Below are positions 1 through 64,000 of a stretch of DNA of 64,000 nucleotides, in pieces (the first letter of the stretch is position 1; the number at the start of each line of letters is the position of its first letter). Source of the stretch: Nitrospirota bacterium (GTDB taxonomy: Bacteria; Nitrospirota; Thermodesulfovibrionia; Thermodesulfovibrionales; SM23-35); the NCBI GenBank assembly GCA_040754395.1, contig JBFMCL010000002.1:62001-126000 (forward strand), given 5' to 3'. The notes under the pieces are model-generated. The model was given only the letters and a program-made list of their open reading frames with translations. It ran no database searches and was not told where the DNA came from. A program made the position numbers and the translations under genes.

Positions 1-656
1 AGCGCGCCCATTTCCTCAAGTTTCTTAACGGTATTGACAACAGCCGGCCGCCGCTGTCCGATGGCGACATAAATGCAGGTAACATCGCCACCCTTCTGGT
101 TTATGATTGTATCAATGAGGATGGCTGTCTTGCCGATCTGGCGGTCGCCGATGCAGAGCTCTCTCTGCCCCCTTCCGATCGGAATCATGGCATCTACCGC
201 CTTAATGCCTGTCTGGAGCGGCTCATGAACCGGTTTTCTTTTAATGATGCCCGGGGCAACAACTTCGACCTTGCGGGTATTTTTTGTGTTGATCGGGCCC
301 TTGCCATCAATCGGCTGTCCGATTGCGTTGACTACTCTCCCTCTCAGTTCATCTCCGACCGGAACTTCCATAACCTTTCCGGTACGCTTGACAATATCGC
401 CTTCCTTCACGAGTTTGTCCTCACCGAACAGAACCGCACCGACTGAATCTTCTTCAAGGTTCAGTGCCATCCCGACAACACCGTTCGGGAATTCGAGCAT
501 TTCCATGGCCATACAATTGTCAAGGCCATAAATCTTTGCGACACCGTCACCGATGTAGGTCACGGTACCGATTTCACTTACGTCAACCTTCTTTTCAAAG
601 TCTGTGATCTGCTTCTTCAAAAGTTCGCTTATTTCTTCTGTCTTGATTTCTGGCAT
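1..656 (-). CDS. atpA: ATP synthase F1 alpha subunit (N-terminal part, cut by window edge)
   Basis: This is the N-terminal ~218 residues of the non-catalytic nucleotide-binding alpha subunit of F1 ATP synthase; the rest lies beyond base 1. The start reads [17 protein letters not shown], typical of AtpA. The P-loop is visible as [10 protein letters not shown], followed by the conserved [17 protein letters not shown] stretch near the edge. It is the last visible gene of the operon, 4 bp downstream of atpH, and is presumably followed by atpG, atpD and atpC outside the window. Confidence 0.97.
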
Positions 657-660
657 AATG

Positions 661-1200
661 TCACCCCTTTATTAACTCATCTTTTAAAAGCCTTAACTGG
701 CCTCTTATGCTCGTATCGTACATGGTGCTTCCCATTTTGATCAGAATTCCGCCGAGAAGGGAAGGATCCACAACGTATTCCAAATCCACATCCCTGTCAG
801 TCAGTTTCTTCAGGGATGCCTTGAGTGTATTCTCATGATCCTTGCTTATCTGGATGGGGGTCATGACCACCGCCTTAGCCTTCTTCTTCTTTTCGAGGTA
901 GAGATTCGTGGCTATCCTGATAATATCGGGGAGCGCGATGATAACCCCGACATCAGAAAGATGCAGAATAAATTTGACCGTGTACTCAGAAAGCTTCATC
1001 TTTTCCGAAAGCGCCTTAAGGATTGTTGTCCTTTCGTCCGATGTGAACCTCGGGTTGATAACAAGGCTCCTGAATTCCCTGCTCTTTACCATCAGGTCAT
1101 TCACTGCGTTAAGTTCGGCAAGTGACTGCGGCACATTTTCGAGGCTTATGCTTCGAAGCAATGCCTTTGCGTACCTGTTTGCTTCTTTTGTCGGTTTCAA
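661..1200 (-). CDS. atpH: ATP synthase F1 delta subunit
   Basis: The 179-residue product has the usual length of the F1 delta (OSCP-like) subunit, which joins the peripheral stalk to the top of the alpha3beta3 hexamer. The family's C-terminal signature is visible as [25 protein letters not shown] split over the last 40 residues. The N-terminal half is helical and starts [15 protein letters not shown], a typical opening. Its start overlaps the atpF stop by 4 bases (ATGA), so translation is coupled; atpA follows after 4 bp. Confidence 0.96.
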
Positions 1201-1805
1201 CCTTTGCCTCCTATCTTCACAAGAGACTCTGCAAGCAGTTTTTCCTGCTCCTCTTTGGTCATTTGTTCCTTGATTTTCTTTTCGGCGAGCTCCATGGCAA
1301 GTTCAACCGCTTCAGCCTTAATGGCTTCTTTTGCATGTTTCAGTTCGAACTCGATATTGGCTTTTGCCTGCTCCAGTATTTTTGCCTTGAGTTTTTCACT
1401 TTCACTTGTGATGATGTCCCTTTCCTGTTCGCCGGATTTTTTTGCCGCAGCAAGGATTGCCTCTATTTCACTGTCTTTCACCTTGAGCCTTTCCTCCACT
1501 TCCTGCAGGGCTTTGATAGCGATTTCCTTCGCTTCCCTTGCCTCGTTCAGGGTCTTCTCAATCAGTTCAGTCCTTTTCTGGAGGAAATTCTGAAACGGCT
1601 TTTTCGCGAATACAAAAAGGAGCACAACAAGTACAAGGAAATTGATGATCTTCCATATATAATCTTTCAGCAGTGAACCATGATCACCCTCTCCGCCACC
1701 GGCAAATGCATAAGACGCAAATGTCAGGCTGGCGACAACCAGCAGCAGAATGTAACTGAAAAACTTATGAATGCCGTTTTCTGGATTCTTTTTTCCCTTT
1801 CTCAT
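1197..1805 (-). CDS. atpF: ATP synthase F0 b subunit with N-terminal signal-like extension
   Basis: The 202-residue protein forms half of the peripheral stalk. Residues ~14-36 look like a signal peptide (hydrophobic run ending ASYAFA), followed by a short Gly-rich stretch, a membrane helix at ~50-68 and a long charged coiled coil rich in E, K and A. The extra N-terminal hydrophobic segment is longer than in the short E. coli-type b subunit; similar forms occur in several non-proteobacterial lineages. Start and stop overlap the neighbouring b' and delta genes by 4 bases each. Confidence 0.93.
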   Translation of the reverse strand: MRKGKKNPENGIHKFFSYILLLVVASLTFASYAFAGGGEGDHGSLLKDYIWKIINFLVLVVLLFVFAKKPFQNFLQKRTELIEKTLNEAREAKEIAIKALQEVEERLKVKDSEIEAILAAAKKSGEQERDIITSESEKLKAKILEQAKANIEFELKHAKEAIKAEAVELAMELAEKKIKEQMTKEEQEKLLAESLVKIGGKG

Positions 1806-2224
1806 GCCTTCACCAGCTTTCTTACGATTTCATCGGAAAACCTGTCAACATCGGCCCTTAACGTATTTCTTGCCTTTTCAGCCTCGGACTTGATCTCTGC
1901 CCGCGCCTTCTCAAGGGTTGCAACCGCTTCCGCTTCTGTTGCTGAGAGCAGTTCCCTCTGTTTGTTCAGGCCTTCGGCCTTGAGAGATTCAAACATCTCC
2001 TTTGCCTTGCTTCTGGCTTCGGCAAGCTCACGGTTCATCCTTGCAATGCCTTCTTCCCTTTTTTCTGTCATCTCTCTGGCAGCATCAAGCGCGCCTTTGA
2101 CCGTATCGTCCCGTTCCTTGAAGACTTTCATGATGGGATTGAAAAGGATGGCGTTGAGAATGAAGATTAAGACAAGAAACTGGATGGCTAACACAATAAA
2201 CCATAATGGCTGAATATCTAGCAT
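1802..2224 (-). CDS. atpF': ATP synthase F0 b' subunit
   Basis: A 140-residue stalk subunit with one N-terminal membrane helix (residues ~8-28) and then coiled coil. It sits directly upstream of a second b-type gene, the arrangement of organisms that use a b/b' heterodimer. It is the first gene of the ATP synthase operon in this window, with an AAGGTG-type ribosome site just ahead of the ATG. A c and a subunit are not in this operon segment, so the F0 ring genes lie elsewhere. Confidence 0.92.
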   Translation of the reverse strand: MLDIQPLWFIVLAIQFLVLIFILNAILFNPIMKVFKERDDTVKGALDAAREMTEKREEGIARMNRELAEARSKAKEMFESLKAEGLNKQRELLSATEAEAVATLEKARAEIKSEAEKARNTLRADVDRFSDEIVRKLVKA

Positions 2225-2262
2225 CTTTCACCTTCCATTGAGTAGTTTAGAAAAGCGACACC

Positions 2263-2293
2263 AGAATACCACAGGCAAAAAAAGATTGTCAAG
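2263..2293 (-). promoter_or_regulatory. Sigma-70 promoter of the ATP synthase operon
   Basis: On the minus strand TTGACA (2288-2293) and TATTCT (2263-2268) are separated by 19 bases, and TG-G precedes the -10 hexamer (extended -10). The long spacer is compensated by the extended -10. It lies ~40 bp upstream of the b' start. Confidence 0.6.
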
Positions 2294-2387
2294 AGGTTTT
2301 TGAAATTCAAAAATATAATGTTTCTCATTTTGCAGTTTTATGTCTGAATCCGCATCTGTCCTGCCTTTTTCCGCATATTCATTATGG

Positions 2388-2399
2388 TAAAATACCCGC
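2388..2399 (+). promoter_or_regulatory. Extended -10 promoter of bioF, start of transcription at or near the ATG
   Basis: TGGTAAAAT carries an extended -10 (hexamer 2388-2393). Only six bases separate it from the bioF ATG at 2400 and no Shine-Dalgarno sequence is present, so the mRNA is probably leaderless. Confidence 0.5.
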
Positions 2400-3533
2400 A
2401 TGTTCCTCGATAAAATCAGCAGATTGAGAGATGACAATCTTGTCAGAATCATCAATGACCGGCAGTCCCCGCAGGGGGCACGGATACGCTTCAGGGACAG
2501 GGAATATCTCAATTTTTCTTCGAACGACTATCTCGGTTTCGCAAATCATCCTCTCATTGTCGCGCGCGCGAGGCAGGCGCTGGAAGAATTCGGGTTCGGT
2601 GCAGGCGCATCACGGCTTCTCGGCGGAGGAAGCAGACTGCACAATAAAATCGAAAAAAGAGTAGCCGGATTCAAAAAAACTGACTCCGCGCTCGTCTTTA
2701 ATTCAGGCTATGCGGCAAATACCGGCATCATACCTGCAATCGCGGATGATGCTACGGCTTTGTTCAGTGATGAGCTTAACCATGCAAGCATCATCGACGG
2801 ATGCAGGCTCAGCCAGTCACGAACCCATGTGTACAGACACAAAGACATGTCGCATCTCGAAGACCTCTTAAGGCAGAACAATACCATCAGGAAGATCATC
2901 ATTACAGACAGCATCTTCAGCATGGAAGGGGATATCGCACCTGTCAGGGACCTGTGCAACCTCTGCAAGGCCTACGATGCACTGCTCTATCTGGATGACG
3001 CCCATGCAACAGGGGTAATAGGGGAAGGCAGAGGTGTGCTCGCGCATTTCCGGATTGAGCCCGAACCATGGATATTCCAGATGGGAACGTTCTCGAAAGC
3101 CCTTGGGTCTTTCGGAGCCTTTCTTGCAGGAAGTGCAGATGTCATTGAATGGGTCAGAAACAGCGCACGGAGCTTCATGTTCTCGACAGCGCTGCCGGCA
3201 TGTGTGATTGCCGCATCCGGTGCAGCACTTGAACTGGTCGAAAACACTCCCGGGATGCTGGACAAGCTCTGGGAGAACCGGCAAAAGGCAGCAGACGGCA
3301 TACGAGGTATCGGATATGATATCATGGGCAGCGAGACACCGATAATCCCTGTGGCAACAGGGACGATAGAAAACACCATGCGCATTTCGGGACATCTGTT
3401 TGCAAAGGGTATTTATGCGGCCGCGATACGTCCACCAACCGTAAAGCAGCCCAGAATAAGAATCAGCGTAACCGCCGCACATACCGATGAAGACATCGGA
3501 AGATTAATCGACACACTGAAAGAAGCCGCCTAG
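2400..3533 (+). CDS. bioF: 8-amino-7-oxononanoate synthase
   Basis: This PLP enzyme condenses pimeloyl-ACP/CoA with L-alanine in biotin synthesis. The 377-residue length fits the family. Visible landmarks are the N-terminal NFSSNDYLGFANHP motif, the GAGASRLLGG substrate-site motif, LDDAHATG (PLP ring contact) and GTFSKALGSFGAF with the PLP-binding lysine. The related 2-amino-3-ketobutyrate ligase (Kbl) is possible in principle, but the neighbouring bioD supports BioF. bioA and bioB are not in the window. The ATG has no ribosome site and follows a -10 box by six bases. Confidence 0.94.
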   Translation: MFLDKISRLRDDNLVRIINDRQSPQGARIRFRDREYLNFSSNDYLGFANHPLIVARARQALEEFGFGAGASRLLGGGSRLHNKIEKRVAGFKKTDSALVFNSGYAANTGIIPAIADDATALFSDELNHASIIDGCRLSQSRTHVYRHKDMSHLEDLLRQNNTIRKIIITDSIFSMEGDIAPVRDLCNLCKAYDALLYLDDAHATGVIGEGRGVLAHFRIEPEPWIFQMGTFSKALGSFGAFLAGSADVIEWVRNSARSFMFSTALPACVIAASGAALELVENTPGMLDKLWENRQKAADGIRGIGYDIMGSETPIIPVATGTIENTMRISGHLFAKGIYAAAIRPPTVKQPRIRISVTAAHTDEDIGRLIDTLKEAA

Positions 3534-3756
3534 CCAATATTAAAATGGGAAGAGTGGCTGAGGATAGCGTATTTGCGCGGATTCTTTTGCTGATAGTCAA
3601 ATACACTATGTGAAAATAAAGAGGCAAAAGCCTTGCAGGAAGGAACGACCGAGAATGAGAAAAAAATACGCTGTTCTCAGGATAATCAGAAAAATGTATG
3701 AATAATTATGAATAATTATGTATGAATAATATGGTCTAGGTGCTTGAGGTCATACA
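3534..3756 (+). other. Intergenic stretch between bioF and bioD
   Basis: The stretch has no convincing gene. It contains an inverted repeat CTTTTGC/GCAAAAG (about 3586 and 3625) and an AT-rich short direct repeat GAATAATTAT near 3700-3720 just before bioD. The bioD ATG is preceded by GAGG at seven bases. Confidence 0.4.
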
Positions 3757-4461
3757 ATGGCAAAGGGCTTTTTCATAACCGGCACTGATACAGGAGTTGG
3801 CAAAACCGTTATCACGGCTGCGCTGATCAAGTCCGTACAAACCTTCGGACTGAGGGTCTGCGGAATGAAGCCGATCGAAACAGGCTGCCTCCGAGAAGAT
3901 GAGACATTGATACCTTCCGATGGCATGTTCATCAAAAAGATCTCCCGCATGGAAGAGACAGAGAATGACGTCTCGCCATGCCGCTTTGAGAACCCGCTTG
4001 CACCGTTTCCTGCGGCAGAAATCAAGGGACGACCAGTCAGCCTTGAGAAAGTGCACAAGGTATATCATACGCTGTCCCGGAAATATGATGCGGTTATGGT
4101 GGAGGGAATCGGCGGGCTGCTTGTGCCGGTGACAAGGGATTACTTCGTGCTCGATCTTGCAAAGGATTTCGGATTACCGGTCATCGTTGTTGGGAGACCT
4201 GGTCTCGGCACGATCAATCACACGATGCTCACAGTGAAATATGCGATCAATGAAGGTCTCGTTGTCGCGGGCATCATCATCAACTACCACCATCCTCCCG
4301 ACAGTTCCCTTGCAGAGGCCACAAATCCGGAAGTGTTGACAAAAATCAGCCCGGTTCCGCTCATAGGAGTGTTTCCCCACCTGAAGGATTTGAGCGCACA
4401 GGCCATAGAGGAAGCTGCCCTGCAAAACCTGGATCTGGACATTATCAGGTCATATCTTTAG
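3757..4461 (+). CDS. bioD: Dethiobiotin synthetase
   Basis: ATP-dependent carboxylation of 7,8-diaminononanoate to dethiobiotin. The 234-residue protein opens with FFITGTDTGVGKTVITAAL, the BioD-type P-loop, and has MKPIETG and VEGIGGLLVP, both family motifs for substrate and Mg-ATP binding. It follows bioF on the same strand with a 223-bp gap, so it may have its own promoter. It starts at an ATG with a GAGG ribosome site seven bases upstream. Confidence 0.95.
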   Translation: MAKGFFITGTDTGVGKTVITAALIKSVQTFGLRVCGMKPIETGCLREDETLIPSDGMFIKKISRMEETENDVSPCRFENPLAPFPAAEIKGRPVSLEKVHKVYHTLSRKYDAVMVEGIGGLLVPVTRDYFVLDLAKDFGLPVIVVGRPGLGTINHTMLTVKYAINEGLVVAGIIINYHHPPDSSLAEATNPEVLTKISPVPLIGVFPHLKDLSAQAIEEAALQNLDLDIIRSYL

Positions 4462-4651
4462 CGTATTTTCATTCAGACACTCGCGCAGCCATGCATGTCC
4501 GTTCAATTGGTCACAACGGACTCTTCTTTGTCATCCTTATCCGTTCACCGGCAAGCCCGCAACTCGCAGGACGCTGACGACGGTTTCCGGCATTTCATTT
4601 CCGCTCTCACACGAAATAAATTCTTGAATCCGGTTTGGCTTTGCTCCCGGA

Positions 4652-5524
4652 CTATATCAGCTTCAGATCGGCAAGCACTTTCCTCAGCTTCTCCTTATTG
4701 GCCGGTGCCATCTCGCAGAGCGGAAGCCTGAATTCCTCCTGTATTCTCCCCATCATGGCAAGGGCGGTCTTGACCGGGATCGGGTTTGTCTCGAAGAACA
4801 TTGCCGCGTTCAGGGGTTCAAGCTTATAATGGAGTTCCCGTGCCTTGTCATGCTGTCCTTTCAGCCAGGATGCACACATCTGCGACACCGCCTTTGGCGC
4901 AACATTCGCAGATACCGATATCGCGCCTTTGCCGCCAAGGGCAAGAAGCGTGAGTGTGGTAAAGTCATCTCCGGAAATTACGGTAATCCTGTCCCCGCAC
5001 AACCGAATGATTTCGCTGACCTGTTTCATATCACCCGTCGCCTCCTTAATGGCAACGATGTTCTTTATTTCCGCAAGGCGGGCAACAGTAGCAGGGAGCA
5101 TATTGATTGCAGTACGTCCCGGGACATTGTACAGAACGATAGGGATGTCAACCTTTTCCGCAACGGTCTTGTAATGCCTGTAGAGCCCCTCCTGGGTAGG
5201 CTTATTATAGTAAGGAGTAACCAGCAGGACTGCATCTGCACCTGATTTCTTTGCATGTTCTGTTATTTCTATTGTTTCATCCGTTGAATTCGCGCCGGTT
5301 CCCGCAATGACAGGAACCCGTTTTTTCACTGTCTTCACGGCAATATCAATAACCCTGTAATGTTCCTTGTAATCGAGCGTTGACGCTTCTCCGGTCGTGC
5401 CGCACGGGACAATCGCATTGGTTCCCTGGGCAATATGCCATTCGATCAGATCTCCAAGCGCCTTTTCATCAACCTTCCCCTTCTTAAAGGGGGTAACGAT
5501 TGCGACTATAGACCCTTTAAACAT
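4652..5524 (-). CDS. dapA: 4-hydroxy-tetrahydrodipicolinate synthase
   Basis: Condenses pyruvate with aspartate semialdehyde, the first committed step of the DAP/lysine branch. The 290-residue TIM barrel shows the GTTGEASTL motif, the catalytic tyrosine in VTPYYNKPTQEG and the Schiff-base lysine in VAIKEATGD. It is the last gene of the lysA-dapF-dapA operon, 99 bp after dapF. It converges with bioD. Confidence 0.97.
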   Translation of the reverse strand: MFKGSIVAIVTPFKKGKVDEKALGDLIEWHIAQGTNAIVPCGTTGEASTLDYKEHYRVIDIAVKTVKKRVPVIAGTGANSTDETIEITEHAKKSGADAVLLVTPYYNKPTQEGLYRHYKTVAEKVDIPIVLYNVPGRTAINMLPATVARLAEIKNIVAIKEATGDMKQVSEIIRLCGDRITVISGDDFTTLTLLALGGKGAISVSANVAPKAVSQMCASWLKGQHDKARELHYKLEPLNAAMFFETNPIPVKTALAMMGRIQEEFRLPLCEMAPANKEKLRKVLADLKLI

Positions 5525-5623
5525 ATCTGCCTCCTTTTTAAGGGTTTATACAAGTTTCAAACCCGTCCGATACTGTATTGTTTCTTTGTCTCTCATACGG
5601 AATGTCGCATACACCGGCATTTC

Positions 5624-6484
5624 TCAGATATCTATTATGCCCTCAAACACATGCACAGCAGGCCCTGTCATATACACCCGGTTGTTCTGATCCCACTCGA
5701 TGAAAAGGTCACCACCGGCCAGATGGACAGTTACGGATCTTCCTGCAAGTCCCTTCCTGTGTGCGGCAACAGCGACTGCCGATGCACCCGTGCCGCACGC
5801 CGTGGTTTCACCGGAACCCCTTTCCCACACACGCATACGGATTTCCTTTTCAGAAAGGATTTCGAAGAATTCGACATTCACCCTGTTGGGGAATAACGGG
5901 TGCGTTTCGATCATGGGCCCGTAACGTGATACGGGAAACCCGTCAACATGGTCAACAAGAATAACCGCATGCGGATTGCCCATCGAGACACAGGTGATCC
6001 GGAATTCCCTGTCAGCAACCTGTAGCGGGTAGTCAATAATCATTCCGGATTCATGCCATTGACTGCTCTCTGAAGCCTGTATTGCTACAGGAATCCTTTC
6101 CGGATCAAATACCGGCTCTCCCATATCGACCCTGACCATATCGGCAGCCTTCTCGGGTTTGATGATGCCTGCAAGGGTTTCGATATCGAGAATGCGCTTG
6201 CCGGAAAGGTTTCTGTCCCAGATGTATCGGGCCAGACACCGGATACCGTTTCCGCACATCTCCACTTCGCTTCCGTCAGCATTCAGAATTCGCATCCTGA
6301 AATCAGCCTTGTCAGACGGATAGAGAAGGAGCAGCTGATCTGCGCCGATACCGAATCTCCTGTCACATGCCCGCCGGCTGAATGTCCTGAGGTCCTCTGT
6401 CCCGTGAGGACACGCCTCCTGCATGCAATCCACCACAACAAAGTCATTGCCAAGGCCGTGCATTTTTGTAAAATGGATTTTCAT
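5624..6484 (-). CDS. dapF: Diaminopimelate epimerase
   Basis: Interconverts LL- and meso-diaminopimelate without a cofactor. Both active-site cysteines are visible, in EMCGNGIRCLARY and TTACGTGASAVA. The N-terminus FTKMHGLGNDFVVVD is the family signature and the length (286) is normal. It lies 37 bp downstream of lysA and upstream of dapA, so the three genes supply lysine and the meso-DAP of peptidoglycan. Confidence 0.97.
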   Translation of the reverse strand: MKIHFTKMHGLGNDFVVVDCMQEACPHGTEDLRTFSRRACDRRFGIGADQLLLLYPSDKADFRMRILNADGSEVEMCGNGIRCLARYIWDRNLSGKRILDIETLAGIIKPEKAADMVRVDMGEPVFDPERIPVAIQASESSQWHESGMIIDYPLQVADREFRITCVSMGNPHAVILVDHVDGFPVSRYGPMIETHPLFPNRVNVEFFEILSEKEIRMRVWERGSGETTACGTGASAVAVAAHRKGLAGRSVTVHLAGGDLFIEWDQNNRVYMTGPAVHVFEGIIDI

Positions 6485-6521
6485 CGCAGTATAAAGTGAT
6501 TTTTCTTTTTATCGAGCCTGT

Positions 6522-7778
6522 TCACTGCAAATATCCGGGGATATGTTCGTGCATCACGAGATCGTGATACGTCTGGCGTTTTCTTATCAGCACATGGTGT
6601 TTCCCTTTTATCAGAACTTCTGCAGCTTTCGGCCTGCTGTTATAATTGGAACTCATCGAAAAACCGTATGCGCCGGCACTCATGACCGCGAGATATTCTC
6701 CCTGCTTTACTTTCTGCAACTCGCGTTCTCGTGCAAGAAAATCACCGGACTCGCATATGGGGCCAACCACGTCACAGATTATTCTCTCTCTCCTGTTTCT
6801 TACCACAGGCTGGATGGAATGGTACGCTTCATAGAGTGACGGGCGGATGAGGTCATTCATCCCTGCATCGACGATCACGAATTCCTTCGCCTGCCCTTTT
6901 TTCAGATAGAGTGTTTGTGTCACCAGTATGCCCGCATTCCCGACAATCGACCTCCCGGGCTCCATAATCAGGGTCACTTTCCTGCCTTCAAGCAGCGGTA
7001 TGAGGTGCTGCGCAAGGTCTTTGGGAACCGGCGGCTCCTCATCCTTGTACGAAATGCCGAGACCGCCTCCGACATCGAGATATTTGATCGCAACACCACG
7101 GGCAACAAGTTTGTCTATAAGCAGCAATATCCTTTTCAGCGCATCTACAAAAGGGGTTACCTTTGTGATCTGGGAACCGATATGCTTGTGGATACCGACA
7201 ATATCAATATTTTTCAGTCCCGATGCAAGCCGGTAATATTCCAGCGCATCTTCGATGGGGATGCCGAATTTATGCTTCTTCATTCCTGTCGTAATATACG
7301 GATGGGTTTCCGGATCGATGTCAGGGTTAATCCTCAGTGCTATCGGCGCCCTCTTCTTCATATTGCCTGCAACCCTGTCAATCTCCCGCAGTTCATTTTC
7401 AGACTCCACGTTGAACATGAGGATGCCTGATTTCAGGGCAAACCGTATTTCCTCAACCGTCTTGCCAACACCGGCATACACGATCTTTTTGGAAGGAATC
7501 CCCGCGTTCAGGGCGACAAAAAGTTCCCCTCCTGAAACGATATCAGCGCCTCCGCCGTTTTTTGCGAACAGCCTGATGATCGCAGAACTCGGATTGGACT
7601 TTACCGCATAACAGATGATGTGCGGATAATCATTAAACGCTTCGTCATATGCCCTGAAATGCCGCAGAAGAGTGGTGTAGCTGTATACATACAACGGCGT
7701 TCCGTATTTTTTCGCAAGAGTTCTGACAGGGACATCTTCGGCATACAACTCGCCGGACCGGTACTTGAATGAATGCAT
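6522..7778 (-). CDS. lysA: Diaminopimelate decarboxylase
   Basis: PLP-dependent (fold III) decarboxylation of meso-DAP to lysine. The PLP lysine is in YAVKSNP, the glycine-rich phosphate site in DVGGGLGISY, and the dimer-partner cysteine in CESGDFLA. The open frame extends further upstream, but the ATG at 7778 (MHSFKYRSGELYAED) has GGAG about 8 bases ahead and matches the family start; it gives 418 residues. It is first in the operon with dapF and dapA and is transcribed away from the aconitase gene. Confidence 0.95.
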   Translation of the reverse strand: MHSFKYRSGELYAEDVPVRTLAKKYGTPLYVYSYTTLLRHFRAYDEAFNDYPHIICYAVKSNPSSAIIRLFAKNGGGADIVSGGELFVALNAGIPSKKIVYAGVGKTVEEIRFALKSGILMFNVESENELREIDRVAGNMKKRAPIALRINPDIDPETHPYITTGMKKHKFGIPIEDALEYYRLASGLKNIDIVGIHKHIGSQITKVTPFVDALKRILLLIDKLVARGVAIKYLDVGGGLGISYKDEEPPVPKDLAQHLIPLLEGRKVTLIMEPGRSIVGNAGILVTQTLYLKKGQAKEFVIVDAGMNDLIRPSLYEAYHSIQPVVRNRRERIICDVVGPICESGDFLARERELQKVKQGEYLAVMSAGAYGFSMSSNYNSRPKAAEVLIKGKHHVLIRKRQTYHDLVMHEHIPGYLQ

Positions 7779-8022
7779 GGGAGATCTCCAGGTTTTTATT
7801 TCTTTAAATTCGGCTATATTGTAAACATATTTTCTTTTTATCTCAAGGCACAGGGGCGATGCAATTTTGGATTTCAGTCTTACGGATATGTTACATTTGA
7901 AAAATATCCGTATTGCCAATGACGGCATTGGACATTCCCGCTCACTCCTTCGGAAAGGAAGGCGCGGCATGAATAATACACATAATACAGGCTCACAGCA
8001 TGCACAGGATACGGAGGTTAAA

Positions 8023-9966
8023 TTGGGAAAAAACATTGCAGAAAAGATATTCGAAGCCCACAGGGTATACGGCGAACTGAAACCCGACACCCCTGTGGGA
8101 CTGAAAGTTGATCAGGTCTATACACAGGATGCCACCGGCACCATGACCTGGCTGCAGTTCGAGGCGATAGGGATCGATCGGGTGAAGGTCCCACTCGCGG
8201 TCTCGTATGTCGATCACAACATGCTGCAGCAGAATTTTATGAATCCTGACGATCACGTGTTTCTTCAGACTGCCGCAGCAAGGTTCGGCGCCTATTTTTC
8301 ACGGCCCGGCAACGGCATCTGCCATCAGGTGCATCTCGAACAGTTCGCCGCACCGGGGAAAATCGCGCTCGGCACAGACAGCCATACACCGACAGGCGGC
8401 GGCATGGGGATGATCGCAATCGGTGTCGGCGGACTCGATGCAGCGACAGTAATGGGCGGGGCTCCGTTCGAGCTGACCATGCCGAAGGTGGTCAGGATCA
8501 ACCTGACAGGAAAACTCCGGCGCCCGTGGGTGACCGCAATGGACGTTATCCTGGAAATTCTGCGAAGGCTGACGGTAAAGGGCGGCGTCGGGAAAATATT
8601 TGAGTACGGGGGCCGCGGGGCAAGGGATCTCTCTGTTCCCGAAAGAGCTACCATCACCAATATGGGCGCGGAACTCGGCGCGACAACGTCGATATTCCCG
8701 AGCGATAAAAAAACAAAGGCGTATCTTGCCGCAGTAGGGAGAGAAGCCGACTGGATCGAGATGAAGGCTGACAGGGGTGCCGGATATGCCGAGAGTATCG
8801 ACGTAGACCTCAGCCAGATTGAACCGATGATCGCGCAGCCTCACAGCCCGGACAATGTGGTCTCAGTAAAAAGCCTCACCGGGACAAAGGTCGACCAGGT
8901 CTGCATCGGAAGCTGCACCAATTCCTCGTATCAGGCCCTCAAGACCGTTGCATCAGTCCTGCGGGGCAACACTGTTGCAAGGGATGTGAATCTCCTGATC
9001 AATCCGGGATCAAAACAGGTATATGAGATGATCGCAAAAGAGGGACTTATTGCCGACATGGTGGCAGCAGGGGCAAGAATGCTCGAGGCTTCCTGCGGAC
9101 CCTGCATCGGCATGGGGGGAGCGCCGGGCAGCGGCCAGGTCTCGGTCCGTTCATATAACAGGAACTTCAAGGGCAGAAGCGGCACCAAAGACGCATCTGT
9201 GTATCTTGCAAGCCCGGTATCGTGCGCCGTGTTTGCGTTACAGGGGATGATTCGCGATCCCCGTGAATCAGGACTGCATATCAGCCCTTTCAGAGAGCCG
9301 AAAAAGTATCTGATCAGCAGGAATTTCATCATCCCTCCGGTGACTGATACGGCGGACATTGCAATCATTAAGGGACCCAATATCAGGGAGATATCCATTA
9401 AGGCACCTCTTCAGGATGCCATAGACGCAGAAGTGCTCATCAAGCTCGGAGACAACATCACCACAGATGATATCATGCCTGCGGGATCTGCGGTGCTTCC
9501 GTACCGTTCCAACATACCGGCGATTTCTGAGTTCGTGTTCAGCAATATTGACAGCACCTTCAGCACCCGTGCAAAAGAAGCAAAGGTCTCAGGCGGAGGG
9601 ATTATTGTCGGGGGAGACAACTACGGCCAGGGCTCGTCCCGTGAGCATGCAGCCATTGCTCCGATGTTCCTCGGCGTGCATGCGGTAATCACGAAATCGT
9701 TTGCCAGGATACACCGGTCGAATCTGATCAATTTCGGGATACTGCCCCTTCTCTTCAGAGATGCCGGGGATTATGAAAAAGTTGCACAGGGTGACAGGCT
9801 GCTGATCAGGGACGTCATGAACGGAATTACCGGAACCCAGTTGTATATCGTGCACAATCAGTCAAGGAACTTCGTCTTTGAGGTCTTTTCCCAGCTCAAT
9901 GCGCGTGAACAGGAGATTATCATCTCGGGGGGATTGCTGCCGAACACGAAGAAGCGTCTTGAATAA
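8023..9966 (+). CDS. Aconitate hydratase (probable TTG start)
   Basis: Interconverts citrate and isocitrate with a 4Fe-4S cluster. Cluster cysteines are visible in VCIGSCTNSSY and in ASCGPCIGMG; DSHTPTGGGMG and the C-terminal swivel motif QGSSREHAA are also present. The frame stays open to 7867, but TTG at 8023 is preceded by GGAGG at five bases and gives the family-typical N-terminus (M)GKNIAEKIFEAH and 647 residues. Upstream ATG at 7969 would add 18 unconserved residues. It is the short aconitase type related to the mitochondrial/homoaconitase-like group rather than 890-residue AcnA. It stands alone, divergent from lysA. Confidence 0.9.
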   Translation: MGKNIAEKIFEAHRVYGELKPDTPVGLKVDQVYTQDATGTMTWLQFEAIGIDRVKVPLAVSYVDHNMLQQNFMNPDDHVFLQTAAARFGAYFSRPGNGICHQVHLEQFAAPGKIALGTDSHTPTGGGMGMIAIGVGGLDAATVMGGAPFELTMPKVVRINLTGKLRRPWVTAMDVILEILRRLTVKGGVGKIFEYGGRGARDLSVPERATITNMGAELGATTSIFPSDKKTKAYLAAVGREADWIEMKADRGAGYAESIDVDLSQIEPMIAQPHSPDNVVSVKSLTGTKVDQVCIGSCTNSSYQALKTVASVLRGNTVARDVNLLINPGSKQVYEMIAKEGLIADMVAAGARMLEASCGPCIGMGGAPGSGQVSVRSYNRNFKGRSGTKDASVYLASPVSCAVFALQGMIRDPRESGLHISPFREPKKYLISRNFIIPPVTDTADIAIIKGPNIREISIKAPLQDAIDAEVLIKLGDNITTDDIMPAGSAVLPYRSNIPAISEFVFSNIDSTFSTRAKEAKVSGGGIIVGGDNYGQGSSREHAAIAPMFLGVHAVITKSFARIHRSNLINFGILPLLFRDAGDYEKVAQGDRLLIRDVMNGITGTQLYIVHNQSRNFVFEVFSQLNAREQEIIISGGLLPNTKKRLE

Positions 9967-10050
9967 TGCAGGCTGTCGAGGGGATGACATGTCTCCTGTT
10001 TCATTTGCTGGAAAAATGCCTCTGTTCCGAAGCAGTTCGCATGATACTGT

Positions 10051-10080
10051 TTGACAAGTTTGTACCGAAAAAGGTAAATT
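10051..10080 (+). promoter_or_regulatory. Promoter of the tRNA-Lys/tRNA-Glu pair
   Basis: TTGACA (10051-10056) and TAAATT (10075-10080) are separated by 18 bases and lie 13 bases before the mature tRNA-Lys 5' end. Confidence 0.7.
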
Positions 10081-10093
10081 AAAAATCTAATCC

Positions 10094-10169
10094 GGGCCGC
10101 TAGCTCAGTTGGTAGAGCAACGCCCTTTTAAGGCGTGGGTCGTTGGTTCGAATCCAACGCGGCTCACCA
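10094..10169 (+). tRNA. tRNA-Lys (anticodon TTT)
   Basis: A full cloverleaf is visible: acceptor GGGCCGC/GCGGCTC, anticodon stem ACGCC/GGCGT with loop CTTTTAA, T stem GTTGG/CCAAC. The 3' CCA is encoded. It is followed after five bases by tRNA-Glu. Confidence 0.97.
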
Positions 10170-10174
10170 ATCGC

Positions 10175-10252
10175 GTCCCTATCGTCTAGCCCGGCCTAGG
10201 ACATCGCCCTTTCAAGGCGGTAACACGGGTTCGAATCCCGTTGGGGACGCCA
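10175..10252 (+). tRNA. tRNA-Glu (anticodon TTC)
   Basis: Acceptor GTCCCTA pairs with TGGGGAC, the anticodon loop is CTTTCAA, and the T arm is ACGGG/CCCGT; CCA is encoded. Its 3' end (10244-10254) recurs at 12191-12201, see the accessory patch. Confidence 0.96.
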
Positions 10253-10267
10253 ATACCAAAATCAACT

Positions 10268-10298
10268 CCCTTTGGCAATCATGTCAAAGGGTTTTTTT
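10268..10298 (+). terminator. Rho-independent terminator after the tRNA pair
   Basis: CCCTTTG (10268-10274) pairs with CAAAGGG (10285-10291) across a 10-base loop and is followed by seven T residues. Confidence 0.9.
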
Positions 10299-10569
10299 AT
10301 TTGCGGGATGCCTTATGACACTTGAAAAGGGTTTCTTACAGGAGCTCATAATTAAGCATCATAGAACAAGGCTGTGATTGTTTTTTCAGGGAATGAACAT
10401 GCCCTCGGAGCTAACCGGGATGCAGCCTGCACCTACAAGGGCGCAAAAATTACGTAAGATGAAAAGTGATGGTTAACAGGAGAATTGTCTAATGGTCCAT
10501 CTGATCCGTCGGGGCAATCACCTTTGCTAAAACCAAATCAGCTTAATCCCGATCGGCTGTCGAGCCGCT

Positions 10570-11232
10570 TTAAGAGTAACCGAATTGATATATGTCATTA
10601 GCACGGAACCTCTTATCAAAGGGTACAAATTCGTTATAACGACTATCAAGAAATGCGCCCATGATTCTAAGCTTTGTGAGATAAGGTGCCTTTCGGCCCC
10701 ACTCCGCTTTCTGTCCGGAGGCTATCTCCCACCTCCCATTTATGATCTCCGCGATCTGTGAATGGCCAGATAGCCCTGAACTCCATTCACCTTTACACGA
10801 AGGGCATTCTAAATCAATCTCTTTGCCATGTTCAGTAAGCCAGGCTTTAGCAGAGAGAGTAGAAAGTGATTCCCGAATAAAATCGACGCTGAGGACCGAT
10901 GCTGTAGATGGTGCGCTCTCAAGAATGGGCGGCAATATAGTTTTCATGAATAACGCATTTGCTTGAAGACCAGCCCACGGGGATCGAAAATACTGTGCTC
11001 GATATCCAGTAGCTGAATTAAAAAATTGATCGAACAAGGTTCTTCCTATTTCCACAGTATATACTGGCCTCTGAAAATCAGTGCCCTCGATCCTATTAGT
11101 GTGACAGCAGAGCACAGCGAGGTTCTTTGCTATTGTTATCGCAATGTCTTCGAAGGAGATGGAATCTTTAAGCTTGGGAAGGCGTTCCTGAGCATCCATC
11201 TGTAGTTTTAGTGTCCAAGTTATGTCATGCAT
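10570..11232 (-). CDS. Hypothetical protein, 220 aa, with a CxxC motif
   Basis: I do not recognise this family. The product is soluble, without signal peptide or membrane segment. It carries LECPSCKGEW at about residues 140-149, a possible half zinc site, and a Trp/Tyr-rich C-terminal third. It starts at an ATG shortly after an AT-rich stretch and has no operon partner. It lies alone on the minus strand between the tRNA-Glu terminator and the toxin-antitoxin pair, so it is probably accessory. The 271 bp between the terminator and this gene hold nothing I can assign. Confidence 0.6.
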   Translation of the reverse strand: MHDITWTLKLQMDAQERLPKLKDSISFEDIAITIAKNLAVLCCHTNRIEGTDFQRPVYTVEIGRTLFDQFFNSATGYRAQYFRSPWAGLQANALFMKTILPPILESAPSTASVLSVDFIRESLSTLSAKAWLTEHGKEIDLECPSCKGEWSSGLSGHSQIAEIINGRWEIASGQKAEWGRKAPYLTKLRIMGAFLDSRYNEFVPFDKRFRANDIYQFGYS

Positions 11233-11385
11233 TGGTATTTATTTTTTCATAATGTTAGCGTCGGATACTCATAGCAATATGCTCCATTATAGCAGGAAGC
11301 GATGCTTGAGGACTTCAGGAAGGACAATTGCCTCACCTTAAAAAAAGGAACACATCGAAAATAAGTTTGGATCTTCTTCTTATTT

Positions 11386-11415
11386 TATACAGATATTGAT
11401 TAAATTCTGTATAAT
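11386..11415 (+). promoter_or_regulatory. brnTA promoter with overlapping inverted-repeat operator
   Basis: A consensus -10 TATAAT (11410-11415) ends five bases before the brnT ATG. TATACAG (11386-11392) and CTGTATA (11407-11413) form an inverted repeat that extends imperfectly inward (10 of 12 positions per arm) and covers the -10. This fits autorepression by a ribbon-helix-helix antitoxin. Confidence 0.5.
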
Positions 11416-11420
11416 ATATT

Positions 11421-11696
11421 ATGAAATTTGAGTGGGATTCTCGAAAAAGTAGTGCCAACATGGATAAACACGGAATTGATTTCGAATCTGCCAAGGCACT
11501 CTGGCTTGACGAAAATAGAATCGAAATCGAAGCGCCATACCCTATCGAAGAAAGAAGAATCCTTATTGCACATTTACAGGGAATGTTTTGGACTGCTGCA
11601 TATACTATTCGGGAAGAGTCTACCATAAGACTTATTTCTGTGAGACGGTCAAGGGGGAAGGAGGTTAAATTATATGAAAAAGAAAAAATTGGCTAA
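11421..11696 (+). CDS. brnT: BrnT-family toxin
   Basis: The 91-residue protein begins MKFEWDSRKSSANMDKHGI, the BrnT opening (KFEWD...N..KHGI.FE.A), and ends with the RRSRGKE-type basic motif. BrnT is a RelE-fold ribonuclease toxin whose action stops translation. The gene comes first and overlaps the downstream antitoxin by 23 bases in another frame, the standard toxin-first order of brnTA. The ATG follows the -10 box by five bases. Confidence 0.85.
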   Translation: MKFEWDSRKSSANMDKHGIDFESAKALWLDENRIEIEAPYPIEERRILIAHLQGMFWTAAYTIREESTIRLISVRRSRGKEVKLYEKEKIG

Positions 11697-11940
11697 GAAT
11701 ATAAGGGAGTTCGACCAGCGTTTTGACGCGGGAGAAGATATCCATGATTTGATTGATATGAAGAAGTCAAAGATAATACATCATGGGAAAAAGGTGCGTC
11801 TAACAATCGATGTAGCTGAGTCCCTGGTGAATGAACTTGACGAAATACGTCGGAAGATCGGAGTAGACAGAGGTGCCTTAATAAAAGTTTGGCTTCATGA
11901 AAGAGTGAGGCAAGAAAAGGGAACGAGGAAAGCCAGTTAA
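11674..11940 (+). CDS. brnA: BrnA-type ribbon-helix-helix antitoxin
   Basis: The 88-residue product has a basic N-terminal tail and a ribbon-helix-helix-like core, with the strand KVRLTIDVAESLVNELDEI followed by helix GVDRGALIKVWLHERV. It would neutralise BrnT and bind the operator upstream. The start ATG lies inside brnT. It belongs to the CopG/BrnA-like class by position and pattern; a close BrnA match is not certain. Confidence 0.75.
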   Translation: MKKKKLAKNIREFDQRFDAGEDIHDLIDMKKSKIIHHGKKVRLTIDVAESLVNELDEIRRKIGVDRGALIKVWLHERVRQEKGTRKAS

Positions 11941-12190
11941 TCAGTTTATTTACAAAAGAACTACGCGGCCTTATGGTGTATACAATCGGCGCGCACTTCA
12001 GGAAGACATTGAGGCAAGTTTTTAATGCCGGTGACACTCCGTTCCTCTTTGAAAAACTCTTTCGAGACGGACATTATAAAATTGGCCTTGCCATTTTCCA
12101 CCACAATTACTTTTCTCATAATACTTCTGTAGTGGAAAATAGTAGTCAAGCTGCCTTCTGCATCAACCAGGTTCGAAAATCATAAATAAA
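11941..12190. other. Intergenic stretch after brnA
   Basis: This stretch holds only short open frames on both strands (up to 70 codons), none with a recognisable family or ribosome site. One minus-strand frame (11961-12119 from an ATG, beginning MRKVIVVENGKANFIM) has a mildly protein-like composition, but I cannot support it as a gene. The tRNA-Glu-like repeat ends the stretch. Confidence 0.35.
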
Positions 12191-12212
12191 GGGACGCCAA
12201 TTTTTTCTTCAA

Positions 12213-12241
12213 TTGACTTCACCGTCTGCCTTTGGTAACGT
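12213..12241 (+). promoter_or_regulatory. Promoter of the DUF3187-like gene
   Basis: TTGACT (12213-12218) and TAACGT (12236-12241, preceded by TG-G) are 17 bases apart, ten bases before the ATG at 12252. The in-frame TTG at 12213 is therefore the -35 box and not a start codon. Confidence 0.5.
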
Positions 12242-12251
12242 ATTTCCCGTC

Positions 12252-13217
12252 ATGAAAATGCTGACGGTTGCAGTATTGTCTCTTCTGCTCATTGTATCCC
12301 TCTCTTTGCCAGCAGGCGCCTTTGACGGTCCTCTGCAGGTCAGAAACCAGTTTCCGCTCTTTCTTCATTTGAATGCTCCCTCTCCGGAATCTGCAGCTAT
12401 GGGAGATACTCTGTCTGCAAGTCTTTCACATTCGAGCGTCCATCTCGTGAGGAATTCACCCGGGTGGACTGCGGGTCTTGACATGGAAATAACGGAAATA
12501 ACTTTCAGGTTCAGAAAGACTGTCAGAGATTTTATCGAACTCGGGATCGACCTTCCGCTGCTGAGTTTCAGTTCCGGGTTCATGGACGGCTTTCTCAAAG
12601 ATTATCATGATACATTCGGCTTCCCGGATTACGGGCGGAGCAGAAGGTCGGACAACAAGTTCCTTTATGAAGTGAGGAAGGGCGGCACTCTTGTGGTGAA
12701 GGGGAAAAACGGCAGAACGGGACCCGGTGATATCCGCCTTACTGCGAAAAAACCTCTCCTGAGCGGCAATCCCGCCGTCAGTATAAAGGGCGAGATCGAA
12801 CTCCCGACAGGAGATGCACACACCGGATTCGGAAGCGGCAGCTTCGGCGCCGGCCTGGCTGTGCTGTGTGATGCGCAACTGAGTGAGAAATTCAAATCGT
12901 ATCTGAACATCGGGGTTGTCTCTCCCGGTGATCTGCGGGCACTCAAAAAAGTGGATAGCAGGGAATTCGTCTATGGCAGCACCGCCATTGAGGCTGCCCT
13001 ATGGAAGCATATCAGCCTCATCGGCCAGGTTCTTGTGCACAGCTCCCCTTTTCCGGAGACGGATATTCCATCCGTTGACAGGACTGCGGTACTCCTCTCA
13101 TTCGGGGGGAGATATTCTGCCGGGAAGAACAGCCTTGAAGTCTCGTTTACCGAAGATCCCAATACCTCCGGAGCGCCGGATTTCACCATGAATTTTTCTT
13201 TCCGGAGACTGTTCTGA
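12252..13217 (+). CDS. DUF3187-like outer-membrane protein
   Basis: A 321-residue secreted protein with a clear signal peptide (MKMLTVAV...LPAGA, about 23 residues). The mature part starts with GPLQVRNQFPLFL and continues as alternating beta-strand sequence ending in an aromatic FRRLF, as in outer-membrane barrels. The RNQFPLFL opening and beta pattern resemble DUF3187 proteins, whose function is unknown. It is a single gene with its own promoter. I set the start at the first ATG because the upstream TTG overlaps the promoter. Confidence 0.65.
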   Translation: MKMLTVAVLSLLLIVSLSLPAGAFDGPLQVRNQFPLFLHLNAPSPESAAMGDTLSASLSHSSVHLVRNSPGWTAGLDMEITEITFRFRKTVRDFIELGIDLPLLSFSSGFMDGFLKDYHDTFGFPDYGRSRRSDNKFLYEVRKGGTLVVKGKNGRTGPGDIRLTAKKPLLSGNPAVSIKGEIELPTGDAHTGFGSGSFGAGLAVLCDAQLSEKFKSYLNIGVVSPGDLRALKKVDSREFVYGSTAIEAALWKHISLIGQVLVHSSPFPETDIPSVDRTAVLLSFGGRYSAGKNSLEVSFTEDPNTSGAPDFTMNFSFRRLF

Positions 13218-13220
13218 ACC

Positions 13221-13250
13221 TTGTAAGCATCTGATTCCGTAAGCTATTAT
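13221..13250 (+). promoter_or_regulatory. Promoter of the dCMP deaminase gene
   Basis: TTGTAA (13221-13226) and TATTAT (13245-13250) are 18 bases apart. The ATG at 13258 follows after seven bases without a Shine-Dalgarno sequence. Confidence 0.5.
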
Positions 13251-13257
13251 ACATATC

Positions 13258-13731
13258 ATGAAAAAGCCGAAAAAACTGAGACCCGACTGGGACGAATATT
13301 TTATCGGGATCGCGAAGGCTGTTTCGGCCAGAGCAACCTGTTTCCGGAGGAAATATGGCTCGGTGATCACCAAGGACAACATTATCGTCAGCACCGGGTA
13401 TAACGGCGCTCCCAGAGGGATGAAAGACTGCCTTGACGTAGGCAAATGCACCCGGAGAGAACTCCAGATCCCTCACGGCGAGCGATATGAACTCTGTCAC
13501 AGCGTACACGCAGAGGCCAATGCAATAATCCGTGCGTCTGCGGATGAACTGAGGGATGCCACGATCTACATTTCCGGAACCGATGAAGACAGCCGCGAGT
13601 GCAACTCCGAGCCCTGCATGATGTGCAAGCGGATGATTCTGAACTCACAGATAGCAAAAGTGGTCTGCTCCGACGGGAACGGGGGTTTTTCGGTCGTAAA
13701 CCCCAAGAAGTGGCTCAAAAAAAGGGTTTAG
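13258..13731 (+). CDS. dCMP/deoxycytidylate deaminase family protein
   Basis: The 157-residue zinc deaminase shows the HAEANAI motif (zinc His and proton-shuttle Glu) and PCMMCKRM (two zinc Cys). The RPDWDEYFIGIAKAVSARATC opening region and the GYNGAPRG motif are typical of ComEB/dCMP deaminases that make dUMP for thymidylate synthesis. It has its own promoter and is followed by the pseudouridine synthase gene after ~130 bp. Confidence 0.9.
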   Translation: MKKPKKLRPDWDEYFIGIAKAVSARATCFRRKYGSVITKDNIIVSTGYNGAPRGMKDCLDVGKCTRRELQIPHGERYELCHSVHAEANAIIRASADELRDATIYISGTDEDSRECNSEPCMMCKRMILNSQIAKVVCSDGNGGFSVVNPKKWLKKRV

Positions 13732-13846
13732 CCTGCTGAGTGTACAAATACTTGTGTATCCCAATAGGATATGGTTTTTCATACATTTTCATCCCGCTGC
13801 GCTGTTTCTGTCTCCCCGGCTTCCACAAATCGTTCAGATGATCTAT

Positions 13847-13862
13847 GGTATCATTAACTCTT
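13847..13862 (+). promoter_or_regulatory. Extended -10 promoter of the rluB-like gene
   Basis: TG-G-TATCAT (hexamer 13849-13854) lies eight bases before the ATG at 13863; there is no ribosome site. The alternative ATG at 13845 lies at the promoter itself. Confidence 0.4.
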
Positions 13863-14606
13863 ATGGAAAAAAGGCTCCAGAAGATACTCTCCGAAATGGG
13901 GATCGCGTCAAGAAGGAAAGCGGAAGAGCTGATCATGGAGGGCCGGGTGACGGTCAATGGTCAAATGGCAACGCTCGGCACCAAGGCGGACGCTGCAAAG
14001 GACCATATAAAGCTTGACGGAAAGCTTCTGATCAGGCCGGAACCGAAGGTGTATCTCATGTTCCATAAACCGAAAGGGGTGGTTACGACACTCCATGACC
14101 CTGAAGGCAGGCCCACTGTAAAAGATTTCCTCAAGAAGGTAAAATACAGGGTTTTCCCCGTCGGACGGCTCGATTATGATTCTGAAGGGTTGCTGCTTCT
14201 GACGAATGATGGAGATTTCGCGCACTCGTTGCTCCATCCTTCAAAAAAGATATACAAAACCTATCTTGTGAAGGTGAAAGGAGAACCGGACGAGGCGAAG
14301 GTCCAGAAATTGCGGAAAGGGATCAGGCTCCTGGAAGGGGTAACCGCTCCTGCGAGGATAAAGAAACTGCGGGAGACGGAACACAATACATGGTTTGAGA
14401 TGACCATATATGAAGGGAAAAAACGACAGATCAGAAGGATGTTCATGGACATCAAACATCCCGTGCTGAAACTGAAGAGAATAAAGTTTGGCGATCTGTC
14501 GCTCGGCGACCTGGAATCAGGTGCATACCGGTTCCTGACAGCCGAAGAAATAGAGAAAGTGAAAAAAGAATTTTTCACTGATCGGAGGGCAGATGGTTCG
14601 CGATAA
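13863..14606 (+). CDS. rluB: RluB/RsuA-family 23S/16S rRNA pseudouridine synthase
   Basis: The protein (247 residues) has an N-terminal S4 RNA-binding domain ([21 protein letters not shown]) and a pseudouridine synthase domain with the catalytic aspartate in [17 protein letters not shown]. The KKRQIRRMF motif near the end is family-typical. RluB is the likeliest assignment; RsuA, RluE or RluF relatives cannot be excluded by eye. Its stop overlaps the aspS start by 14 bases, so the two form an operon. Confidence 0.88.
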
Positions 14607-16374
14607 AGGGTGTGGGGAGATACTGGAATCTGACATTGGCAAAAATCTGAGTCTCTGCGGATGGGTATTCAGACGGAGAGACCATGGCGGCCTCATATTT
14701 ATAGACCTGAGGGACAGGAGCGGGGTCCTCCAGATCGTATTCAGCCCCGACGTTTCCGGAGCAGCGCATGAACATGCCCATGACCTGCGGAGCGAATATG
14801 TGCTCTCTGTGTCTGGAGAAATAAGAAAACGGCCTGAGGGGACGGAAAACCCCGGCATGACGACCGGGATGGTTGAGCTGTATGTGAACAGTCTGTCAGT
14901 CCTGAATGAATCTGCGCCCCTGCCTTTCAGCGTGGAAGACGCTGCAGATGCCTCGGACATGCTGCGGCTGAAGCACCGGTACCTGGACCTGCGGAGACCT
15001 GAAATGCAGCGTAATTTCATTATCAGGCACAAAGTCACAAAGATTGTAAGGGATTACCTCGACGAGAGGGGTTTTCTTGAAATCGAAACGCCCATGCTTA
15101 CCAAGTCAACCCCTGAAGGGGCAAGAGATTATCTTGTGCCAAGCCGCCTGAACCCGGGAAATTTCTACGCGCTGCCTCAGTCACCGCAAATATTCAAACA
15201 GATCCTGATGGCTGCCGGCCTCGAAAAATACTTCCAGATCGTGAAGTGTTTCAGGGATGAAGACCTCAGGGCAGACAGGCAGCCCGAGTTCACCCAGATA
15301 GATCTTGAAATGTCTTTTGTGGACATCGAGGATGTGACAGGGATTATTGAGGGCATGATGCAGACGCTCTTCAGGAGCATTCTTGATCAGGAACTCGCCA
15401 TCCCGTTTGCGCATCTCAGCTACAGGGAATCTGTGGAAAGATTCGGGAATGACAAGCCTGACCTCCGGTTCGGCCTTGAACTCAGTGACATGGCAGACCT
15501 TGCGGAAAAAGGAACGTTCAAGGTCTTTCTCGACGCTGTCAGGTCAGGAGGAAGGGTTAAGGGGATAAACGGGCCGGGAATGGCATCCCTGTCAAGAAAA
15601 GAGATCGACATGCTGACCGAGGAGGCCCAGTCTTTCGGCGCTAAAGGGCTTGCGTGGATAAAGGTAAAAAACGGGTTCGAGTCTCCCATTGTGAAATTCT
15701 TTCCGGATGAGATTCTCCGGCAGATGGCAGAACGGCTTCAGGCAGGCGAAGGAGATCTTATGCTTTTTGTCGCAGATAAAGAGAAGGTTGTGCATGACGT
15801 CCTGGGCAGGATGAGGCTTGAGCTCGGGAAAAGGCTGAACCTCGTAGAGCCCGGCTACAGATTTGCATGGATTACCGATTTCCCTCTCCTCGAATGGAAT
15901 GATGAGGAAGAGAGGTTCGAGGCGATGCACCACCCGTTCACCTCGCCGATGGATGAGGATATTGAAAAGATGCTGTCGGGCAATACGGAGGATAAGGGGA
16001 TTCTCGCCTCTCTCCATGCAAAAGCCTATGACATTGTCCTGAATGGTTACGAGATCGGCGGTGGCAGCATCCGTATCCACCGTCGTGACCTGCAGAGGAA
16101 GATGTTCGATATCCTGAGAATCTCCGGGGAAGAGGCGCGGATGAAATTCGGGTTCCTGCTCGATGCGCTTGAATTCGGGGCACCTCCGCACGGAGGGATA
16201 GCGCTTGGCCTGGACAGGCTTGTCATGATTATGGTCGGGGCTTCCTCAATACGGGATGTTATCGCATTCCCGAAAACACAGAAGGCATTCTGCCTCATGA
16301 GCGGCACCCCGTCGCCTGTGGAACAGAAACAACTCAGAGAGCTCCATATCAGGACAGACATTCCGGAGGCATAA
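14593..16374 (+). CDS. aspS: Aspartyl-tRNA synthetase
   Basis: A 593-residue class II synthetase of bacterial type: OB-fold anticodon domain (1-110), catalytic domain with motif 2 [18 protein letters not shown], the inserted GAD domain in the middle (~290-420), and motif 3 [11 protein letters not shown]. The length matches bacterial AspRS. Whether it is discriminating or also charges tRNA-Asn cannot be decided here. The start overlaps the preceding gene and has a GGAGG-like site. Confidence 0.97.
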
Positions 16375-16408
16375 GGACGGGAAGCACCAGTACGATTATG
16401 CGTTTGCC

Positions 16409-17875
16409 CTACTGGCTTCTGATGCTCTCATATGCACCAGCCGCAATATCACGCACATAGTTGTCACGGTCATTCATTGCATCACGCAGGGGTTCAATCG
16501 CGCGGGGGTCTTTTATTTTTCCGAGGGCTTTCGCGGCTTCCGATCGCACTACCCATGATTCGTCCCTGAGTGCTTCTATGAGCGGGACAACTGCGCGGCT
16601 GTCCTTTATTGATCCCAGGATTATTGCGGTAGCCGACCTGACATGGATATCGCCATCCTTCAGCATAAAAATCAGCCGCTCCACGCCCGGTCCCCCGATA
16701 CGTTCGAGCGCCTTCGTGGCATTTCCACGCACATGGGCATTTTTATCTTTCAGGGAATCGATCAGGGGCTCAACCGCATGAGAATCACTTGTATTTCCGA
16801 GGGCTTTTGCAGCTTCTGCACGTACAGCCCAGGATTCATCCTTCAGTGACTCGATGAGCGGTACAACCGCCCGGGTATCATTGATTTCTCCGAGTATTCT
16901 CGCTGCTGCCTGCCTGATGGAAATATCGTCGTCCTTCAGTGCCAGGATAAGGCCTTTCACCGCAGGAGCGCCTGTTCTGAGCAATGTCTTTGCCGCGCTG
17001 TCACGCACATTCCTGTCACCGTCTCCCAGGGCAGAGATCAGGGGTTCTATAATACGTTCATCGTTTACCGCTCCCAACGCCGCAGCCGCGTTTATCCTCA
17101 CCGTGCTGTCTTCATCCAGAAGCGCATCAATAAGGATGTCGACTGCCCTGTTGTCAGACTTTCCTTCAAGCGCCTTCACCGCCATCCTTCTGATCACCGG
17201 CTCTTTGCTCTGTGATGCGGCAATCAAATAGTCCGTCGACCGGGGGTCTTTCTGGCTGTATATTATCGTTTCAAGGGCACGAAGCACCGCCAGCTGAATC
17301 TTTGACTTCCTGTCCTTCAGCAATTTACTCAGCGGCTCCAGTACACGTGCGTCCCTGATTTCTTCCAGAGACATTACCGCTTTGTAACGGACCTCGGCAT
17401 CCTCATCCTTCAAGGCGCCGACCAGCGCGTCCACGACACCATTCTCCCGAATCATCCCGAGTGCTTCAGCCGCATTTCTTCTGACAGTGATGCTTTTCGC
17501 TTTCAGCGCAGCAGCAAGAGGTCCTGCGGAAGGCCTGCCTATCTTGCTAAGGGCGATCATGGCCTCGCGGGAGGGCGAGGTTGACCCCAGTATCGTATCA
17601 TCTGCGCGGATGATCACGGATGCCTCATCTCCAAGCATGGCGGCAAGGTACGGGATAGCGGGAACCGCCTTCGCTCCCATATCCCCGAGTCTCACGGCTG
17701 CGTTCTTTCTCTCTGCAGGAGACTGGGAATACAGCAGTTCGATCTGTTTTTTCACTTCAGGGGCCAGGTCTTCAGGAATTTTTTCTTTCGGGATATCTGG
17801 TATGGCATAACACTGAGCTTGCGTCATGAACACAAGCACGACCGTCAGCATTATTTGTGTGGCTATGCTTCTCAT
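16409..17875 (-). CDS. Exported HEAT-repeat protein
   Basis: The 488-residue protein has a signal peptide (MRSIATQIMLTVVLVFMTQAQCYA) and then about a dozen ~31-residue HEAT/PBS-lyase-like repeats of the form (A)VxPLIxALKDEsxxVRxxAAxALGxI. The C-terminal repeats are close copies of one another, for example two VVPLIE(S/A)L(K/R)DESW units ~93 residues apart, pointing to recent internal duplication. It is probably a periplasmic scaffold for protein contacts. The start at 17875 has GGAGGAG six bases upstream; an upstream ATG would lengthen it by seven residues. Confidence 0.85.
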   Translation of the reverse strand: MRSIATQIMLTVVLVFMTQAQCYAIPDIPKEKIPEDLAPEVKKQIELLYSQSPAERKNAAVRLGDMGAKAVPAIPYLAAMLGDEASVIIRADDTILGSTSPSREAMIALSKIGRPSAGPLAAALKAKSITVRRNAAEALGMIRENGVVDALVGALKDEDAEVRYKAVMSLEEIRDARVLEPLSKLLKDRKSKIQLAVLRALETIIYSQKDPRSTDYLIAASQSKEPVIRRMAVKALEGKSDNRAVDILIDALLDEDSTVRINAAAALGAVNDERIIEPLISALGDGDRNVRDSAAKTLLRTGAPAVKGLILALKDDDISIRQAAARILGEINDTRAVVPLIESLKDESWAVRAEAAKALGNTSDSHAVEPLIDSLKDKNAHVRGNATKALERIGGPGVERLIFMLKDGDIHVRSATAIILGSIKDSRAVVPLIEALRDESWVVRSEAAKALGKIKDPRAIEPLRDAMNDRDNYVRDIAAGAYESIRSQ

Positions 17876-17927
17876 ATCTCCTCCCCCAACGATCAAGCTA
17901 CAAAAAACTGCGTGCTCTTCTTCGTTC

Positions 17928-19184
17928 TCAGAAAGCCTGCATATATTTCACGTATGACTGATAGTTTCTCTTTACCTCGGTCATGGAGTCGCCGCCGAAC
18001 TTCTGGAGAAACACATCTGCAATCGTCAGTGCAACCACTGCTTCCCCGATAACCCCTGCCGCAGGTACCGCACAGATATCGGACCGTTCGTACGCCGCCT
18101 CAACCCTTTTCTTGGTAAAGATATCCACTGACTGAAGCGGTTTTCTCTGTGTCGGGATCGGTTTCATTGCCGCGCGCACAATTACCGGCAAACCGTTTGT
18201 CATGCCTCCCTCGATACCGCCGGAGAAATTGGTCTTCCTGGAAAATCCGTTGCCGCTGATTTCCGGTTCTTTGGAGCGGTTTCCTGCGTGACGGATCTTT
18301 TCTCCGCGCCCTGCGGCCTTGCCTTGATAAAATATCTCATCCATTACCTCTGATCCGAACCTGCCGCTCATCAGGAAACCAAGCCCGGTTTCGACTCCCT
18401 TAATCGCCTGTATGCCCATCAATGCCTGTGCGAGCCTTCCGTCAAGCCGTGTATCCCATTGGATATGGCTTCCAAGGCCTATCGGCACATTAGTTACAAA
18501 AACCTCGAATATCCCGCCAAGGGAGTTCCCCTCCTTTACCGCCTTGTCTATCAGCCTGACCATCTTCTGAGAAACCCTTTCATCAGGGCATCTGACAGGC
18601 GATTTCTCAGCCCTTTTGAATGCCTGCAGAAGCTGTTTCTGCTGCGGGCTTTGACTGATACGCCCTGACTCAGGGATCCTCACTGCTCCTATCTGCACGA
18701 TATAACTGCCGACGGTGATGTTGAATTCTGCCAGAAAACGCTTTGCCACGGCCCCCAGTGCGACCCGCATGGCTGTTTCCCTCGCACTTGAGCGTTCGAG
18801 GACATTGCGTATGTCATGATGGTCATATTTGATTGCACCGGGAAGATCTGCATGTCCGGGCCTCGGTCTGGAAACAGCAGGGATAGACCCTGCTGCCCGG
18901 GCATGCACAGACATCCCTTCCCCCCAGTTTTTATAGTCCCTGTTCGTGATAATAAGCGCCACCGGGGAACCGATGGTATTCCCCCACCTGACCCCTGAGA
19001 TGATCTCGGCATGGTCGGATTCTATCTTCATTCTCCCGCCCCGCCCATATCCGCCCTGCCTTCTTCTCAGGTCGTTATCAATATCCTCCTCAGACAGGGA
19101 AAGACCGGATGGAATCCCCTCAAGAATGCCGACCAGAGCTTTTCCATGAGACTCACCGGCAGTTATGTAGCGAATGGCTCCCAT
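17928..19184 (-). CDS. aroC: Chorismate synthase
   Basis: FMN-dependent elimination of phosphate from EPSP to chorismate, the last step of the shikimate pathway. The GESHGKALVGILEGIPSG opening, RRQGGYGRGGRM and the later RSDICAVPAAGVIGEA motifs are diagnostic. ATG at 19184 gives 418 residues with AGGA just upstream; the frame continues further upstream but without family similarity. It is slightly longer than the 360-400 typical, with extra loops in the middle. It is divergent from the CPBP protease gene, sharing a ~100-bp promoter region. Confidence 0.95.
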   Translation of the reverse strand: MGAIRYITAGESHGKALVGILEGIPSGLSLSEEDIDNDLRRRQGGYGRGGRMKIESDHAEIISGVRWGNTIGSPVALIITNRDYKNWGEGMSVHARAAGSIPAVSRPRPGHADLPGAIKYDHHDIRNVLERSSARETAMRVALGAVAKRFLAEFNITVGSYIVQIGAVRIPESGRISQSPQQKQLLQAFKRAEKSPVRCPDERVSQKMVRLIDKAVKEGNSLGGIFEVFVTNVPIGLGSHIQWDTRLDGRLAQALMGIQAIKGVETGLGFLMSGRFGSEVMDEIFYQGKAAGRGEKIRHAGNRSKEPEISGNGFSRKTNFSGGIEGGMTNGLPVIVRAAMKPIPTQRKPLQSVDIFTKKRVEAAYERSDICAVPAAGVIGEAVVALTIADVFLQKFGGDSMTEVKRNYQSYVKYMQAF

Positions 19185-19195
19185 TATTTCCTGAA

Positions 19196-19201
19196 AGTAT
19201 A
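19196..19201 (-). promoter_or_regulatory. Extended -10 element of aroC
   Basis: On the minus strand TG-G-TATACT lies eleven bases before the aroC ATG at 19184. No good -35 hexamer is seen. An AGGA ribosome site is squeezed between promoter and start. Confidence 0.35.
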
Positions 19202-19246
19202 CCATAGTCAGGGGTTCAGGGAGAAATCCATCAGTACGCCTGAGAA

Positions 19247-19276
19247 TTGACAAAACTGCCGGTGAAAGACGATTAT
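19247..19276 (+). promoter_or_regulatory. Promoter of the CPBP protease gene
   Basis: TTGACA (19247-19252) and GATTAT (19271-19276) are 18 bases apart; the ATG at 19282 follows after five bases with no ribosome site. Confidence 0.55.
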
Positions 19277-19281
19277 TTACC

Positions 19282-19821
19282 ATGAATACCAAAACCCTAT
19301 CGGGCTATCTTGCAGTTCTTTGCCTGTCATTTCTCCTCAGGATCATCGGACCATCAGACAGTTTTTCCCACAGCCTGCTGCCCGTCCTGATGATGGCATT
19401 TCCTGTTATCGTCGGCCACCGGGTGAAATTCAGACTCTCGGTAAAAGATTCCGCTGCGGGCCTCCTCGTCTCCGCTGCGATCCTGATTCCCTATTACATG
19501 CTCTTTGGAAGTGATCTGAAGGTGCTGACCGGGCATTCCCTCCTTTTTCAGCTCATCGGGATAGCCCTGCCGGAGGAGTTCTTTTTCCGGGGGTTTCTTC
19601 AGGATTCGCTCGGCAGGAACCTGCAGGCAATTCTTGTCACCAGCCTGCTTTTTTCTGTTGCCCACCTGCCGAAGGCTATGTTCCTCGGTGAATGGACGGC
19701 TCTGCTCAGTTTTTTCCCGTCACTGGTAATGGGATGGCTGTATATGAAAACGGACAATATACTTCCGGGGACTATATTTCATCTGCTGGCAAATATTGTC
19801 TATGGCGCTGCTTCACACTGA
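19282..19821 (+). CDS. CPBP-family glutamic-type intramembrane protease, myxosortase-like candidate
   Basis: A 179-residue multi-pass membrane protein. Catalytic motifs of the CPBP (Rce1-like) family are present: E98-E99 with R103, FSVAH with H128, and H167 with N171. The compact size and single-domain form resemble the small CPBP enzymes (MrtX, MrtS, MrtJ) assigned to processing of MYXO-, Synerg- and JDVT-CTERM tails. It is encoded 377 bp from a subtilase that carries such a tail, and on the opposite strand. The role as that tail's sorting enzyme is an inference; CPBP proteins also include bacteriocin-immunity and CAAX-type members. Confidence 0.85.
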   Translation: MNTKTLSGYLAVLCLSFLLRIIGPSDSFSHSLLPVLMMAFPVIVGHRVKFRLSVKDSAAGLLVSAAILIPYYMLFGSDLKVLTGHSLLFQLIGIALPEEFFFRGFLQDSLGRNLQAILVTSLLFSVAHLPKAMFLGEWTALLSFFPSLVMGWLYMKTDNILPGTIFHLLANIVYGAASH

Positions 19822-19984
19822 AGCAGTCTGCGCTATCGTCCTCTGAGATTGCTTTCCCGCCGGAACGCCAATGAGAACTATTCAAGAACCCAAATCCATC
19901 GATATACAACTCAGACGCTTTGGAAGCGGGTCATTGCAGACACCTGAACGGTACATGGCAATATTGTTTTTTGCATTGATTCAG

Positions 19985-20160
19985 GGGATTGCTTCGTCGC
20001 TTTGCTCCTCGCAATGACATGTCCATTGTGTCATCGCGAGCGAAGCGTGGCGATCTCGTTGTGTGAAACTGAGACTGCGGAGTCTGTTCCAAATGAAGTG
20101 AAGAATCTCGCTCCTGGGTTGCTCCGGCTTTGTCTCGCACCAACATTCACAATGACCATG
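19985..20160. repeat. Cluster of GTCATTGCGAG-type dispersed intergenic repeats
   Basis: The 376-bp gap between the CPBP gene and the subtilase holds repeat sequence. On the minus strand 19988-20021 reads as a GTCATTGCGAGGAGC...GAAGCAATC unit; on the plus strand 20029-20059 begins GTCATCGCGAGCGAAGCG, facing it, so the two can form a large imperfect hairpin. A third, diverged unit (GTCATTGTGAATG on the minus strand, ending in GAGATTCTTCACTTC) covers 20090-20155. Such units are common in the intergenic DNA of many bacterial genomes and give rise to spurious frames. Confidence 0.75.
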
Positions 20161-20198
20161 TGTATCACTTCATTTGGGCATTGATAATACGAATTGAA

Positions 20199-22490
20199 TT
20201 AATATCTTCTCATCCTCCTTAGTACCCAAACAACCGCAACAGGCACCATTAGGACAGCGGCATCGGCAGCAGACGTCGGACAGTTGGCAGTCCTGCCAAT
20301 TGAACAGCCACCCCCTCCACCACCTCCTCCTCTACCGCCACCGCCTCCATTGCCATTGCCCTGGCCGCCTCCGGGGAGGGTCGCAGAGGCCTCATTTGAA
20401 TACCCTGAAGAGGCAAGTGCATTGAATGCCCTTACCCGGTAGGTATAGGTCTTCCCTGATACAAGCCCGGCATCCGTATACGAAGTCTGATTTTTTGTCA
20501 CAGATGCGATCTCAAGGAACTGGCCGCCTGCCTCTTTCCGTTCAATCCTGAATCCGTCCTCTCCTGTGGCATTATCCGTCCAGTCAAGTGCTACCCCCGT
20601 ATTTGACAGCACCTGTGCATTCAGCGCTGCTGGCGGCAACAGCGAGGTGACGGCGCTGTATGCATTCACCCTGCCCCCGGTCAGAATCCTGTTCAGCAGA
20701 GAAGGTTTCTGATCGACCGTATTGAGAATCGTGCCCTTTATCTGGTCGGCATTGAAATCGCTGTACACGGCAGCAACAAGAGCTGCTATCCCTCCGACAA
20801 TGGGAGTTGACATTGAGGTTCCGCTGAAAAACTGGTAGGCATCATGGTAACTGATACGGAATGCCTCAACGCTCCCGAAAGGCTGTACCGCGTCTATGAA
20901 TCTCTGATTCCTTGCACCGTCTCCGTAGTTCAGCGGGACGCCGGCGGCAATACCACTGAAGACGTTCATGCCGGTGAACACATCGCCGTTTGCATCATCG
21001 GTAATATACAGGGCATGCAGATAATTCTGGTAAAAGCTGCTCGTTCCGATATCATATCCGATATCCTGACCGGTTATGAAAAGCCGGCCTCCATTATCGA
21101 GAAAAGACGAGAGGTGTGTCTGGTCGTTGAGCGTGAGGGTGCTGCTGTACTGATCCCCCGTGAACCAGATGACAAGCCTGTACTGCATTAACTGGCCTGC
21201 TGCGGGACCACTGCTCCCTGCAGGGACTGAATATTTGTCAAACGCATGTCCGAGGGCCTGAAGAGACTGGGCAAAGTAATTCTCATACGACTTCCCCCCG
21301 TCATCATCAACCAGGAGTATCTGATCTCCCGGGACAATGGCATGAAAATCCAGGACCGCCTGCATGACCGCATTTCGTGAAGCCGAGCCGTTGATCCCTT
21401 CAAAGCCGAACGCCAGATATGCAACCCTGTAGAACCCGCTGTATGTTACCCCTGTGGCAAAAGATGGTATGGTGCTCAGGATGTTCTCTCCCGGCGCTGC
21501 CACATCGACAGACGCGCGGCCGTAGTTGGAAAAGAGCGCAAGGTTATCATTCTGGTCCGATGCTGCAACAGAAAGGACATTGGGAAGATTGAACCCGGCA
21601 GGATATCCGGGAGTCACATCCTCATTGTCGCCGATCCCGTCCTCGCCTCCATTCCCTGCGGCCGCAACAAAAAGGATGCCCGGATACAACGCAATTACAT
21701 TATAGAGCGACTGCGAATAGTCAGGGCCACTCAGGCTCATGTTCACAATCCGCGCGTTATTGGATGCGGCAAAGACTATTGCTTCAATAACATCAGCGAT
21801 CGTGCCTTCTCCGTCCTGATCGAGCACTTTCAGCGGCATTATCTTCACCCGCCAGTTCACGCCGGTTACCCCCCGTGCGTTGTTTCCGACTGCGCCAAGA
21901 ATACCCGCCACATGCGTTCCGTGTCCGTTCTGGTCGTCCGGATCCGCATCATTATTGATAAAATCATAGCCTGCTGCCAGATTTCCCGACAGATCCGGGT
22001 GATTTCCGTCCACACCGGTATCGATAACCGCTACCGTAACAGAAGATGCATCCCGCACTACCTCCCAGGCCTCGGGGCCGTCGATATCCGCATCGGAAGT
22101 CCCGAATGTTCCATTGACTGCCTGCCCGGTATTATGCATGCCCCACAGCTCACTGAACCTCGTGTCATCAGGCAGGATCGCCGCCCTGACGATGAAGTTT
22201 GGTTCTGCATATTCAACCGCGGGGTGTGCTCTGTACATTTCAACTGCTTCCTCAACCGGCATGCCTTCCGGTATCATGATTCTCTCAAGCCCTTCCAGTC
22301 CCAGTGTCCTGACTGCTTTTGCTCCCAGTGCATCGTGCACGCCGGATTTCTGCATTTCCCGTACACCTGTCCTGAATTTTACGAGTACCTCTCCCTGCTT
22401 ATATACAGAACGGGCATGTCTGCCGGGGCTGTCACCTCCGCATGCCAGAAAAGCGAGTATAAGCAGCCCAAGAAGCGCCTGTTTCCACAT
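20199..22490 (-). CDS. Subtilisin-like protease A (S8) with prodomain, inserted domain, FN3 and CTERM-type sorting tail
   Basis: A 763-residue exported S8 peptidase. Order: lipoprotein-like signal with Cys17; Fervidolysin-type prodomain ~30-103 (GEVLVKFR ... VEYAEPNF); catalytic Asp157 (VIDTG), His190 (HGTHVAG), oxyanion Asn280 and Ser559 (GTSMSTP). About 205 residues (345-552) are inserted between the Asn and Ser segments and resemble a class I glutamine-amidotransferase-like fold (QILLVDDDGG, GGRLFITGQDIGYD). FN3 follows at ~618-705, then a Gly-rich run, Cys729, a hydrophobic helix and RRMRRY. It starts 10 bp after gspN with GGAGGG ahead of the ATG, so it belongs to the T2SS operon and is a likely cargo. 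Confidence 0.93.
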   Translation of the reverse strand: MWKQALLGLLILAFLACGGDSPGRHARSVYKQGEVLVKFRTGVREMQKSGVHDALGAKAVRTLGLEGLERIMIPEGMPVEEAVEMYRAHPAVEYAEPNFIVRAAILPDDTRFSELWGMHNTGQAVNGTFGTSDADIDGPEAWEVVRDASSVTVAVIDTGVDGNHPDLSGNLAAGYDFINNDADPDDQNGHGTHVAGILGAVGNNARGVTGVNWRVKIMPLKVLDQDGEGTIADVIEAIVFAASNNARIVNMSLSGPDYSQSLYNVIALYPGILFVAAAGNGGEDGIGDNEDVTPGYPAGFNLPNVLSVAASDQNDNLALFSNYGRASVDVAAPGENILSTIPSFATGVTYSGFYRVAYLAFGFEGINGSASRNAVMQAVLDFHAIVPGDQILLVDDDGGKSYENYFAQSLQALGHAFDKYSVPAGSSGPAAGQLMQYRLVIWFTGDQYSSTLTLNDQTHLSSFLDNGGRLFITGQDIGYDIGTSSFYQNYLHALYITDDANGDVFTGMNVFSGIAAGVPLNYGDGARNQRFIDAVQPFGSVEAFRISYHDAYQFFSGTSMSTPIVGGIAALVAAVYSDFNADQIKGTILNTVDQKPSLLNRILTGGRVNAYSAVTSLLPPAALNAQVLSNTGVALDWTDNATGEDGFRIERKEAGGQFLEIASVTKNQTSYTDAGLVSGKTYTYRVRAFNALASSGYSNEASATLPGGGQGNGNGGGGGRGGGGGGGGCSIGRTANCPTSAADAAVLMVPVAVVWVLRRMRRY

Positions 22491-22500
22491 TATTCCCTCC

Positions 22501-23292
22501 TTATACAGGGATATGGCCCTTTATCGGGATTATATAATATCCCGGAGAAACCCGGTACCGGTCGAGATTCATACTGACAAGAGGATTTTCAAGAAAAGAC
22601 CTGTCAGGCATCAATTCCATTGTGAGATCTGCAACCCCCGTGTTCACCACTCCCTTGATCCGTGCGTAAATGTCCCTGCCTTCCAGTGAGACAGATTCGA
22701 TTTTTATCATATTTCCCGTAATATGCAAAGAACCCTGTATGTTGCTGAAAAAATTCAGCGGGACCAGTACTCCGCTGAATTCCGCCGGCCTGAAGCCTGC
22801 TTCCTTCACCGCAAAGTCAGCACGCGCTTCACTGCCTTCCGTGGAAAAAGTCCCTGAAACAGTGCCTTCACCCCGAATCCCGAAAGAACCGAGAAGCCGG
22901 ATGCTGCGCATGTCTGCATCTTTCAGTGCAAGGCTCGCCCTGAACTCCCGGCCGGCGCGGAATATGTCTCCGGATACCGTGCCGTTGCCGACAGTCCCTT
23001 CATATGAAACACTTAACTGCATCAGGAAGAGGAGCAGGGGGTGGATGCGTGCCTCAATGTTATGTAATGAAATGAGTTCCCTGGCAGATTTGCTTATTCG
23101 GATGTGTTCCACACGAAAATTGCAGAACAGTCCCTTCTCAAGCCCGCTGATCTCCAGATCGAGAAGATGTTCTGCCGCTGAATCTTCCATGACAGACTGT
23201 ATCGCACTGGCAGGAAAAGCCATCCACAGGCACCAGAGCATGATCGGGACAGAAGCCAGCGCTATCGCGGTTTTTTTCGCAGGGGACATCAT
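22501..23292 (-). CDS. gspN: Type II secretion protein GspN
   Basis: A 263-residue protein with one N-terminal membrane segment (residues ~8-30) and a beta-rich periplasmic remainder, the GspN pattern, including internal GTVSG-type repeats. GspN is an accessory T2SS component found in only some systems. It is the last gsp gene, 105 bp after gspM and 10 bp before protease A. Confidence 0.82.
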   Translation of the reverse strand: MMSPAKKTAIALASVPIMLWCLWMAFPASAIQSVMEDSAAEHLLDLEISGLEKGLFCNFRVEHIRISKSARELISLHNIEARIHPLLLFLMQLSVSYEGTVGNGTVSGDIFRAGREFRASLALKDADMRSIRLLGSFGIRGEGTVSGTFSTEGSEARADFAVKEAGFRPAEFSGVLVPLNFFSNIQGSLHITGNMIKIESVSLEGRDIYARIKGVVNTGVADLTMELMPDRSFLENPLVSMNLDRYRVSPGYYIIPIKGHIPV

Positions 23293-23397
23293 CTGATCCC
23301 GGGGAATACTCCTCTTATGCCTTTCTCAGGATGCATGCAGGAGAAATCGTATGGCAGTCTCCTCATGATATGTTGACATTGCATACCGCATTGCCTG

Positions 23398-23904
23398 TCA
23401 TTTCGCTTTGAGAAAAGAAAGGGACAGTGCAACATTCAGGAGTTCAGGGTTTTCAAACGACTTTTTTATCGTTGCTTTTTTTATCGTCAGGACCACGGGA
23501 GCATGTTCGATTTTGTAAAAAATATTGACCATTTCATTCATAGTGATTTTTTCGATCTGGACATCAGCCTCCTCCTCAAATCCGTCCTTTGATTCCCTCT
23601 TTCCCGTCGCCTTGACCGTCCTGACTTTATCGCGCATCCCGATAGGCGAGAAAACCTCATCCACAGCCTGCACAATTCCCTGCACGCTGGCAAGATTTTT
23701 CCTGCTCTCGACTGCGTCAATTTTCTGCTTCAGGGAGACATATTCACCATACAGCACGGTCATTTCACTGCGCTGTGCTTTTACCTGTTGCAGTTCTTTC
23801 TTTGCAGTCAGAAGCCGGTTCATGCCAACAGCCCAGATCACGATAAAAACCGCCAGTACTGCTGCAGCGTAAAGATATCTCCTGTCTTTGAAAAAGTCCC
23901 TCAC
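23398..23904 (-). CDS. gspM: Type II secretion inner-membrane protein GspM
   Basis: A 168-residue bitopic protein: short cytoplasmic tail, membrane helix at residues ~10-28, a coiled coil (KKELQQVKAQRSEM) and a ferredoxin-like periplasmic domain. This is the GspM/PilO architecture. It overlaps gspL by 4 bases (ATGA) and would pair with GspL in the inner-membrane platform. Confidence 0.85.
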   Translation of the reverse strand: MRDFFKDRRYLYAAAVLAVFIVIWAVGMNRLLTAKKELQQVKAQRSEMTVLYGEYVSLKQKIDAVESRKNLASVQGIVQAVDEVFSPIGMRDKVRTVKATGKRESKDGFEEEADVQIEKITMNEMVNIFYKIEHAPVVLTIKKATIKKSFENPELLNVALSLSFLKAK

Positions 23905-24965
23905 GCCTCTCTCCCCTTTGCCGTAATGGTGAACAGCATTCTCCCCTGTGCGGACGACTTTGAATCGGCTATCCTTACTTCACTGAAGACGATATCCAGT
24001 TCCTCCTTCACTTTCTGCACGTCACCCAGCGACGGGGCTTCACCCTTGAAAATGAGATTTTCCCTGTCCACTGTCACCTCATTGAATACCACTCCATTCC
24101 TGTCAAGCCGGGAAAGTCCGAGAAGGACGTGAAGGGGCTTGCCGCCGAGGAAGATCTCCTGTCTTGCCTTTAATTCTTTCATGTGGGATTTGAGCTGGTA
24201 CAGCTCATTGACAATATTTTTTTCCCCCGGGAACAATGCATGATAGTCCTTCCGCATCTCATTCCTCAGGAATGCGATTTCAGACCGTACTGACACGATC
24301 CTGAAGAGCAGGCTCCCGGACAGGACCAGTGCTATCAGGATTAGCAGAACCCCGGTCATCCTCAGCGATTTCCTGGTCTTTTCAATATCCCGTATAAAGG
24401 CAAATTCGCCTCTTCTCAGGTTCACTGTGGGTGTCTTCATCTCCTCAATGGCAAGAGATATCCTCTCTTCATCTTCCAATGGCGCGGGTGAGGCAAGTTT
24501 CGCGAGCGCAAAATCCTTCGTAAGGCTTCTCAGTTCCAGAGAGGTAATGACTGCGGGATCAATATTGCATGCTTTGACTTTATCAAGAATCTCCCTGATA
24601 CGCGTCTTTTCCGTATAGACCGCAAGCACCTGTGTTGCGGTATCGGATTTCCCGACGATTATGTCATCGAATACCACACCGGCAGATCCGCCCAGTATCA
24701 GTCCGTCGAGTTCGAAAGGAAGCACATCCCGAATCCGGTCCATATCAGAAAACGGCAGATCAATGACCCTGAAATTCAGACTGCTGAGAGGCAGGCTTAT
24801 ATACGCATTTTCCATATCGTATCCCGCAATATCGGCGGGGAAATCACCATTCTGGGGGAAAGGATATGTCCTGCGGTCTTTCAGTTCGCACTTGCCTCCC
24901 CTGACCGCAAACAGGTAAATCCCGAGCATTTCTTCCCGGATGTCAATAAACAGAGTGTTCCCCAT
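23901..24965 (-). CDS. gspL: Type II secretion protein GspL
   Basis: The 354-residue product has an actin-like cytoplasmic domain (1-~215, PilM-like), one membrane helix (~220-240, VLLILIALVLSGSLLF) and a periplasmic ferredoxin-like domain. GspL links the GspE ATPase to the membrane platform. Its start abuts the gspK stop with a one-base overlap, and its end overlaps gspM. Confidence 0.88.
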   Translation of the reverse strand: MGNTLFIDIREEMLGIYLFAVRGGKCELKDRRTYPFPQNGDFPADIAGYDMENAYISLPLSSLNFRVIDLPFSDMDRIRDVLPFELDGLILGGSAGVVFDDIIVGKSDTATQVLAVYTEKTRIREILDKVKACNIDPAVITSLELRSLTKDFALAKLASPAPLEDEERISLAIEEMKTPTVNLRRGEFAFIRDIEKTRKSLRMTGVLLILIALVLSGSLLFRIVSVRSEIAFLRNEMRKDYHALFPGEKNIVNELYQLKSHMKELKARQEIFLGGKPLHVLLGLSRLDRNGVVFNEVTVDRENLIFKGEAPSLGDVQKVKEELDIVFSEVRIADSKSSAQGRMLFTITAKGREA

Positions 24966-25849
24966 TAATATTCCTTCCAGTATTCGACTCTGACTTTTTC
25001 CGTATCAAAGACGGTCTCGATGATCCGTTTCACTCCGCCGGACTCTGCAGAAGATTGTATCGAAAAAATTTTCCCCTTATAAATGAGAGATATCCCTGAA
25101 GCGGTCTGAAACGTCGCAACACTGTTCACCTGTCCGATATTCTCAAATGGACTGAAATCCCTGTGTGTCATGATTTTCTTCGCTTCCCCCTCATCCAACG
25201 ATTCAGACAGGCTCATCAGCACAGCAGCATCAGCGCCGTTGATATTTATCTCCAGATTGTCTCTCGTACCATACACTGTGATATACGGAAATAATTTATC
25301 ATAATCTTCCCTGCTTATTCCACGAACCAGCAGCAGTTCATCGACACTTGCAAAAGCAGCGTTTTTAGCGCCTTCTTCCAATCCGGAAATCTCCGCAAAT
25401 TCATCGGGATCGATCCATTCCCTCACCCTGTCCGCGATTTTTGTGTCCAGGGAGAGTATCATGAGAAGTCTCTGAAACGCCTGGAATGCAGCAGGGTTCA
25501 CGTCCCCGATCCTATATATGATAGCATTGAGGTTGAACTTCGCATTCTCATCCTCCAGCCGCACCGATATGCTCCCCTCAAAATCTTCAAACGGGTTTTG
25601 CACGGGGAATTCCATGGAACCGGGATACGAATAGGGTTTCCCGCTCAAGGTATCCGATAACATCTTTGCAGACACATGTATGCCGGATCTGGCCATGAGG
25701 GACAGCCGTTGTGAATCGCTCCAGTTATACAGATTGACCGTTCCGGTATACACTCCATAGGAAAATTCGACTACCATGGCCGTGATCAGGACGAGTGCAA
25801 GGAGGGTTACCACAAGGGCTATGCCTTTCTGGTCACCACAGGAATACAT
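24965..25849 (-). CDS. gspK: Type II secretion minor pseudopilin GspK
   Basis: A 294-residue large minor pseudopilin: prepilin-like N-terminus (QKGIALVVTLLALVLITAMVVEF) and a globular part with helix-hairpin-helix-like segments, as in GspK. GspK caps the pseudopilus tip with GspI and GspJ. It shares one base with gspJ and one with gspL (TGATG, TAATG). Confidence 0.92.
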   Translation of the reverse strand: MYSCGDQKGIALVVTLLALVLITAMVVEFSYGVYTGTVNLYNWSDSQRLSLMARSGIHVSAKMLSDTLSGKPYSYPGSMEFPVQNPFEDFEGSISVRLEDENAKFNLNAIIYRIGDVNPAAFQAFQRLLMILSLDTKIADRVREWIDPDEFAEISGLEEGAKNAAFASVDELLLVRGISREDYDKLFPYITVYGTRDNLEININGADAAVLMSLSESLDEGEAKKIMTHRDFSPFENIGQVNSVATFQTASGISLIYKGKIFSIQSSAESGGVKRIIETVFDTEKVRVEYWKEY

Positions 25850-26493
25850 CAGAGTGCCCCCCCGTACATCGGCCTGGACATGTCCGAAAGTGTGATCGTT
25901 CTTCCCTTAACCATCACTGCCAGGCTGATCCTGATTTCTTCGGGAACTCCCTGATTCAGTTCAGTGTCCCATGTCTTCACCCACGTATTATTGAATTTTG
26001 CCTCGACCGTAAATGCCTCGAGTCCTTCGATGATATCAACTCCTTCCACCTCATCCCTGTTGTTCGGGGCCTCGACCTTTTTCATGAGGGTCAGCCTGCC
26101 GTCTCTCTCTTCAACATAATATGAAATCCGGGAAAGGCCCGGACGCAATACGGAGAAAGACGTAAAATCGAGGTGCGCAGTCTGTTTTCCGTGAAAGTCC
26201 CTGTCACGCAATTGCAGGAATGTACCGGAATCTTTTCCGCTGAAACATGCAGCATCAAGCTCGCGGCGTAAGATATCAACCGCATTTCTTGACTCCTGGA
26301 GTCTGACAAGGGACTCATCCATGCCCTCCAGCGCCCTGTGACTCAGGAAAAAAGTGCTGTAGATGGCAGCAAGCACAATCGAGAGAATCGCAACCGCAAC
26401 AAGAATTTCCAGAAGGGTAAATCCATCCCCTCCCTTATGTTCCCTCCTGGTGGGCAGGTGTATGGGGACAGTGTTATTGAGGAATAAACGCAT
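25849..26493 (-). CDS. gspJ: Type II secretion minor pseudopilin GspJ
   Basis: A 214-residue pseudopilin with the prepilin cleavage motif GDGFTLLEILVAVAILS (cleavage after G, E at +5). The leader is ~24 residues. Start overlaps gspI by 20 bases. Confidence 0.92.
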   Translation of the reverse strand: MRLFLNNTVPIHLPTRREHKGGDGFTLLEILVAVAILSIVLAAIYSTFFLSHRALEGMDESLVRLQESRNAVDILRRELDAACFSGKDSGTFLQLRDRDFHGKQTAHLDFTSFSVLRPGLSRISYYVEERDGRLTLMKKVEAPNNRDEVEGVDIIEGLEAFTVEAKFNNTWVKTWDTELNQGVPEEIRISLAVMVKGRTITLSDMSRPMYGGAL

Positions 26494-26875
26494 TCAGTGT
26501 TATCTTTTCTTTGCCTGATGTGATCACCACAATGATCTCCGAGATTCCCGCATAGGGCGACTCCTTCACAAACGTCGCAAATGCATACTTGTCATAAGGC
26601 GGATCGAAGTTTCCCGCCACACTCTGGGGGTTTTTCTCGAGATCTTTCAGTTTGTGCTTGCCAAGGAGAGTCCCGATCGTGACAGTCTCCTGCCTTTCGA
26701 CAATTCCTATCTGATAGTTTATGGTGTAAATGAGTGTGACAAGAAGCCCGCTCACGATTGCAAGCGCAATGAGCACCTCAAGGAGGGTAAAACCTTCCTG
26801 CCGGCCGTGATTATTCCGCGTCCTGCAGCGAGCGCCCCGGGACAGATCAGGCAGGTTCCGCACCGAAAATCTCAC
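26474..26875 (-). CDS. gspI: Type II secretion minor pseudopilin GspI
   Basis: A 133-residue pseudopilin; QEGFTLLEVLIALAIVSG is the prepilin motif after a long basic leader (~27 residues). The start is GTG at 26875, overlapping the gspH stop as GTGA. It forms the tip complex with GspJ and GspK. Confidence 0.9.
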   Translation of the reverse strand: MRFSVRNLPDLSRGARCRTRNNHGRQEGFTLLEVLIALAIVSGLLVTLIYTINYQIGIVERQETVTIGTLLGKHKLKDLEKNPQSVAGNFDPPYDKYAFATFVKESPYAGISEIIVVITSGKEKITLNAFIPQ

Positions 26876-27363
26876 TTCTCTGCCTGCACGATCTTCACCC
26901 TTCCGCTCAGGTGGTGAAGGGTGATTGTCATGTTCGTTTCGCCCCTGCGCATATCGACGCTCAGATCCTCCCTGACGCCAAACGGATCGAAGAAGAGAAT
27001 CAGTTCCCCCCTGGAAACCGTTCCCCTTGATGGTGTCATCACTCCGGTCATATCATCGAACTTTCTCTTTTTTTCTCCGTCAGGGCCATTCCAGTAAACC
27101 GTATTCTCATCAAGATCGAATTTGGCCAGGAACGTTTCTTTCCTTGACATTGCGCTGTCATTCAGATATCTCAGGATCGAGGCTATCTCCCGCGCCTCGG
27201 ATTTAAGCCTGTTTTCCCCGATCAGCCCGAAAGACGGAAGAACAACCGCAGTAACAAGAGAGACAAGAAAAAGTGCAATGATCAGCTCGAGAAGTGTAAC
27301 CCCTTTGCAGGCACAGGGAAAATAATTTTTTCTATTGCATATCCCAGTTCTTGATGTCTGCAT
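26872..27363 (-). CDS. gspH: Type II secretion pseudopilin GspH
   Basis: A pseudopilin with prepilin motif CKGVTLLELIIALFLVS. The frame allows earlier ATGs (27399, 27390), all inside gspG; I chose 27363 (MQTSRTGICNRKN) because it has GGGGAAGG ahead and a leader of 21 residues. Even so it overlaps the gspG end by 32 bases. The rest resembles GspH minor pseudopilins. Confidence 0.82.
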   Translation of the reverse strand: MQTSRTGICNRKNYFPCACKGVTLLELIIALFLVSLVTAVVLPSFGLIGENRLKSEAREIASILRYLNDSAMSRKETFLAKFDLDENTVYWNGPDGEKKRKFDDMTGVMTPSRGTVSRGELILFFDPFGVREDLSVDMRRGETNMTITLHHLSGRVKIVQAEK

Positions 27364-27763
27364 CCTTCCCTTCCCCGCCTTCCCTGCCATCGGCTCCATA
27401 ACTCATGAGGTCAAAATCGCCATATACCCCGGGAGAGATATACAGATACGGATTGCCCCATGGATCGGCAGGAATCTTCTTCTGCTCGAGATAGCCTCCT
27501 TCCCTGTACCTTGAGGGTATCTGACCTGTGGTCGGCTGCTCCACAAGCGCCGCAAGCCCCTGCTCAGTGCCCGGATAAAAGCCGTTGTCGAGCTTGAAAA
27601 GCTTGAGCGCAGTCTCGAAATTCTTTATCTGCACCTTGGCCTCCGCGATCCTCGCATCGTCCGTCCTCCCGATAATCCTCGGCGCGACAATGGCCGCAAG
27701 AATGCTGAGTATGAATACCACCACGATTATCTCGAGCAGGGTAAATCCTTTATTATTTCTCAT
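27332..27763 (-). CDS. gspG: Type II secretion major pseudopilin GspG
   Basis: The 143-residue major pseudopilin has a short leader MRNNKG, FTLLEIIVVVFILSILAA, and the C-terminal GspG signature DPWGNPYLY and DFDLMSYGADG (calcium site). It forms the pseudopilus shaft. It follows gspF by 49 bp. Confidence 0.97.
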   Translation of the reverse strand: MRNNKGFTLLEIIVVVFILSILAAIVAPRIIGRTDDARIAEAKVQIKNFETALKLFKLDNGFYPGTEQGLAALVEQPTTGQIPSRYREGGYLEQKKIPADPWGNPYLYISPGVYGDFDLMSYGADGREGGEGKDADIKNWDMQ

Positions 27764-27812
27764 CAGTTCCTCCTGTTGAACACCGTTCTTTTCGCAGCTC
27801 GTTCCCTGTCCA

Positions 27813-28988
27813 TCATTTTATCAGCTGGTTGAGCTGGAATATCGGCAGAAGAATCGCAAGCACTATCAGGCCGACAATTACTCCCATGAAAAGAATCATT
27901 GCCGGCTCAAGAAAAGACAGCATCTGCCGGACCTTCCTTGAAAACTCCTCCTCATATGCATCTGCAGCCTTCTTCAGGACTTCAACCATCTTTCCGCTTC
28001 TCTCACCCGTTGCAACCAGCTGAAGAAACACAGGAGGAAAGCCCTCCAGTGAAGCAGCCAGCCTCGCTCCCTCTGCAACCCGCCTGCCAGCCTCTGTTAC
28101 CCTGTTTTCGAGCTCCCTGTTCCCTATGGATTTCGCACTCAGTTCAAGTGCACGGAGAACAGGCAGACCTCCCTCCAGCAGAAACCCCAGCGACCTTGCA
28201 AAACGACCCAAATAAAGGCTCAGGACGATATTTCCCGGCAGACGCAGAATGAGCCTGTCCACCAGTGCGCTGTTTGTCTGCCGGACATGTTTGAGAAAAA
28301 ATACCGTGCCCATGAAAAGCCCTATGAGGAGCCACCAGTAATTCTGGAAAATATCACTGATCGTTATCAGCACGACAGTAATGAAAGGCAGCACAGCTTC
28401 AGTATCTTTGAAAATTTTTGTTATCTTCGGTATGACAAAGGTGAACAGGAAAGACAGTACAATGAATCCCACGCAGATCATGAAGACAGGATAGATCATT
28501 GATGTCCTCACTTGCGACTTCAGACCGGCCTGGGTTTCCAGATAATCAGCAATGCGGCTGAGCACTCTGTCAAGATTCCCGCTTGCCTCACCTGCAGCGA
28601 CCATGTTCACATAAAAAACCGGAAAGATCTTGTCATATTCTTCCAGAGCCTTCGAAAAACTTGCCCCTGCTGCAACTTTCTCCTTAATATCAACCAGCAT
28701 ATTTTTCCAGGAACCCCTGTTTTCCTCAGCAATCGAATTGAGGGCTTCCATCAGCGTTACCCCGGATGAGAGGAGAGTGGACAGCTGCCGTGTCGTTGAG
28801 GGAAGGAGAGCGGCATCAGCCCTGCCGAATATGTTTCTCCGCCCGCTGTACAGGGTTTCTCTTACATCTTTCGGGTAGAGCCCGGATTCCTTAAGCCGCA
28901 AGACCGCATCTTTCTGACTGCTCGCCTCGATCGTCCCTGCCACCTCAGAGCCGTCCGTTCTGTAGCCTTTATACTGAAATATCGGCAT
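27813..28988 (-). CDS. gspF: Type II secretion inner-membrane platform protein GspF
   Basis: A 391-residue platform protein with two repeated T2SSF domains and three membrane helices; the start MPIFQYKGYRTDGSEVAGTI is typical. Its start overlaps the gspE end by 20 bases. Confidence 0.96.
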   Translation of the reverse strand: MPIFQYKGYRTDGSEVAGTIEASSQKDAVLRLKESGLYPKDVRETLYSGRRNIFGRADAALLPSTTRQLSTLLSSGVTLMEALNSIAEENRGSWKNMLVDIKEKVAAGASFSKALEEYDKIFPVFYVNMVAAGEASGNLDRVLSRIADYLETQAGLKSQVRTSMIYPVFMICVGFIVLSFLFTFVIPKITKIFKDTEAVLPFITVVLITISDIFQNYWWLLIGLFMGTVFFLKHVRQTNSALVDRLILRLPGNIVLSLYLGRFARSLGFLLEGGLPVLRALELSAKSIGNRELENRVTEAGRRVAEGARLAASLEGFPPVFLQLVATGERSGKMVEVLKKAADAYEEEFSRKVRQMLSFLEPAMILFMGVIVGLIVLAILLPIFQLNQLIK

Positions 28989-30489
28989 AATCCTTCTGGG
29001 TAACCCGTAAAACTTCTTCGAGAGTTGTTATTCCCTGCAGGACCTTTTCGATTCCGTCCTGCCGGAGGGTCCTCATGCCTTTTGAGATTGCATGCATTTT
29101 TATACGCTGTGAATCGATTTTGTCGCAAATCATTGGGCGGATTTCATTATCTATGACGAGAAGCTCAAAGATGCCTGTTCTTCCCAAATAGCCTTTGCCC
29201 TTGCATTTGTCACAGCCTGCACCGTGATATAACGTGTCAGGAGGTTTGCCGAAATACGAAAGCTCAGGCTCAGACGGCCGGTACGACACCCGGCAGGCGG
29301 GACATATCGTCCGAACGAGCCTTTGTGCAAGCACAACCGTCAGGGAAGAGGCGACAAGAAAAGGCTCGATGCCCATGTCGATAAGCCGGACAAGGGCGCT
29401 CGGCGCATCGTTGGTATGAAGGGTGCTCAGGACAAGATGTCCGGTAAGGGAGGCCTGCATGGCAATCTCTGCTGTCTCAATGTCCCGTATTTCTCCCACC
29501 ATGATGACATCAGGGTCCTGACGGAGAATCGACCTGAGACCCGATGCGAATGTGAGCCCAATTTTCGGGTTTACGTGGATCTGTCCGATTCCCTTCAGCT
29601 GATATTCAATGGGGTCTTCAACTGTGATAATATTTTTTTCTTCAGTATGAATCCTGTTAAGCGCAGCATAGAGAGTCGTCGTTTTCCCGCTTCCGGTTGG
29701 CCCGGTCACGAGGATTATGCCGTCAGGTCTCTGCAGGTGTGCTTCGAGCTTTTTTCCGTCATCATTGCTGAACCCGACCTCCCAAAGCCCAAGAAGCCCC
29801 TGTTTTCTGTCGAGGAGTCTTAATACTGCCCGTTCGCCGTGAGACGTGGGGATTACAGAAACCCTGATATCGATATCCCTTCCGCCAAGAAGAAGCCGTA
29901 TCCTGCCATCCTGGGGAAGTCTTTTCTCTGCGATGTCCAGATTGGACATTATCTTGATCCTGCTGATCAGCGCATCCTGAATTATCTTCGGCGGCGTCAG
30001 AACCCTGTGAAGCACTCCGTCCACCCTCAGCCTCACGTCAAGCTCTTTTTCATAGGGTTCGATGTGGATATCGCTCGCCCTTTCTTTCACCGCCTGGAGG
30101 AGGAGCGCATTGAGAAGGCGTATAATGGGGGCTTCCTCGGTGAGTTCGAGCAGATCTTTCGGTGCCTCAAACTCTGTCGCAACCGATGAAAGATCCTCTC
30201 CTGTAATGGTATCCATCACTTCCTCGGCAGAACCTATCTGCCCGTAAAACCTATTGATGGCATCAAGGATCAATCCCGGTGGAGCCTTCAACGCCCTCGC
30301 CTTCAGGCCCATAATCTTTGAGACTTCCGAAAGAGCAAGGAATCCCTTATCGTCTTCCACAGCCCCAACCAGTTCAGCATCGCGGATCTTAATCGGGAAT
30401 ATGTGGTTGTTCCTGACAAAACTGAGCGGGATATTCTTCAACAGGGAGAGTTCTACTTCTCCATCGTTTATCGCATCAATCGTTTCCAT
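28969..30489 (-). CDS. gspE: Type II secretion ATPase GspE
   Basis: The 506-residue cytoplasmic assembly ATPase has an N-terminal N1E-like domain, Walker A GPTGSGKTTT, Asp box, Walker B (DPDVIMVGEIRD) and a tetracysteine zinc module (CPAC ... CDKC). It powers pseudopilus growth via GspL and GspF. I use the ATG at 30489; a TTG two codons upstream is also possible. Confidence 0.96.
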   Translation of the reverse strand: METIDAINDGEVELSLLKNIPLSFVRNNHIFPIKIRDAELVGAVEDDKGFLALSEVSKIMGLKARALKAPPGLILDAINRFYGQIGSAEEVMDTITGEDLSSVATEFEAPKDLLELTEEAPIIRLLNALLLQAVKERASDIHIEPYEKELDVRLRVDGVLHRVLTPPKIIQDALISRIKIMSNLDIAEKRLPQDGRIRLLLGGRDIDIRVSVIPTSHGERAVLRLLDRKQGLLGLWEVGFSNDDGKKLEAHLQRPDGIILVTGPTGSGKTTTLYAALNRIHTEEKNIITVEDPIEYQLKGIGQIHVNPKIGLTFASGLRSILRQDPDVIMVGEIRDIETAEIAMQASLTGHLVLSTLHTNDAPSALVRLIDMGIEPFLVASSLTVVLAQRLVRTICPACRVSYRPSEPELSYFGKPPDTLYHGAGCDKCKGKGYLGRTGIFELLVIDNEIRPMICDKIDSQRIKMHAISKGMRTLRQDGIEKVLQGITTLEEVLRVTQKDYADISV

Positions 30490-30531
30490 GGGCAATCATT
30501 CTTCATTCCGGGGAACAAAACTCCATACCCT

Positions 30532-32841
30532 TCATCTTGCCTTCTGTATCTTCATGAGATAGTTTGGTTCAGCGTATTCGATTTCTTCGTATTTATTGAA
30601 AACCTTCACCGCGTCCCTCACATCCTGTCCCTTTTTCAGTCGTATGCGATGAGGCCCCCGGGGTGTCAGCACCGAGATAACGGATGCCCCTTCGGCAGCA
30701 AGGATTTCCAATACCCTCCGATCCTCAACAGCATCCCTGAATTTCACCAGGGCTTCTCCCTGAACAAACATTTCTTCCGTCCTTGCGTAGTCAGCTTTTT
30801 TATTGTCCGTAAGCTTTGAAAGCTGTTCCGCTTCTTTGATGATATGCGGGGTAAGAAAAACTATCAGATTTGTCTTTTTCTTTCCGATCGATCTGTTCTT
30901 GAAAAGCCACCCGAGCAGGGGGATGTCTCCGAGCAGCGGCACCTTTGTCACGTTTTCCTCTTCGCGCTCCTCCATCAGTCCTCCGATCACGACCGTCTGA
31001 TTGTCCTTCACAAAAACAGATGTCTTCGTGGAACGCTTTGTGGTGGTCGGTCCAACCGTCAACGTGACATCGGTTGATTCCTGTTTAAGTGCCGAGATCT
31101 CCTGAAATATATCGAGTTTCACATAATCGCCTTCTGCGATCTGCGGGGTCAGGCGCAGGGTGATGCCGACATCCTTTCTCTCTATGGTGCTGAACACTGA
31201 CTGGGGCCTTGACGGGTCTGATTCTTTCTTTGAGATAAAGGGGACATTCTCACCGACGACGATTTCCGCTTCCTTATTGTCGGAAGTAAGAATCTGCGGC
31301 GTCGAAAGCACATTCACAGCTCCCCTGAATTCATTGAGGCTGAAAAGGGCAGCAAATCCGGGGACGCTGAGTGTTGAGGTGACCACTTCACCATCAGGCC
31401 CGATCGTGGAAATAGGGACGTCCAGAAAATTCCCCATACCTCCGGCAGTAAGCCCTGTCAGTCCGAAAAGGATATTCTGCATCGCAGAGGAGTCTATGGT
31501 GCCGAACCCGCCTACCGCAACAGGCTCGCCGTCTTTTTCCGCGATGATCCTCCATTTTGCGCCGAGTTCCTGCAGCCTGTCAATCGACGCCTCAACGATC
31601 ATTGCCTCAACATACACCTGCTTTCTTTTTCTGTCCAGTTGTCTGATGACCTGCACAAGGTTCTGGTAGTCTGCCGGTGAGGCAACAATGACAAGGGAGT
31701 TCGTCGCCTTATCGGGAGAAATCGTGACCCTTCCTCCCGGTTCAAACGGACTTTTTGCCGCCTGACCTGCCTGTACCGGCTGCCCGGCACGGGGCTGGGA
31801 AGAAATACCGGTGATCATCCCCTCGAGCACTTTGGAAAGTTCGGCAGCATCCGCATATTCCAGAAAGTAGACATTGATCTTGCTTGTTGCTTCCGGAAGA
31901 GGAATATCGAGAAGTGCGATCATCCTTTTCATCGATTCCTTTTCCTGTTGATCAGCGATCAGAACAATGGCATTTAATCGCACATCCGCAAAGACACTGG
32001 CCCTCTGTTCCTCAACAGAATATCCTGTCACTGTTTCCCCGGGTCTCGGCGGACGTATCGCAGCAGTGTGGGTCCTGCTGCCCAGAGCAAGTGCCTCATT
32101 GATGATCTTTACGACATCCTCAGCGTTTGCATGTCTGAGCATGATCAGTTCCGGCTCCTCAATGCCGGGCTTGTCTATCGAATCGATGATTTGGAGAATT
32201 TTTTCGATATTCGCATATGAGTCAACAATCAAAAGCATGTTGCTCGGCCCGAAAGATGAAATGTGCCCGTCGCGCGAGATCAGGGGCTGAAGGAAGTTTA
32301 CCGCTTTTGACGCGGATATCGCCCGCAGTTGCAAGAGCCGTGTGATATACGCATCGCTCACCATCCCCCTGCCGTCTTTCAGCAGTTCTGTGCCTGACTG
32401 TTTCGCCTGGGAAACGGGGACAATCTTGTATACCTTTCCTGAAGGAACAACCGTAAACCCTTTCAGTTCGAGGACAGAGGTAAAAAGACTGAAGGCGTCA
32501 TCAACCGAGAGCCTCGAAGGCGCAATGATGGTAATGTTTCCCTTCACCTTTTCGTCGAAAACGAAATTCTTGCCGGTCACATCGCTGATGAACTTGACTA
32601 CGACAGCGATATCCACATCAACAAAATTAAAGGTGACCTTCTTTTCCTTTGTTCTTGCAGCATCAGGGCGAGCCGGTACTTCTTTTGTTTCAGGAGCGGT
32701 ACCGGCCTGTTCCGGGGCATGTCCGGCTGAGGGAGTCCCGGCAAATGAGAGGCAGGGAGAAATGTGCAACAAAGATAACCCTGCAACCAGCAGGCAGATG
32801 AGCCTCCGCAGAAATATTGCAGTTCTTTTACCGGTCTTCAT
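30532..32841 (-). CDS. gspD: Type II secretion secretin GspD with C-terminal protease-prodomain-like extension
   Basis: A 769-residue outer-membrane secretin: signal peptide (~1-35), N0 and N1-N3 ring domains (about 65-395), secretin core ending LIVFLTPHIIKEAEQL (about 655-670). The last 77 residues (693-769) are not part of a normal secretin. They read VQGEALVKFRDAV ... VISVLTPRG ... DAVKVFNKYE, EIEYAEPNYLMKI and align along their length with the prodomains of both subtilases here (QGEVLVKFR ... VEYAEPNF; EGELLVRFK ... VEYAEPNY). The frame is uninterrupted. The tail could dock, chaperone or inhibit the cargo proteases; this role is inferred. Confidence 0.95.
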   Translation of the reverse strand: MKTGKRTAIFLRRLICLLVAGLSLLHISPCLSFAGTPSAGHAPEQAGTAPETKEVPARPDAARTKEKKVTFNFVDVDIAVVVKFISDVTGKNFVFDEKVKGNITIIAPSRLSVDDAFSLFTSVLELKGFTVVPSGKVYKIVPVSQAKQSGTELLKDGRGMVSDAYITRLLQLRAISASKAVNFLQPLISRDGHISSFGPSNMLLIVDSYANIEKILQIIDSIDKPGIEEPELIMLRHANAEDVVKIINEALALGSRTHTAAIRPPRPGETVTGYSVEEQRASVFADVRLNAIVLIADQQEKESMKRMIALLDIPLPEATSKINVYFLEYADAAELSKVLEGMITGISSQPRAGQPVQAGQAAKSPFEPGGRVTISPDKATNSLVIVASPADYQNLVQVIRQLDRKRKQVYVEAMIVEASIDRLQELGAKWRIIAEKDGEPVAVGGFGTIDSSAMQNILFGLTGLTAGGMGNFLDVPISTIGPDGEVVTSTLSVPGFAALFSLNEFRGAVNVLSTPQILTSDNKEAEIVVGENVPFISKKESDPSRPQSVFSTIERKDVGITLRLTPQIAEGDYVKLDIFQEISALKQESTDVTLTVGPTTTKRSTKTSVFVKDNQTVVIGGLMEEREEENVTKVPLLGDIPLLGWLFKNRSIGKKKTNLIVFLTPHIIKEAEQLSKLTDNKKADYARTEEMFVQGEALVKFRDAVEDRRVLEILAAEGASVISVLTPRGPHRIRLKKGQDVRDAVKVFNKYEEIEYAEPNYLMKIQKAR

Positions 32842-32900
32842 ATCCAGAAATCCTTTGCATAGTGAGAAATCGATAACGATTTGATTTTTCAGCCTTTATA

Positions 32901-33776
32901 TTACTTTATCTGATAGGTCATTGTCATCCTTGCCCCTGACCTGATCAGATCAACCTGAACCCTGTCAAGCCCTCTCAGGGCAGTGAACGCCTGAAGGGCT
33001 CTCTCAGGATCTGAAATATCATATTCGTTGATCCTGAGAAGCACATCACCGTCCTGGAGACCAAGACTCTGGTAAATACCTCCCGTTTTGACCTCACTCA
33101 GTATAAAACCCTCTTCCCTTCCATCGACGAAATTCGGTTTGAGCCTTGCATCGGTCATCATCTGCCCAGGGTTGGTGATCGCCTGCTGCAGTCTTGCCTG
33201 ATCCACCATATATGTCCCCCGCCCTATCCGCTGTGCAAACCCCGAAGGAGCACCTCCCATGCTGGCAGGTTTCGCAATTTCCCTGACCTTCACATCTTCA
33301 AGCAGAAAGTCAAACGCAGAATCTCCCTTTTTTATGATCGCCCTGTCTCTTTTGACCACAGACAGGGTTCCGAGACCGAATACTGATTCGCCGATCCTGA
33401 AAACTTCCTGCATTCCTGAATTGTCCTTGAACACTGCATACGTGAGTTCTCTGGGGCCGACGACGGTGCCGATCAGCACAAAATCCGTTTTCTGTGCCCG
33501 GTTTCCGGATACCACGGTCAGAACCCTGAGATTACCGCCGGGAAAACCGAAAGGGTTGTTTTTCAGTACCGGGGAATAATCTTCAAACGGGCTTTTCCGG
33601 TACGCTGCCTCTGTATCAACCGGTGCAGCGGTTGTTTTCCTGAGGTTTTTTTTCTTCTCAAAATAGTCAGAGACAATATCACGCCCTGTCAGAAGAACCA
33701 GGAGAAAAAGTCCCGTACATAATAAAAGGTTAAGGGCGGCTATGTTCCTCCTGCTCAGGATTACTGATTTCTGCAT
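32901..33776 (-). CDS. gspC: Type II secretion protein GspC
   Basis: A 291-residue bitopic protein: membrane helix at ~13-30, homology-region domain in the middle (~75-160), and a C-terminal PDZ domain (GGIYQSLGLQDGDVLLRIN ...). GspC links the inner platform to GspD and helps select cargo. It is the first gene of the gspC-N operon; the ATG lies six bases after a -10 box. Confidence 0.92.
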   Translation of the reverse strand: MQKSVILSRRNIAALNLLLCTGLFLLVLLTGRDIVSDYFEKKKNLRKTTAAPVDTEAAYRKSPFEDYSPVLKNNPFGFPGGNLRVLTVVSGNRAQKTDFVLIGTVVGPRELTYAVFKDNSGMQEVFRIGESVFGLGTLSVVKRDRAIIKKGDSAFDFLLEDVKVREIAKPASMGGAPSGFAQRIGRGTYMVDQARLQQAITNPGQMMTDARLKPNFVDGREEGFILSEVKTGGIYQSLGLQDGDVLLRINEYDISDPERALQAFTALRGLDRVQVDLIRSGARMTMTYQIK

Positions 33777-33782
33777 GACAGT

Positions 33783-33811
33783 ATGTTATTCAATATACAA
33801 TTGAATGTAAA
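33783..33811 (-). promoter_or_regulatory. gspC operon promoter with palindromic spacer
   Basis: On the minus strand TTTACA (33806-33811), a 17-base spacer and TAACAT (33783-33788) precede the gspC ATG by six bases. The whole spacer (33789-33805) is an inverted repeat, TTCAAT/ATTGAA around five bases, a likely operator. Confidence 0.6.
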
Positions 33812-33861
33812 CACCGCAGTATTTATGCTGTTAATCTCTTGGAACAGCATCCACTATGAAT

Positions 33862-33893
33862 AAAAAAGGGGACGGATTGAGAAATCGCCCCCC
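33862..33893 (-). terminator. Terminator downstream of protease B
   Basis: On the minus strand a GC-rich hairpin (GGGG ... CCCC with inner GATT/AATC, loop TCTC and a short mismatch) is followed by six T residues. It separates protease B from the gspC promoter. Confidence 0.65.
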
Positions 33894-33938
33894 TCTCGCA
33901 ATGCGTCTCTGCAATTACTGATGCCCGGATACCCTAAA

Positions 33939-36047
33939 CTATCTCCTCCGTCTCATGAAGGCGATCAGGACAAGGGGTGAAAGCAACAGTGCCAGGTCTG
34001 CGGCTGCTGTTTGGCTATTCTGCGGTGCTCCTATTGCACATCCCCCGCCACCGCCACCGCTCCGGCGGCTCCCGGTACTCAGCGTTTTGACAGATACTTC
34101 TTCAGAATATGCGGAATTGCCTGCCAGAGCACTGAACGCCCTTACCCTGTACCAGTAGCCTGTGCCTGCGCTCAGTCCCGAGTCGGTAAAAGTGGTGGCA
34201 TTCTGGCCAACCTGGGCGATCTCAATAAATGTTCCGTTGGAAACCCTTCTCTCTATTTTGTACCCTGCTTCCGCACCTGAATCGTCATGCCATGAAAGCC
34301 GTATCTCAGAAGTCGACAGTGCAGAAGCATGAAGGTTTGCCGGAGGACTGAGAGGCGTAATGGCAGATGTTTCGTTGGTGAGATATGATGGAGAATCCCC
34401 GAGATCATTATAGGCCTTAGCCCGGTAAAAATATCTTGTGCCATCGGCAAGTCCGCCATCCGCAAACGAATTTGCGTTTGCGGCAAGGGTGATGATCAGC
34501 GCATAAGAACCGCCTTCGGCTTTCCTCTCTATCCTGTATCCGTGTTCATCAGTCGCCCTCTCAGTCCAGGCCAGAGATATCTGGGAAGGAGACATCGGAG
34601 TTGCAACAAAATCCGTCGGTGCCCAAAGTGAGGACATCGCCTTAAAGGAGTTGATCCTCCCGGCGGTCAGGATCCATCCGTTCAGGGTAGGAAGGACATC
34701 GACATACCGAAGCACCATATTCCGGATGCTCAGATGACTGAGATGGGAATAGTATGCAGAAAGCAATCCCGCAAGACCTGATACGTGGGGGGCAGCCATT
34801 GAGGTTCCGCTCCCGAATTCCTTATCAGAATATCTATTCTGGGGAAGGGTGCTCAGGATATACACCCCGGGGGCAGCCACATCTACAGTAGTCGGGCCGA
34901 AGTTGGTAAAGGGTGTTCTCCTGTCATCCTGATCAGTAGCTGCGACTGAAATGATGTTGGGAAGATTGTACCCGGCGGGATAGACAGGCAGCAGATCGTT
35001 ATTATCACCTATTCCATCATCCCCGCCGTTTCCGGCAGCAGCTACCAGAAGGGTCCCCGCGTTATTGGCAGCGGATATTGCATTGTACAGGGTGTTCGAA
35101 AATCCATACCCTCCAAAGCTCATATTGATAACCTTCGCACGGTTTGTTACCGCATACTGTATGCCGGCGGCGATATCTGCGTCAGACCCGTCTCCTTCGG
35201 CATTCAGGACCTTCACAGGAATCATGTTGACCATCCACATCACACCCGCGATTCCGTTGCTGTTATGTCCCTTTGCACCCGCAATCCCTGCCACATGGGT
35301 ACCGTGGCCATGGTCGTCCATGGGGTCATTGTCAGTCGTTTTTGCAACCGCGCAACTGCCGCTTTCGTTGAACTGAGCGCAGGTAGTAAAATCCCATCCC
35401 TGGCAGTCATCGATATATCCGTTCAGATCATTGTCAATGCCGTCAAGACAGTTGGTCTCCCCAAGGTTTCTCCAGATATTCCAGACAAGGTCGTTGTGGG
35501 TGTAATCGATACCGCTGTCGAGTATCGCAATGATAATTTCCGGGCTTCCTATCGAGATCTCCCAGGCTTCAGTTGCCTTGATGTCTGCACCCGGAGTACC
35601 GTAGGCATACTGACCTGTATTCCATAACGCCCATTGATCCCGGAAAAAGGTATCGTTCGCCACGATAAACAAGGCTTTTCTGATATAGTTCGGCTCGGCA
35701 TATTCAACGTTCGGGTCAGACATGTATGCAGTGATCGCTTCTTTGACAGATATCCCTTTTGCCAGTGCCACATGCTCAAGATTTGGAACAAGAGTATATC
35801 TTCTTATTACAGATGAGCCGACAGTCTGATGTGTCTTCACGGCTGATGAGGTTACCACTCCGGATTTGAATCTGACAAGGAGTTCTCCCTCTCTGTAGTT
35901 GCCTGCATCCATCTGCACCATGATGGACTGTGCACTCATTGTTGCACTGCCGGTTTTTGCTGAGGGCTCTGAAGAGATTTGTGCAGTTTTCTCACTGCCG
36001 CATGCAACAAGAATAAAACACACCAACAAAAAAAGAAATTTCTTCAT
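33939..36047 (-). CDS. Subtilisin-like protease B (S8) with prodomain, two FN3 domains and CTERM-type sorting tail
   Basis: A 702-residue S8 peptidase, paralogue of protease A. Lipoprotein signal with lipobox LVAC (Cys16); prodomain ~51-124 (GELLVRFKSG ... VEYAEPNY); catalytic Asp177 (LDSGID), His248 (HGTHVAG), Asn340, Ser416 (GTSMAAPH). Residues ~197-233 hold a Cys-bounded LDGIDNDLNGYIDD insertion like calcium-binding MopE-type motifs. Two FN3 domains (~475-565 and ~567-655) precede SGGGGGGC (Cys670), a hydrophobic helix and RRRR. It has its own terminator and lies just upstream of the gsp operon, on the same strand. Confidence 0.93.
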   Translation of the reverse strand: MKKFLFLLVCFILVACGSEKTAQISSEPSAKTGSATMSAQSIMVQMDAGNYREGELLVRFKSGVVTSSAVKTHQTVGSSVIRRYTLVPNLEHVALAKGISVKEAITAYMSDPNVEYAEPNYIRKALFIVANDTFFRDQWALWNTGQYAYGTPGADIKATEAWEISIGSPEIIIAILDSGIDYTHNDLVWNIWRNLGETNCLDGIDNDLNGYIDDCQGWDFTTCAQFNESGSCAVAKTTDNDPMDDHGHGTHVAGIAGAKGHNSNGIAGVMWMVNMIPVKVLNAEGDGSDADIAAGIQYAVTNRAKVINMSFGGYGFSNTLYNAISAANNAGTLLVAAAGNGGDDGIGDNNDLLPVYPAGYNLPNIISVAATDQDDRRTPFTNFGPTTVDVAAPGVYILSTLPQNRYSDKEFGSGTSMAAPHVSGLAGLLSAYYSHLSHLSIRNMVLRYVDVLPTLNGWILTAGRINSFKAMSSLWAPTDFVATPMSPSQISLAWTERATDEHGYRIERKAEGGSYALIITLAANANSFADGGLADGTRYFYRAKAYNDLGDSPSYLTNETSAITPLSPPANLHASALSTSEIRLSWHDDSGAEAGYKIERRVSNGTFIEIAQVGQNATTFTDSGLSAGTGYWYRVRAFSALAGNSAYSEEVSVKTLSTGSRRSGGGGGGCAIGAPQNSQTAAADLALLLSPLVLIAFMRRRR

Positions 36048-36230
36048 GGTCTTGCTCCTTATATATATATTGCTTGGTCATTCATTCATGTGTCTCTGTG
36101 CAGAGCCATTTATGCTGCTTCACTTCATCCCACTCATTGAGGGAATCGAGAGGATTCTGAGTTCAATCCTCCTTTCCCCGCATATTTTCCCACAGTCAAT
36201 CAGGGCGGGCTTTCGCCCGCCCAAAAAAAG

Positions 36231-37844
36231 TTATTGGATATTCACCGTCGAATTTACACTCTGCCCGAGTGAATCAACGACTATGATATTAAATGTTGCA
36301 GTCCAGCCGGTAAAGCTTGTGAACCTTACGGTAAAGACCGCCTGATTTGTGCCGGCGGTTCCGACTTCCGCTCCATTCGCCGTTATGCTCTGATCAATGA
36401 ACGTCAGAAGTGTGTAGTACACAGTGTATGGGGCAACCCCGCCAGACACAAAATACTGCACGTCGACATCGAATGGGATAGCATTTCCTATTGCAAATGA
36501 AGTAGGCGTAATCGAAAGTGTCGATGTCGGCACCGTAATTGTCAGAGTCGCTGTCTTTGTGGTTCCGGTAGCATCTCTTACTGTCAGTGTAACCGTGCCC
36601 GCAGACGTAAACGCAGGGATAGTTACAATGAATGAATCCCCGCTTGCGGCAACATTCCAGGTCCCATCGCCTGGGGCTGAGTCATAGGCAATCGCAGCAT
36701 TGCTTGAAGTGACCGTATAGGGAGCAACCCCGCTGTATATCGTGTAGGAGACTGTGCCGCCCGCAATACCGTCAATCGTCTGCGCACCCGGAAGGACAGT
36801 CAGTGCGGTGGTTACCAATACATCGGTCGTTGCGCTGACTCCGCCCGATGTCGCAGTGATTGTGCACGTGCCTTCTGATGAAGTTCCGGTATACTCAGCG
36901 TTCGCCACGCCATTTGCAGTCTGCGCAAAGGGGGTCACCGTTCCGCATGAAGCAATATAACTTACTGAAGTTCCGTCGGGAGCCGGACCGCCTGTGTTCA
37001 ACACCACTGAAGCGGTGATGTCAGACGTGTCTTCAGGCTCAAGAACAGAAGGATTGGCAGTGACATTCACATTACTCACGACAACCGGCAGAAGGAACAA
37101 CGATACAAGATTGGCAGCACCATTGTCCGCAGTCGCAGTGATGTTCAGAATCGTCCCGAGATTTCTGACCGCCGCAGGGTCCACCTGCACCAATACGGTT
37201 GTTTCCCCGTTCGCATTTGTGGTGCCGGTGCTCCCCAGAGGGAAGGAAGCCTCTGAACTGTCTGCCCCGAAAGTAACAGATGTCAGTGCAGCACGCTGAC
37301 CGAACCGGTTGAAGACCGTTGCCCGCACAACCACCTGATTATCATTCGCGTTCTCAAAGAGCGTCAGATCACCCGGCTCATTATATATGCCGTCATTATC
37401 TCCGTCTACATCAAGCGTCATGAAAGGCTGAAGGTTAAGGGTTGTCGCAAAGAAGACAGTCTTTCTGTCCCGGACGATAGCCACTCCCTTATTGACCTCT
37501 GCCTGAATTGTGGCAAACCCCTGGACCGTAGACTTAAGGGTTACTGTTGCTATCCCGATATCGTTTGTTTTTGCAGATGTTGATGAGAGAACACCTATCG
37601 GTGAAAGGTTGGTAAATCTCACTGCAAGACGCCTGACCGGATTGCCGTTCCCGTCCAGGACCTTCGCATGCAGTGTTATCACCGTATTCGTTTGGGCGAT
37701 AAAGTGAGAAGGCAATAACTGAACGATCGATGGTTTCCCGGGGTTTTCCCCTGCAGGAGAATTTGAAGAACCGGCTCCGCCGCCGCAATTGAGTGTACTG
37801 AGAGTCAAAGCCAGCAAAGTCAGTAATATGAAAAATTTTTTCAT
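36231..37844 (-). CDS. Ig-like (Big1-type) repeat lipoprotein
   Basis: The 537-residue protein begins MKKFFILLTLLALTLSTLNC followed by GGG, a lipoprotein-type signal with a somewhat poor lipobox. The body is beta-rich: a Big1/invasin-like domain at ~40-130 (VLDGNGNPVRRLAVRFTNLS), a second at ~150-260, and further Ig-like repeats with TLTV/TATLTITV strands to the end. It looks like a surface or periplasmic adhesion or scaffold protein. GGAGGAAGAG precedes the ATG at 37844; upstream in-frame codons have no similarity. It lies 16 bp after another lipoprotein gene. Confidence 0.8.
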   Translation of the reverse strand: MKKFFILLTLLALTLSTLNCGGGAGSSNSPAGENPGKPSIVQLLPSHFIAQTNTVITLHAKVLDGNGNPVRRLAVRFTNLSPIGVLSSTSAKTNDIGIATVTLKSTVQGFATIQAEVNKGVAIVRDRKTVFFATTLNLQPFMTLDVDGDNDGIYNEPGDLTLFENANDNQVVVRATVFNRFGQRAALTSVTFGADSSEASFPLGSTGTTNANGETTVLVQVDPAAVRNLGTILNITATADNGAANLVSLFLLPVVVSNVNVTANPSVLEPEDTSDITASVVLNTGGPAPDGTSVSYIASCGTVTPFAQTANGVANAEYTGTSSEGTCTITATSGGVSATTDVLVTTALTVLPGAQTIDGIAGGTVSYTIYSGVAPYTVTSSNAAIAYDSAPGDGTWNVAASGDSFIVTIPAFTSAGTVTLTVRDATGTTKTATLTITVPTSTLSITPTSFAIGNAIPFDVDVQYFVSGGVAPYTVYYTLLTFIDQSITANGAEVGTAGTNQAVFTVRFTSFTGWTATFNIIVVDSLGQSVNSTVNIQ

Positions 37845-37860
37845 CTCTTCCTCCAAATAA

Positions 37861-38499
37861 TTAATCACAATAATCGAACCAGCCGATCTGGAAGTCTGTT
37901 TGAGTCTTGAAAGAGAATTTGGTTCCGTATTCATTCTTGCCTTCAAACGTATATACTGCCGTATAGTTGTTGATATACGCGAGTCCGTGATTGAACTGCC
38001 CGGATAGGACATCGTCGTAATACTTCTCTTTTCTGAGCAGATCAACGAAGATAACGGTATCCTGCACAGAGGTAATACCGCTTCCCGAAGGAGCCGGAAT
38101 CACGATTGTTTTGTACCGTGTGTCATGTTCGATCGGCGGGGCACCGATGGAGTCTGTTGAACGCTTGTATTCGACCGTATATTTTTCGACATAGAGGTTT
38201 CCTGCCTTGAAGGTTGCATTCGGATTCAGGAGTCTTGCCTCCATTGTTATGATTGCAGAGTGGTCAGTAAAACTTTCGAATACCGGCGGCGGACCCGGTT
38301 CACAGATATCCTGTACCACATCAACCGAATAGGTATTCTCTCCCAGATACTGGGGCACAACCGTTGCCTGCACCTGGACACCGGTATCCTCACTGCCGCG
38401 GCTTCCGGGTGACCCCGGTCCACCTCCACCGCACCCCCAGAAAAGGATACTGAGCAGCATACAGCATACAGCAAACGATACACTATGACGTCTTTTCAT
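37861..38499 (-). CDS. Lipoprotein of unknown function, 212 aa
   Basis: The start MKRRHSVSFAVCCMLLSILFWGC with following GGGG is a lipoprotein signal. The mature part is beta-strand rich and has no family I recognise; it contains a Tyr-rich section and conserved-looking Cys near both ends. AGGGGG lies five bases before the ATG at 38499. It sits between pilQ and the Ig-like gene on the same strand, so a link to pilus or secretion surface structures is possible. Confidence 0.7.
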   Translation of the reverse strand: MKRRHSVSFAVCCMLLSILFWGCGGGGPGSPGSRGSEDTGVQVQATVVPQYLGENTYSVDVVQDICEPGPPPVFESFTDHSAIITMEARLLNPNATFKAGNLYVEKYTVEYKRSTDSIGAPPIEHDTRYKTIVIPAPSGSGITSVQDTVIFVDLLRKEKYYDDVLSGQFNHGLAYINNYTAVYTFEGKNEYGTKFSFKTQTDFQIGWFDYCD

Positions 38500-38551
38500 C
38501 TTGCCCCCTGTCTTCATATTGATATCCTCTTTAATAGTCTCTTTTATGTCT

Positions 38552-40804
38552 TTATGATTTTGTGACGATCCTTGGCGTAATGAATATCAGGAGTTCGCTT
38601 GTGCTTGATGTCTCCTTGTTACTTTTAAAAAGCCTTCCCAGAATGGGGATCTTCATTAACCCCGGAACTCCTGTCTCTGATTCATTCGTCGTGATTTTGT
38701 ACATCCCGCCGATAACAATTGTTTCTCCGTCTTTTATGATGACATTGGTGTTCGCCTCTTTTTTATCGGTGCCCGGAACACCTTCCACTGAGGGGACCGT
38801 CGGATCGAGTTCCTCCTTCTTGATTTCTATGGACATCCCGATTGACTTGTCAGGAGTAATATGAGGAGTCACCACCAATTCCAGCGTAACATCCTTGAAC
38901 TCTGTCGAGATTGTTCCCTCTGTGGTCAGCTTCCTTACAGGGATGCTCTTGCCCTGCAGAATCTTTGCCTTGCCATTGTCCACTGTAAGTATCTTCGGAT
39001 TTGAGATGACCTTCAGGTTCCCTACTGATGCAATAGCAGAAAGCTGCAGGTCAAGACCGATAGTCCGCGCCGGATCGATAATTCCGAAAGTAAATCCGGA
39101 GCCGGACAGGGGACCTACCCCTTTCGCCGGAAAGTCCACAAGATAATTCCCTCCACTAAATGCGCCTGGTGCAGTAAGCGGAACTCCTGACAACCCGCCT
39201 ATTGAAGCAAGAGTATTAGTCGATTGAAGGTTCATTCCCCACTGTATACCGAGTTCATGCTCGTTGCTGGTATTGACCTCAACAATCCTCGCCTCTATCA
39301 AGACCTGGGGAGTCGGTCTGTCGAGTGTTTCAAGAAGGTTTTCTACCTCCAGAAACACTGATGCGATATCCTTCACGAGCATACTGCTCGTGCGTCTGTC
39401 AACACTGAGACTTCCCCTCGGTGTGAGAATCTTGGAGTTGCGTATGGCTGCTTCTACAACTGTGACATCCGCATAGCTTATCGGAAACATCTTTGTTTCA
39501 AGCGGCTCCGCCTTTACAAGGGCGTCAAGCGCCTTTGCCTTTTCTTCGCTTTCCTTCGCGAATATAATATGCGGGGCGATCCTTATGATATTTCCCTCAA
39601 TCGATTTGTCGAGGCTGAAGGTTTTCAGGATTGTGTCGAGGGCCTGATTCCACGGAACATCCCTGAACTTCATCGTAGCCTTGCCCTTTACATCGGGATG
39701 GACAAAAAGGTTGCACCCGCTTATGTCGGCAAACAGCCTGAATATCGGAACAATTTCCTGGTCCTGAAAATCAAAATTGACTGTCTCTCTCCCCTCGAGG
39801 AATGCCTGGCATTTCCCTTCTGCAGGAACCCGGGGCTTCGTTGCCGAAGGTTCCGGTACATCCTCAGTATCTGGCTCCGTCATTTCGGCTGCCGCTGATG
39901 TCGAGAGCTTCATTCCGGGTCTGGTCAAGGTTACGACAATCGAGTCGCCAATTGCCGCGACATCAAAATTTGTCCTCTCTTTCAGGTCAAGGACGAGCCT
40001 GACCATCTCATCATGTTTACCCTGGCGGATCCCCTTCACCGGTGAAACGACTGAGGATGGCATCGGTGCTTTCATCATGACATTGGGGATATCGATAACA
40101 AGACGGTCATCCAGGGGAAACACATTCGGAATCATTGTACCATTCCCCTTAATCAAAACCTTCACCGCTTCTTCGGAGGTATCGAAAGAAATATCTGATA
40201 TCTCGGTTGCCTTTGGAAACTGCGGCTGGGCATGTCCAGGATTGTTGTGCCCTGCAGCCATTACTGTTTCTTTGCGCAATAAATCTGCAACTTTGATTTC
40301 ACTGGCTGTATCCGCTGCACTGCCTTGAGAAGTGTCCTCTTTTATCAGTACTGTCAGCACATTGTTGTTGTATTCCTGTTCAACAAATGAGGGGTTCTGG
40401 AGCAGGATTTCGAGCCGTCCGAGGAGAGCGGGAGACTCAATCTGCAGGGGGACGATTTCTGTTATCCCGGCCTTGTGGGATACAATCTTTTGATTGAACG
40501 TTCCGATGCTCACCACAGGAAGATCTATGACCAGTCGGTACGGGTCTCCAGGTTTGTAAATGGTATAAATGAATGGTTCGTTCGCAGTGACTGTTATCTG
40601 ATTATCCAGGATGTCAATGCCTGTAATGACCGTGGTATGACGGGATTGCAGTGCGTCTCTTTCACTCCCTGTTGTCGCACATCCCCAGAATGTACACAAA
40701 GAGCTCAGGATAATCACATATGCACAGCATATCATGATGTTCCGGAAACTCAGCAGGCCTTTATTCAATAATTCATATCTCCTGGTTTTTCGTTTCTGAT
40801 TCAT
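38552..40804 (-). CDS. pilQ: Type IV pilus secretin PilQ
   Basis: A 750-residue secretin: N-terminal membrane/signal segment (~20-42), two AMIN domains (~60-150, ~195-290), an STN/N0 domain (~345-410, VNFDFQDQEIVPIFRLFADISGCNL) and the secretin core ending LLIFITPRIVTKS. AMIN domains mark it as PilQ rather than GspD. Its start overlaps pilP by 4 bases; it ends the pilMNOPQ operon. Confidence 0.95.
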   Translation of the reverse strand: MNQKRKTRRYELLNKGLLSFRNIMICCAYVIILSSLCTFWGCATTGSERDALQSRHTTVITGIDILDNQITVTANEPFIYTIYKPGDPYRLVIDLPVVSIGTFNQKIVSHKAGITEIVPLQIESPALLGRLEILLQNPSFVEQEYNNNVLTVLIKEDTSQGSAADTASEIKVADLLRKETVMAAGHNNPGHAQPQFPKATEISDISFDTSEEAVKVLIKGNGTMIPNVFPLDDRLVIDIPNVMMKAPMPSSVVSPVKGIRQGKHDEMVRLVLDLKERTNFDVAAIGDSIVVTLTRPGMKLSTSAAAEMTEPDTEDVPEPSATKPRVPAEGKCQAFLEGRETVNFDFQDQEIVPIFRLFADISGCNLFVHPDVKGKATMKFRDVPWNQALDTILKTFSLDKSIEGNIIRIAPHIIFAKESEEKAKALDALVKAEPLETKMFPISYADVTVVEAAIRNSKILTPRGSLSVDRRTSSMLVKDIASVFLEVENLLETLDRPTPQVLIEARIVEVNTSNEHELGIQWGMNLQSTNTLASIGGLSGVPLTAPGAFSGGNYLVDFPAKGVGPLSGSGFTFGIIDPARTIGLDLQLSAIASVGNLKVISNPKILTVDNGKAKILQGKSIPVRKLTTEGTISTEFKDVTLELVVTPHITPDKSIGMSIEIKKEELDPTVPSVEGVPGTDKKEANTNVIIKDGETIVIGGMYKITTNESETGVPGLMKIPILGRLFKSNKETSSTSELLIFITPRIVTKS

Positions 40805-41319
40805 TCTTCTTCCCCCTTGTGGAGTTTCAATATCGAATCCCTTGGCTTTATTTCACCCCTGTAATCCTTGATATATTCCCTGATAACGACCCTGTCCTGT
40901 GTAATCTTTTCGACCTTCCCCCCCTGCAGCCCCATAATCATGCCTTCCGTTATCGTATAGGTTTTTTTGTCAGGCAACCGGATAAGGGCAAAATATTTGT
41001 CATTTTTCCAGGCGATCGCCATCAGATGTATCTCATCAAGGTCGTAACTCTCGAAAGGGCTGGCTCCCTTCTTTTTTGCCGGTTTCTGTTTTGGCAATAC
41101 AAGAGAGAGAAAAGGATCCCGCCTGCCTCTCGCATCATACGCATATCCTTCAGGAACAACCGGCTTTTCTTCTTCTGCAGGAATTGCTTCCTTAACTTCA
41201 GCAGGCTTAACCTGCCCGGCCTGCGGCTTCTTTGCAGGCTGCTGATCCTTGCCGCAGGCGCAGAGAGAGAACCCGATGAAGAGGCATACCATGATGAGCG
41301 CAATCGTCAGCCTTTTCAT
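40801..41319 (-). CDS. pilP: Type IV pilus lipoprotein PilP
   Basis: A 172-residue lipoprotein (signal ending SLCAC). The motif YDARGRRDPFLSLV followed by a beta domain with LMAIAWKNDKYFALIRLPDKKTY is the PilP core that binds PilQ. Starts and stops overlap pilO and pilQ. Confidence 0.93.
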   Translation of the reverse strand: MKRLTIALIMVCLFIGFSLCACGKDQQPAKKPQAGQVKPAEVKEAIPAEEEKPVVPEGYAYDARGRRDPFLSLVLPKQKPAKKKGASPFESYDLDEIHLMAIAWKNDKYFALIRLPDKKTYTITEGMIMGLQGGKVEKITQDRVVIREYIKDYRGEIKPRDSILKLHKGEEE

Positions 41320-41948
41320 TGCGCCCCGCCTCCACCTTGCTGAGGTGTGGTATCTTTCTTTGTCGGATCGGCTTCCTCGACTGCGGAAAAAGTGGTTGCA
41401 TTGAAGGATATTCTGACATCCGCGCTTACCTTTTCCGGTTTCGGATCACTGAGCCTGATGTCAGAAATATTTACGATCCTGGTCAGTTTGGTGAGGCTGC
41501 TGAAGAAATACCCAAGGCTGTGATAACTTCCCAATAGCTCGACTTTTACAGGTATTTCATACACGATACCGCTCGGGTGCGTCTTTTTCTGCTCAGGTCT
41601 CCAGAGTGCCACCTTAAGGCCTGACCGTATGCACAGGTCAGAAACCTGTTTGAGCAGCGACGAGACCTCCTTTTCCTCCGGGAGCTGTTGCTTCAGCTCA
41701 TGCAGCCTTTTCCTCAGTTTCTCATTCTCCAGTGTCAGTTCAGGCAGTTTTTCAGCCTTTGCCTGGTTTTTCGCAATTTCATTTTCCTGGGCCGCTATTT
41801 TCACCTCAAGGGCCTTGATCTCTTCCCGTGCAGGAGAAATAAAGATAAGATATCCCGCAATGACAATGATCAGGGCAGGAATGCAGGATATCAGTATTTT
41901 CCCGTATAACGGCAATGCCTTAAAGTTTATATCGAGTTTCAGGGCCAT
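41316..41948 (-). CDS. pilO: Type IV pilus inner-membrane protein PilO
   Basis: A 210-residue protein with one membrane helix (~18-38), a coiled coil (~45-95) and a ferredoxin-like periplasmic domain (VKVELLGSYHSLGYFFSSL is the PilO signature). It pairs with PilN. It overlaps pilP by 4 bases. Confidence 0.94.
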   Translation of the reverse strand: MALKLDINFKALPLYGKILISCIPALIIVIAGYLIFISPAREEIKALEVKIAAQENEIAKNQAKAEKLPELTLENEKLRKRLHELKQQLPEEKEVSSLLKQVSDLCIRSGLKVALWRPEQKKTHPSGIVYEIPVKVELLGSYHSLGYFFSSLTKLTRIVNISDIRLSDPKPEKVSADVRISFNATTFSAVEEADPTKKDTTPQQGGGGAQ

Positions 41949-41949
41949 G

Positions 41950-42489
41950 CTATGCCTTAATCTTAAATGTTAACTTAAAAGAATATACAGGAATCTGTTC
42001 GAGTGCCTCACTCTTTGATTCCTGCAGGTACACCTCGGCAAACATCTGTGAATTCTTTATGTTGTCAACATAGGTAACGATATCGGTGTTTGTAAAGCCG
42101 AACCCGTCAAGATTTATATTCCCCCCCGCAAATGTCATGCCGCGCAGCCAAACCCCGTTCGGCATCAGCGAACTGACTTCATCAAGGATCTTAACGGGAA
42201 CACTCTTGTTCTTGCTGAGTTGCTCGATCAGATCGCTCCGATCCCTGAAGTCTTTGTTGCGTTTCTCAAAATCCTCAACCGCCTTTATCTTTTCCTTGAG
42301 CTCCGCTATCTTTTTTTCATTGGCTGCAAACTGATTCTTTTTTGCAGAAAGCCGCGAGGTAAAGAAAAAAGCGAGGTACGCTGTTATGATACATATGACG
42401 AGCGTCCCGAGAACAGCCCCAATCAGAAAAGACGGCAGAGGCTTGGCCTTCTTTTTCCTCTTCACCGGCAAGAGATTGACTTTTATCAT
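41950..42489 (-). CDS. pilN: Type IV pilus inner-membrane protein PilN
   Basis: A 179-residue bitopic protein; the N-terminus MIKVNLLPVKRKKK is the conserved motif that docks into PilM, followed by a membrane helix (~22-45) and a periplasmic domain. It overlaps pilM by 4 bases. Confidence 0.95.
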   Translation of the reverse strand: MIKVNLLPVKRKKKAKPLPSFLIGAVLGTLVICIITAYLAFFFTSRLSAKKNQFAANEKKIAELKEKIKAVEDFEKRNKDFRDRSDLIEQLSKNKSVPVKILDEVSSLMPNGVWLRGMTFAGGNINLDGFGFTNTDIVTYVDNIKNSQMFAEVYLQESKSEALEQIPVYSFKLTFKIKA

Positions 42490-43523
42490 CTGTCTCCTGA
42501 CCTCCTCAGGGCAAGTCCTGCAGCGATAGCCGCAATCGGCGCCATTTCCTCAAGATATGTCGGATCAAATTTTTTGGGTATCCTGATATTCTTGAAAGGC
42601 TGCATGATTTTCGTCTCAACCCCTATTTTTTCCGCAATAAGTTTCGGAAAATCTTTTATCAGCGCACAGCCTCCGCTCAGTATTATTTCGTTGATTTCCT
42701 CATGAAAGTACTCAAGCGAGCGATTCACCTCGCCAATGATTTCTTCGGATGCCAGTTCCATGACCGAATATGCGTCCTGTGAAGCGATATTTTCCACCGC
42801 TTCTCCCTTTTTAAGTCTTTCGGCAACATCATATGTCAGATTGAATTCCCGCTGAAGCACTTCGGTGTGCAGATTGCTCCCGACCGCGCTGTCCCTCGTA
42901 AAGACAGATATGCCCCCTTTCAGGATATTCATATTGATCGTGCTTGCGCCGATATTTACGAGTGCGATATTCTTGTGCGGTTCGATTTCATAATTGATCT
43001 CATAGATATTCTCGAGTGCAAACGAATTCACGTCAACGATCTGGCAGTTAAACCCGGCCTCTTTGACCACGGTGATGTATTCATTGATGATGTCTTTTTT
43101 TACCGCGACAAGTATGACATCCATCTGCCCGGGTTCTTCCTTCGGCCCGAGTATCTGGAAGTCCAGGTTGACGTCTTCAATGTCAAAAGGGATATACTGT
43201 TCTGCCTCAAATTTTATCGATTCGGACAGTTCTTCTTCTGTCATGTCAGGAAGCGCAACCCTTTTGATGATGACAGAGGAATGCCCTGCGATGCTGATGG
43301 TAACGTCTTTAGTCTTTATCTTTGCCTTTCTCGAAAGTTCCTTCAGGGAATCGACAAGGCGAAGGGAATCGATGATCGAACCATCAACAATCAGTTCGGG
43401 GGGGAGAGGGATCATGTCAAACAGCTCGAGTTCGTACCCGCCCTTGGTATCCTTAAGCTGCACAGCCTTCAGATAACCCGAGCCGATATCTAAGCCAATG
43501 GAACTTTTCGCACCAAAGAGCAT
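42486..43523 (-). CDS. pilM: Type IV pilus actin-like protein PilM
   Basis: A 345-residue actin/FtsA-fold cytoplasmic protein (SSIGLDIGSGYLKAVQL, VNIGAST, ILSGGCALI). It binds PilN and connects the platform with the motor ATPases. First gene of pilMNOPQ; motor ATPases and pilins are not in the window. The ATG has no ribosome site and coincides with the predicted transcription start. Confidence 0.95.
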   Translation of the reverse strand: MLFGAKSSIGLDIGSGYLKAVQLKDTKGGYELELFDMIPLPPELIVDGSIIDSLRLVDSLKELSRKAKIKTKDVTISIAGHSSVIIKRVALPDMTEEELSESIKFEAEQYIPFDIEDVNLDFQILGPKEEPGQMDVILVAVKKDIINEYITVVKEAGFNCQIVDVNSFALENIYEINYEIEPHKNIALVNIGASTINMNILKGGISVFTRDSAVGSNLHTEVLQREFNLTYDVAERLKKGEAVENIASQDAYSVMELASEEIIGEVNRSLEYFHEEINEIILSGGCALIKDFPKLIAEKIGVETKIMQPFKNIRIPKKFDPTYLEEMAPIAAIAAGLALRRSGDR

Positions 43524-43529
43524 AGCATA

Positions 43530-43558
43530 TGATTACCAGAAAAAATATGTCTTGTCAA
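43530..43558 (-). promoter_or_regulatory. pilM operon promoter
   Basis: On the minus strand TTGACA (43553-43558), 17 bases, TAATCA (43530-43535); the ATG at 43523 follows after six bases. Confidence 0.65.
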
Positions 43559-43616
43559 GTTTTTTTTAATCTTAATAGGCAGATGGAGGGCAAATATTAA
43601 TAAATTAGTTTAAGTT

Positions 43617-43632
43617 TGTGACCCAGATCACA
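43617..43632. promoter_or_regulatory. CRP/FNR-family binding site upstream of pilM
   Basis: TGTGA and TCACA half-sites are separated by six bases, a perfect match to the CRP consensus half-sites. The centre is about 101 bases upstream of the predicted pilM transcription start and lies between truB and pilM. No CRP-type gene is in the window. Confidence 0.5.
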
Positions 43633-43668
43633 AAATAAAAACAAACATTGTGGAACGGAACAGCAGGT

Positions 43669-44580
43669 TCAGGTTATCACAGAGGAATCAAGTAACCGCT
43701 CTATCTTTACAGTACCATTTTCAATTTTTCCTATTCCAAACAGCCGCTTATCAGGGGTCTTGAGTCTGACATAACCATTTGTTGAATATTCCCTTCCTTC
43801 CTCTTCCCATCTGAGAAAAGAGTAACTGTCCGTGGTCAGCGGGAATGATACGCCGTTTCTGGCTTTGCGGAAAGACTCTTCGGTGAGGACTATTTCTCCG
43901 AGATGCGAGAGGGCATCGTCCATGGACAGGAATGCCCGGTCTGTGTGCAGCAGATCCCCCATGGGCACAGAATCCTCCAGCCTGAAACGTCCTGTTTTTG
44001 TCCGCTGTAATGCAACCATATGCGCGCCTGTTCCGAGAGCGTTGCCGATATCATCGCACAATGTCCGGATATAGGTCCCTTTGGAACAGCCAACTCTCAG
44101 CTCAACATATGGCAGGGTGAAACCAGTGAGGGAGATGCTGCTGATATGCACTGACCTTGCAGGTCTGTCAATGCTGATCCCCTTTCGTGCGAGCTTGTAA
44201 AGCGGTTTCCCGCCGACCTTGACCGCAGAAAACATCGGGGGCGTCTGTTCAATATTACCCTGAAAACTCTTCAGAATGCGATGCAGATCCTTCTCTCCGA
44301 CAGCCTGGAAGTCTCTTGTTTCGAGTGTCCTGCCTGTTGAATCGAACGTATCGGTTCTTTCGCCGAGTTTCAACCGGACATGATACTCCTTTTCGAGGTC
44401 CGATAAAAAACGCGTGATCTTCGTTGCCTCGTTCAGACATACGAGAAGCACACCTGTCGCTATCGGGTCGAGCGTGCCGGCATGCCCTGCTTTCTTCGCA
44501 GAGAACAGTTTCTTCACCCGAAGGACAGCCTGCTGTGAAGAGATATTTTCAGGTTTATTTAAATTGATGACGATATTCAT
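43669..44580 (-). CDS. truB: tRNA pseudouridine-55 synthase
   Basis: The 303-residue enzyme makes the T-loop pseudouridine. The catalytic aspartate is in GHAGTLDPIATGVL; the PPMFSAVKVGGKPLY and SKGTYIRTLCDDIG motifs and a C-terminal PUA-like domain are present. It lies 2 bp from tRNA-Arg on the same strand. Confidence 0.96.
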   Translation of the reverse strand: MNIVINLNKPENISSQQAVLRVKKLFSAKKAGHAGTLDPIATGVLLVCLNEATKITRFLSDLEKEYHVRLKLGERTDTFDSTGRTLETRDFQAVGEKDLHRILKSFQGNIEQTPPMFSAVKVGGKPLYKLARKGISIDRPARSVHISSISLTGFTLPYVELRVGCSKGTYIRTLCDDIGNALGTGAHMVALQRTKTGRFRLEDSVPMGDLLHTDRAFLSMDDALSHLGEIVLTEESFRKARNGVSFPLTTDSYSFLRWEEEGREYSTNGYVRLKTPDKRLFGIGKIENGTVKIERLLDSSVIT

Positions 44581-44582
44581 AG

Positions 44583-44659
44583 TGGCGCGCCCAGGAGGAT
44601 TTGAACCCCCGACCTGCGGATTCGTAGTCCGACGCTCTATCCAGCTGAGCTATGGGCGC
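44583..44659 (-). tRNA. tRNA-Arg (anticodon ACG)
   Basis: Acceptor GCGCCCA/TGGGCGC, anticodon loop CTACGAA and a T arm with the TTCAAAT loop are visible; CCA is encoded. The top pair of the anticodon stem is a mismatch (T/C). The A of the anticodon would be deaminated to inosine. Confidence 0.95.
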
Positions 44660-45015
44660 ATATGGTTTGCATGTATTGTAACATGTCGCTCCGGAGAATC
44701 GTGAAATAATTCTGGGATTGAATTCCGCTGCAGGTTTTACCGTGATAATGCACAGGTAACCCTGGGGGAATGCAGGAGTACAGATAGTGCAGCCTTCGTG
44801 CGTCTGATAGCGAGTTTTGAAAATGAATGCTGATTGTCTGCAATATTGGCAAAATTTTTTGTATGCTAATATATATTAAGCAAAAAGATAAATTTCCAGG
44901 ATATATTCAAACAGTGAGAATCCCGGGAATTTTTCGATGTATTGAGAATTAATTGCTCCAGTTGTTCCCGGTGGTTTAATGCTATTGCTGGGAGTAATCA
45001 TCTTACAGGGCACAG
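44660..45015. other. Intergenic stretch before the hybrid kinase
   Basis: No gene is supported. A possible plus-strand promoter is TTGGCA (44847-44852) with TATATA at 44871-44876, leaving a leader of about 130 bases before the kinase start. Confidence 0.4.
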
Positions 45016-47076
45016 GTGAAGAAGAACAAGAATCATATGCATAATCTTCTCAAACGTCAACTGAAGAAATGCTTTGGAGACACAAGCAGCTTTCCGACCG
45101 ATTGGCAAAAATTCATCGAAGCGGTCAACAGTGCCTACATGCAATTCGATGTCGAGAGGACCATGCTGGAACGCTCACTCGAACTGAGTTCTCAGGAATT
45201 GCTTCAGGCGAATTCAGAAATGAGGGCCCTCATTCTGGCGTTTCCGGATCTCCTGTTCAGAACAGATGCCACCGGTGCAATCCTCGACTTCAAGACCGGC
45301 AGTAAAACGAATCTCTATCTTCCTTATAAAGACCTGATAGGGAAACGCATTCAGGACATTCCCCTGAAAGACGTGAGCGCACAGTTTCAGGAAGCAATCA
45401 GCCGGGTTCAGATGACCCAGGCTATTGCAAGCATTGAATATCCGCTCATGATACAGGGACATGAACATTATTACGAAGCGCGGCTGGTCCCACTGCTTGA
45501 AAATCAGATTATGATAATCGTGAGAAATATTTCTGACCGGAAAATGGGGGAAAAAGCTCTCCGTGAAAGCGAAGAAAAATACCGGAGCCTCATAGAAAAT
45601 GTCAATATCGGAATATACCGGCATTTATTCACTCCCGATGATCTCTTTGTTCAGGCAAATCCCAGTATGCTGAAAATATTTGGCTATGGCTCAATAGATG
45701 CGTTTACAGGAAGCACCATGTCGGACCTTTTCACGGATTCGGATGAAACACGGCTTTTCGCTGAAGAGATACGGCAAAAAGGGTGTGTGAAAGACAGGGA
45801 AATGCGCCTGAAGAGAAAAGATGGCACACAGATATGGGCCTCGGTAACCGCAAATGCCCAATATGATAAAAACGGGAATATTGCCTGGATAGATGGTGTG
45901 CTTGAGGATATCACTGAACGGAAAAGACTCGAGGAACAGCTTTTGCAGGCGCATAAAATGGAGGCAATCGGCACCCTTGCAGGCGGCATAGCACACGATT
46001 TCAATAATATTCTGACGGCAATAATGGGTTTTGCAAGCATTCTGAAAACCACTCTCATCGAAGATGCTTATTCGAGGGACTGCGTTCATGAGATCCTTGC
46101 TTCATCAGAGAAGGCTGCTGAGCTAACAAAAAATCTCCTCGCATTCAGCAGAAAACAGGTCATAAGCCCCAAGCCTGCAGACATCAATCTCATCATACAA
46201 AAAGTCGAAACACTCCTTTTAAGGATTATCGGCGAAGATATTGAACTGAAAACAGTTCCTGCAGCTGAAAATCTGACAGTTCTGGCAGACAGCGGGCAGA
46301 TAGAACAGGTACTCATGAATCTTGCAGGAAATGCCAGGGATTCGATGCCTGACGGAGGCACACTCACCATAGGAGCTGAACGTATTGAACTGGACAAAGA
46401 ATTTATTCATACATACGGCTATGGCAGGCCAGGACTGTATGCCGCGATTACCCTTGAAGACACTGGTTCCGGCATGGATGAGAGAACGAGGGAGAGGATT
46501 TTTGAGCCTTTTTTTACCACCAAAGATATAGGCAGAGGTACAGGCCTTGGTCTCGCGATGGTATACGGGATCGTCAAACAGCATGAAGGATATATTAATG
46601 TATACAGTGAACCAGGCAAGGGCACGAGGTTCAGGATATATCTTCCCTTAATACCACCAGAGCGTGTTGAATCCGAGCCAGGATTTCCTTACACACCGCC
46701 AAGGGGGGGAACAGAGACAATTTTACTGGCAGAGGATAATAGTTCGGTCAGGAAAATCACGAAAGGCATCCTTGAACGTTCAGGGTATCAGGTTGTAGAG
46801 GCTTCTGACGGAGAAGAAGCCATCAGCAAATTTCTCTCACACAAAGATATCATCCAGATGCTTGTCCTTGATATAATTATGCCAAAGAAAAGCGGCAAGG
46901 ATGTCTATGACCTCATAAAACAGACAAGACCGGATATCCGGGCAGTTTTTATGAGCGGATATGCCTCGGACATTATTCATAAAAAAATCATCCTCGAAGA
47001 AAGTACGGCATACATCACAAAACCGGTTTTACCGGACAAACTCCTGAGGACGGTAAGAGAGATACTGGATAAATAA
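45016..47076 (+). CDS. Hybrid sensor histidine kinase with PAS domains and receiver
   Basis: A 686-residue cytoplasmic protein without membrane segments. An N-terminal helical module (LKKCFG ... MLERSLELSSQELLQAN) is followed by PAS domains at ~70-175 and ~185-300, HisKA with phospho-acceptor His327 in GIAHDFNNIL, a HATPase domain (~425-555) and a receiver domain (~570-686) with the phospho-Asp in LVLDIIMPKKSG. The GTG start has AGGG nearby. It is a stand-alone gene with no adjacent response regulator, so the signal and the output are unknown. The HDFNNIL form is the HWE-unlike, PAS-associated class often seen in Desulfobacterota and Nitrospirota. Confidence 0.92.
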   Translation: MKKNKNHMHNLLKRQLKKCFGDTSSFPTDWQKFIEAVNSAYMQFDVERTMLERSLELSSQELLQANSEMRALILAFPDLLFRTDATGAILDFKTGSKTNLYLPYKDLIGKRIQDIPLKDVSAQFQEAISRVQMTQAIASIEYPLMIQGHEHYYEARLVPLLENQIMIIVRNISDRKMGEKALRESEEKYRSLIENVNIGIYRHLFTPDDLFVQANPSMLKIFGYGSIDAFTGSTMSDLFTDSDETRLFAEEIRQKGCVKDREMRLKRKDGTQIWASVTANAQYDKNGNIAWIDGVLEDITERKRLEEQLLQAHKMEAIGTLAGGIAHDFNNILTAIMGFASILKTTLIEDAYSRDCVHEILASSEKAAELTKNLLAFSRKQVISPKPADINLIIQKVETLLLRIIGEDIELKTVPAAENLTVLADSGQIEQVLMNLAGNARDSMPDGGTLTIGAERIELDKEFIHTYGYGRPGLYAAITLEDTGSGMDERTRERIFEPFFTTKDIGRGTGLGLAMVYGIVKQHEGYINVYSEPGKGTRFRIYLPLIPPERVESEPGFPYTPPRGGTETILLAEDNSSVRKITKGILERSGYQVVEASDGEEAISKFLSHKDIIQMLVLDIIMPKKSGKDVYDLIKQTRPDIRAVFMSGYASDIIHKKIILEESTAYITKPVLPDKLLRTVREILDK

Positions 47077-47117
47077 TGTCCCTTTTCTGAACTCTGATAT
47101 ATTGATCTGCTCTCTTC

Positions 47118-47744
47118 TTATCCCTTCTTTATTCCTTCTTTCAGGATGATGCCATATTTCGCATGTTCGAAAGGATGTATCGAAGGAACCTTTGAAAACA
47201 ACCAGCCCCATTTTCTGCCGGGATCCGGGAAGATCTGTTTTTCGTTCTCAAATACCCTAATGCCAAGGGCCGGATTTCTTGGCTCGTTCGACCCGGAAGT
47301 GAGCGAGAGACCATCCATCTTAAAATCAGGCAGGAAATCCCCGACATGTATCCGGAGACCGGAATTTGGAACCGCAAAGTCACTATTTAATTTTACGGTA
47401 TATTCCTGTTTTGTCTTCGAAACCTTATCTTCGATAACCAGTTTTGCCCCGCTCCATTTTCCCTTCACTGTCTCAGGGATAACGACTTTTGTTTGTCCCT
47501 TCGGCATCATCATGCCCGGCTGCCCCATCTGCTGTCCGGGGGGCATCTGTCCGGGGGGCATCTGTCCGGGGGGCATCTGTCCGGGGGGCATCTGTCCGGG
47601 AGGCATCTGTCCGGGAGGCATAATGGGTCCTGTTGCGATAGGTTCCTGCGTCTGAGTTGCAGGAGGCTGGGCCTCTTTCTGCTTACAGGCAGAGAATATA
47701 AATAGCACACACACACACATGGTTAATACAAAGTATCTTTTCAT
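47118..47744 (-). CDS. DUF2155-like lipoprotein with six MPPGQ repeats
   Basis: A 208-residue lipoprotein: signal MKRYFVLTMCVCVLFIFSAC, then a Gln/Pro linker with six tandem MPPGQ units, then a ~100-residue domain ending KWGWLFSKVPSIHPFEHAKYGI, the DUF2155 pattern. Function unknown. The signal peptide region contains a TG dinucleotide run (MCVCV codons). ATG at 47744 is five bases after GGAGG; the ATG at 47747 is too close. It is convergent with the kinase gene. Confidence 0.8.
   Translation of the reverse strand: MKRYFVLTMCVCVLFIFSACKQKEAQPPATQTQEPIATGPIMPPGQMPPGQMPPGQMPPGQMPPGQMPPGQQMGQPGMMMPKGQTKVVIPETVKGKWSGAKLVIEDKVSKTKQEYTVKLNSDFAVPNSGLRIHVGDFLPDFKMDGLSLTSGSNEPRNPALGIRVFENEKQIFPDPGRKWGWLFSKVPSIHPFEHAKYGIILKEGIKKG
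47532..47621. repeat. Six tandem 15-bp repeats inside the DUF2155 lipoprotein gene
   Basis: The plus-strand unit is CTGTCCGGGGGGCAT; copies 1-4 are identical and copies 5-6 differ by one base (GGGAGG). Because the unit is a multiple of three, copy-number change would only alter linker length. The G runs are on the template strand. Confidence 0.95.
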
Positions 47745-47806
47745 CATTTCCTCCTTTGTAAATATAATCACCATTCTGTTCAGCACATGCGTTTGCTGTA
47801 GTTTTC

Positions 47807-47899
47807 TGGCGGAGAGGCAGGGATTCGAACCCTGGGTGGGGTTTTACCCCCACAACCGCTTAGCAGGCGGCTGCCTTCGACCAACTCGGCCACCTCTCC
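47807..47899 (-). tRNA. tRNA-Ser (anticodon GCT)
   Basis: Class II tRNA of 93 bases with acceptor GGAGAGG/CCTCTCC, anticodon loop CTGCTAA, a long variable arm (GTGGGGG TAAAAC CCCAC) and encoded CCA. Confidence 0.96.
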
Positions 47900-47992
47900 C
47901 TAAAGCTATATATACTAACAGCTTAAAATATGCTTTGTAAATATTGGAACCCACACTTCTGCAAGAGGCGATTTGCACATCCGTACAACAGG

Positions 47993-48838
47993 TTAGCTGA
48001 TATCTCTGTGGACAATGTTCAGGTCTATCGGGTGTCTCTTCAGGTGCTCCTGCAGTTTGACAACAATAGCCGGTGAACGGTGATTTCCACCTGTGCAGCC
48101 TATCCCGATGGCAAGGTATGACCTGCCTTCCCTGATATAGAGTGGGATAAGAAAATCGATAAATTCTTGCATTTTCTTGACATACGTCTTCGATATGACG
48201 GTTTTGAATACATAGTCAGAGACCTTTTTATCCGTCCCCCTGAGCGGTTTTAATTCAGGAATGAAGTTGGGATTGGGAAGAAATCGTGCATCAAAGAGCA
48301 GGTCGATATTCTGGGGAACCCCCAGTTTGAAACCAAAGGAGATAAGCACAACCGTCATCGCTTTTTCCCCTGTCTTGACTGAATAGAGAGAGGTAATAAG
48401 CTGTCTCAACTGGTGCGGGGAGAGGGAGGATGTATCGATAACCCGGTCGGCAGCCTCCTTCAGGAGGGCAATTCGCTCCCTTTCGGTCTGTATCGATTCT
48501 TCGAGGGTTCCTCCGAGCGGATGCGGTCTCCGGGTCTCCTTGAACCTCCTGATAAGCACATCTTTTTCTGCCTCAAGGAAAAGGACTTCAGTCCTGTATT
48601 GCTTTCCCAGTACCTTCAGGACATCGCTGATCCCGGACAAGAAGCCTTTCTCCCTTATGTCTATACCGATGCCAATCTTCCTGATATCACGGTTTTTTCC
48701 CACGATGGAGATGAACGATCTGATAAGTGCGATAGGAAGGTTGTCGACGCAGAAAAAACCTGAATCTTCGAGCGCCCTTAAGGCAACAGTCTTTCCAGAT
48801 CCTGAAAATCCGGTAATTATCACTATATGCGGTCGCAT
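47993..48838 (-). CDS. rapZ: RNase adapter RapZ
   Basis: A 281-residue P-loop protein with GFSGSGKT at the N-terminus and the C-terminal GIGCTGGNHRSPA motif. In enterobacteria it controls GlmZ sRNA decay and so glucosamine-6-P synthesis; the function here may be more general. It is the last gene of the lptC-A-B-rpoN-hpf-rapZ set, which lacks ptsN. Confidence 0.95.
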   Translation of the reverse strand: MRPHIVIITGFSGSGKTVALRALEDSGFFCVDNLPIALIRSFISIVGKNRDIRKIGIGIDIREKGFLSGISDVLKVLGKQYRTEVLFLEAEKDVLIRRFKETRRPHPLGGTLEESIQTERERIALLKEAADRVIDTSSLSPHQLRQLITSLYSVKTGEKAMTVVLISFGFKLGVPQNIDLLFDARFLPNPNFIPELKPLRGTDKKVSDYVFKTVISKTYVKKMQEFIDFLIPLYIREGRSYLAIGIGCTGGNHRSPAIVVKLQEHLKRHPIDLNIVHRDIS

Positions 48839-48901
48839 AAAATAAGGCGCCTTTATAAAACAGCAACCGGGAAAACCGGAGGGAGTCCCGGCCTGATCTC
48901 G

Positions 48902-49426
48902 CTATTTTACCGGTTCAATGAGCCCGAAATTCCCGTCTCTTCTGCGGTAGATGACATTGATATCCCCGCTGTTGTCATTGGTAAAAACAAAGAAGGTCTT
49001 ATCAAGAAGTTCCATCTGCATCGCCGCCTCATCCGGGCTCATCGGCTTCAGTTCAAACCTCTTGTTTTTGATGATCTTGCCGACCTCAGGGGCAATGGCA
49101 ATTTCAGGAGACAGGGCTCCGGGTTTCCCTTCGGACTTCCTGTGGGAAACAAGTTTTTCTTTGTATTTTTTTATCTGTCTCTCGAGTTTTTCCGCTACCT
49201 CATCAATCGAGGAATATATATCGCCTGTTATTCCTTCAGCCTGTATCAGGACACCGTTCACCTTGAGCAGAACCTCTACTTTATGCCTGTATTTTTCCAC
49301 ACTGATAGTAACATTAGCCTCCGAAATATTGGACAGATAACGGTCAAACCTCTTGATCTTCTTTTCTGCATAACTTTTGAGGGCAGGAGTCACTTCAAGC
49401 TGTCTTCCTGTAACAATAATATTCAT
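48902..49426 (-). CDS. hpf: Long-form ribosome hibernation promoting factor
   Basis: The 174-residue protein has an N-terminal HPF/YfiA domain (MNIIVTGRQLEVTPAL) and a C-terminal dimerisation domain (MSPDEAAMQMELLDKTFFVFTN), so it is the long form that makes 100S ribosomes. ATG at 49426 has GGAGG four bases upstream; an upstream ATG would overlap rpoN. Confidence 0.95.
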   Translation of the reverse strand: MNIIVTGRQLEVTPALKSYAEKKIKRFDRYLSNISEANVTISVEKYRHKVEVLLKVNGVLIQAEGITGDIYSSIDEVAEKLERQIKKYKEKLVSHRKSEGKPGALSPEIAIAPEVGKIIKNKRFELKPMSPDEAAMQMELLDKTFFVFTNDNSGDINVIYRRRDGNFGLIEPVK

Positions 49427-49437
49427 AAGTCCTCCTT

Positions 49438-50880
49438 TCATTCATCAACTTTCCTGCGCTGTGCCTGCGGTGGAATTCCCATTTCCTCCCTGTATTTGGC
49501 CACTGTTCTCCTTGCAATTATGATACCACTTCTTTTCAGCATTTCCGATATATGCTGATCGCTGAAAGGCTTGTGCGGGTTTTCTTCTGACACAATTGTT
49601 TTGATATTGTTTTTTACAGATGTCGATGAGACGCTTCCCAGACCGCTATGCAATGCGCTGCTGAAAAGAAACCTGAAACAGAAGATTCCGTATTCGCAGG
49701 CGAGATACTTGTTTGATGTGACCCTGCTTACGGTACTTTCATGCAGACTCAGTACTGATGCAACATCCTTAAGCGTCAACGGCTTCAGGTACTGCACCCC
49801 TTTCCTGAAGAATTCTCCCTGCAGGTCCAGCAGTGCCTCGGTCACCCTGTAGATAGTCCTGTTTCGCTGATCAAGGCTTTTGAGAAGCCCCGTAGCAGAG
49901 CGCAGCTTCTCTATAAGGAATTGCTTGTCCTCCTTCGGGAAGGCACTGTTCTGCTGGATAAGTTTCCGGTAATAGCTGCTGATCTTCAGCTTCGGAAGCC
50001 CCTCGTCATTCAGAATAATCTGATATCCCTCTTCCGTCCTCAACAGATATACATCAGGGGTAATATAATTGGTCACCGCGCTGGAAAAATTTCTTCCCGG
50101 CTTGGGTTCGAGACCTTCGATGATCTTTACCGCAGCCATAACATCCTTCAGCGAGAGTCCATGTTGCTGTGCAATTGCGGCATATCGCTTTTTCTCAAGC
50201 TCTCCCATATTGCTGGAGACTATTTTCTCTACAATACTGCCCTGCAGATTCAAAGCCCTGAGCTGCAGTAGCATGCATTCCTGAATGCTTCGTGCTGCGA
50301 TTCCGGGAGGGTCAAAACCCTGGATCAAGGCAAGAGTTTTTTCCGCAGTCCCGATATTCTTTTCTGCTGCCTCAGCAATCTCCTCAAGAGAGGCCTTAAG
50401 ATATCCGTTCTCATCCAGATTGCCGATGATAATCTCCCCGACCTTTCTGATCTCGTCAGAGATATTTGAAAGCCTCAGCTGCCACAGGAGATGATCTGCA
50501 AGATCCGGCTTTTTGGAGATGAACTGATCGTATTCGAGCGGGGTTACTGTCCCGGGGTTGAAATACCCCATGTCTCTTCCGTCAGAACTTCTCTCCTCAA
50601 AATATTCATCCACCGCAAAACTCATGAGCTTTTCAAGGGGAACCCCTTCGTCCTCAATCGTTTCTTCGGTTTCGATGGAATCCCTCTCCTCCGGGGAGAG
50701 TTCCTTGACGGATATTTCGTCTGCAGATTCCTCCAAAAGCGGGTTTTCCATTAGCTCCTGGTTCAAAAACTGGGAAAGCTCAAGGTGCGGCAACTGGAGC
50801 AGTTTTATTGCCTGCTGCAGCTGGGGAGTAAGTATCAGTTTCTGGGCAAGTCTCAGTTCGAGTCTGTTTTCAAGCGCCAT
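49438..50880 (-). CDS. rpoN: RNA polymerase sigma-54 factor
   Basis: A 480-residue sigma-54: Gln/Leu-rich region I (LAQKLILTPQLQQAIKLLQL), an acidic region II, core-binding region III and the RpoN box ARRTVAKYRE near the C-terminus. It shares one base with lptB, as is common for the lptB-rpoN pair. Confidence 0.97.
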   Translation of the reverse strand: MALENRLELRLAQKLILTPQLQQAIKLLQLPHLELSQFLNQELMENPLLEESADEISVKELSPEERDSIETEETIEDEGVPLEKLMSFAVDEYFEERSSDGRDMGYFNPGTVTPLEYDQFISKKPDLADHLLWQLRLSNISDEIRKVGEIIIGNLDENGYLKASLEEIAEAAEKNIGTAEKTLALIQGFDPPGIAARSIQECMLLQLRALNLQGSIVEKIVSSNMGELEKKRYAAIAQQHGLSLKDVMAAVKIIEGLEPKPGRNFSSAVTNYITPDVYLLRTEEGYQIILNDEGLPKLKISSYYRKLIQQNSAFPKEDKQFLIEKLRSATGLLKSLDQRNRTIYRVTEALLDLQGEFFRKGVQYLKPLTLKDVASVLSLHESTVSRVTSNKYLACEYGIFCFRFLFSSALHSGLGSVSSTSVKNNIKTIVSEENPHKPFSDQHISEMLKRSGIIIARRTVAKYREEMGIPPQAQRRKVDE

Positions 50881-51602
50881 CAGAGTCTGAACTCCTCTCC
50901 GAGGAATGCTTCCTTGACCTTCAGGTCTGAGACGATCATATCTGGACTTCCCTCACGGAGAATCTCTCCGTTGCTGATTATGTAAGCCCTGTCGGTAATG
51001 GACAGGGTGTCCCTCACATTATGGTCTGTAATCAGGATTCCGAGGTCTCTGCTCTTCAGATAACTGAACATCTTTTTTAGTTCTATTATCGCAAGGGGGT
51101 CGATCCCTGCAAACGGTTCGTCAAACAGAAGGAATCTGGGCTTTATGGCAATCGCACGCGCTATCTCTGTCTTTCTCCGCTCACCTCCCGAGAGCTTATA
51201 CCCTTCTTTCTGGGACAGTTCAGCAAGATTGAATTCCCTGAGCAGTCTCCTGGTTTCTGTGTCGATCTCTTCCCGCGGCAATCTCCTGATCTCGAGAACC
51301 GCCCTGATATTGTCCTCTACAGAAAGCTTGCGGAATATGGAAGGCTCCTGAGGGAGGTAGCTGACCCCCATCAGAGATCTCTTGTACATCGGGAGTTTCG
51401 TCATGTCTTCACTGTCGAGAAAAATATTTCCGCCGTCAGGCTTGATCAGCCCGACTATCATGTTGAAGGAGGTGGTTTTTCCTGCTCCGTTCGGGCCGAG
51501 AAGGCCCACAATCTCGCCGGTGCTGACATAGAAGTCAATCCCTTTTACGACATGTCTCTTCCCATAAAATTTCGAAATCCCTCTTGCTTCCAGGGTATGC
51601 AT
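50880..51602 (-). CDS. lptB: LPS export ABC transporter ATPase LptB
   Basis: A 240-residue ABC ATPase: Walker A GPNGAGKTT, signature LSGGERRKTEIARA, Walker B FLLFDEPFAGID. It powers LPS extraction with LptFG, not in the window. lptA precedes it by 14 bp. Confidence 0.96.
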   Translation of the reverse strand: MHTLEARGISKFYGKRHVVKGIDFYVSTGEIVGLLGPNGAGKTTSFNMIVGLIKPDGGNIFLDSEDMTKLPMYKRSLMGVSYLPQEPSIFRKLSVEDNIRAVLEIRRLPREEIDTETRRLLREFNLAELSQKEGYKLSGGERRKTEIARAIAIKPRFLLFDEPFAGIDPLAIIELKKMFSYLKSRDLGILITDHNVRDTLSITDRAYIISNGEILREGSPDMIVSDLKVKEAFLGEEFRL

Positions 51603-51616
51603 TGTAAACTCCGCGG

Positions 51617-52105
51617 TTATTCTCTTTTTTTTGTCAGGAATACCTTGCTTCCTTCAACAAGGAAGCGGTCTTCGTTGATAAGGTATGTCATGGTCCTGCC
51701 GGTAACCACATTTTCCCCCTCTACAGCTCTCGGGTCCCCGGTAAAAACGACTTTTTCTTCTCCGGCATAATATGAGGCTTCCTGTGAGATAATCACCCGG
51801 TTTTCTTTAATCACCTTAACCCTGCCGGTTGCATCGATCCTCTGGACATTGCCGGTATCCTTGTCATAGGAAACAACCATCCTGTCGGAGTAAATGGTCA
51901 GATCGGCAGTTCTGGCAGCAACAGAATCCTCAAAAACCGCCGTATGGTGCTTGTTGTCAGCAGTAAGCTTCTCAGAGGTGATAATGATCGGCCCCTTTAC
52001 CTTCTGCGTCTGCCCAGCAGGGAATGCCGTATCGGGGAGCAGGAAAAGGGCGATCAGAACTCCGCTGAAGCGGATGAGCTCACTTATGAAACGTTGCCTT
52101 GACAT
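51617..52105 (-). CDS. lptA: Periplasmic LPS bridge protein LptA
   Basis: A 162-residue exported protein with a signal peptide (~1-30) and an OstA/LptA beta-jellyroll (IITSEKLTADNKHHTAVFEDSV, a typical strand pair). It overlaps lptC by 26 bases and precedes lptB. Confidence 0.9.
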   Translation of the reverse strand: MSRQRFISELIRFSGVLIALFLLPDTAFPAGQTQKVKGPIIITSEKLTADNKHHTAVFEDSVAARTADLTIYSDRMVVSYDKDTGNVQRIDATGRVKVIKENRVIISQEASYYAGEEKVVFTGDPRAVEGENVVTGRTMTYLINEDRFLVEGSKVFLTKKRE

Positions 52106-52589
52106 CCTTCAATACTTGAACCTTCTGTCCTGTTTCTGCATTCATTCCCTTTCCTTCGACCCTGAACCCCTTCCCCTCAACTTCTATCCTGCCGTCCGTG
52201 GATATCGTCCCCGAGGGAATACTGTAATCGATCGAGTCCGCCTTTATTCTGAAGTCTTTTGATGCAGCGTTGACAATGCTGTCTGTGGAAAAACTCCTGT
52301 CAGCAAGGTTGTATATGCCATTATCCGCATGCAGCACAAGATTCTTTTCCTTTATCTCCATTGAGATATCGCGCAGTCTCGCCTTGTCATCGTTTTCAAA
52401 AAAATCTGCCCTGCGAGCGGTGAGAGTCCAGACAGTCATCCCGTTTGTTTTATGCAAAATCCTGATATCCTCGATAAAAGAACTTCCCTTCATCTGCAGA
52501 TTCCCTGCATTTTCTCTTCCTGATCTTGAGAGCATGATGAAGCTGCCGAAAAGCAGGACAGAAAGCGCTATTATCAGAAGTTTCTTCAT
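52080..52589 (-). CDS. lptC: LPS export protein LptC
   Basis: A bitopic protein with one N-terminal membrane helix (MKKLLIIALSVLLFGSFIML) and an LptC beta domain (LHADNGIYNLADRSFS ... IEVEGKGFRVEG). I set the start at 52589; MIEFF at 52604 is also possible and neither has a good ribosome site. It is the first of the lptC-A-B-rpoN-hpf-rapZ genes and is divergent from the MetG-beta-like gene. Confidence 0.87.
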   Translation of the reverse strand: MKKLLIIALSVLLFGSFIMLSRSGRENAGNLQMKGSSFIEDIRILHKTNGMTVWTLTARRADFFENDDKARLRDISMEIKEKNLVLHADNGIYNLADRSFSTDSIVNAASKDFRIKADSIDYSIPSGTISTDGRIEVEGKGFRVEGKGMNAETGQKVQVLKDVKATFHK

Positions 52590-52656
52590 AAAAAATTCTA
52601 TCATACAGGGAGAGGTATGTAAACCCTGATTTTTCAATACTTCAGAAAAGGTCATA

Positions 52657-52685
52657 TTGCAAAAATTGACCGGACTCCTGATAAT
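52657..52685 (+). promoter_or_regulatory. Promoter of the MetG-beta-like gene
   Basis: TTGCAA (52657-52662), 17 bases, GATAAT (52680-52685); the ATG at 52692 follows after six bases. The AGGAG present is only one base from the ATG, too close for a ribosome site. Confidence 0.5.
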
Positions 52686-52691
52686 AGGAGC

Positions 52692-53012
52692 ATGATTTCG
52701 TTTGATGATTTCAAGAAACTCGATATCAGGATCGGGAAAATCATATTTTCAGAAAAGGTCGCCGGAACGGACAAGCTGCTGAAACTGGTCATTGATTTCG
52801 GCTCAGAAAAAAGACAGTTAGTCGCAGGCATTGCAGGGTCATATGACCCGGAACAACTGGTCGGGAAACAGGTTCCTGTGCTGATGAATCTGGCGCCACG
52901 CGATATAAGGGGAATCACCAGTCAGGGGATGATCCTTGCGGCAGATGTCGAGGGCAGGCCCGTACTGATGCATCCTGAGCAGGAAGTCCCTTTGGGAAGC
53001 ATTATCAGGTAA
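52692..53012 (+). CDS. Free-standing MetG C-terminal (tRNA-binding) domain / CsaA-like protein
   Basis: A 106-residue OB-fold tRNA-binding protein. It begins ISFDDFKKLDIRIGKI and contains NLAPRDIRGITSQGMILAA, the pattern of the MetRS beta chain and CsaA. It probably helps MetRS bind tRNA or acts as a CsaA-type chaperone; sequence alone does not decide. Single gene with its own promoter. Confidence 0.87.
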   Translation: MISFDDFKKLDIRIGKIIFSEKVAGTDKLLKLVIDFGSEKRQLVAGIAGSYDPEQLVGKQVPVLMNLAPRDIRGITSQGMILAADVEGRPVLMHPEQEVPLGSIIR

Positions 53013-53122
53013 TCTTCCGCAGCGTTTTATCTGCAACAGAGACATCTCGTGCAGGACAGCACATAAAAAAATCCTGCCTGCCATCCATCATCCTCAGAAC
53101 AGCGTTACTGTTTTTTTCAGAG

Positions 53123-54265
53123 TTATTTCTTTTGCGTATGGCAGGTAAAACATCCCTCAGCAGCAGCAGCACCTCCTCCTCCTGCCACCATAGCACTGTA
53201 GTCCCACTTCAGGATATCAGGATAATCAGTGCCGTGGGCTGCGTGGCAGGACAGACAGGTCACAACGTCTGTCCCCGGAGTCACTGTGTTGCCCATGGAA
53301 GACGGGACTGCTCGTCTGCCGACAGGTGTCTGCGGGCTGTACGTAGTATATGCCGCATATTCACCTGAAGCGGGCAGAACGACATCGGTCGGATGCCGGG
53401 TAAAGGGTGCATTGATATCACCACCGATTCCTGCCAGAAGGTGATAATTTCCATGGCAAGTGGCACAGAATCCGCTTATCGTCTTGTTAGCCGGAGCTAC
53501 TGTCATGACAGGAGGAATATGACAGTTGCTGCACATATCCCCACTCATGGGGATTGAGTCGCCATAGTATTCATTATGATTATCGGCATTGTAGTTCTGC
53601 CACTTATATGCTCCGTTATTCTCAAACCCCTTCACCCCTCTCAGGAAGCGGTAGCTGTTATGGTTCTGGTCAGCAATGTCACACCTGCCATCCACGTTCT
53701 GATGATGGGCACCCTTCAGACTGTTCAGCCCGCTCCCGCTCGCATTGAAAGAACGGGAGCCATGACATCCGTTGTTTCCCGCACAGGTCAGCTCGGTATT
53801 TTTTGCCATCGGACTATGGAATCTGCCCGGCGCATCGGTAAGCACATCGTCAATATTGCCGAGGTCTATGACATTATGACCTTTTGTGTCTGATGCACCG
53901 CTTCCTTTTGCCCCAAGAATATACGCAAAATTTCCTCCGGCAAGGTCCCCGGTGCTATCGGTATGATAGACCTGCGGGATATCGCTTCCGCTTATGGTAA
54001 TTATCTTGTTTGCACCCCCCATGCCGTGACATCCGAGGCAGTCTCCCCGGACAAGCAATTTGTAGGGACCTGTTCTTTTCCAGGGTGTTCCATCTGCCCC
54101 GTAATCGGCCATGACTGAACTGTTCTGGCTGTTGTGCATGGTATGGCAGTTTGCGCAATTTCCGGTTATTTTTGCATCCGAATCACGATACAAGAGAAAA
54201 ATCAATACCGATAGTATGAACACCCGCATTACCACATTAAGGCGTTGTCTTGGTTCACATTTCAT
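53123..54265 (-). CDS. Exported multihaem cytochrome c (six CxxCH plus one CX5CH)
   Basis: A 380-residue protein with a signal peptide ahead of residue ~32 and six CxxCH haem sites (CANCH, CLGCH, CSNCH, CATCH, CLSCH, CFTCH). A seventh candidate reads CAGNNGCH, a spacing of five. The N-terminal [11 protein letters not shown] and the Gly/His-rich body resemble periplasmic multihaem cytochromes of anaerobic metal- or sulfur-respiring bacteria. GAGG lies seven bases before the ATG. It is a single gene; no partner oxidoreductase is nearby. An AT-rich 200-bp leader with TTGACA near 54472 precedes it. Confidence 0.88.
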
Positions 54266-54467
54266 GTCACATCCTCACAGTGTCTGGATTGATTGCATTG
54301 CACAATATTTAACATTTGATATAGTATTCAGAGCGCCAGCAACAGTACAGAGAAGATATTTCTGCATTATTTAACAACAATCTTCAGAAAATACACAAAT
54401 ATAAAGAAATAGATTCTCTTTAATATTAGCTAATGCTATTTAATCTAAGGGCGGGGAGCAATTTTTG

Positions 54468-55163
54468 TCAAGTATTTTGTCTCATGTCCGACACATCATG
54501 AAGGGAAGAGAAACTTCCTGTGCTTTTTTTGTCAAACATCCGGTATGCTTCCAACCTGTTCTTTTTTTGCAGACCCTGTGTCTCATTCTGCGTGCGTTCC
54601 GGATAATCCATCGAGATTTTTGACGCATACTGACCGGTGATATTCATAAGAATAAACAGCAATCCGAGAATACCGAAAACCAGCCAGGCCTTGCGTGCAG
54701 CAATCATATGCACTTCCTTGCTTGCGATGACAAGGAAAACGGTGGAGAGGGCGACGCTTGCCACTATCCCCATATAGGGAACCGCATCAATGACCGTCGT
54801 CACCGGTGTCAGCGCCGAGATATATGCAGAGCACCGGTATGCTGTTTCATAGGTTTCAAGTGACCCCATGAGCTTCCAGATAATATAAAGCACGCCGGCC
54901 CCGATAAAACTGCCGGCCGCAACTGCAGCCGGCAGAACAAAAAGCCATGTCGACCTGTTTTCGACTCCTTCGATCATCGAGAGTCCGAGCATATCAAGAA
55001 AAGCCCTTATGATGCCTCCGAGAATTCCCATGACGATCACGAAAAGGAGAGGTTCAGCATATCCGCCCGTTTTTGGCATGCCCCTGAAAAACTCTGAAGG
55101 CGACGTCAGAATTCTGATTGCCAGCGCGGGCAACGCGGTAAAATCTGAGCTTTTTATGGCCAT
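54468..55163 (-). CDS. Yip1-domain membrane protein
   Basis: A 231-residue protein with about five membrane segments and a charged C-terminal tail after ~190. The pattern SEFFRGMPKTGGYAEPLLFVIVMGILGG and the later TAYRCSAYISALTPVTTVIDAVP are typical of bacterial Yip1-family proteins, whose function is unknown. It stands alone, divergent from the ADP-ribosylglycohydrolase gene. Confidence 0.8.
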   Translation of the reverse strand: MAIKSSDFTALPALAIRILTSPSEFFRGMPKTGGYAEPLLFVIVMGILGGIIRAFLDMLGLSMIEGVENRSTWLFVLPAAVAAGSFIGAGVLYIIWKLMGSLETYETAYRCSAYISALTPVTTVIDAVPYMGIVASVALSTVFLVIASKEVHMIAARKAWLVFGILGLLFILMNITGQYASKISMDYPERTQNETQGLQKKNRLEAYRMFDKKSTGSFSSLHDVSDMRQNT

Positions 55164-55234
55164 GGCATCTTTAAAAAAGTATCTTCCTTTGTTTCAGCTA
55201 TACAAAACCTGGTATCTATGTTAAGAAATACTGT

Positions 55235-55265
55235 TTGACAATACAATAGAGAATTTTTTTATATT
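55235..55265 (+). promoter_or_regulatory. Promoter of the ADP-ribosylglycohydrolase gene
   Basis: TTGACA (55235-55240) and TATATT (55260-55265), spacer 19. The leader to the ATG at 55311 is ~40 bases and contains AAAGG. Confidence 0.4.
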
Positions 55266-55310
55266 TAAACAGCAGCAGAAAATGTTCCGGTGAAGAAAGG
55301 TTGTTTTGAT

Positions 55311-56372
55311 ATGATACCCCGCAAAGACCAGTTCAGCGGCTGCCTCATAGGCCAGTGTCTCGGAGATGCAACAGGTTTTGTGGTGGAAGGCTTCTTCCCT
55401 GCCGCATGTAAAAGATATATTGAGGATTATCTGAAGACGGACCGGGTCGGGGAATTCGGCAAATTCCCCTTTACATTCGGGCAATATTCAGATGACTCCC
55501 AGCTTGCTCGTGAGCTTATGCAGAGTTATGTGGCATGCGGCAGATTTGATCCCGGTGACTATGCGGAAAAGATAAAGCGCATCTTTGCTGAGAAGAGAAT
55601 TGTGGGGTTTGGGTATTCCACCAAAGAAGCGGTCAAAAGGTTATTCCTCGGCATCCCGTGGGAAGAATCAGGCACTCCCTCTCCATCAGCAGGGAACGGC
55701 AGCGCCATGCGCGCAGCGCCTGTTGGGCTGTTCTTCTTTGATAATCCGCACATGCTTGTGCAGGCAGCCCACGATCAGGGCAGGATCACCCACAGGGATC
55801 CCCGGTGCTCCGCAGGGGCTGCCGCTGTCAGCGGCGCGGTTGCACTGGCGCTCCGGGAGACAAAAATCGAAGCCGATTCCTTCATCTCAACGCTGTCCGA
55901 ATGGACAGGTGAAATTGACTCAGGGTTTTCCCAAGAACTGCTGAAGCTCTCGCAGTGGATAGCCCTTTCTCCGGAAGAAGCGGTTATCCACATTGCAAAA
56001 GCAGGATTTGACCCTGACTATGTTGATGATGAGGAATGGACAGGCATATCCGGATTTGTCGTAAGCAGCGTGCTCTGGAGCCTCTATGCATTCCTCAGAT
56101 CGCCGAATGACTACTGGGAAACCATTTGTACGGCGATCGAGGCAGGCGGAGACGTGGATACCACGGCAGCGATGGCCGGTGCAATAAGCGGTGCGTACCT
56201 CGGGATCGGTGCGATACCCTCGCACTTGAGACATCTGCTGAATGACCGCGGCACCTGGAAATTCGATGAACTTTCAGAACTGGCGCAACGGTGTTATGAA
56301 ATAAAGATAGCCCAAATCCCGCTCAGGCGTCCGCAGGAAAAGGGGACAAACGAACCGGGCAAGGTACGATGA
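55311..56372 (+). CDS. ADP-ribosylglycohydrolase family protein
   Basis: A 353-residue DraG/ARH-fold enzyme that removes ADP-ribose from targets. Metal-site motifs are visible: GQCLGDATG near the start, YSDDSQLAREL, and AGGDVDTTAAMAGAISGAYLG near the end (split DVDTTAAMAG). It starts at ATG 55311; a GTG seven codons upstream is possible. The stop overlaps the next gene as ATGA, so the two are co-translated. The substrate is unknown; no ADP-ribosyltransferase or DraT is seen nearby. Confidence 0.9.
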   Translation: MIPRKDQFSGCLIGQCLGDATGFVVEGFFPAACKRYIEDYLKTDRVGEFGKFPFTFGQYSDDSQLARELMQSYVACGRFDPGDYAEKIKRIFAEKRIVGFGYSTKEAVKRLFLGIPWEESGTPSPSAGNGSAMRAAPVGLFFFDNPHMLVQAAHDQGRITHRDPRCSAGAAAVSGAVALALRETKIEADSFISTLSEWTGEIDSGFSQELLKLSQWIALSPEEAVIHIAKAGFDPDYVDDEEWTGISGFVVSSVLWSLYAFLRSPNDYWETICTAIEAGGDVDTTAAMAGAISGAYLGIGAIPSHLRHLLNDRGTWKFDELSELAQRCYEIKIAQIPLRRPQEKGTNEPGKVR

Positions 56373-57265
56373 TCCGTGTCGGAACCTGTTCATGGACGGA
56401 AAAGACACTGATGCAGAGCGGTGAATTCTATCCCGAAAAAGTAAAAACACCGGAAGAACGTCTGAGATATTACGCACATCACTTTACCACAGTAGAGGTG
56501 GATTCCACATATTACGCAATTCCTGACAAAAGAACGACGCATCTCTGGAACGAGAGAACGCCTGAGGATTTCATCTTCCACATTAAGGCATACGGAGCGT
56601 TGACAGGCCACGGGGTAGCCCCAAAGACCCTCCCGAAGGATATCTTCGATTTGCTTTCCCCGGCAGACAGGACCAGAAAATACGTGTACATCAAAGAACC
56701 GGCTCTTCTTGAATCAATAACTGCACGGTTCAGTGAAGCCCTTGCTCCTCTCAGGCAGTCCGACAAGCTGGGCTGTGTTGTTTTTCAATACCCCCCATGG
56801 TTCCGTCATGCAACTGCACATATGGACGTTATCCTCAGGTCAACACATTTCATCCAGCAGGACATGCAGGTCGCTGTTGAATTCAGGCATGGGAGTTGGC
56901 TGACTTCAGACACCACAGCCCCGGTCCTGCAGTTTCTGAAAGACCATCAGTTATCTTATATATCCGCAGATGAACCGCAGTATGGTTCTTTGGCCACCGT
57001 GCCTTTCATCCCCGACGCTACAACAGACATCGCCTACTTCAGGTTCCATGGAAGGAATACACAGAACTGGCTGAAAAAAGGGACGGAGACAGCGCTCCGT
57101 TACAGTTACCTCTACTCAGATGAAGAATTGGCGGGATTTGTGCACGCTCTCAGGACAACAGAGAAAAAAACAAAGGTAACCTACGCCATGTTCAACAACT
57201 GCCACGGGGGGTTCGCGATGAGAAACGCGATGAGACTGCAGGAAATGACAAAGGGCAGGGCATGA
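56369..57265 (+). CDS. DUF72 family protein
   Basis: A 298-residue TIM-barrel-like DUF72 protein: MIRVGTCSWTEKTLMQSGEFYPEK is the family opening, with FTTVEVDSTYYAIP and YFRFHGRNT further on. The role of DUF72 is not established. It overlaps the ADP-ribosylglycohydrolase by 4 bases. Confidence 0.92.
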   Translation: MIRVGTCSWTEKTLMQSGEFYPEKVKTPEERLRYYAHHFTTVEVDSTYYAIPDKRTTHLWNERTPEDFIFHIKAYGALTGHGVAPKTLPKDIFDLLSPADRTRKYVYIKEPALLESITARFSEALAPLRQSDKLGCVVFQYPPWFRHATAHMDVILRSTHFIQQDMQVAVEFRHGSWLTSDTTAPVLQFLKDHQLSYISADEPQYGSLATVPFIPDATTDIAYFRFHGRNTQNWLKKGTETALRYSYLYSDEELAGFVHALRTTEKKTKVTYAMFNNCHGGFAMRNAMRLQEMTKGRA

Positions 57266-57361
57266 TCCCTTTCTCAAAAAGGGGATAAAGGGAATTTCTC
57301 ATTGTTGCCCATGCATTCGCATTACTTACCGTGACCTGAATGCCGCCATCCTACACACCTC

Positions 57362-57396
57362 TTGACAAAGAAAATATTTTAGTATACATTTGTATA
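57362..57396 (+). promoter_or_regulatory. lexA promoter with TATACA-TT-TGTATA operator
   Basis: TTGACA (57362-57367) is followed after 17 bases by TACATT (57385-57390). An inverted repeat TATACA/TGTATA with two bases between (57383-57396) overlaps the -10, a good place for LexA autoregulation, although it is not the CTGT-N8-ACAG box of gamma-proteobacteria. Confidence 0.5.
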
Positions 57397-57420
57397 TATA
57401 ATATTTCCCCACTTTCTGAG

Positions 57421-57482
57421 GGGGCAGGGACATCGAGAACCCCAATCCCGATTCTCCCTGCCCCGCTCTGCAACAGGGATTG
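57421..57482 (+). promoter_or_regulatory. Structured lexA 5' leader, possible pseudoknot
   Basis: GGGGCAGGGA (57421-57430) pairs perfectly with TCCCTGCCCC (57455-57464). CAATCCC in its loop (57443-57449) is complementary to GGGATTG downstream (57476-57482), so a pseudoknot or alternative hairpin is possible. The leader is about 140 bases. Confidence 0.45.
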
Positions 57483-57534
57483 ACGGAATAACTCCTGTTC
57501 GGGGGAAATCCGGGGAGGTTCAAAAAACGGTCTC

Positions 57535-58134
57535 ATGAGAGCACTCACTGATAAACAGAAGAAGGTACTCGAATTCCTTATTGAGTTCACCAAAGACCAC
57601 GGCTACCCCCCTACAGTCAGAGAGATCGGCGAACATTTCAGGTTTCTCTGGGCTGCTGCACGAGGACATCTTCAGGCACTGCAAAGGAAGGGTTTCATAA
57701 AACTGGAACCTTCCAAGTCCAGGGGGATAGAGATCCGGGGCCTGATGCCTTCAGGCGGATTCATGGTTCCTGTCGCAGGGAAAATACGGGCAGGGAAGCC
57801 TCTTCTGGCACGGGAGGATATTGATGCGCACATTCTTGTCGATCAGTCCCTGTTTCCCCATGCAGATGCGTTTACTCTCAAAGTGACAGGCGACAGCATG
57901 ACAGGGGCGGGGATATTCGACGGGGATTTTGTGGTGATCAGGCCGCAGACAACGATAGAACACGGCGGAATCGGTGTCGTCCTTGTGGCAGACGAAGCTA
58001 CGGTAAAAAGGGTGTACAAAAAAGGGGGGAAAATAATCCTTCAACCGGAAAACAGCACCATGCAGCCGACAGAACACAGTCCCCATGAAGTGACTGTTCT
58101 GGGAAAGGTTATCGGGGTAATAAGAAAACTGTGA
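57535..58134 (+). CDS. lexA: SOS repressor LexA
   Basis: A 199-residue repressor-protease: N-terminal winged helix (LTDKQKKVLEFLIEF, PPTVREIGE), cleavage site Ala86-Gly87 (KIRAGKP), catalytic Ser121 (GDSMTGAGI) and Lys158 (ATVKRVYK). GGAGG lies 16 bases before the ATG, unusually far; the start is otherwise the only plausible ATG. It heads a group with the small gene and dinB. Confidence 0.95.
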   Translation: MRALTDKQKKVLEFLIEFTKDHGYPPTVREIGEHFRFLWAAARGHLQALQRKGFIKLEPSKSRGIEIRGLMPSGGFMVPVAGKIRAGKPLLAREDIDAHILVDQSLFPHADAFTLKVTGDSMTGAGIFDGDFVVIRPQTTIEHGGIGVVLVADEATVKRVYKKGGKIILQPENSTMQPTEHSPHEVTVLGKVIGVIRKL

Positions 58135-58320
58135 TGAAAGCCCATGGAATAAACGGCGGAGACCGGCAAGCACCTGAGCCGGATGTGACGCGTGCGGGGA
58201 AAGCGGGTGCCACATTGTCCCGATGCTATACGGGACGTCCCGTGATAGCCCCTCAATTCCGGATAATTGTCAGCGGGTGAACTGAAGTCATCTCTTTCAT
58301 ACTGCGGTCAGACATCATCT

Positions 58321-58560
58321 ATGGAAATCGGAGATACCATAAGTGTGGTGGCCTCATTCGGGCTGCCCTATAAGATACAACCGCTCAGGTTCAGGTGGTC
58401 AGGAAGACTTTTTGAGGTAAAAGACATCACCTATACATGGCAGACCAAAGAGGGACACCGCATGATTTACCATTTCTCGATATCAGACGGAAAGACATTG
58501 TATGAACTCAGTTTCGATGCCACATCGCTTCTGTGGAGGCTGGAAAGGCTGGAGGCATAG
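58321..58560 (+). CDS. Small DUF6504-like protein between lexA and dinB
   Basis: A 79-residue protein (MEIGDTISVVASFGLPYKI). The RFRWSGRLFEVKDI stretch and YELSFDATSLLWRLERLE end resemble DUF6504-type proteins found next to SOS polymerase genes. Function unknown; the position suggests a role in the SOS response. The upstream in-frame extension to 58267 has no support and no ribosome site. The 186 bp after lexA hold no other gene. Confidence 0.65.
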   Translation: MEIGDTISVVASFGLPYKIQPLRFRWSGRLFEVKDITYTWQTKEGHRMIYHFSISDGKTLYELSFDATSLLWRLERLEA

Positions 58561-58602
58561 GAAGGAGCACGTTTCACCATTTTTTCAGGGGGGTGTTCCT
58601 TT

Positions 58603-59838
58603 ATGAAGAACCCACTCATGTCCAGAATAATCCTTTGCATAGACATGGACGCATTTTTTGCCTCGGTGGAGCAGCAGACACATCCTTTCCTCAGGGGAAA
58701 GCCGGTCGCGGTCATCGGCTCAGGCGCAAGGACAGTCATCACGACGCGTTCGTACGAAGCGAGAAAATACGGGGTAAAAACGGGGATGAATGTCTGCGAG
58801 GCGAAAAAACTCTGTCCGCATATCATCTTTGTTGCAGGGAACAATGAAAAATACACCTTCACCTGCAGGGATCTCCAGAATATCTATCTTCAGTTTACTC
58901 CGGATGTGGAAGTCTATTCCATTGATGAGGCATTTCTCGACGTGACTGCAACGCATCATCTTTTCGGGGGGCCGGAATCCATCGGCAAACGCATCAGGGC
59001 AGAAGTAAAAGAACGCTTCGGTATTACCTGCACGGTCGGCATTGCTCCAAACATACTCATTGCAAAGCTTGCCAGTGATATCGCAAAACCTGACGGATTA
59101 CGGTGGATCAGGCCCGATGACGTCACCTCAGTGCTCGAAGATATGCCTTTGAAAGAACTCTGGGGAATAGGTTCCGGGATTACTGCTCAACTTGAAGGTC
59201 TGGGGATAAAGACCTGCGGTCAGCTCGGAAGGACACCGGCAAGCCTTCTGAGGAACAGGTTCGGCATACCCGGTGAACATCTCAAAGCCATGGGGATGGG
59301 AATCTGCAACAGACCTTTGCTTGTCCGCGAGGAAGATCCCAAGTCCATCGGACACAGCATGACCTTTCCGAGAGATCTGGGCAGCGGGCAGGAAACAGAG
59401 GCAGAGATACTGAAACTGAGCGATATGGTAGGAAGACGGGCAAGGAGATACGGATACATCGGCAGAAAGATCTCGCTGACGGTAAGGTATCCGGATTTTG
59501 AGACGTTTTCGAGACAGACAACGCTTCCGGCACACACCAATCATACCCATGAGATATACCGGAACGCCATTTCCCTTTTAAACAGCATCCGGTTGAAAGA
59601 CAGGGTCAGACTGCTCGGGGTATGCCTGTCCGGCCTTATCAGGGACTCACACCAGATGCTGCTGTTTGAAGCACAGAGAAAAGAGAAGGCAATCCTGCAG
59701 GCGATGGATACCGTCAACGACCGGCACGGTGACTTCAAACTCCTCTGGGCGTCGTACCTGAAGCATGTGGATCCTCCCCGCGTGATATCCCCCGCGTGGA
59801 AACCTTCCGGGGTCAGGAATATACGAGTGCGGAGATAG
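58603..59838 (+). CDS. dinB: DNA polymerase IV (Y family)
   Basis: A 411-residue translesion polymerase: palm motifs IDMDAFFASVEQ and YSIDEAFLDVT, helix-hairpin-helix thumb (LWGIGSGITAQLEGLGI), and a little-finger domain. No standard clamp-binding QLxLF peptide is obvious, although LLFEAQRKEK after MLLFE may serve. GGGGGG precedes the ATG by ten bases. It follows the small gene by 42 bp. Confidence 0.94.
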   Translation: MKNPLMSRIILCIDMDAFFASVEQQTHPFLRGKPVAVIGSGARTVITTRSYEARKYGVKTGMNVCEAKKLCPHIIFVAGNNEKYTFTCRDLQNIYLQFTPDVEVYSIDEAFLDVTATHHLFGGPESIGKRIRAEVKERFGITCTVGIAPNILIAKLASDIAKPDGLRWIRPDDVTSVLEDMPLKELWGIGSGITAQLEGLGIKTCGQLGRTPASLLRNRFGIPGEHLKAMGMGICNRPLLVREEDPKSIGHSMTFPRDLGSGQETEAEILKLSDMVGRRARRYGYIGRKISLTVRYPDFETFSRQTTLPAHTNHTHEIYRNAISLLNSIRLKDRVRLLGVCLSGLIRDSHQMLLFEAQRKEKAILQAMDTVNDRHGDFKLLWASYLKHVDPPRVISPAWKPSGVRNIRVRR

Positions 59839-59963
59839 AATGCTTCACTGCCGGCAGTTTCATCCGCAGGGAGTCATTCCCGCCTTCTTTTTTTTTCCGG
59901 TCAGTTTGATTTATTATATGTCCGCACACAGTCAAGGACAGAAGAGATGGGGGGATACTTCAG

Positions 59964-60887
59964 GTGGAAAGATTCGCGCCTCGGTCTTTTTTCCTGATCA
60001 TACCTCTTGTGTACCTGGTGCTGATGACAGGCTGCAGCCAGCCCGTTCCGAAACACATATCCATTGAGAGTCTCAGCGGCCCGGACAAACAGGAGAGGAT
60101 TGACCGGATTAAGCGATCCACAGTTCGCATTTATGTGAACGGCAGACCCAACGGCACTGGATTCATCATCAATGCAAACGGGCTGGTTGCAACATCCTTC
60201 CATGTCGTAGGGAAGACAGAGCAGGCCTCCCGAAAGCGATCCTTCATTACCTATGCTTCACCTATAGAAGTTCAGCTGCATGACGGAGAGAGGGTGCCCG
60301 CAATACCGCACAAAGCCTTCATAGGCGACGGCATCTATGAGGCAGTGCTGAAAGACTACTGTATCCTCGAAATCAGAACTCCCAGACAACTCGTCCCGCT
60401 GCGGCTGGGAAATTTTTCAGACGCCAAGGAAGGCTCAACAGTATACCTGTGCGGCTATTCCCTGACCAGAGAGCAGCCCGAGATCTCTTTTGGGGTAGTG
60501 AAAACCCGATGGAAGGATGCGGTGCTGGCATATCAGGGAACTTCTTCGTTCCGGAAAAGAAGTATTATAGATATCGCCTGGCTTGACATCCCGATGACCA
60601 AAGGCAACTCCGGCGGACCGATCGTGCTTCCGGGAAAACGCCCTGAGGATGATCGGGTAATCGGCATCGCCTCATTCATTACAACTCCCCTTGACCAGGA
60701 TCTGAAGGCACTTGTCAAAACCCTTAAGGACAATGCACCGTCCAGCCGTGCATCTCCCGTCTGCAGCATTGAGCTTTTCTGTGCAATGAAAGAGGCAATA
60801 GGCTATGATTCCCTGTTCATTAAGGGATGTATATCGATCGACTCTCTGAGAAACAGGCTGCAGAAACTGGCTGGCAGCAGTCTGTAA
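59964..60887 (+). CDS. Trypsin-like serine protease lipoprotein
   Basis: A 307-residue S1-type peptidase with lipoprotein signal (LVLMTGC, Cys24). The catalytic triad is His80 (TSFHVVG), Asp131 (KDYCILEI) and Ser216 (GNSGGP). No PDZ domain, so it is unlike DegP. It starts at GTG with GGGGGG nine bases upstream; it may form part of the outer-membrane or periplasmic stress response, but no partner is evident. Confidence 0.85.
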   Translation: MERFAPRSFFLIIPLVYLVLMTGCSQPVPKHISIESLSGPDKQERIDRIKRSTVRIYVNGRPNGTGFIINANGLVATSFHVVGKTEQASRKRSFITYASPIEVQLHDGERVPAIPHKAFIGDGIYEAVLKDYCILEIRTPRQLVPLRLGNFSDAKEGSTVYLCGYSLTREQPEISFGVVKTRWKDAVLAYQGTSSFRKRSIIDIAWLDIPMTKGNSGGPIVLPGKRPEDDRVIGIASFITTPLDQDLKALVKTLKDNAPSSRASPVCSIELFCAMKEAIGYDSLFIKGCISIDSLRNRLQKLAGSSL

Positions 60888-60901
60888 TTATTTCTCCCCG
60901 G

Positions 60902-62023
60902 TCAGCCCTGAAGGACCTTCTGTTTCACGAACTGCACTGTCCGTTCAACTTCTTCCCTCATCTGCTCCTTCGCAATACCTTTTTCGAGATAGGGTTCGTC
61001 TCTCATGTGTCTCCGTAAAATCTCTTCGGATCCATGCCCGGCAACAAATTCTTCGGGTATCATCTCCGGAATTGCGGCATCATTCATAATCGCCCACGCA
61101 AGCGTCCATGCCTTTGCAACATTCATCACATCGTACCCTCCACCGCCGAGCGCGACCCACTTCGGCGCAATCTTTTTTATCCTCCCCACCGCTTCGCAAA
61201 AACCGTTATTTGTAAAATTGAGGTGTGCCAGAGGGTCGTGCATGAAGGAATCCACTCCAAGCTGGGCAACCACGATATCCGGCCTGAATTTCAGGATAAG
61301 CGGAGGAACAACCTCATCGAAGACATAGAGAAAAAGCTCGTCATCGGAATAGGGTGGCATCGGGATATTGACAGAATATCCTTCACCCTCTCCCTCTCCT
61401 GTCTCGTACTCAAAGCCGGTGCCAGGGAAAAGAACCTTCCCTGTCTCGTGGATAGATATGGTAAGCACCTTATCAGTCCTGTAGAACGCCGCCTGCACAC
61501 CGTCCCCGTGATGTGCATCGATATCGAGATAGGCAACCCTTTTCCCTTTCTGCAGAAGGAAGACTATCGCGACCACGATATCATTGATATAGCAGAAGCC
61601 CGATGCCTTCGATGACATGGCATGATGCAGGCCCCCCGCCATATTGAATGCAATATCAGCATCTCCTCTTTCCACAAGTGAGGCTGCCTTCAAAGACGCA
61701 CCTGCCACCAAACTCGACCAGTCAAAAAGACCCCTGAAAACCGGGTTATCCCCGGGGCCGAGACCATAGAAAGATGAATAAGGCAGATCAATCCCTGAAT
61801 TCACCGCTTGCAGCACCTCGAGATATTCCCTGCTGTGAAATCTCAACAGATCTTCAAAACCGGCCTTGCCGGGTTTCACAGAAAGCACCTGAGGCAATGA
61901 CAGGAGTCCGCAGGCGTCAATCAGATCGTATGCAACCTTCAGTCGGTATGTCCGGAGCGGATGTGTCGGACCATAATCATATTGTGAATATTCATCCGTA
62001 TAAACGAAGGCAGTCTTTTTCAT
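60902..62023 (-). CDS. Histone-deacetylase-family (AcuC-like) protein
   Basis: A 373-residue zinc deacetylase fold: YLDIDAHHGDGVQ contains the catalytic His pair and a zinc Asp; LGVDSFMHDPLAH and GGGGYD motifs are also present. The form is AcuC-like, whose best-known member deacetylates acetyl-CoA synthetase; the substrate here is unknown. It is followed on the same strand upstream by the SspB-like gene, 3 bp apart. Confidence 0.92.
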   Translation of the reverse strand: MKKTAFVYTDEYSQYDYGPTHPLRTYRLKVAYDLIDACGLLSLPQVLSVKPGKAGFEDLLRFHSREYLEVLQAVNSGIDLPYSSFYGLGPGDNPVFRGLFDWSSLVAGASLKAASLVERGDADIAFNMAGGLHHAMSSKASGFCYINDIVVAIVFLLQKGKRVAYLDIDAHHGDGVQAAFYRTDKVLTISIHETGKVLFPGTGFEYETGEGEGEGYSVNIPMPPYSDDELFLYVFDEVVPPLILKFRPDIVVAQLGVDSFMHDPLAHLNFTNNGFCEAVGRIKKIAPKWVALGGGGYDVMNVAKAWTLAWAIMNDAAIPEMIPEEFVAGHGSEEILRRHMRDEPYLEKGIAKEQMREEVERTVQFVKQKVLQG

Positions 62024-62026
62024 CAG

Positions 62027-62461
62027 TCACTTCTTCTGCTTCTTGAAACTGTCAAGAGAAATGATCTTCCTTTCGGATCCCCTTCCCTCCTTAACAATAC
62101 CGGGAGACACGGGATCATGCCAGGATTCCCCCTCCTCCAGAAAATCCCACCTGTCCAGTTTCACCCTTGCATCCGGAGAAAAAACTGCCACAATATCATC
62201 AGCGTGAATAAAACACTTTTCCGGCTTGTTATTGACACCAAACCCCAGCGTCGCCATAATGCTTCCGTCTTCCAGCCACTGGAGTTCTTTGTGATTCCTC
62301 TGATTGAATACAAGGACAAGACCCTTTTTTTTCTCCTCCTCAGTAAATCCCCTCCCTCCGATTCGTGAGTTATCGGAATACCGGATGACGATATACACCA
62401 GCCCGTAATCATTCAGCAGGTCATAGAACAAATTCTGCAGATACCGCACTTGGTTTTTCAT
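62027..62461 (-). CDS. SspB-like protein (possible ClpXP adaptor), 144 aa
   Basis: A small protein with an N-terminal helix and beta-rich core: YLQNLFYDLLNDYGLVYIVI and CFIHADDIVAVFSPDA look like the SspB fold (helix followed by a strand layout ending IxxxxIxAVFSxxA). The C-terminal tail is charged and ends LDSFKKQKK, like the flexible tail of SspB that docks into ClpX. Similarity is by pattern only. The gene is 3 bp from the deacetylase gene. Confidence 0.5.
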   Translation of the reverse strand: MKNQVRYLQNLFYDLLNDYGLVYIVIRYSDNSRIGGRGFTEEEKKKGLVLVFNQRNHKELQWLEDGSIMATLGFGVNNKPEKCFIHADDIVAVFSPDARVKLDRWDFLEEGESWHDPVSPGIVKEGRGSERKIISLDSFKKQKK

Positions 62462-62594
62462 ATCTCTTATCTTATCTCACATCATGCAAAAATGAAACAC
62501 CGGAAGGCATGGAGACTGCCCCGTTCAAATTCTCCCGCGATGCATATGTGAAAACACCGTGCACTTTATTTTCTGGAGCGGTATATGTGAAAAT

Positions 62595-62631
62595 GGGGGG
62601 GGGGAGGGGCTTCCGGGGGGGGAAGCCCCTC
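62595..62631 (-). terminator. GC-rich hairpin and G10 tract after ftsZ
   Basis: GAGGGGCTTCC (62604-62614) pairs with GGAAGCCCCTC (62621-62631) with a six-G loop, 14 bp after the ftsZ stop. On the minus strand it is followed by ten C residues rather than T residues, so it may end transcription weakly or stabilise the 3' end. The rest of the gap to 62461 holds no gene. Confidence 0.45.
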
Positions 62632-62644
62632 GTGGGAGGGAAAA

Positions 62645-63808
62645 CTAAAGCTCCTTTTGGGGCTGGGGTGCTTTTCTCAGAAAAGTCGGCACATCCATAT
62701 GATCCTCATACGACATGATCTCTGTCGGAACCGTTTCAACGCCATACTCGAATTTAAGGCTCTTTGACAAAACCCTCTCGGAACCCCTGAAATTCACGGG
62801 CTGCCTGAGGGGGCTCCACTTCCTTATCTGGGGCAGATCCACTTTCTCTTTCTGCTCGTTGAATCCTGTTGCGATGACGGTAACCCTTACCTCATCGTCA
62901 ATGTCTGCATCAATCACCGCACCGAATATCAGGTGGACGTCCTCGTGTGCGGAATCGTAAACATAGGAAATCGCTTCCTGCACCCCGTTGAGCGACAGTT
63001 CAAGTCCACCGGTGATATTCACAAGAATGCCTGTTGAGCCTTCAATGGATGACTCTTCGAGCAGCGGGTTTGATATCGCCTTTCTGGCCGCATCGATTGC
63101 TCCGGTTTCGCCTCTGCCCGTGCCGGAGCCCATGACCCCCCTGCCCTTATCCTGAATGATCGTTCTGACATCGGCAAAATCAACATTAATAAGGCCGGGG
63201 ATCAGGATAATGTCGGATATTCCCTGAACTGCCTGCTTCAGGACATCGTTCGCAACAGCAAAGGATTTCAGAAGAGGTGTTCCCTTCTCCACGACAAGCC
63301 CGATCTTGTCGTTCGGAATGACAATTATCGTATCGACATTTTTCTTCAGTTCCTTTATGCCTTCCTCGGCATTCGCATACCTGATCTTCCCCTCATAGAA
63401 AAACGGCTTTGTGATTACCGCGACGGTTATGGCTCCGAGTTCTTTTGCGATCCCCGCGATCACAGGACCTGCGCCGGTCCCTGTGCCGCCTCCCATTCCC
63501 GCGGTAATGAATACCATATCCGATCCCTCAAGGCTTTCTGCAATCATTGCGCTGTCCTCGAGCGCCGCGTCTCTCCCGATCTGAGGATTTGAGCCGGCAC
63601 CAAGTCCTCTGGTGAGACCGTCACCGATCTGCACCTTAATGGGGGCAAGAGATGTTTCCAGGGCCTGCATGTCCGTGTTTATCGCAATGAACTCAACACC
63701 GTGGAGGTTCGATGCAATCATGTTATTGATCGCATTGCCTCCGGCTCCTCCTACACCAACAACTTTTATTTTTGCCTGCTGACCCCTTACTTCTTCGATT
63801 TCGAACAT
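62645..63808 (-). CDS. ftsZ: Cell division protein FtsZ
   Basis: A 387-residue tubulin homologue: GVGGAGGNAINNM, the GTP signature GGGTGTGAGP, T7 loop and a short conserved C-terminal peptide DVPTFLRK that binds FtsA and other partners. GGAGG precedes the ATG. It is encoded after ftsA as in the dcw cluster. Confidence 0.98.
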   Translation of the reverse strand: MFEIEEVRGQQAKIKVVGVGGAGGNAINNMIASNLHGVEFIAINTDMQALETSLAPIKVQIGDGLTRGLGAGSNPQIGRDAALEDSAMIAESLEGSDMVFITAGMGGGTGTGAGPVIAGIAKELGAITVAVITKPFFYEGKIRYANAEEGIKELKKNVDTIIVIPNDKIGLVVEKGTPLLKSFAVANDVLKQAVQGISDIILIPGLINVDFADVRTIIQDKGRGVMGSGTGRGETGAIDAARKAISNPLLEESSIEGSTGILVNITGGLELSLNGVQEAISYVYDSAHEDVHLIFGAVIDADIDDEVRVTVIATGFNEQKEKVDLPQIRKWSPLRQPVNFRGSERVLSKSLKFEYGVETVPTEIMSYEDHMDVPTFLRKAPQPQKEL

Positions 63809-63830
63809 AGTAAACCCCTCCTTTATTTTT

Positions 63831-64000
63831 CTATCTGAAAATACCTGTAACCCAATCTCTCATTTTTCCGAAGACCCCTGTTAGCGAATCAGAATACGCA
63901 CCGTTGCCTGAATCTGCCTGAAAACCGTACAGCACAAGACCCGCTCCTGTTGCATACATCGGATTGCCGCTCACCTCATGACATCCTGCAATGCCGATGG
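63831..64000 (-). CDS. ftsA: Cell division protein FtsA (C-terminal end)
   Basis: The last ~56 residues of FtsA: NPMYATGAGLVLYG is the family's terminal motif and VFGKMRDWVTGIFR is the amphipathic membrane-targeting helix at the end. The gene continues past the window edge. It lies 22 bp before ftsZ. Confidence 0.93.
   Translation of the reverse strand, partial: IGIAGCHEVSGNPMYATGAGLVLYGFQADSGNGAYSDSLTGVFGKMRDWVTGIFR

Follow-up and report, generated by a model that had tools for sequence, protein, structure and literature searches.

In the 64,000-nucleotide stretch of DNA analysed here (the window), which belongs to a Nitrospirota genome of 2.98 Mb that is 99.96% complete, a type II secretion system (T2SS) operon lies between two genes for S8 subtilases, with subtilase b upstream (33939-36047) and subtilase a downstream (20199-22490). 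A gene for a CPBP-type intramembrane protease adjoins subtilase a. The feature that concerns us most is the C-terminal end of the secretin, GspD, which carries a domain of the kind found as the N-terminal prodomain of subtilases. The features are as follows, in the coordinates of the window:

19282-19821, plus strand: CPBP/Rce1-type intramembrane protease, related to myxosortases (Mrt core); PF02517, 69.8 bits
20199-22490, minus strand: S8 subtilase a, 763 residues, with its own prodomain, a split S8 domain, fn3 and a C-terminal sort signal; PF00082, PF22148, fn3
20202-20327, minus strand: putative MYXO-CTERM-like sort signal of subtilase a, GGGGGGGCSIG...TM...RRMRRY; read from the sequence
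22197-22403, minus strand: prodomain of subtilase a; PF22148, 51.5 bits
22501-33776, minus strand: T2SS operon gspC-D-E-F-G-H-I-J-K-L-M-N, one subtilase on each side; from open reading frames, order kept in relatives
30532-32841, minus strand: gspD, type II secretin of 769 residues with a C-terminal prodomain; TIGR02517, PF00263, PF22148
30535-30564, minus strand: C-terminal segment NYLMKIQKAR, comprising a P5-P1 equivalent (LMKIQ) and three further residues; from the BPN' prosegment alignment and the distribution of C-termini
30562-30789, minus strand: Fervidolysin_NPro-like domain (PF22148), GspD residues 685-760; 45.5 bits and an AlphaFold2 model
30790-30834, minus strand: helical linker from secretin core to prodomain, in the place of the S-domain; predicted helix (model residues 193-210) and conserved TxxKxxEFA
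33939-36047, minus strand: S8 subtilase b, 702 residues, with its own prodomain, S8, two fn3 domains and a C-terminal sort signal; PF00082, PF22148, PF00041
33942-34061, minus strand: putative MYXO-CTERM-like sort signal of subtilase b, SGGGGGGCAIG...TM...RRRR; read from the sequence
35688-35918, minus strand: prodomain of subtilase b; PF22148, 48.1 bits

GspD is a type II secretin, matched by TIGR02517 over residues 71-678 at 560 bits (cut-off 351) and by PF00263 over residues 506-669. Its residues 685-760 match PF22148 (fervidolysin N-terminal prodomain) with a score of 45.5 bits, well above the gathering cut-off of 21. The chain has no S8 domain, and the prodomain is found C-terminal to a secretin rather than N-terminal to a protease. 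The initial annotation had located this tail correctly but began it too late, as the domain starts about eight residues earlier, at 30789 and not at 30765.

The homology between the GspD tail and the prodomains of the neighbouring proteases, which that annotation had claimed, is confirmed by sequence comparison. PF22148 matches all three, and BLASTP aligned the tail with the prodomains of the two subtilases at 35% over 80 residues (E 3e-15) and 36% over 73 residues (E 2e-12). A hidden Markov model made from GspD tails alone, with the shared EYAEPN motif masked, still scored 36.8 and 33.3 bits on the neighbouring prodomains, against a maximum of 8.4 bits in 1000 shuffles, so the similarity is not limited to the motif. 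Nor is the fusion an assembly or frameshift artefact, since the tail is in one open frame with the secretin core in all 30 relatives tested. An apparent split of gspD from its tail in one relative (L132) is an assembly gap with N's.

Among 61 relatives and a 296-genome sample of the phylum, GspD matches running through the tail occurred only in Thermodesulfovibrionia, the class of the window's genome; in the 296-genome sample, the matches from other classes end where the core ends. By a manual table count, the tail is present in about 63 of the 68 class genomes with a related GspD, including one (G198) in which it is divergent but confirmed. It is absent from G031, G234, G274, G212 and G081. 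Five tailless T2SSs exist; in the first three of these genomes GspD ends where the tail would begin, and in G274, gspD stops just short of the tail position and gspE follows directly. All 32 aligned tails are matched by PF22148. In the tail of G254 (L082:9519-10052) there is an insertion of about 25 residues between strands.

A FastTree phylogeny of 175 prodomains, which is based on a short alignment and has low internal support, separated 64 of the 72 GspD tails from the S8 prodomains as a single clade (support about 0.86). Because the tail clade is separate, the fusion looks old and mostly vertically inherited, and we reject a recent origin of the tail as a copy of either neighbour's prodomain.

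An AlphaFold2 model of the tail, built with 32 relatives, had a pLDDT of about 90 or more over residues 11-80 and the order E-H-E-E-H-E. When this model was compared with the PDB by Foldseek, fervidolysin (1r6v) was the first match (probability 1.00, E 9e-3, TMq 0.60), and the furin/PC1 prodomain complex, 1spb and PCSK9 were also among the top matches. Many of the top 20 were prodomains of subtilisins or proprotein convertases; E-values were modest, and ferredoxin-like folds of other proteins occurred among and below them. By sequence, the tail profile matched 1r6v with an E-value of 7e-4 and the BPN' prosegment weakly (E 0.065). When core and tail were modelled together, the prodomain was clearly defined and followed a helix of 18 residues; the core was poor, with a pLDDT of 66.7 overall.

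No S-domain with a pilotin motif was found in GspD, in which the TIGR02517 match ends at residue 678 and PF22148 begins at 685. The pilotin motif is also absent from pilotin-independent secretins such as ExeD (PMC6532946), and its absence does not decide GspD membership. Structures of T2SS secretins show the rim alone inserted into the outer membrane and the S-domain, at the C-terminus, on the periplasmic side (PMC6532946). As the tail takes the place of the S-domain, its expected location is the periplasm, around the outside of the barrel and not at the exit or the channel entrance. The location given in the initial annotation, at the outer face or the exit of the pore, is therefore not upheld. 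No PulS/OutS or AspS pilotin was found in the host genome, which does encode a GspB-type protein (PF16537); this combination fits pilotin-independent assembly of the ExeAB kind. ExeD itself assembles without a pilotin, and its distal S-domain matters little for assembly or function (PMC6532946).

The tail has several features of prodomains that inhibit subtilases in trans. In the alignment with the BPN' prosegment, YVEEDH falls on YAEPNY, and Glu69 and Asp71 correspond to the E and N of EPN. In BPN' these two residues cap two helices of the protease. We take prosegment residues 72-77 to continue in register in the tail, which makes the position six residues after the Asn (N+6) equivalent to Tyr77, or P1. 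The E, the P and the next Y of the motif are kept in at least 90% of GspD tails at loci sampled without motif bias. The N/D capping position is kept in 64 of 72 tails and P4 is mostly M, I, V or L, both in a set found partly through the EYAEPN pattern, which inflates the conservation. The 69 distinct tails end exactly at N+6 in 29 cases, between N+6 and N+11 in 52, and earlier in 2; thus 67 of them end at or past N+6, where the P1 assignment rests on the BPN' alignment. Similarly, 22 of 24 stand-alone or unclassified short PF22148 proteins end at N+6 or N+7. In the tails P2 is bulky (I/M/L) and P1 is Q or K; the neighbouring subtilases' own sites differ.

These features fit the binding of a subtilase in trans. 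The stand-alone inhibitor SUB1-ProM has capping Glu146 and Asn148, Val151 at P4 and its C-terminus in the cleft (PMC6993865). Truncation of SUB1-ProM left growth unaffected, which shows that inhibitors of this kind may be dispensable. Another residue stands in place of the capping Glu of EPN in the tails of G054 and G022 (L075 and L076; VKPNY and ATPNY), so the constraint can lapse; G054 has no S8 match.

Both subtilases of the window end in a Gly-rich Cys segment, a transmembrane helix and an Arg cluster. For proteins with the MYXO-CTERM signal, which depend on the T2SS in Myxococcus, the proposed route is lipidation, trimming by a CPBP protease and export through the T2SS (PMC11980579). The window gave no match at the equivalog level: the NCBIfam CTERM models gave no match to the sort signal of subtilase a at E 0.1, and the CPBP protein scored about 70 bits with NF040589 and NF040914, under the curated Mrt cut-offs (100-250). 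The CPBP protease, which is related to myxosortases and MrtS, may represent a so far undescribed Mrt subtype acting on the GGGGGGC(S/A)IG ends of the two subtilases. In subtilase a, a large insertion (about residues 344-540) separates the His region of the S8 domain from the Ser motif, and split S8 matches of this kind occur in relatives as well. A fourth, weak PF22148 match in the host genome (L206:9525-13163; G000:C2:178146-178319) lies at the N-terminus of a 1212-residue subtilase-like protein.

Subtilases co-occur with the tailed secretin: an S8 protein is present in 29 of 35 tailed genomes. They are no commoner there than beside a tailless T2SS (4 of 5 genomes), and only 2 of 14 genomes without such a GspD have one. 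With the small numbers available, the tail was not associated with S8 beyond the presence of the T2SS (Fisher p = 1). S8 thus goes with the T2SS, with no detectable further association with the tail, and the counts do not support the idea that presence of the tail is driven by presence of S8. No S8 match was found in 6 of the 35 tailed genomes (in one of them, G003, the prodomain is cut by a contig end), and 8 of the 35 have no other PF22148 domain. G031, G234 and G274 combine a tailless T2SS with subtilases. This imperfect coupling between tail and subtilases is the chief weakness of a reading in which the tail acts on proteases.

The gene neighbourhoods connect the two in some lineages. Of the 29 tailed genomes having S8, about 10 have a subtilase gene no more than about 15 kb from gspD. 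Two genomes (G034 and G045) have subtilases between gspF and gspG, and in one family (f1) the T2SS operon is flanked by subtilases. Both neighbours in the window carry a prodomain, as do the subtilases inside the operons of G034 and G045, and we reject for these proteases the possibility that the tail is the sole prodomain of enzymes that lack one.

In the sister class Nitrospira, GspD is tailless and PF22148 occurs also in open frames of 131-210 residues. These begin with a signal peptide and a lipobox-like Cys, which makes them putative lipoproteins, and end in EPNYRYETQK or similar. They lie directly upstream of an S8 subtilase gene, often overlapping it, and the partner subtilases have their own prodomain and the C-terminus of Gly-rich Cys, transmembrane segment and Arg. 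Many such pairs were found (for example L130, L134, L141, L144, L146, L148, L154 and those of G220, G139, G105, G224 and G266). In Nitrospira sp. RSF6 (L139:443-12323), the stand-alone prodomain and subtilase pair is divergent beside the gspE-K operon. Similar pairs occur in one gammaproteobacterial, one Chloroflexi and one deltaproteobacterial MAG. The short PF22148 lipoprotein upstream of the subtilase in the gammaproteobacterial MAG (L133:9980-12527) groups in the tree with the GspD tails, possibly as a result of transfer.

The tailless G031, of the same order as the genome of the window, encodes a secreted stand-alone prodomain ending in EPDYNVKIQK (L199:5029-12518). Downstream of it lies the gene for an S8 protein, at least 2336 residues long, with a prodomain of its own. 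An apparent stand-alone prodomain in G274 was rejected, being the front part of a broken subtilase frame. Sort-tagged subtilases are thus repeatedly accompanied by a second prodomain in trans, either in a putative lipoprotein or in the secretin. We found no description of such a scheme for surface subtilases.

The reading we favor, to which we give about an even chance, is that the tail is a trans-acting prodomain, tethered to the secretin, which would bind subtilases and keep them in check on the periplasmic side while they are being exported. Each secretin subunit would present one copy of the prodomain on the periplasmic side of the outer membrane. Its beta-sheet would pack on two surface helices of a subtilase, E-x-N would cap those helices, and the free C-terminus of the tail would occupy the S4-S1 cleft and inhibit in the manner of a product. 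The domain would most probably serve to keep sort-tagged subtilases, which already have a prodomain in cis, inactive or to recapture them while they wait at the T2SS, sparing the channel and the periplasm from digestion. A partial role in cargo docking is possible. The binding, the inhibition, the periplasmic location and the identity of the cargo are what we infer from the comparisons above. In a bolder and rather doubtful version, a ring of about 15 tethered prodomains would be both receptor and safety catch for protease cargo, capturing the active-site face, keeping the enzyme off and handing it to the channel. If this were true, the exporter would recognize its cargo through the cargo's own prodomain interface.

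The tail could instead be a structural exaptation, in which the prodomain fold stands in for the S-domain in assembling the secretin, directing it to the outer membrane or stabilizing the ring (by lipoprotein binding, for instance), and never touches a protease. We think this unlikely, and it has these points in its favor: the position of the tail after a helix in the place of the S-domain, the absence of a detectable PulS/OutS or AspS pilotin from the genome, the retention of the tail in some genomes without S8, and its vertical inheritance through the class. However, the GspB-type protein fits assembly of the ExeAB kind, and G274, G031 and G234 keep a T2SS without a tail on GspD. A purely structural role would also leave unexplained the conserved capping E-x-N, the C-terminus held to P1 and the occurrence of the same domain as a separate gene beside the Nitrospira subtilases. 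It is less probable still that the tail is a substrate receptor that docks folded subtilases as a recognition step in export without inhibiting them. T2SS cargo recognition is unsolved, the tail sits on the exporter itself, and cargo-like subtilases adjoin the operon or lie inside it; yet the tail is expected outside the barrel rather than in the periplasmic vestibule, it would face competition from the prodomain of the cargo for the same surface, and the T2SSs of Nitrospira, G031, G234 and G274 manage without a tail on GspD.

Two further explanations appear very improbable. Defense against foreign subtilases in the periplasm, whether from neighbors or from predators, would leave the cell's own cargo untargeted and could account for tails in genomes with no S8 of their own and for the phylogenetic distance of the tails from self prodomains; folded foreign proteases, however, seldom reach the periplasm, and the genes are near self subtilases. 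That the tail is a neutral passenger, an old fusion with no selected function, we regard as the most remote of these explanations: its clean loss in several lineages speaks for this, but about 63 of the 68 class genomes that have a related GspD retain it, and both the E and P (at least 90%) and the position of the C-terminus are conserved.

The fusion of a secretin with a prodomain is real and conserved. It is apparently undescribed, as we found no paper describing one in the open-access literature, and the restraint of subtilases by the tail is a plausible mechanism. The fusion bears on how the T2SS recognizes folded cargo and on how cells stop export-bound proteases from digesting the export machinery, and it suggests that protease cargo could be gripped or held back by the very channel that exports it. 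A GspD with a built-in prodomain throughout a class is a small, defined and testable contact between channel and cargo. Together with the lipoprotein version in Nitrospira, it points to a scheme of a second prodomain in trans for surface subtilases.

Like the type II secretins GspD, PulD, EpsD and ExeD (TIGR02517), the protein described here has N0, N1-N3 and secretin domains and is encoded in a gspC-N operon, but it differs from them in having a PF22148 prodomain in the S-domain region and no known pilotin in its genome. The subtilases resemble the substrates of the myxosortase/MYXO-CTERM system (PMC11980579) in their Gly-rich Cys, transmembrane helix and Arg cluster and in the adjoining CPBP protease; here, the CPBP protein scores under the Mrt equivalog cut-offs and the sort signal was assigned by eye. 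The lipase foldase Lif, a membrane-anchored steric chaperone of T2SS cargo, is likewise a propeptide-like helper separate from its cargo in the T2SS pathway, although it has another fold, is anchored in the inner membrane and is no part of the channel. With the fervidolysin prodomain and the BPN' prosegment (PF22148/I9 fold; 1r6v, 1spb) the tail shares the profile, the predicted fold, the E-x-N/D cap and a C-terminal segment reaching to P1, but theirs is N-terminal in a protease and the tail is C-terminal in a channel protein with no protease after it. Prodomain folds without a protease are known in POIA1, the yeast proteinase B inhibitor, TgMIC5 and Plasmodium SUB1-ProM (PMC6993865), which share with the tail the capping E/N, a hydrophobic P4 and a free C-terminus at the cleft. 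Those inhibitors are free proteins, whereas the GspD tail, judged from its sequence, is a putative inhibitor tethered to the secretin.

Follow-up and report, generated by a model that had tools for sequence, protein, structure and literature searches.

The upstream region of lexA in this member of the Nitrospirota probably combines two layers of different age, a LexA operator and a leader RNA that was added later and is specific to one clade. The palindrome, very probably the operator that switches lexA, is common to most relatives, and the leader, to judge from the loci compared here, is a gain made once, by a single clade. The window, as the term is used here, is the whole stretch of 64,000 nucleotides that was analysed.

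Predicted operator and promoter of lexA

In the window, lexA is followed by a small conserved ORF and by dinB, and the promoter region and the genes are arranged as follows:

57362..57367, plus strand: lexA promoter, -35 hexamer TTGACA (promoter scan; TTGACA also lies 5' of the box in the closest relatives)
57383..57396, no strand assigned: predicted LexA operator (SOS box) TATACATTTGTATA, of the form ATAC-N4-GTAT (conservation at lexA, and dinB copies in two relatives)
57385..57390, plus strand: -10 hexamer TACATT, within the operator (promoter scan)
57535..58134, plus strand: lexA, 199 aa (NCBIfam TIGR00498 at 204.6 bits, cut-off 110.95; Pfam LexA_DNA_bind and Peptidase_S24)
58321..58560, plus strand: small conserved ORF between lexA and dinB, about 79 aa (ORF list; no Pfam or NCBIfam match)
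58603..59838, plus strand: dinB (DNA polymerase IV), apparently in the same operon as lexA (Pfam/NCBIfam)

Relatives of the small ORF were found behind lexA in 8 of 30 loci, the window included (strict motif), and it is possibly an undescribed SOS-linked gene. The lexA promoter, TTGACA-17-TACATT, matches at 10 of 12 positions and is the sole promoter-like site in 57200-57700. Read from the sequence, TATACATTTGTATA is a perfect palindrome that overlies the -10 of this promoter, just as the original prediction had described it (TATACA-TT-TGTATA). The gene downstream is the LexA repressor itself; the GAAC and GTTC half-sites of the Gram-positive-type box are absent from the site, which reads ATAC-N4-GTAT.

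The proposal that this palindrome serves as the SOS box of the lineage was followed through the order. A search of 176 of its genomes gave 30 lexA loci (L082-L111), and these, together with 22 regions fetched from the same genome list and a fragment from G109, made up a set of 52 readable upstream regions; G107 and G142 were left out of it, because in both the contig breaks off within lexA or right at its edge. A match was defined as TATACANNTGTATA at no fewer than 11 of 12 positions within 400 nt upstream of lexA. By this rule 38 of the 52 regions carry the box, 28 of them at 12 of 12 positions; 10 of 5200 first-order simulated regions score as high, and the reversed pattern does so in none of the 52. 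The 14 regions without a nearby box are those of G033 and G034, where lexA's own box lies 720-736 nt upstream, G007 and G078 (both 10/12), G162 (6/12) and nine further ones of family f9. In seven of the latter (L220-L224, L226 and L227) sites of the GAAC-N4-GTAT or GTAC-N4-GTAC type lie no more than about 100 nt from the matched start, L228 has GAACGTGTGTTT in its lexA promoter, and the upstream region of L218 holds no site of either form. The mixed half-sites in the f9 promoters (L220-L224 and L226-L228) are possible intermediates between LexA box types. In family f12 (L097, L099 and L102) the lexA promoter contains two tandem boxes.

The position of the box relative to the promoter varies. 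As read from the sequences, it covers the -10 in the closest relatives, whereas family f6 and the lexA operons of G033 and G034 have it between the -35 and the -10. A box that is kept while the promoter shifts around it points to an operator rather than to promoter sequence. Outside the order, a box followed within two bases by ATGAAA occurs in 7 of 395 genomes of the phylum, including G216 and G194, which lie outside the window's class and in which the gene reads as lexA. The nearest named relatives of the window's lexA are in a Thermodesulfovibrionales MAG (75% identity) and in a MAG labelled Nitrospira sp. (74%); G098 and G104 are members of the window's own family, f1. The LexA DNA-binding domain of the window (57535-57720) and of related families is one residue shorter and has a W in the recognition-helix region (FLWA-AARGHL versus YRSPLAAKLHI in f6), and the TATAC-N4-GTATA box is the same for both types of recognition helix.

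Sites away from lexA are few. The exact operator occurs once in the window's own genome, at lexA, and with up to two mismatches 28 operator-like sites were found there versus 49 for the reversed control, so that none beyond lexA stands above chance. Near-matches before a TusA-like gene (L112) and a gene of no recognised kind (L113; both named by eye) were accordingly taken as chance, the reversed control being commoner. Nor does an operator lie near recA in this genome (G000:C31:20398-21360, 550.5 bits). The composite TTGACA-N13-18-TACAWWTGTA, searched in the 176 genomes, has a match in 30, and in G033 and G034 it precedes a dinB unit situated on a contig other than that of lexA; dinB was named there by the CIDMDAF start that it has in common with the window's DinB. 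The expectation of second copies at SOS genes was thus borne out in part, at dinB in two relatives; at recA and in the rest of the window's own genome nothing was found beyond chance. A further copy of the box, at G104:C35:25985, has no recognised SOS gene alongside. A TTGACA...TACAAATGTA stretch that is conserved in L175 (G000:C5:20470) and L180 (G098:C12:1345) falls within the reading frame of a gene for a Fur-like regulator, which is situated upstream of katG- or katA-like genes (all named by eye); this stretch probably matches the operator pattern by chance. Apparently, the regulon is a minimal one centred on lexA and dinB, with recA, checked in one genome, outside it.

Based on its conservation at lexA across the order and its presence before a dinB unit split from lexA in two relatives, TATACATTTGTATA is very probably the LexA operator of this lineage. 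The palindrome could alternatively be just the AT-rich extended -10 of a strong promoter, given its overlap with the -10 and the lack of enrichment beyond lexA in the window's own genome, but this is very improbable, as both half-sites are conserved through the order and in another class, and the palindrome is kept where it lies outside the -10 and recurs at a separate dinB.

Probable gain of a leader in one clade

The window's leader measures 138 nt up to the lexA ATG. Leaders of 99-138 nt are confined to 7 of the 29 readable loci, namely the window, G098, G097, G104, G095, G092 and G093. In nine others (L090-L094, L096, L100, L106 and L107) the gap between box and ATG is exactly 1 nt, in ten more it is 3-23 nt (one of these, G007, having only a 10/12 site), in G102 it is 76 nt, and in two the box is distant. 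In the nine relatives with the shortest gap the -10 lies inside the box, and transcription would consequently be expected to start on the A of the ATG or within 1-2 bases of it; by their sequence these lexA genes are leaderless-looking, with transcription starts and leaderless translation predicted accordingly. The triplet that follows the box plus one base is ATG in these relatives versus ATA in the leadered clade. In a tree of 30 LexA rows the seven leadered proteins form one group (support 82/91), and the leader maps onto the tree as one change, a result found in 84% of bootstrap trees and with 0 of 500 shuffles scoring as low. A separate arrangement is seen in G102 (L086), where the 76-nt leader holds a short upstream ORF on the lexA strand (by eye, some 22 codons long); its TGA and the ATG of lexA overlap, which suggests translational coupling.

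A conserved hairpin in the leader

The following elements were recognised in the leader of the window:

57398..57400, plus strand: ATA triplet at the place of the lexA ATG in the nine relatives (box, 1 nt, ATG); the leader starts here (TATA invariant in 6 leaders)
57407..57419, plus strand: 5' leader segment CCCCACTTTCTGA, conserved (all 7 leaders have CYCCACTTT)
57421..57428, plus strand: lower stem, 5' arm GGGGCAGG, columns c9-c16 (alignment and pair count)
57435..57439, plus strand: upper stem, 5' arm GAGAA (relatives have GGGAA, a compensated change from G-C to A-U)
57440..57451, plus strand: hairpin loop CCCCAATCCCGA, which contains CAATCCC (loop sequence not conserved)
57452..57456, plus strand: upper stem, 3' arm TTCTC (alignment and pair count)
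57457..57464, plus strand: lower stem, 3' arm CCTGCCCC (alignment and pair count)
57476..57482, plus strand: GGGATTG, complement of the loop in the window's genome only (comparison of loops and tails)
57514..57518, plus strand: GGAGG, Shine-Dalgarno-like, 16 nt from the ATG at 57535 (sequence read)

The 10-bp stem that had been predicted downstream of the promoter palindrome was found in the fold of the window's leader (57421-57430 with 57455-57464), with a GAG/CTC pairing below it (57418-57420 with 57466-57468); the upper stem is drawn differently in the minimum-energy fold of the window alone. The folding energy of this hairpin is modest (z -1.9, 9 of 200 shuffles being as good). CYCCACTTT followed by a two-tier stem is common to six of the seven leaders, and these six, from four genera (two pairs of near relatives and two single genera), were used to examine the pairing. 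As MAFFT alone misaligned the stem arms, pairs were counted on an alignment made by hand, with N as padding.

On this alignment, which was fitted to the structure and contains related rows so that the numbers lean in favour of the hairpin, standard pairs occupy 87.9% of 124 cells (22 pairs, six leaders), and 7 of the 22 pairs show two-sided compensatory changes, a count reached by 11 of 500 shuffles. The covariation score is 0.339 versus 0.182 +- 0.030 for shuffled alignments (0 of 500 as high), and controls in which the 3' arm was slid by 1-3 columns are only 31.7-56.7% paired, with 0-3 two-sided pairs. Pairing is kept in 82 of the 84 cells that make up the two core helices. Compensatory changes in the lexA leaders of relatives, which the original prediction had named as its test, are therefore present, and they indicate that the pairing of the leader hairpin has been selected.

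A model of the five other leaders, with the window left out (R2), placed 57407-57464 first in the 64 kb, at 25.9 bits (E 0.0002) against 10.8 for the next match; part of this score comes from the sequence CCCCACTTTCTGA rather than from structure, and the model draws the upper stem of the window out of register. A model of all six (R1), run over the 176 genomes, recovered those six at E 5e-6 or better together with one antisense match of the G095 leader, and strong matches occur only at lexA leaders. Weak matches in G136, G165, G081 and G135 (E 0.008-0.083) in the same search were taken as chance. The search missed the leader of G104, which has an unrelated palindrome instead, with a partial second match in its genome (35 nt, 86%). 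Taken together, a conserved RNA hairpin in the lexA leader is highly likely, and there is a reasonable likelihood, judged from sequence, that it affects lexA expression.

Alternatively, the stem could be an inverted repeat at the level of DNA, either a site bound by a protein or what is left of a palindromic element that had inserted there, and not an RNA structure. The different palindrome at the same place in G104, part of which recurs in that genome, would suit such an origin, as would the folding of the two strands: in five of the seven leaders the antisense folds as well as the sense and in fact has the lower energy, leaving a strand test uninformative. However, the non-Watson-Crick cells of the core helices comprise 8 G-U against 1 A-C (and 1 G-G), as expected of a sense RNA, with the reservation that related rows are not independent. 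In addition, the arm sequences differ between genera, unlike those of a protein site, and no other copy is present in the window's own genome, for which reason a dispersed repeat was rejected as the source of its leader. A repeat acting as DNA is therefore unlikely, and an RNA hairpin remains the preferred reading.

CYCCACUUU could pair with the G-rich Shine-Dalgarno region, with the hairpin bringing this anti-Shine-Dalgarno segment to the ribosome site and holding lexA translation down. This pairing is predicted in all seven leaders, most strongly in G095 (-15.2 kcal/mol), and a leader with a different hairpin still retains CYCCACTTT. Against shuffled tails, though, the seven leaders give p = 0.456, 0.575, 0.348, 0.373, 0.052, 0.152 and 0.134, i.e. 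no more pairing than C-rich and G-rich composition provides, and we regard this mechanism as quite improbable. The long distance of 16 bases between GGAGG and ATG, to which the original prediction had drawn attention, is real, although GGAGG lies just beyond the range of positions given there. The spacing from G-run to ATG is roughly 12-19 nt in G098, G097 and G095 and 5 nt in G092 and G093, and because of the latter two a long spacing cannot serve to define the element. Very improbable, too, is a pseudoknot acting as a switch on lexA translation, in which CAATCCC (57443-57449) would pair with GGGATTG (57476-57482): the two are exact complements over 7 nt with a loop-tail duplex of -14.4 kcal/mol, yet at least 7 matching bases arise in about 10% of shuffled tails (p about 0.10), and the six other leaders offer only 3-4 nt of complement (p 0.54 to 0.95).

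Other kinds of leader element were also looked for. No intrinsic terminator (a stem followed by a T-run) was found in 57200-57700, no Rfam leader family reached its gathering score in the window, where four tRNAs were the only matches, and the window's leader contains no ATG and hence no ATG-started leader peptide.

Proposed mechanism and comparison with known systems

In the two-layer arrangement that we favour, LexA, bound as predicted over the -10, would block RNA polymerase, and the unit of lexA, small ORF and dinB would be autorepressed, opening once LexA cleaves itself after DNA damage. Ancestral transcription probably started at the lexA start codon or within a few bases of it. In the window's clade a leader of roughly 100-140 nt would then have been inserted 3' of the box, the former ATG becoming ATA, and with it the two-tier hairpin preceded by CYCCACUUU. 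Within this reading the most likely role of the insert, and quite possibly the actual one, would be that of a fixed 5' hairpin that sets the stability of the lexA mRNA and the access of ribosomes and takes the place of leaderless initiation; next in line would be a target site of a trans-acting factor or of an sRNA. Neither a pseudoknot switch nor a terminator would be needed. Of the second control at the RNA level that had been suggested, the conserved structure with its compensatory changes has thus held up, the pseudoknot has not, and regulation itself is only possible. A regulated effect of the leader on lexA, i.e. a true second layer, can be proposed tentatively from these sequences. Just as tentative is the broader idea that a formerly leaderless lexA, with operator, promoter and start codon fused in about 40 bp, gained a dedicated RNA domain whose control would tune LexA resynthesis after damage.

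The LexA operator of Gram-positive bacteria is GAAC-N4-GTTC, of the xxAC-N4-GTxx kind. The site described here resembles such operators in its AC-N4-GT palindrome before lexA, in the predicted autoregulation and in dinB apparently sharing that control, and mixed GAAC-N4-GTAT and GTAC-N4-GTAC sites occur in family f9 of this order. It differs from the Gram-positive box in its outer bases, which are AT/AT (TATAC-N4-GTATA), in consisting almost entirely of A/T and in being fused with the -10. To date, 17 distinct LexA motifs have been reported, and none of those named in the accessible part of that report is TATAC-N4-GTATA (PMC8565304). A literature search on LexA motifs, SOS and lexA leaders, covering titles and abstract openings with most subscription journals outside its reach, returned nothing on this operator or leader. 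Together, the sequences suggest a derived xxAC-N4-GTxx LexA box and a lexA leader RNA that is specific to one clade and matches no Rfam family.

Bacterial mRNAs have structured 5' leaders of several kinds, among them riboswitches, attenuators and protective 5' hairpins. The window's leader is like them in that a conserved hairpin, with compensatory changes, lies ahead of the start codon and downstream of the predicted transcription start; it differs in having no Rfam match, terminator or ATG-started leader peptide, and strong matches to it are found only at lexA. These comparisons supply a concrete LexA operator for a large and almost uncultured order, and the mixed half-sites of a sister family may reveal the course of change in the box. 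One autoregulated gene also exists here in leaderless-looking and structured-leader forms, a natural comparison from which one could measure directly how a leader influences the way LexA returns once damage has occurred. A counterpart to the leaderless state is found in Mycobacterium tuberculosis, where, according to the accessible text of the report, experiment showed the lexA mRNA to be leaderless, with the start codon as transcription start (PMC2897130). By sequence the nine relatives described here look alike to it, whereas the window's clade differs in carrying a structured leader in its place.
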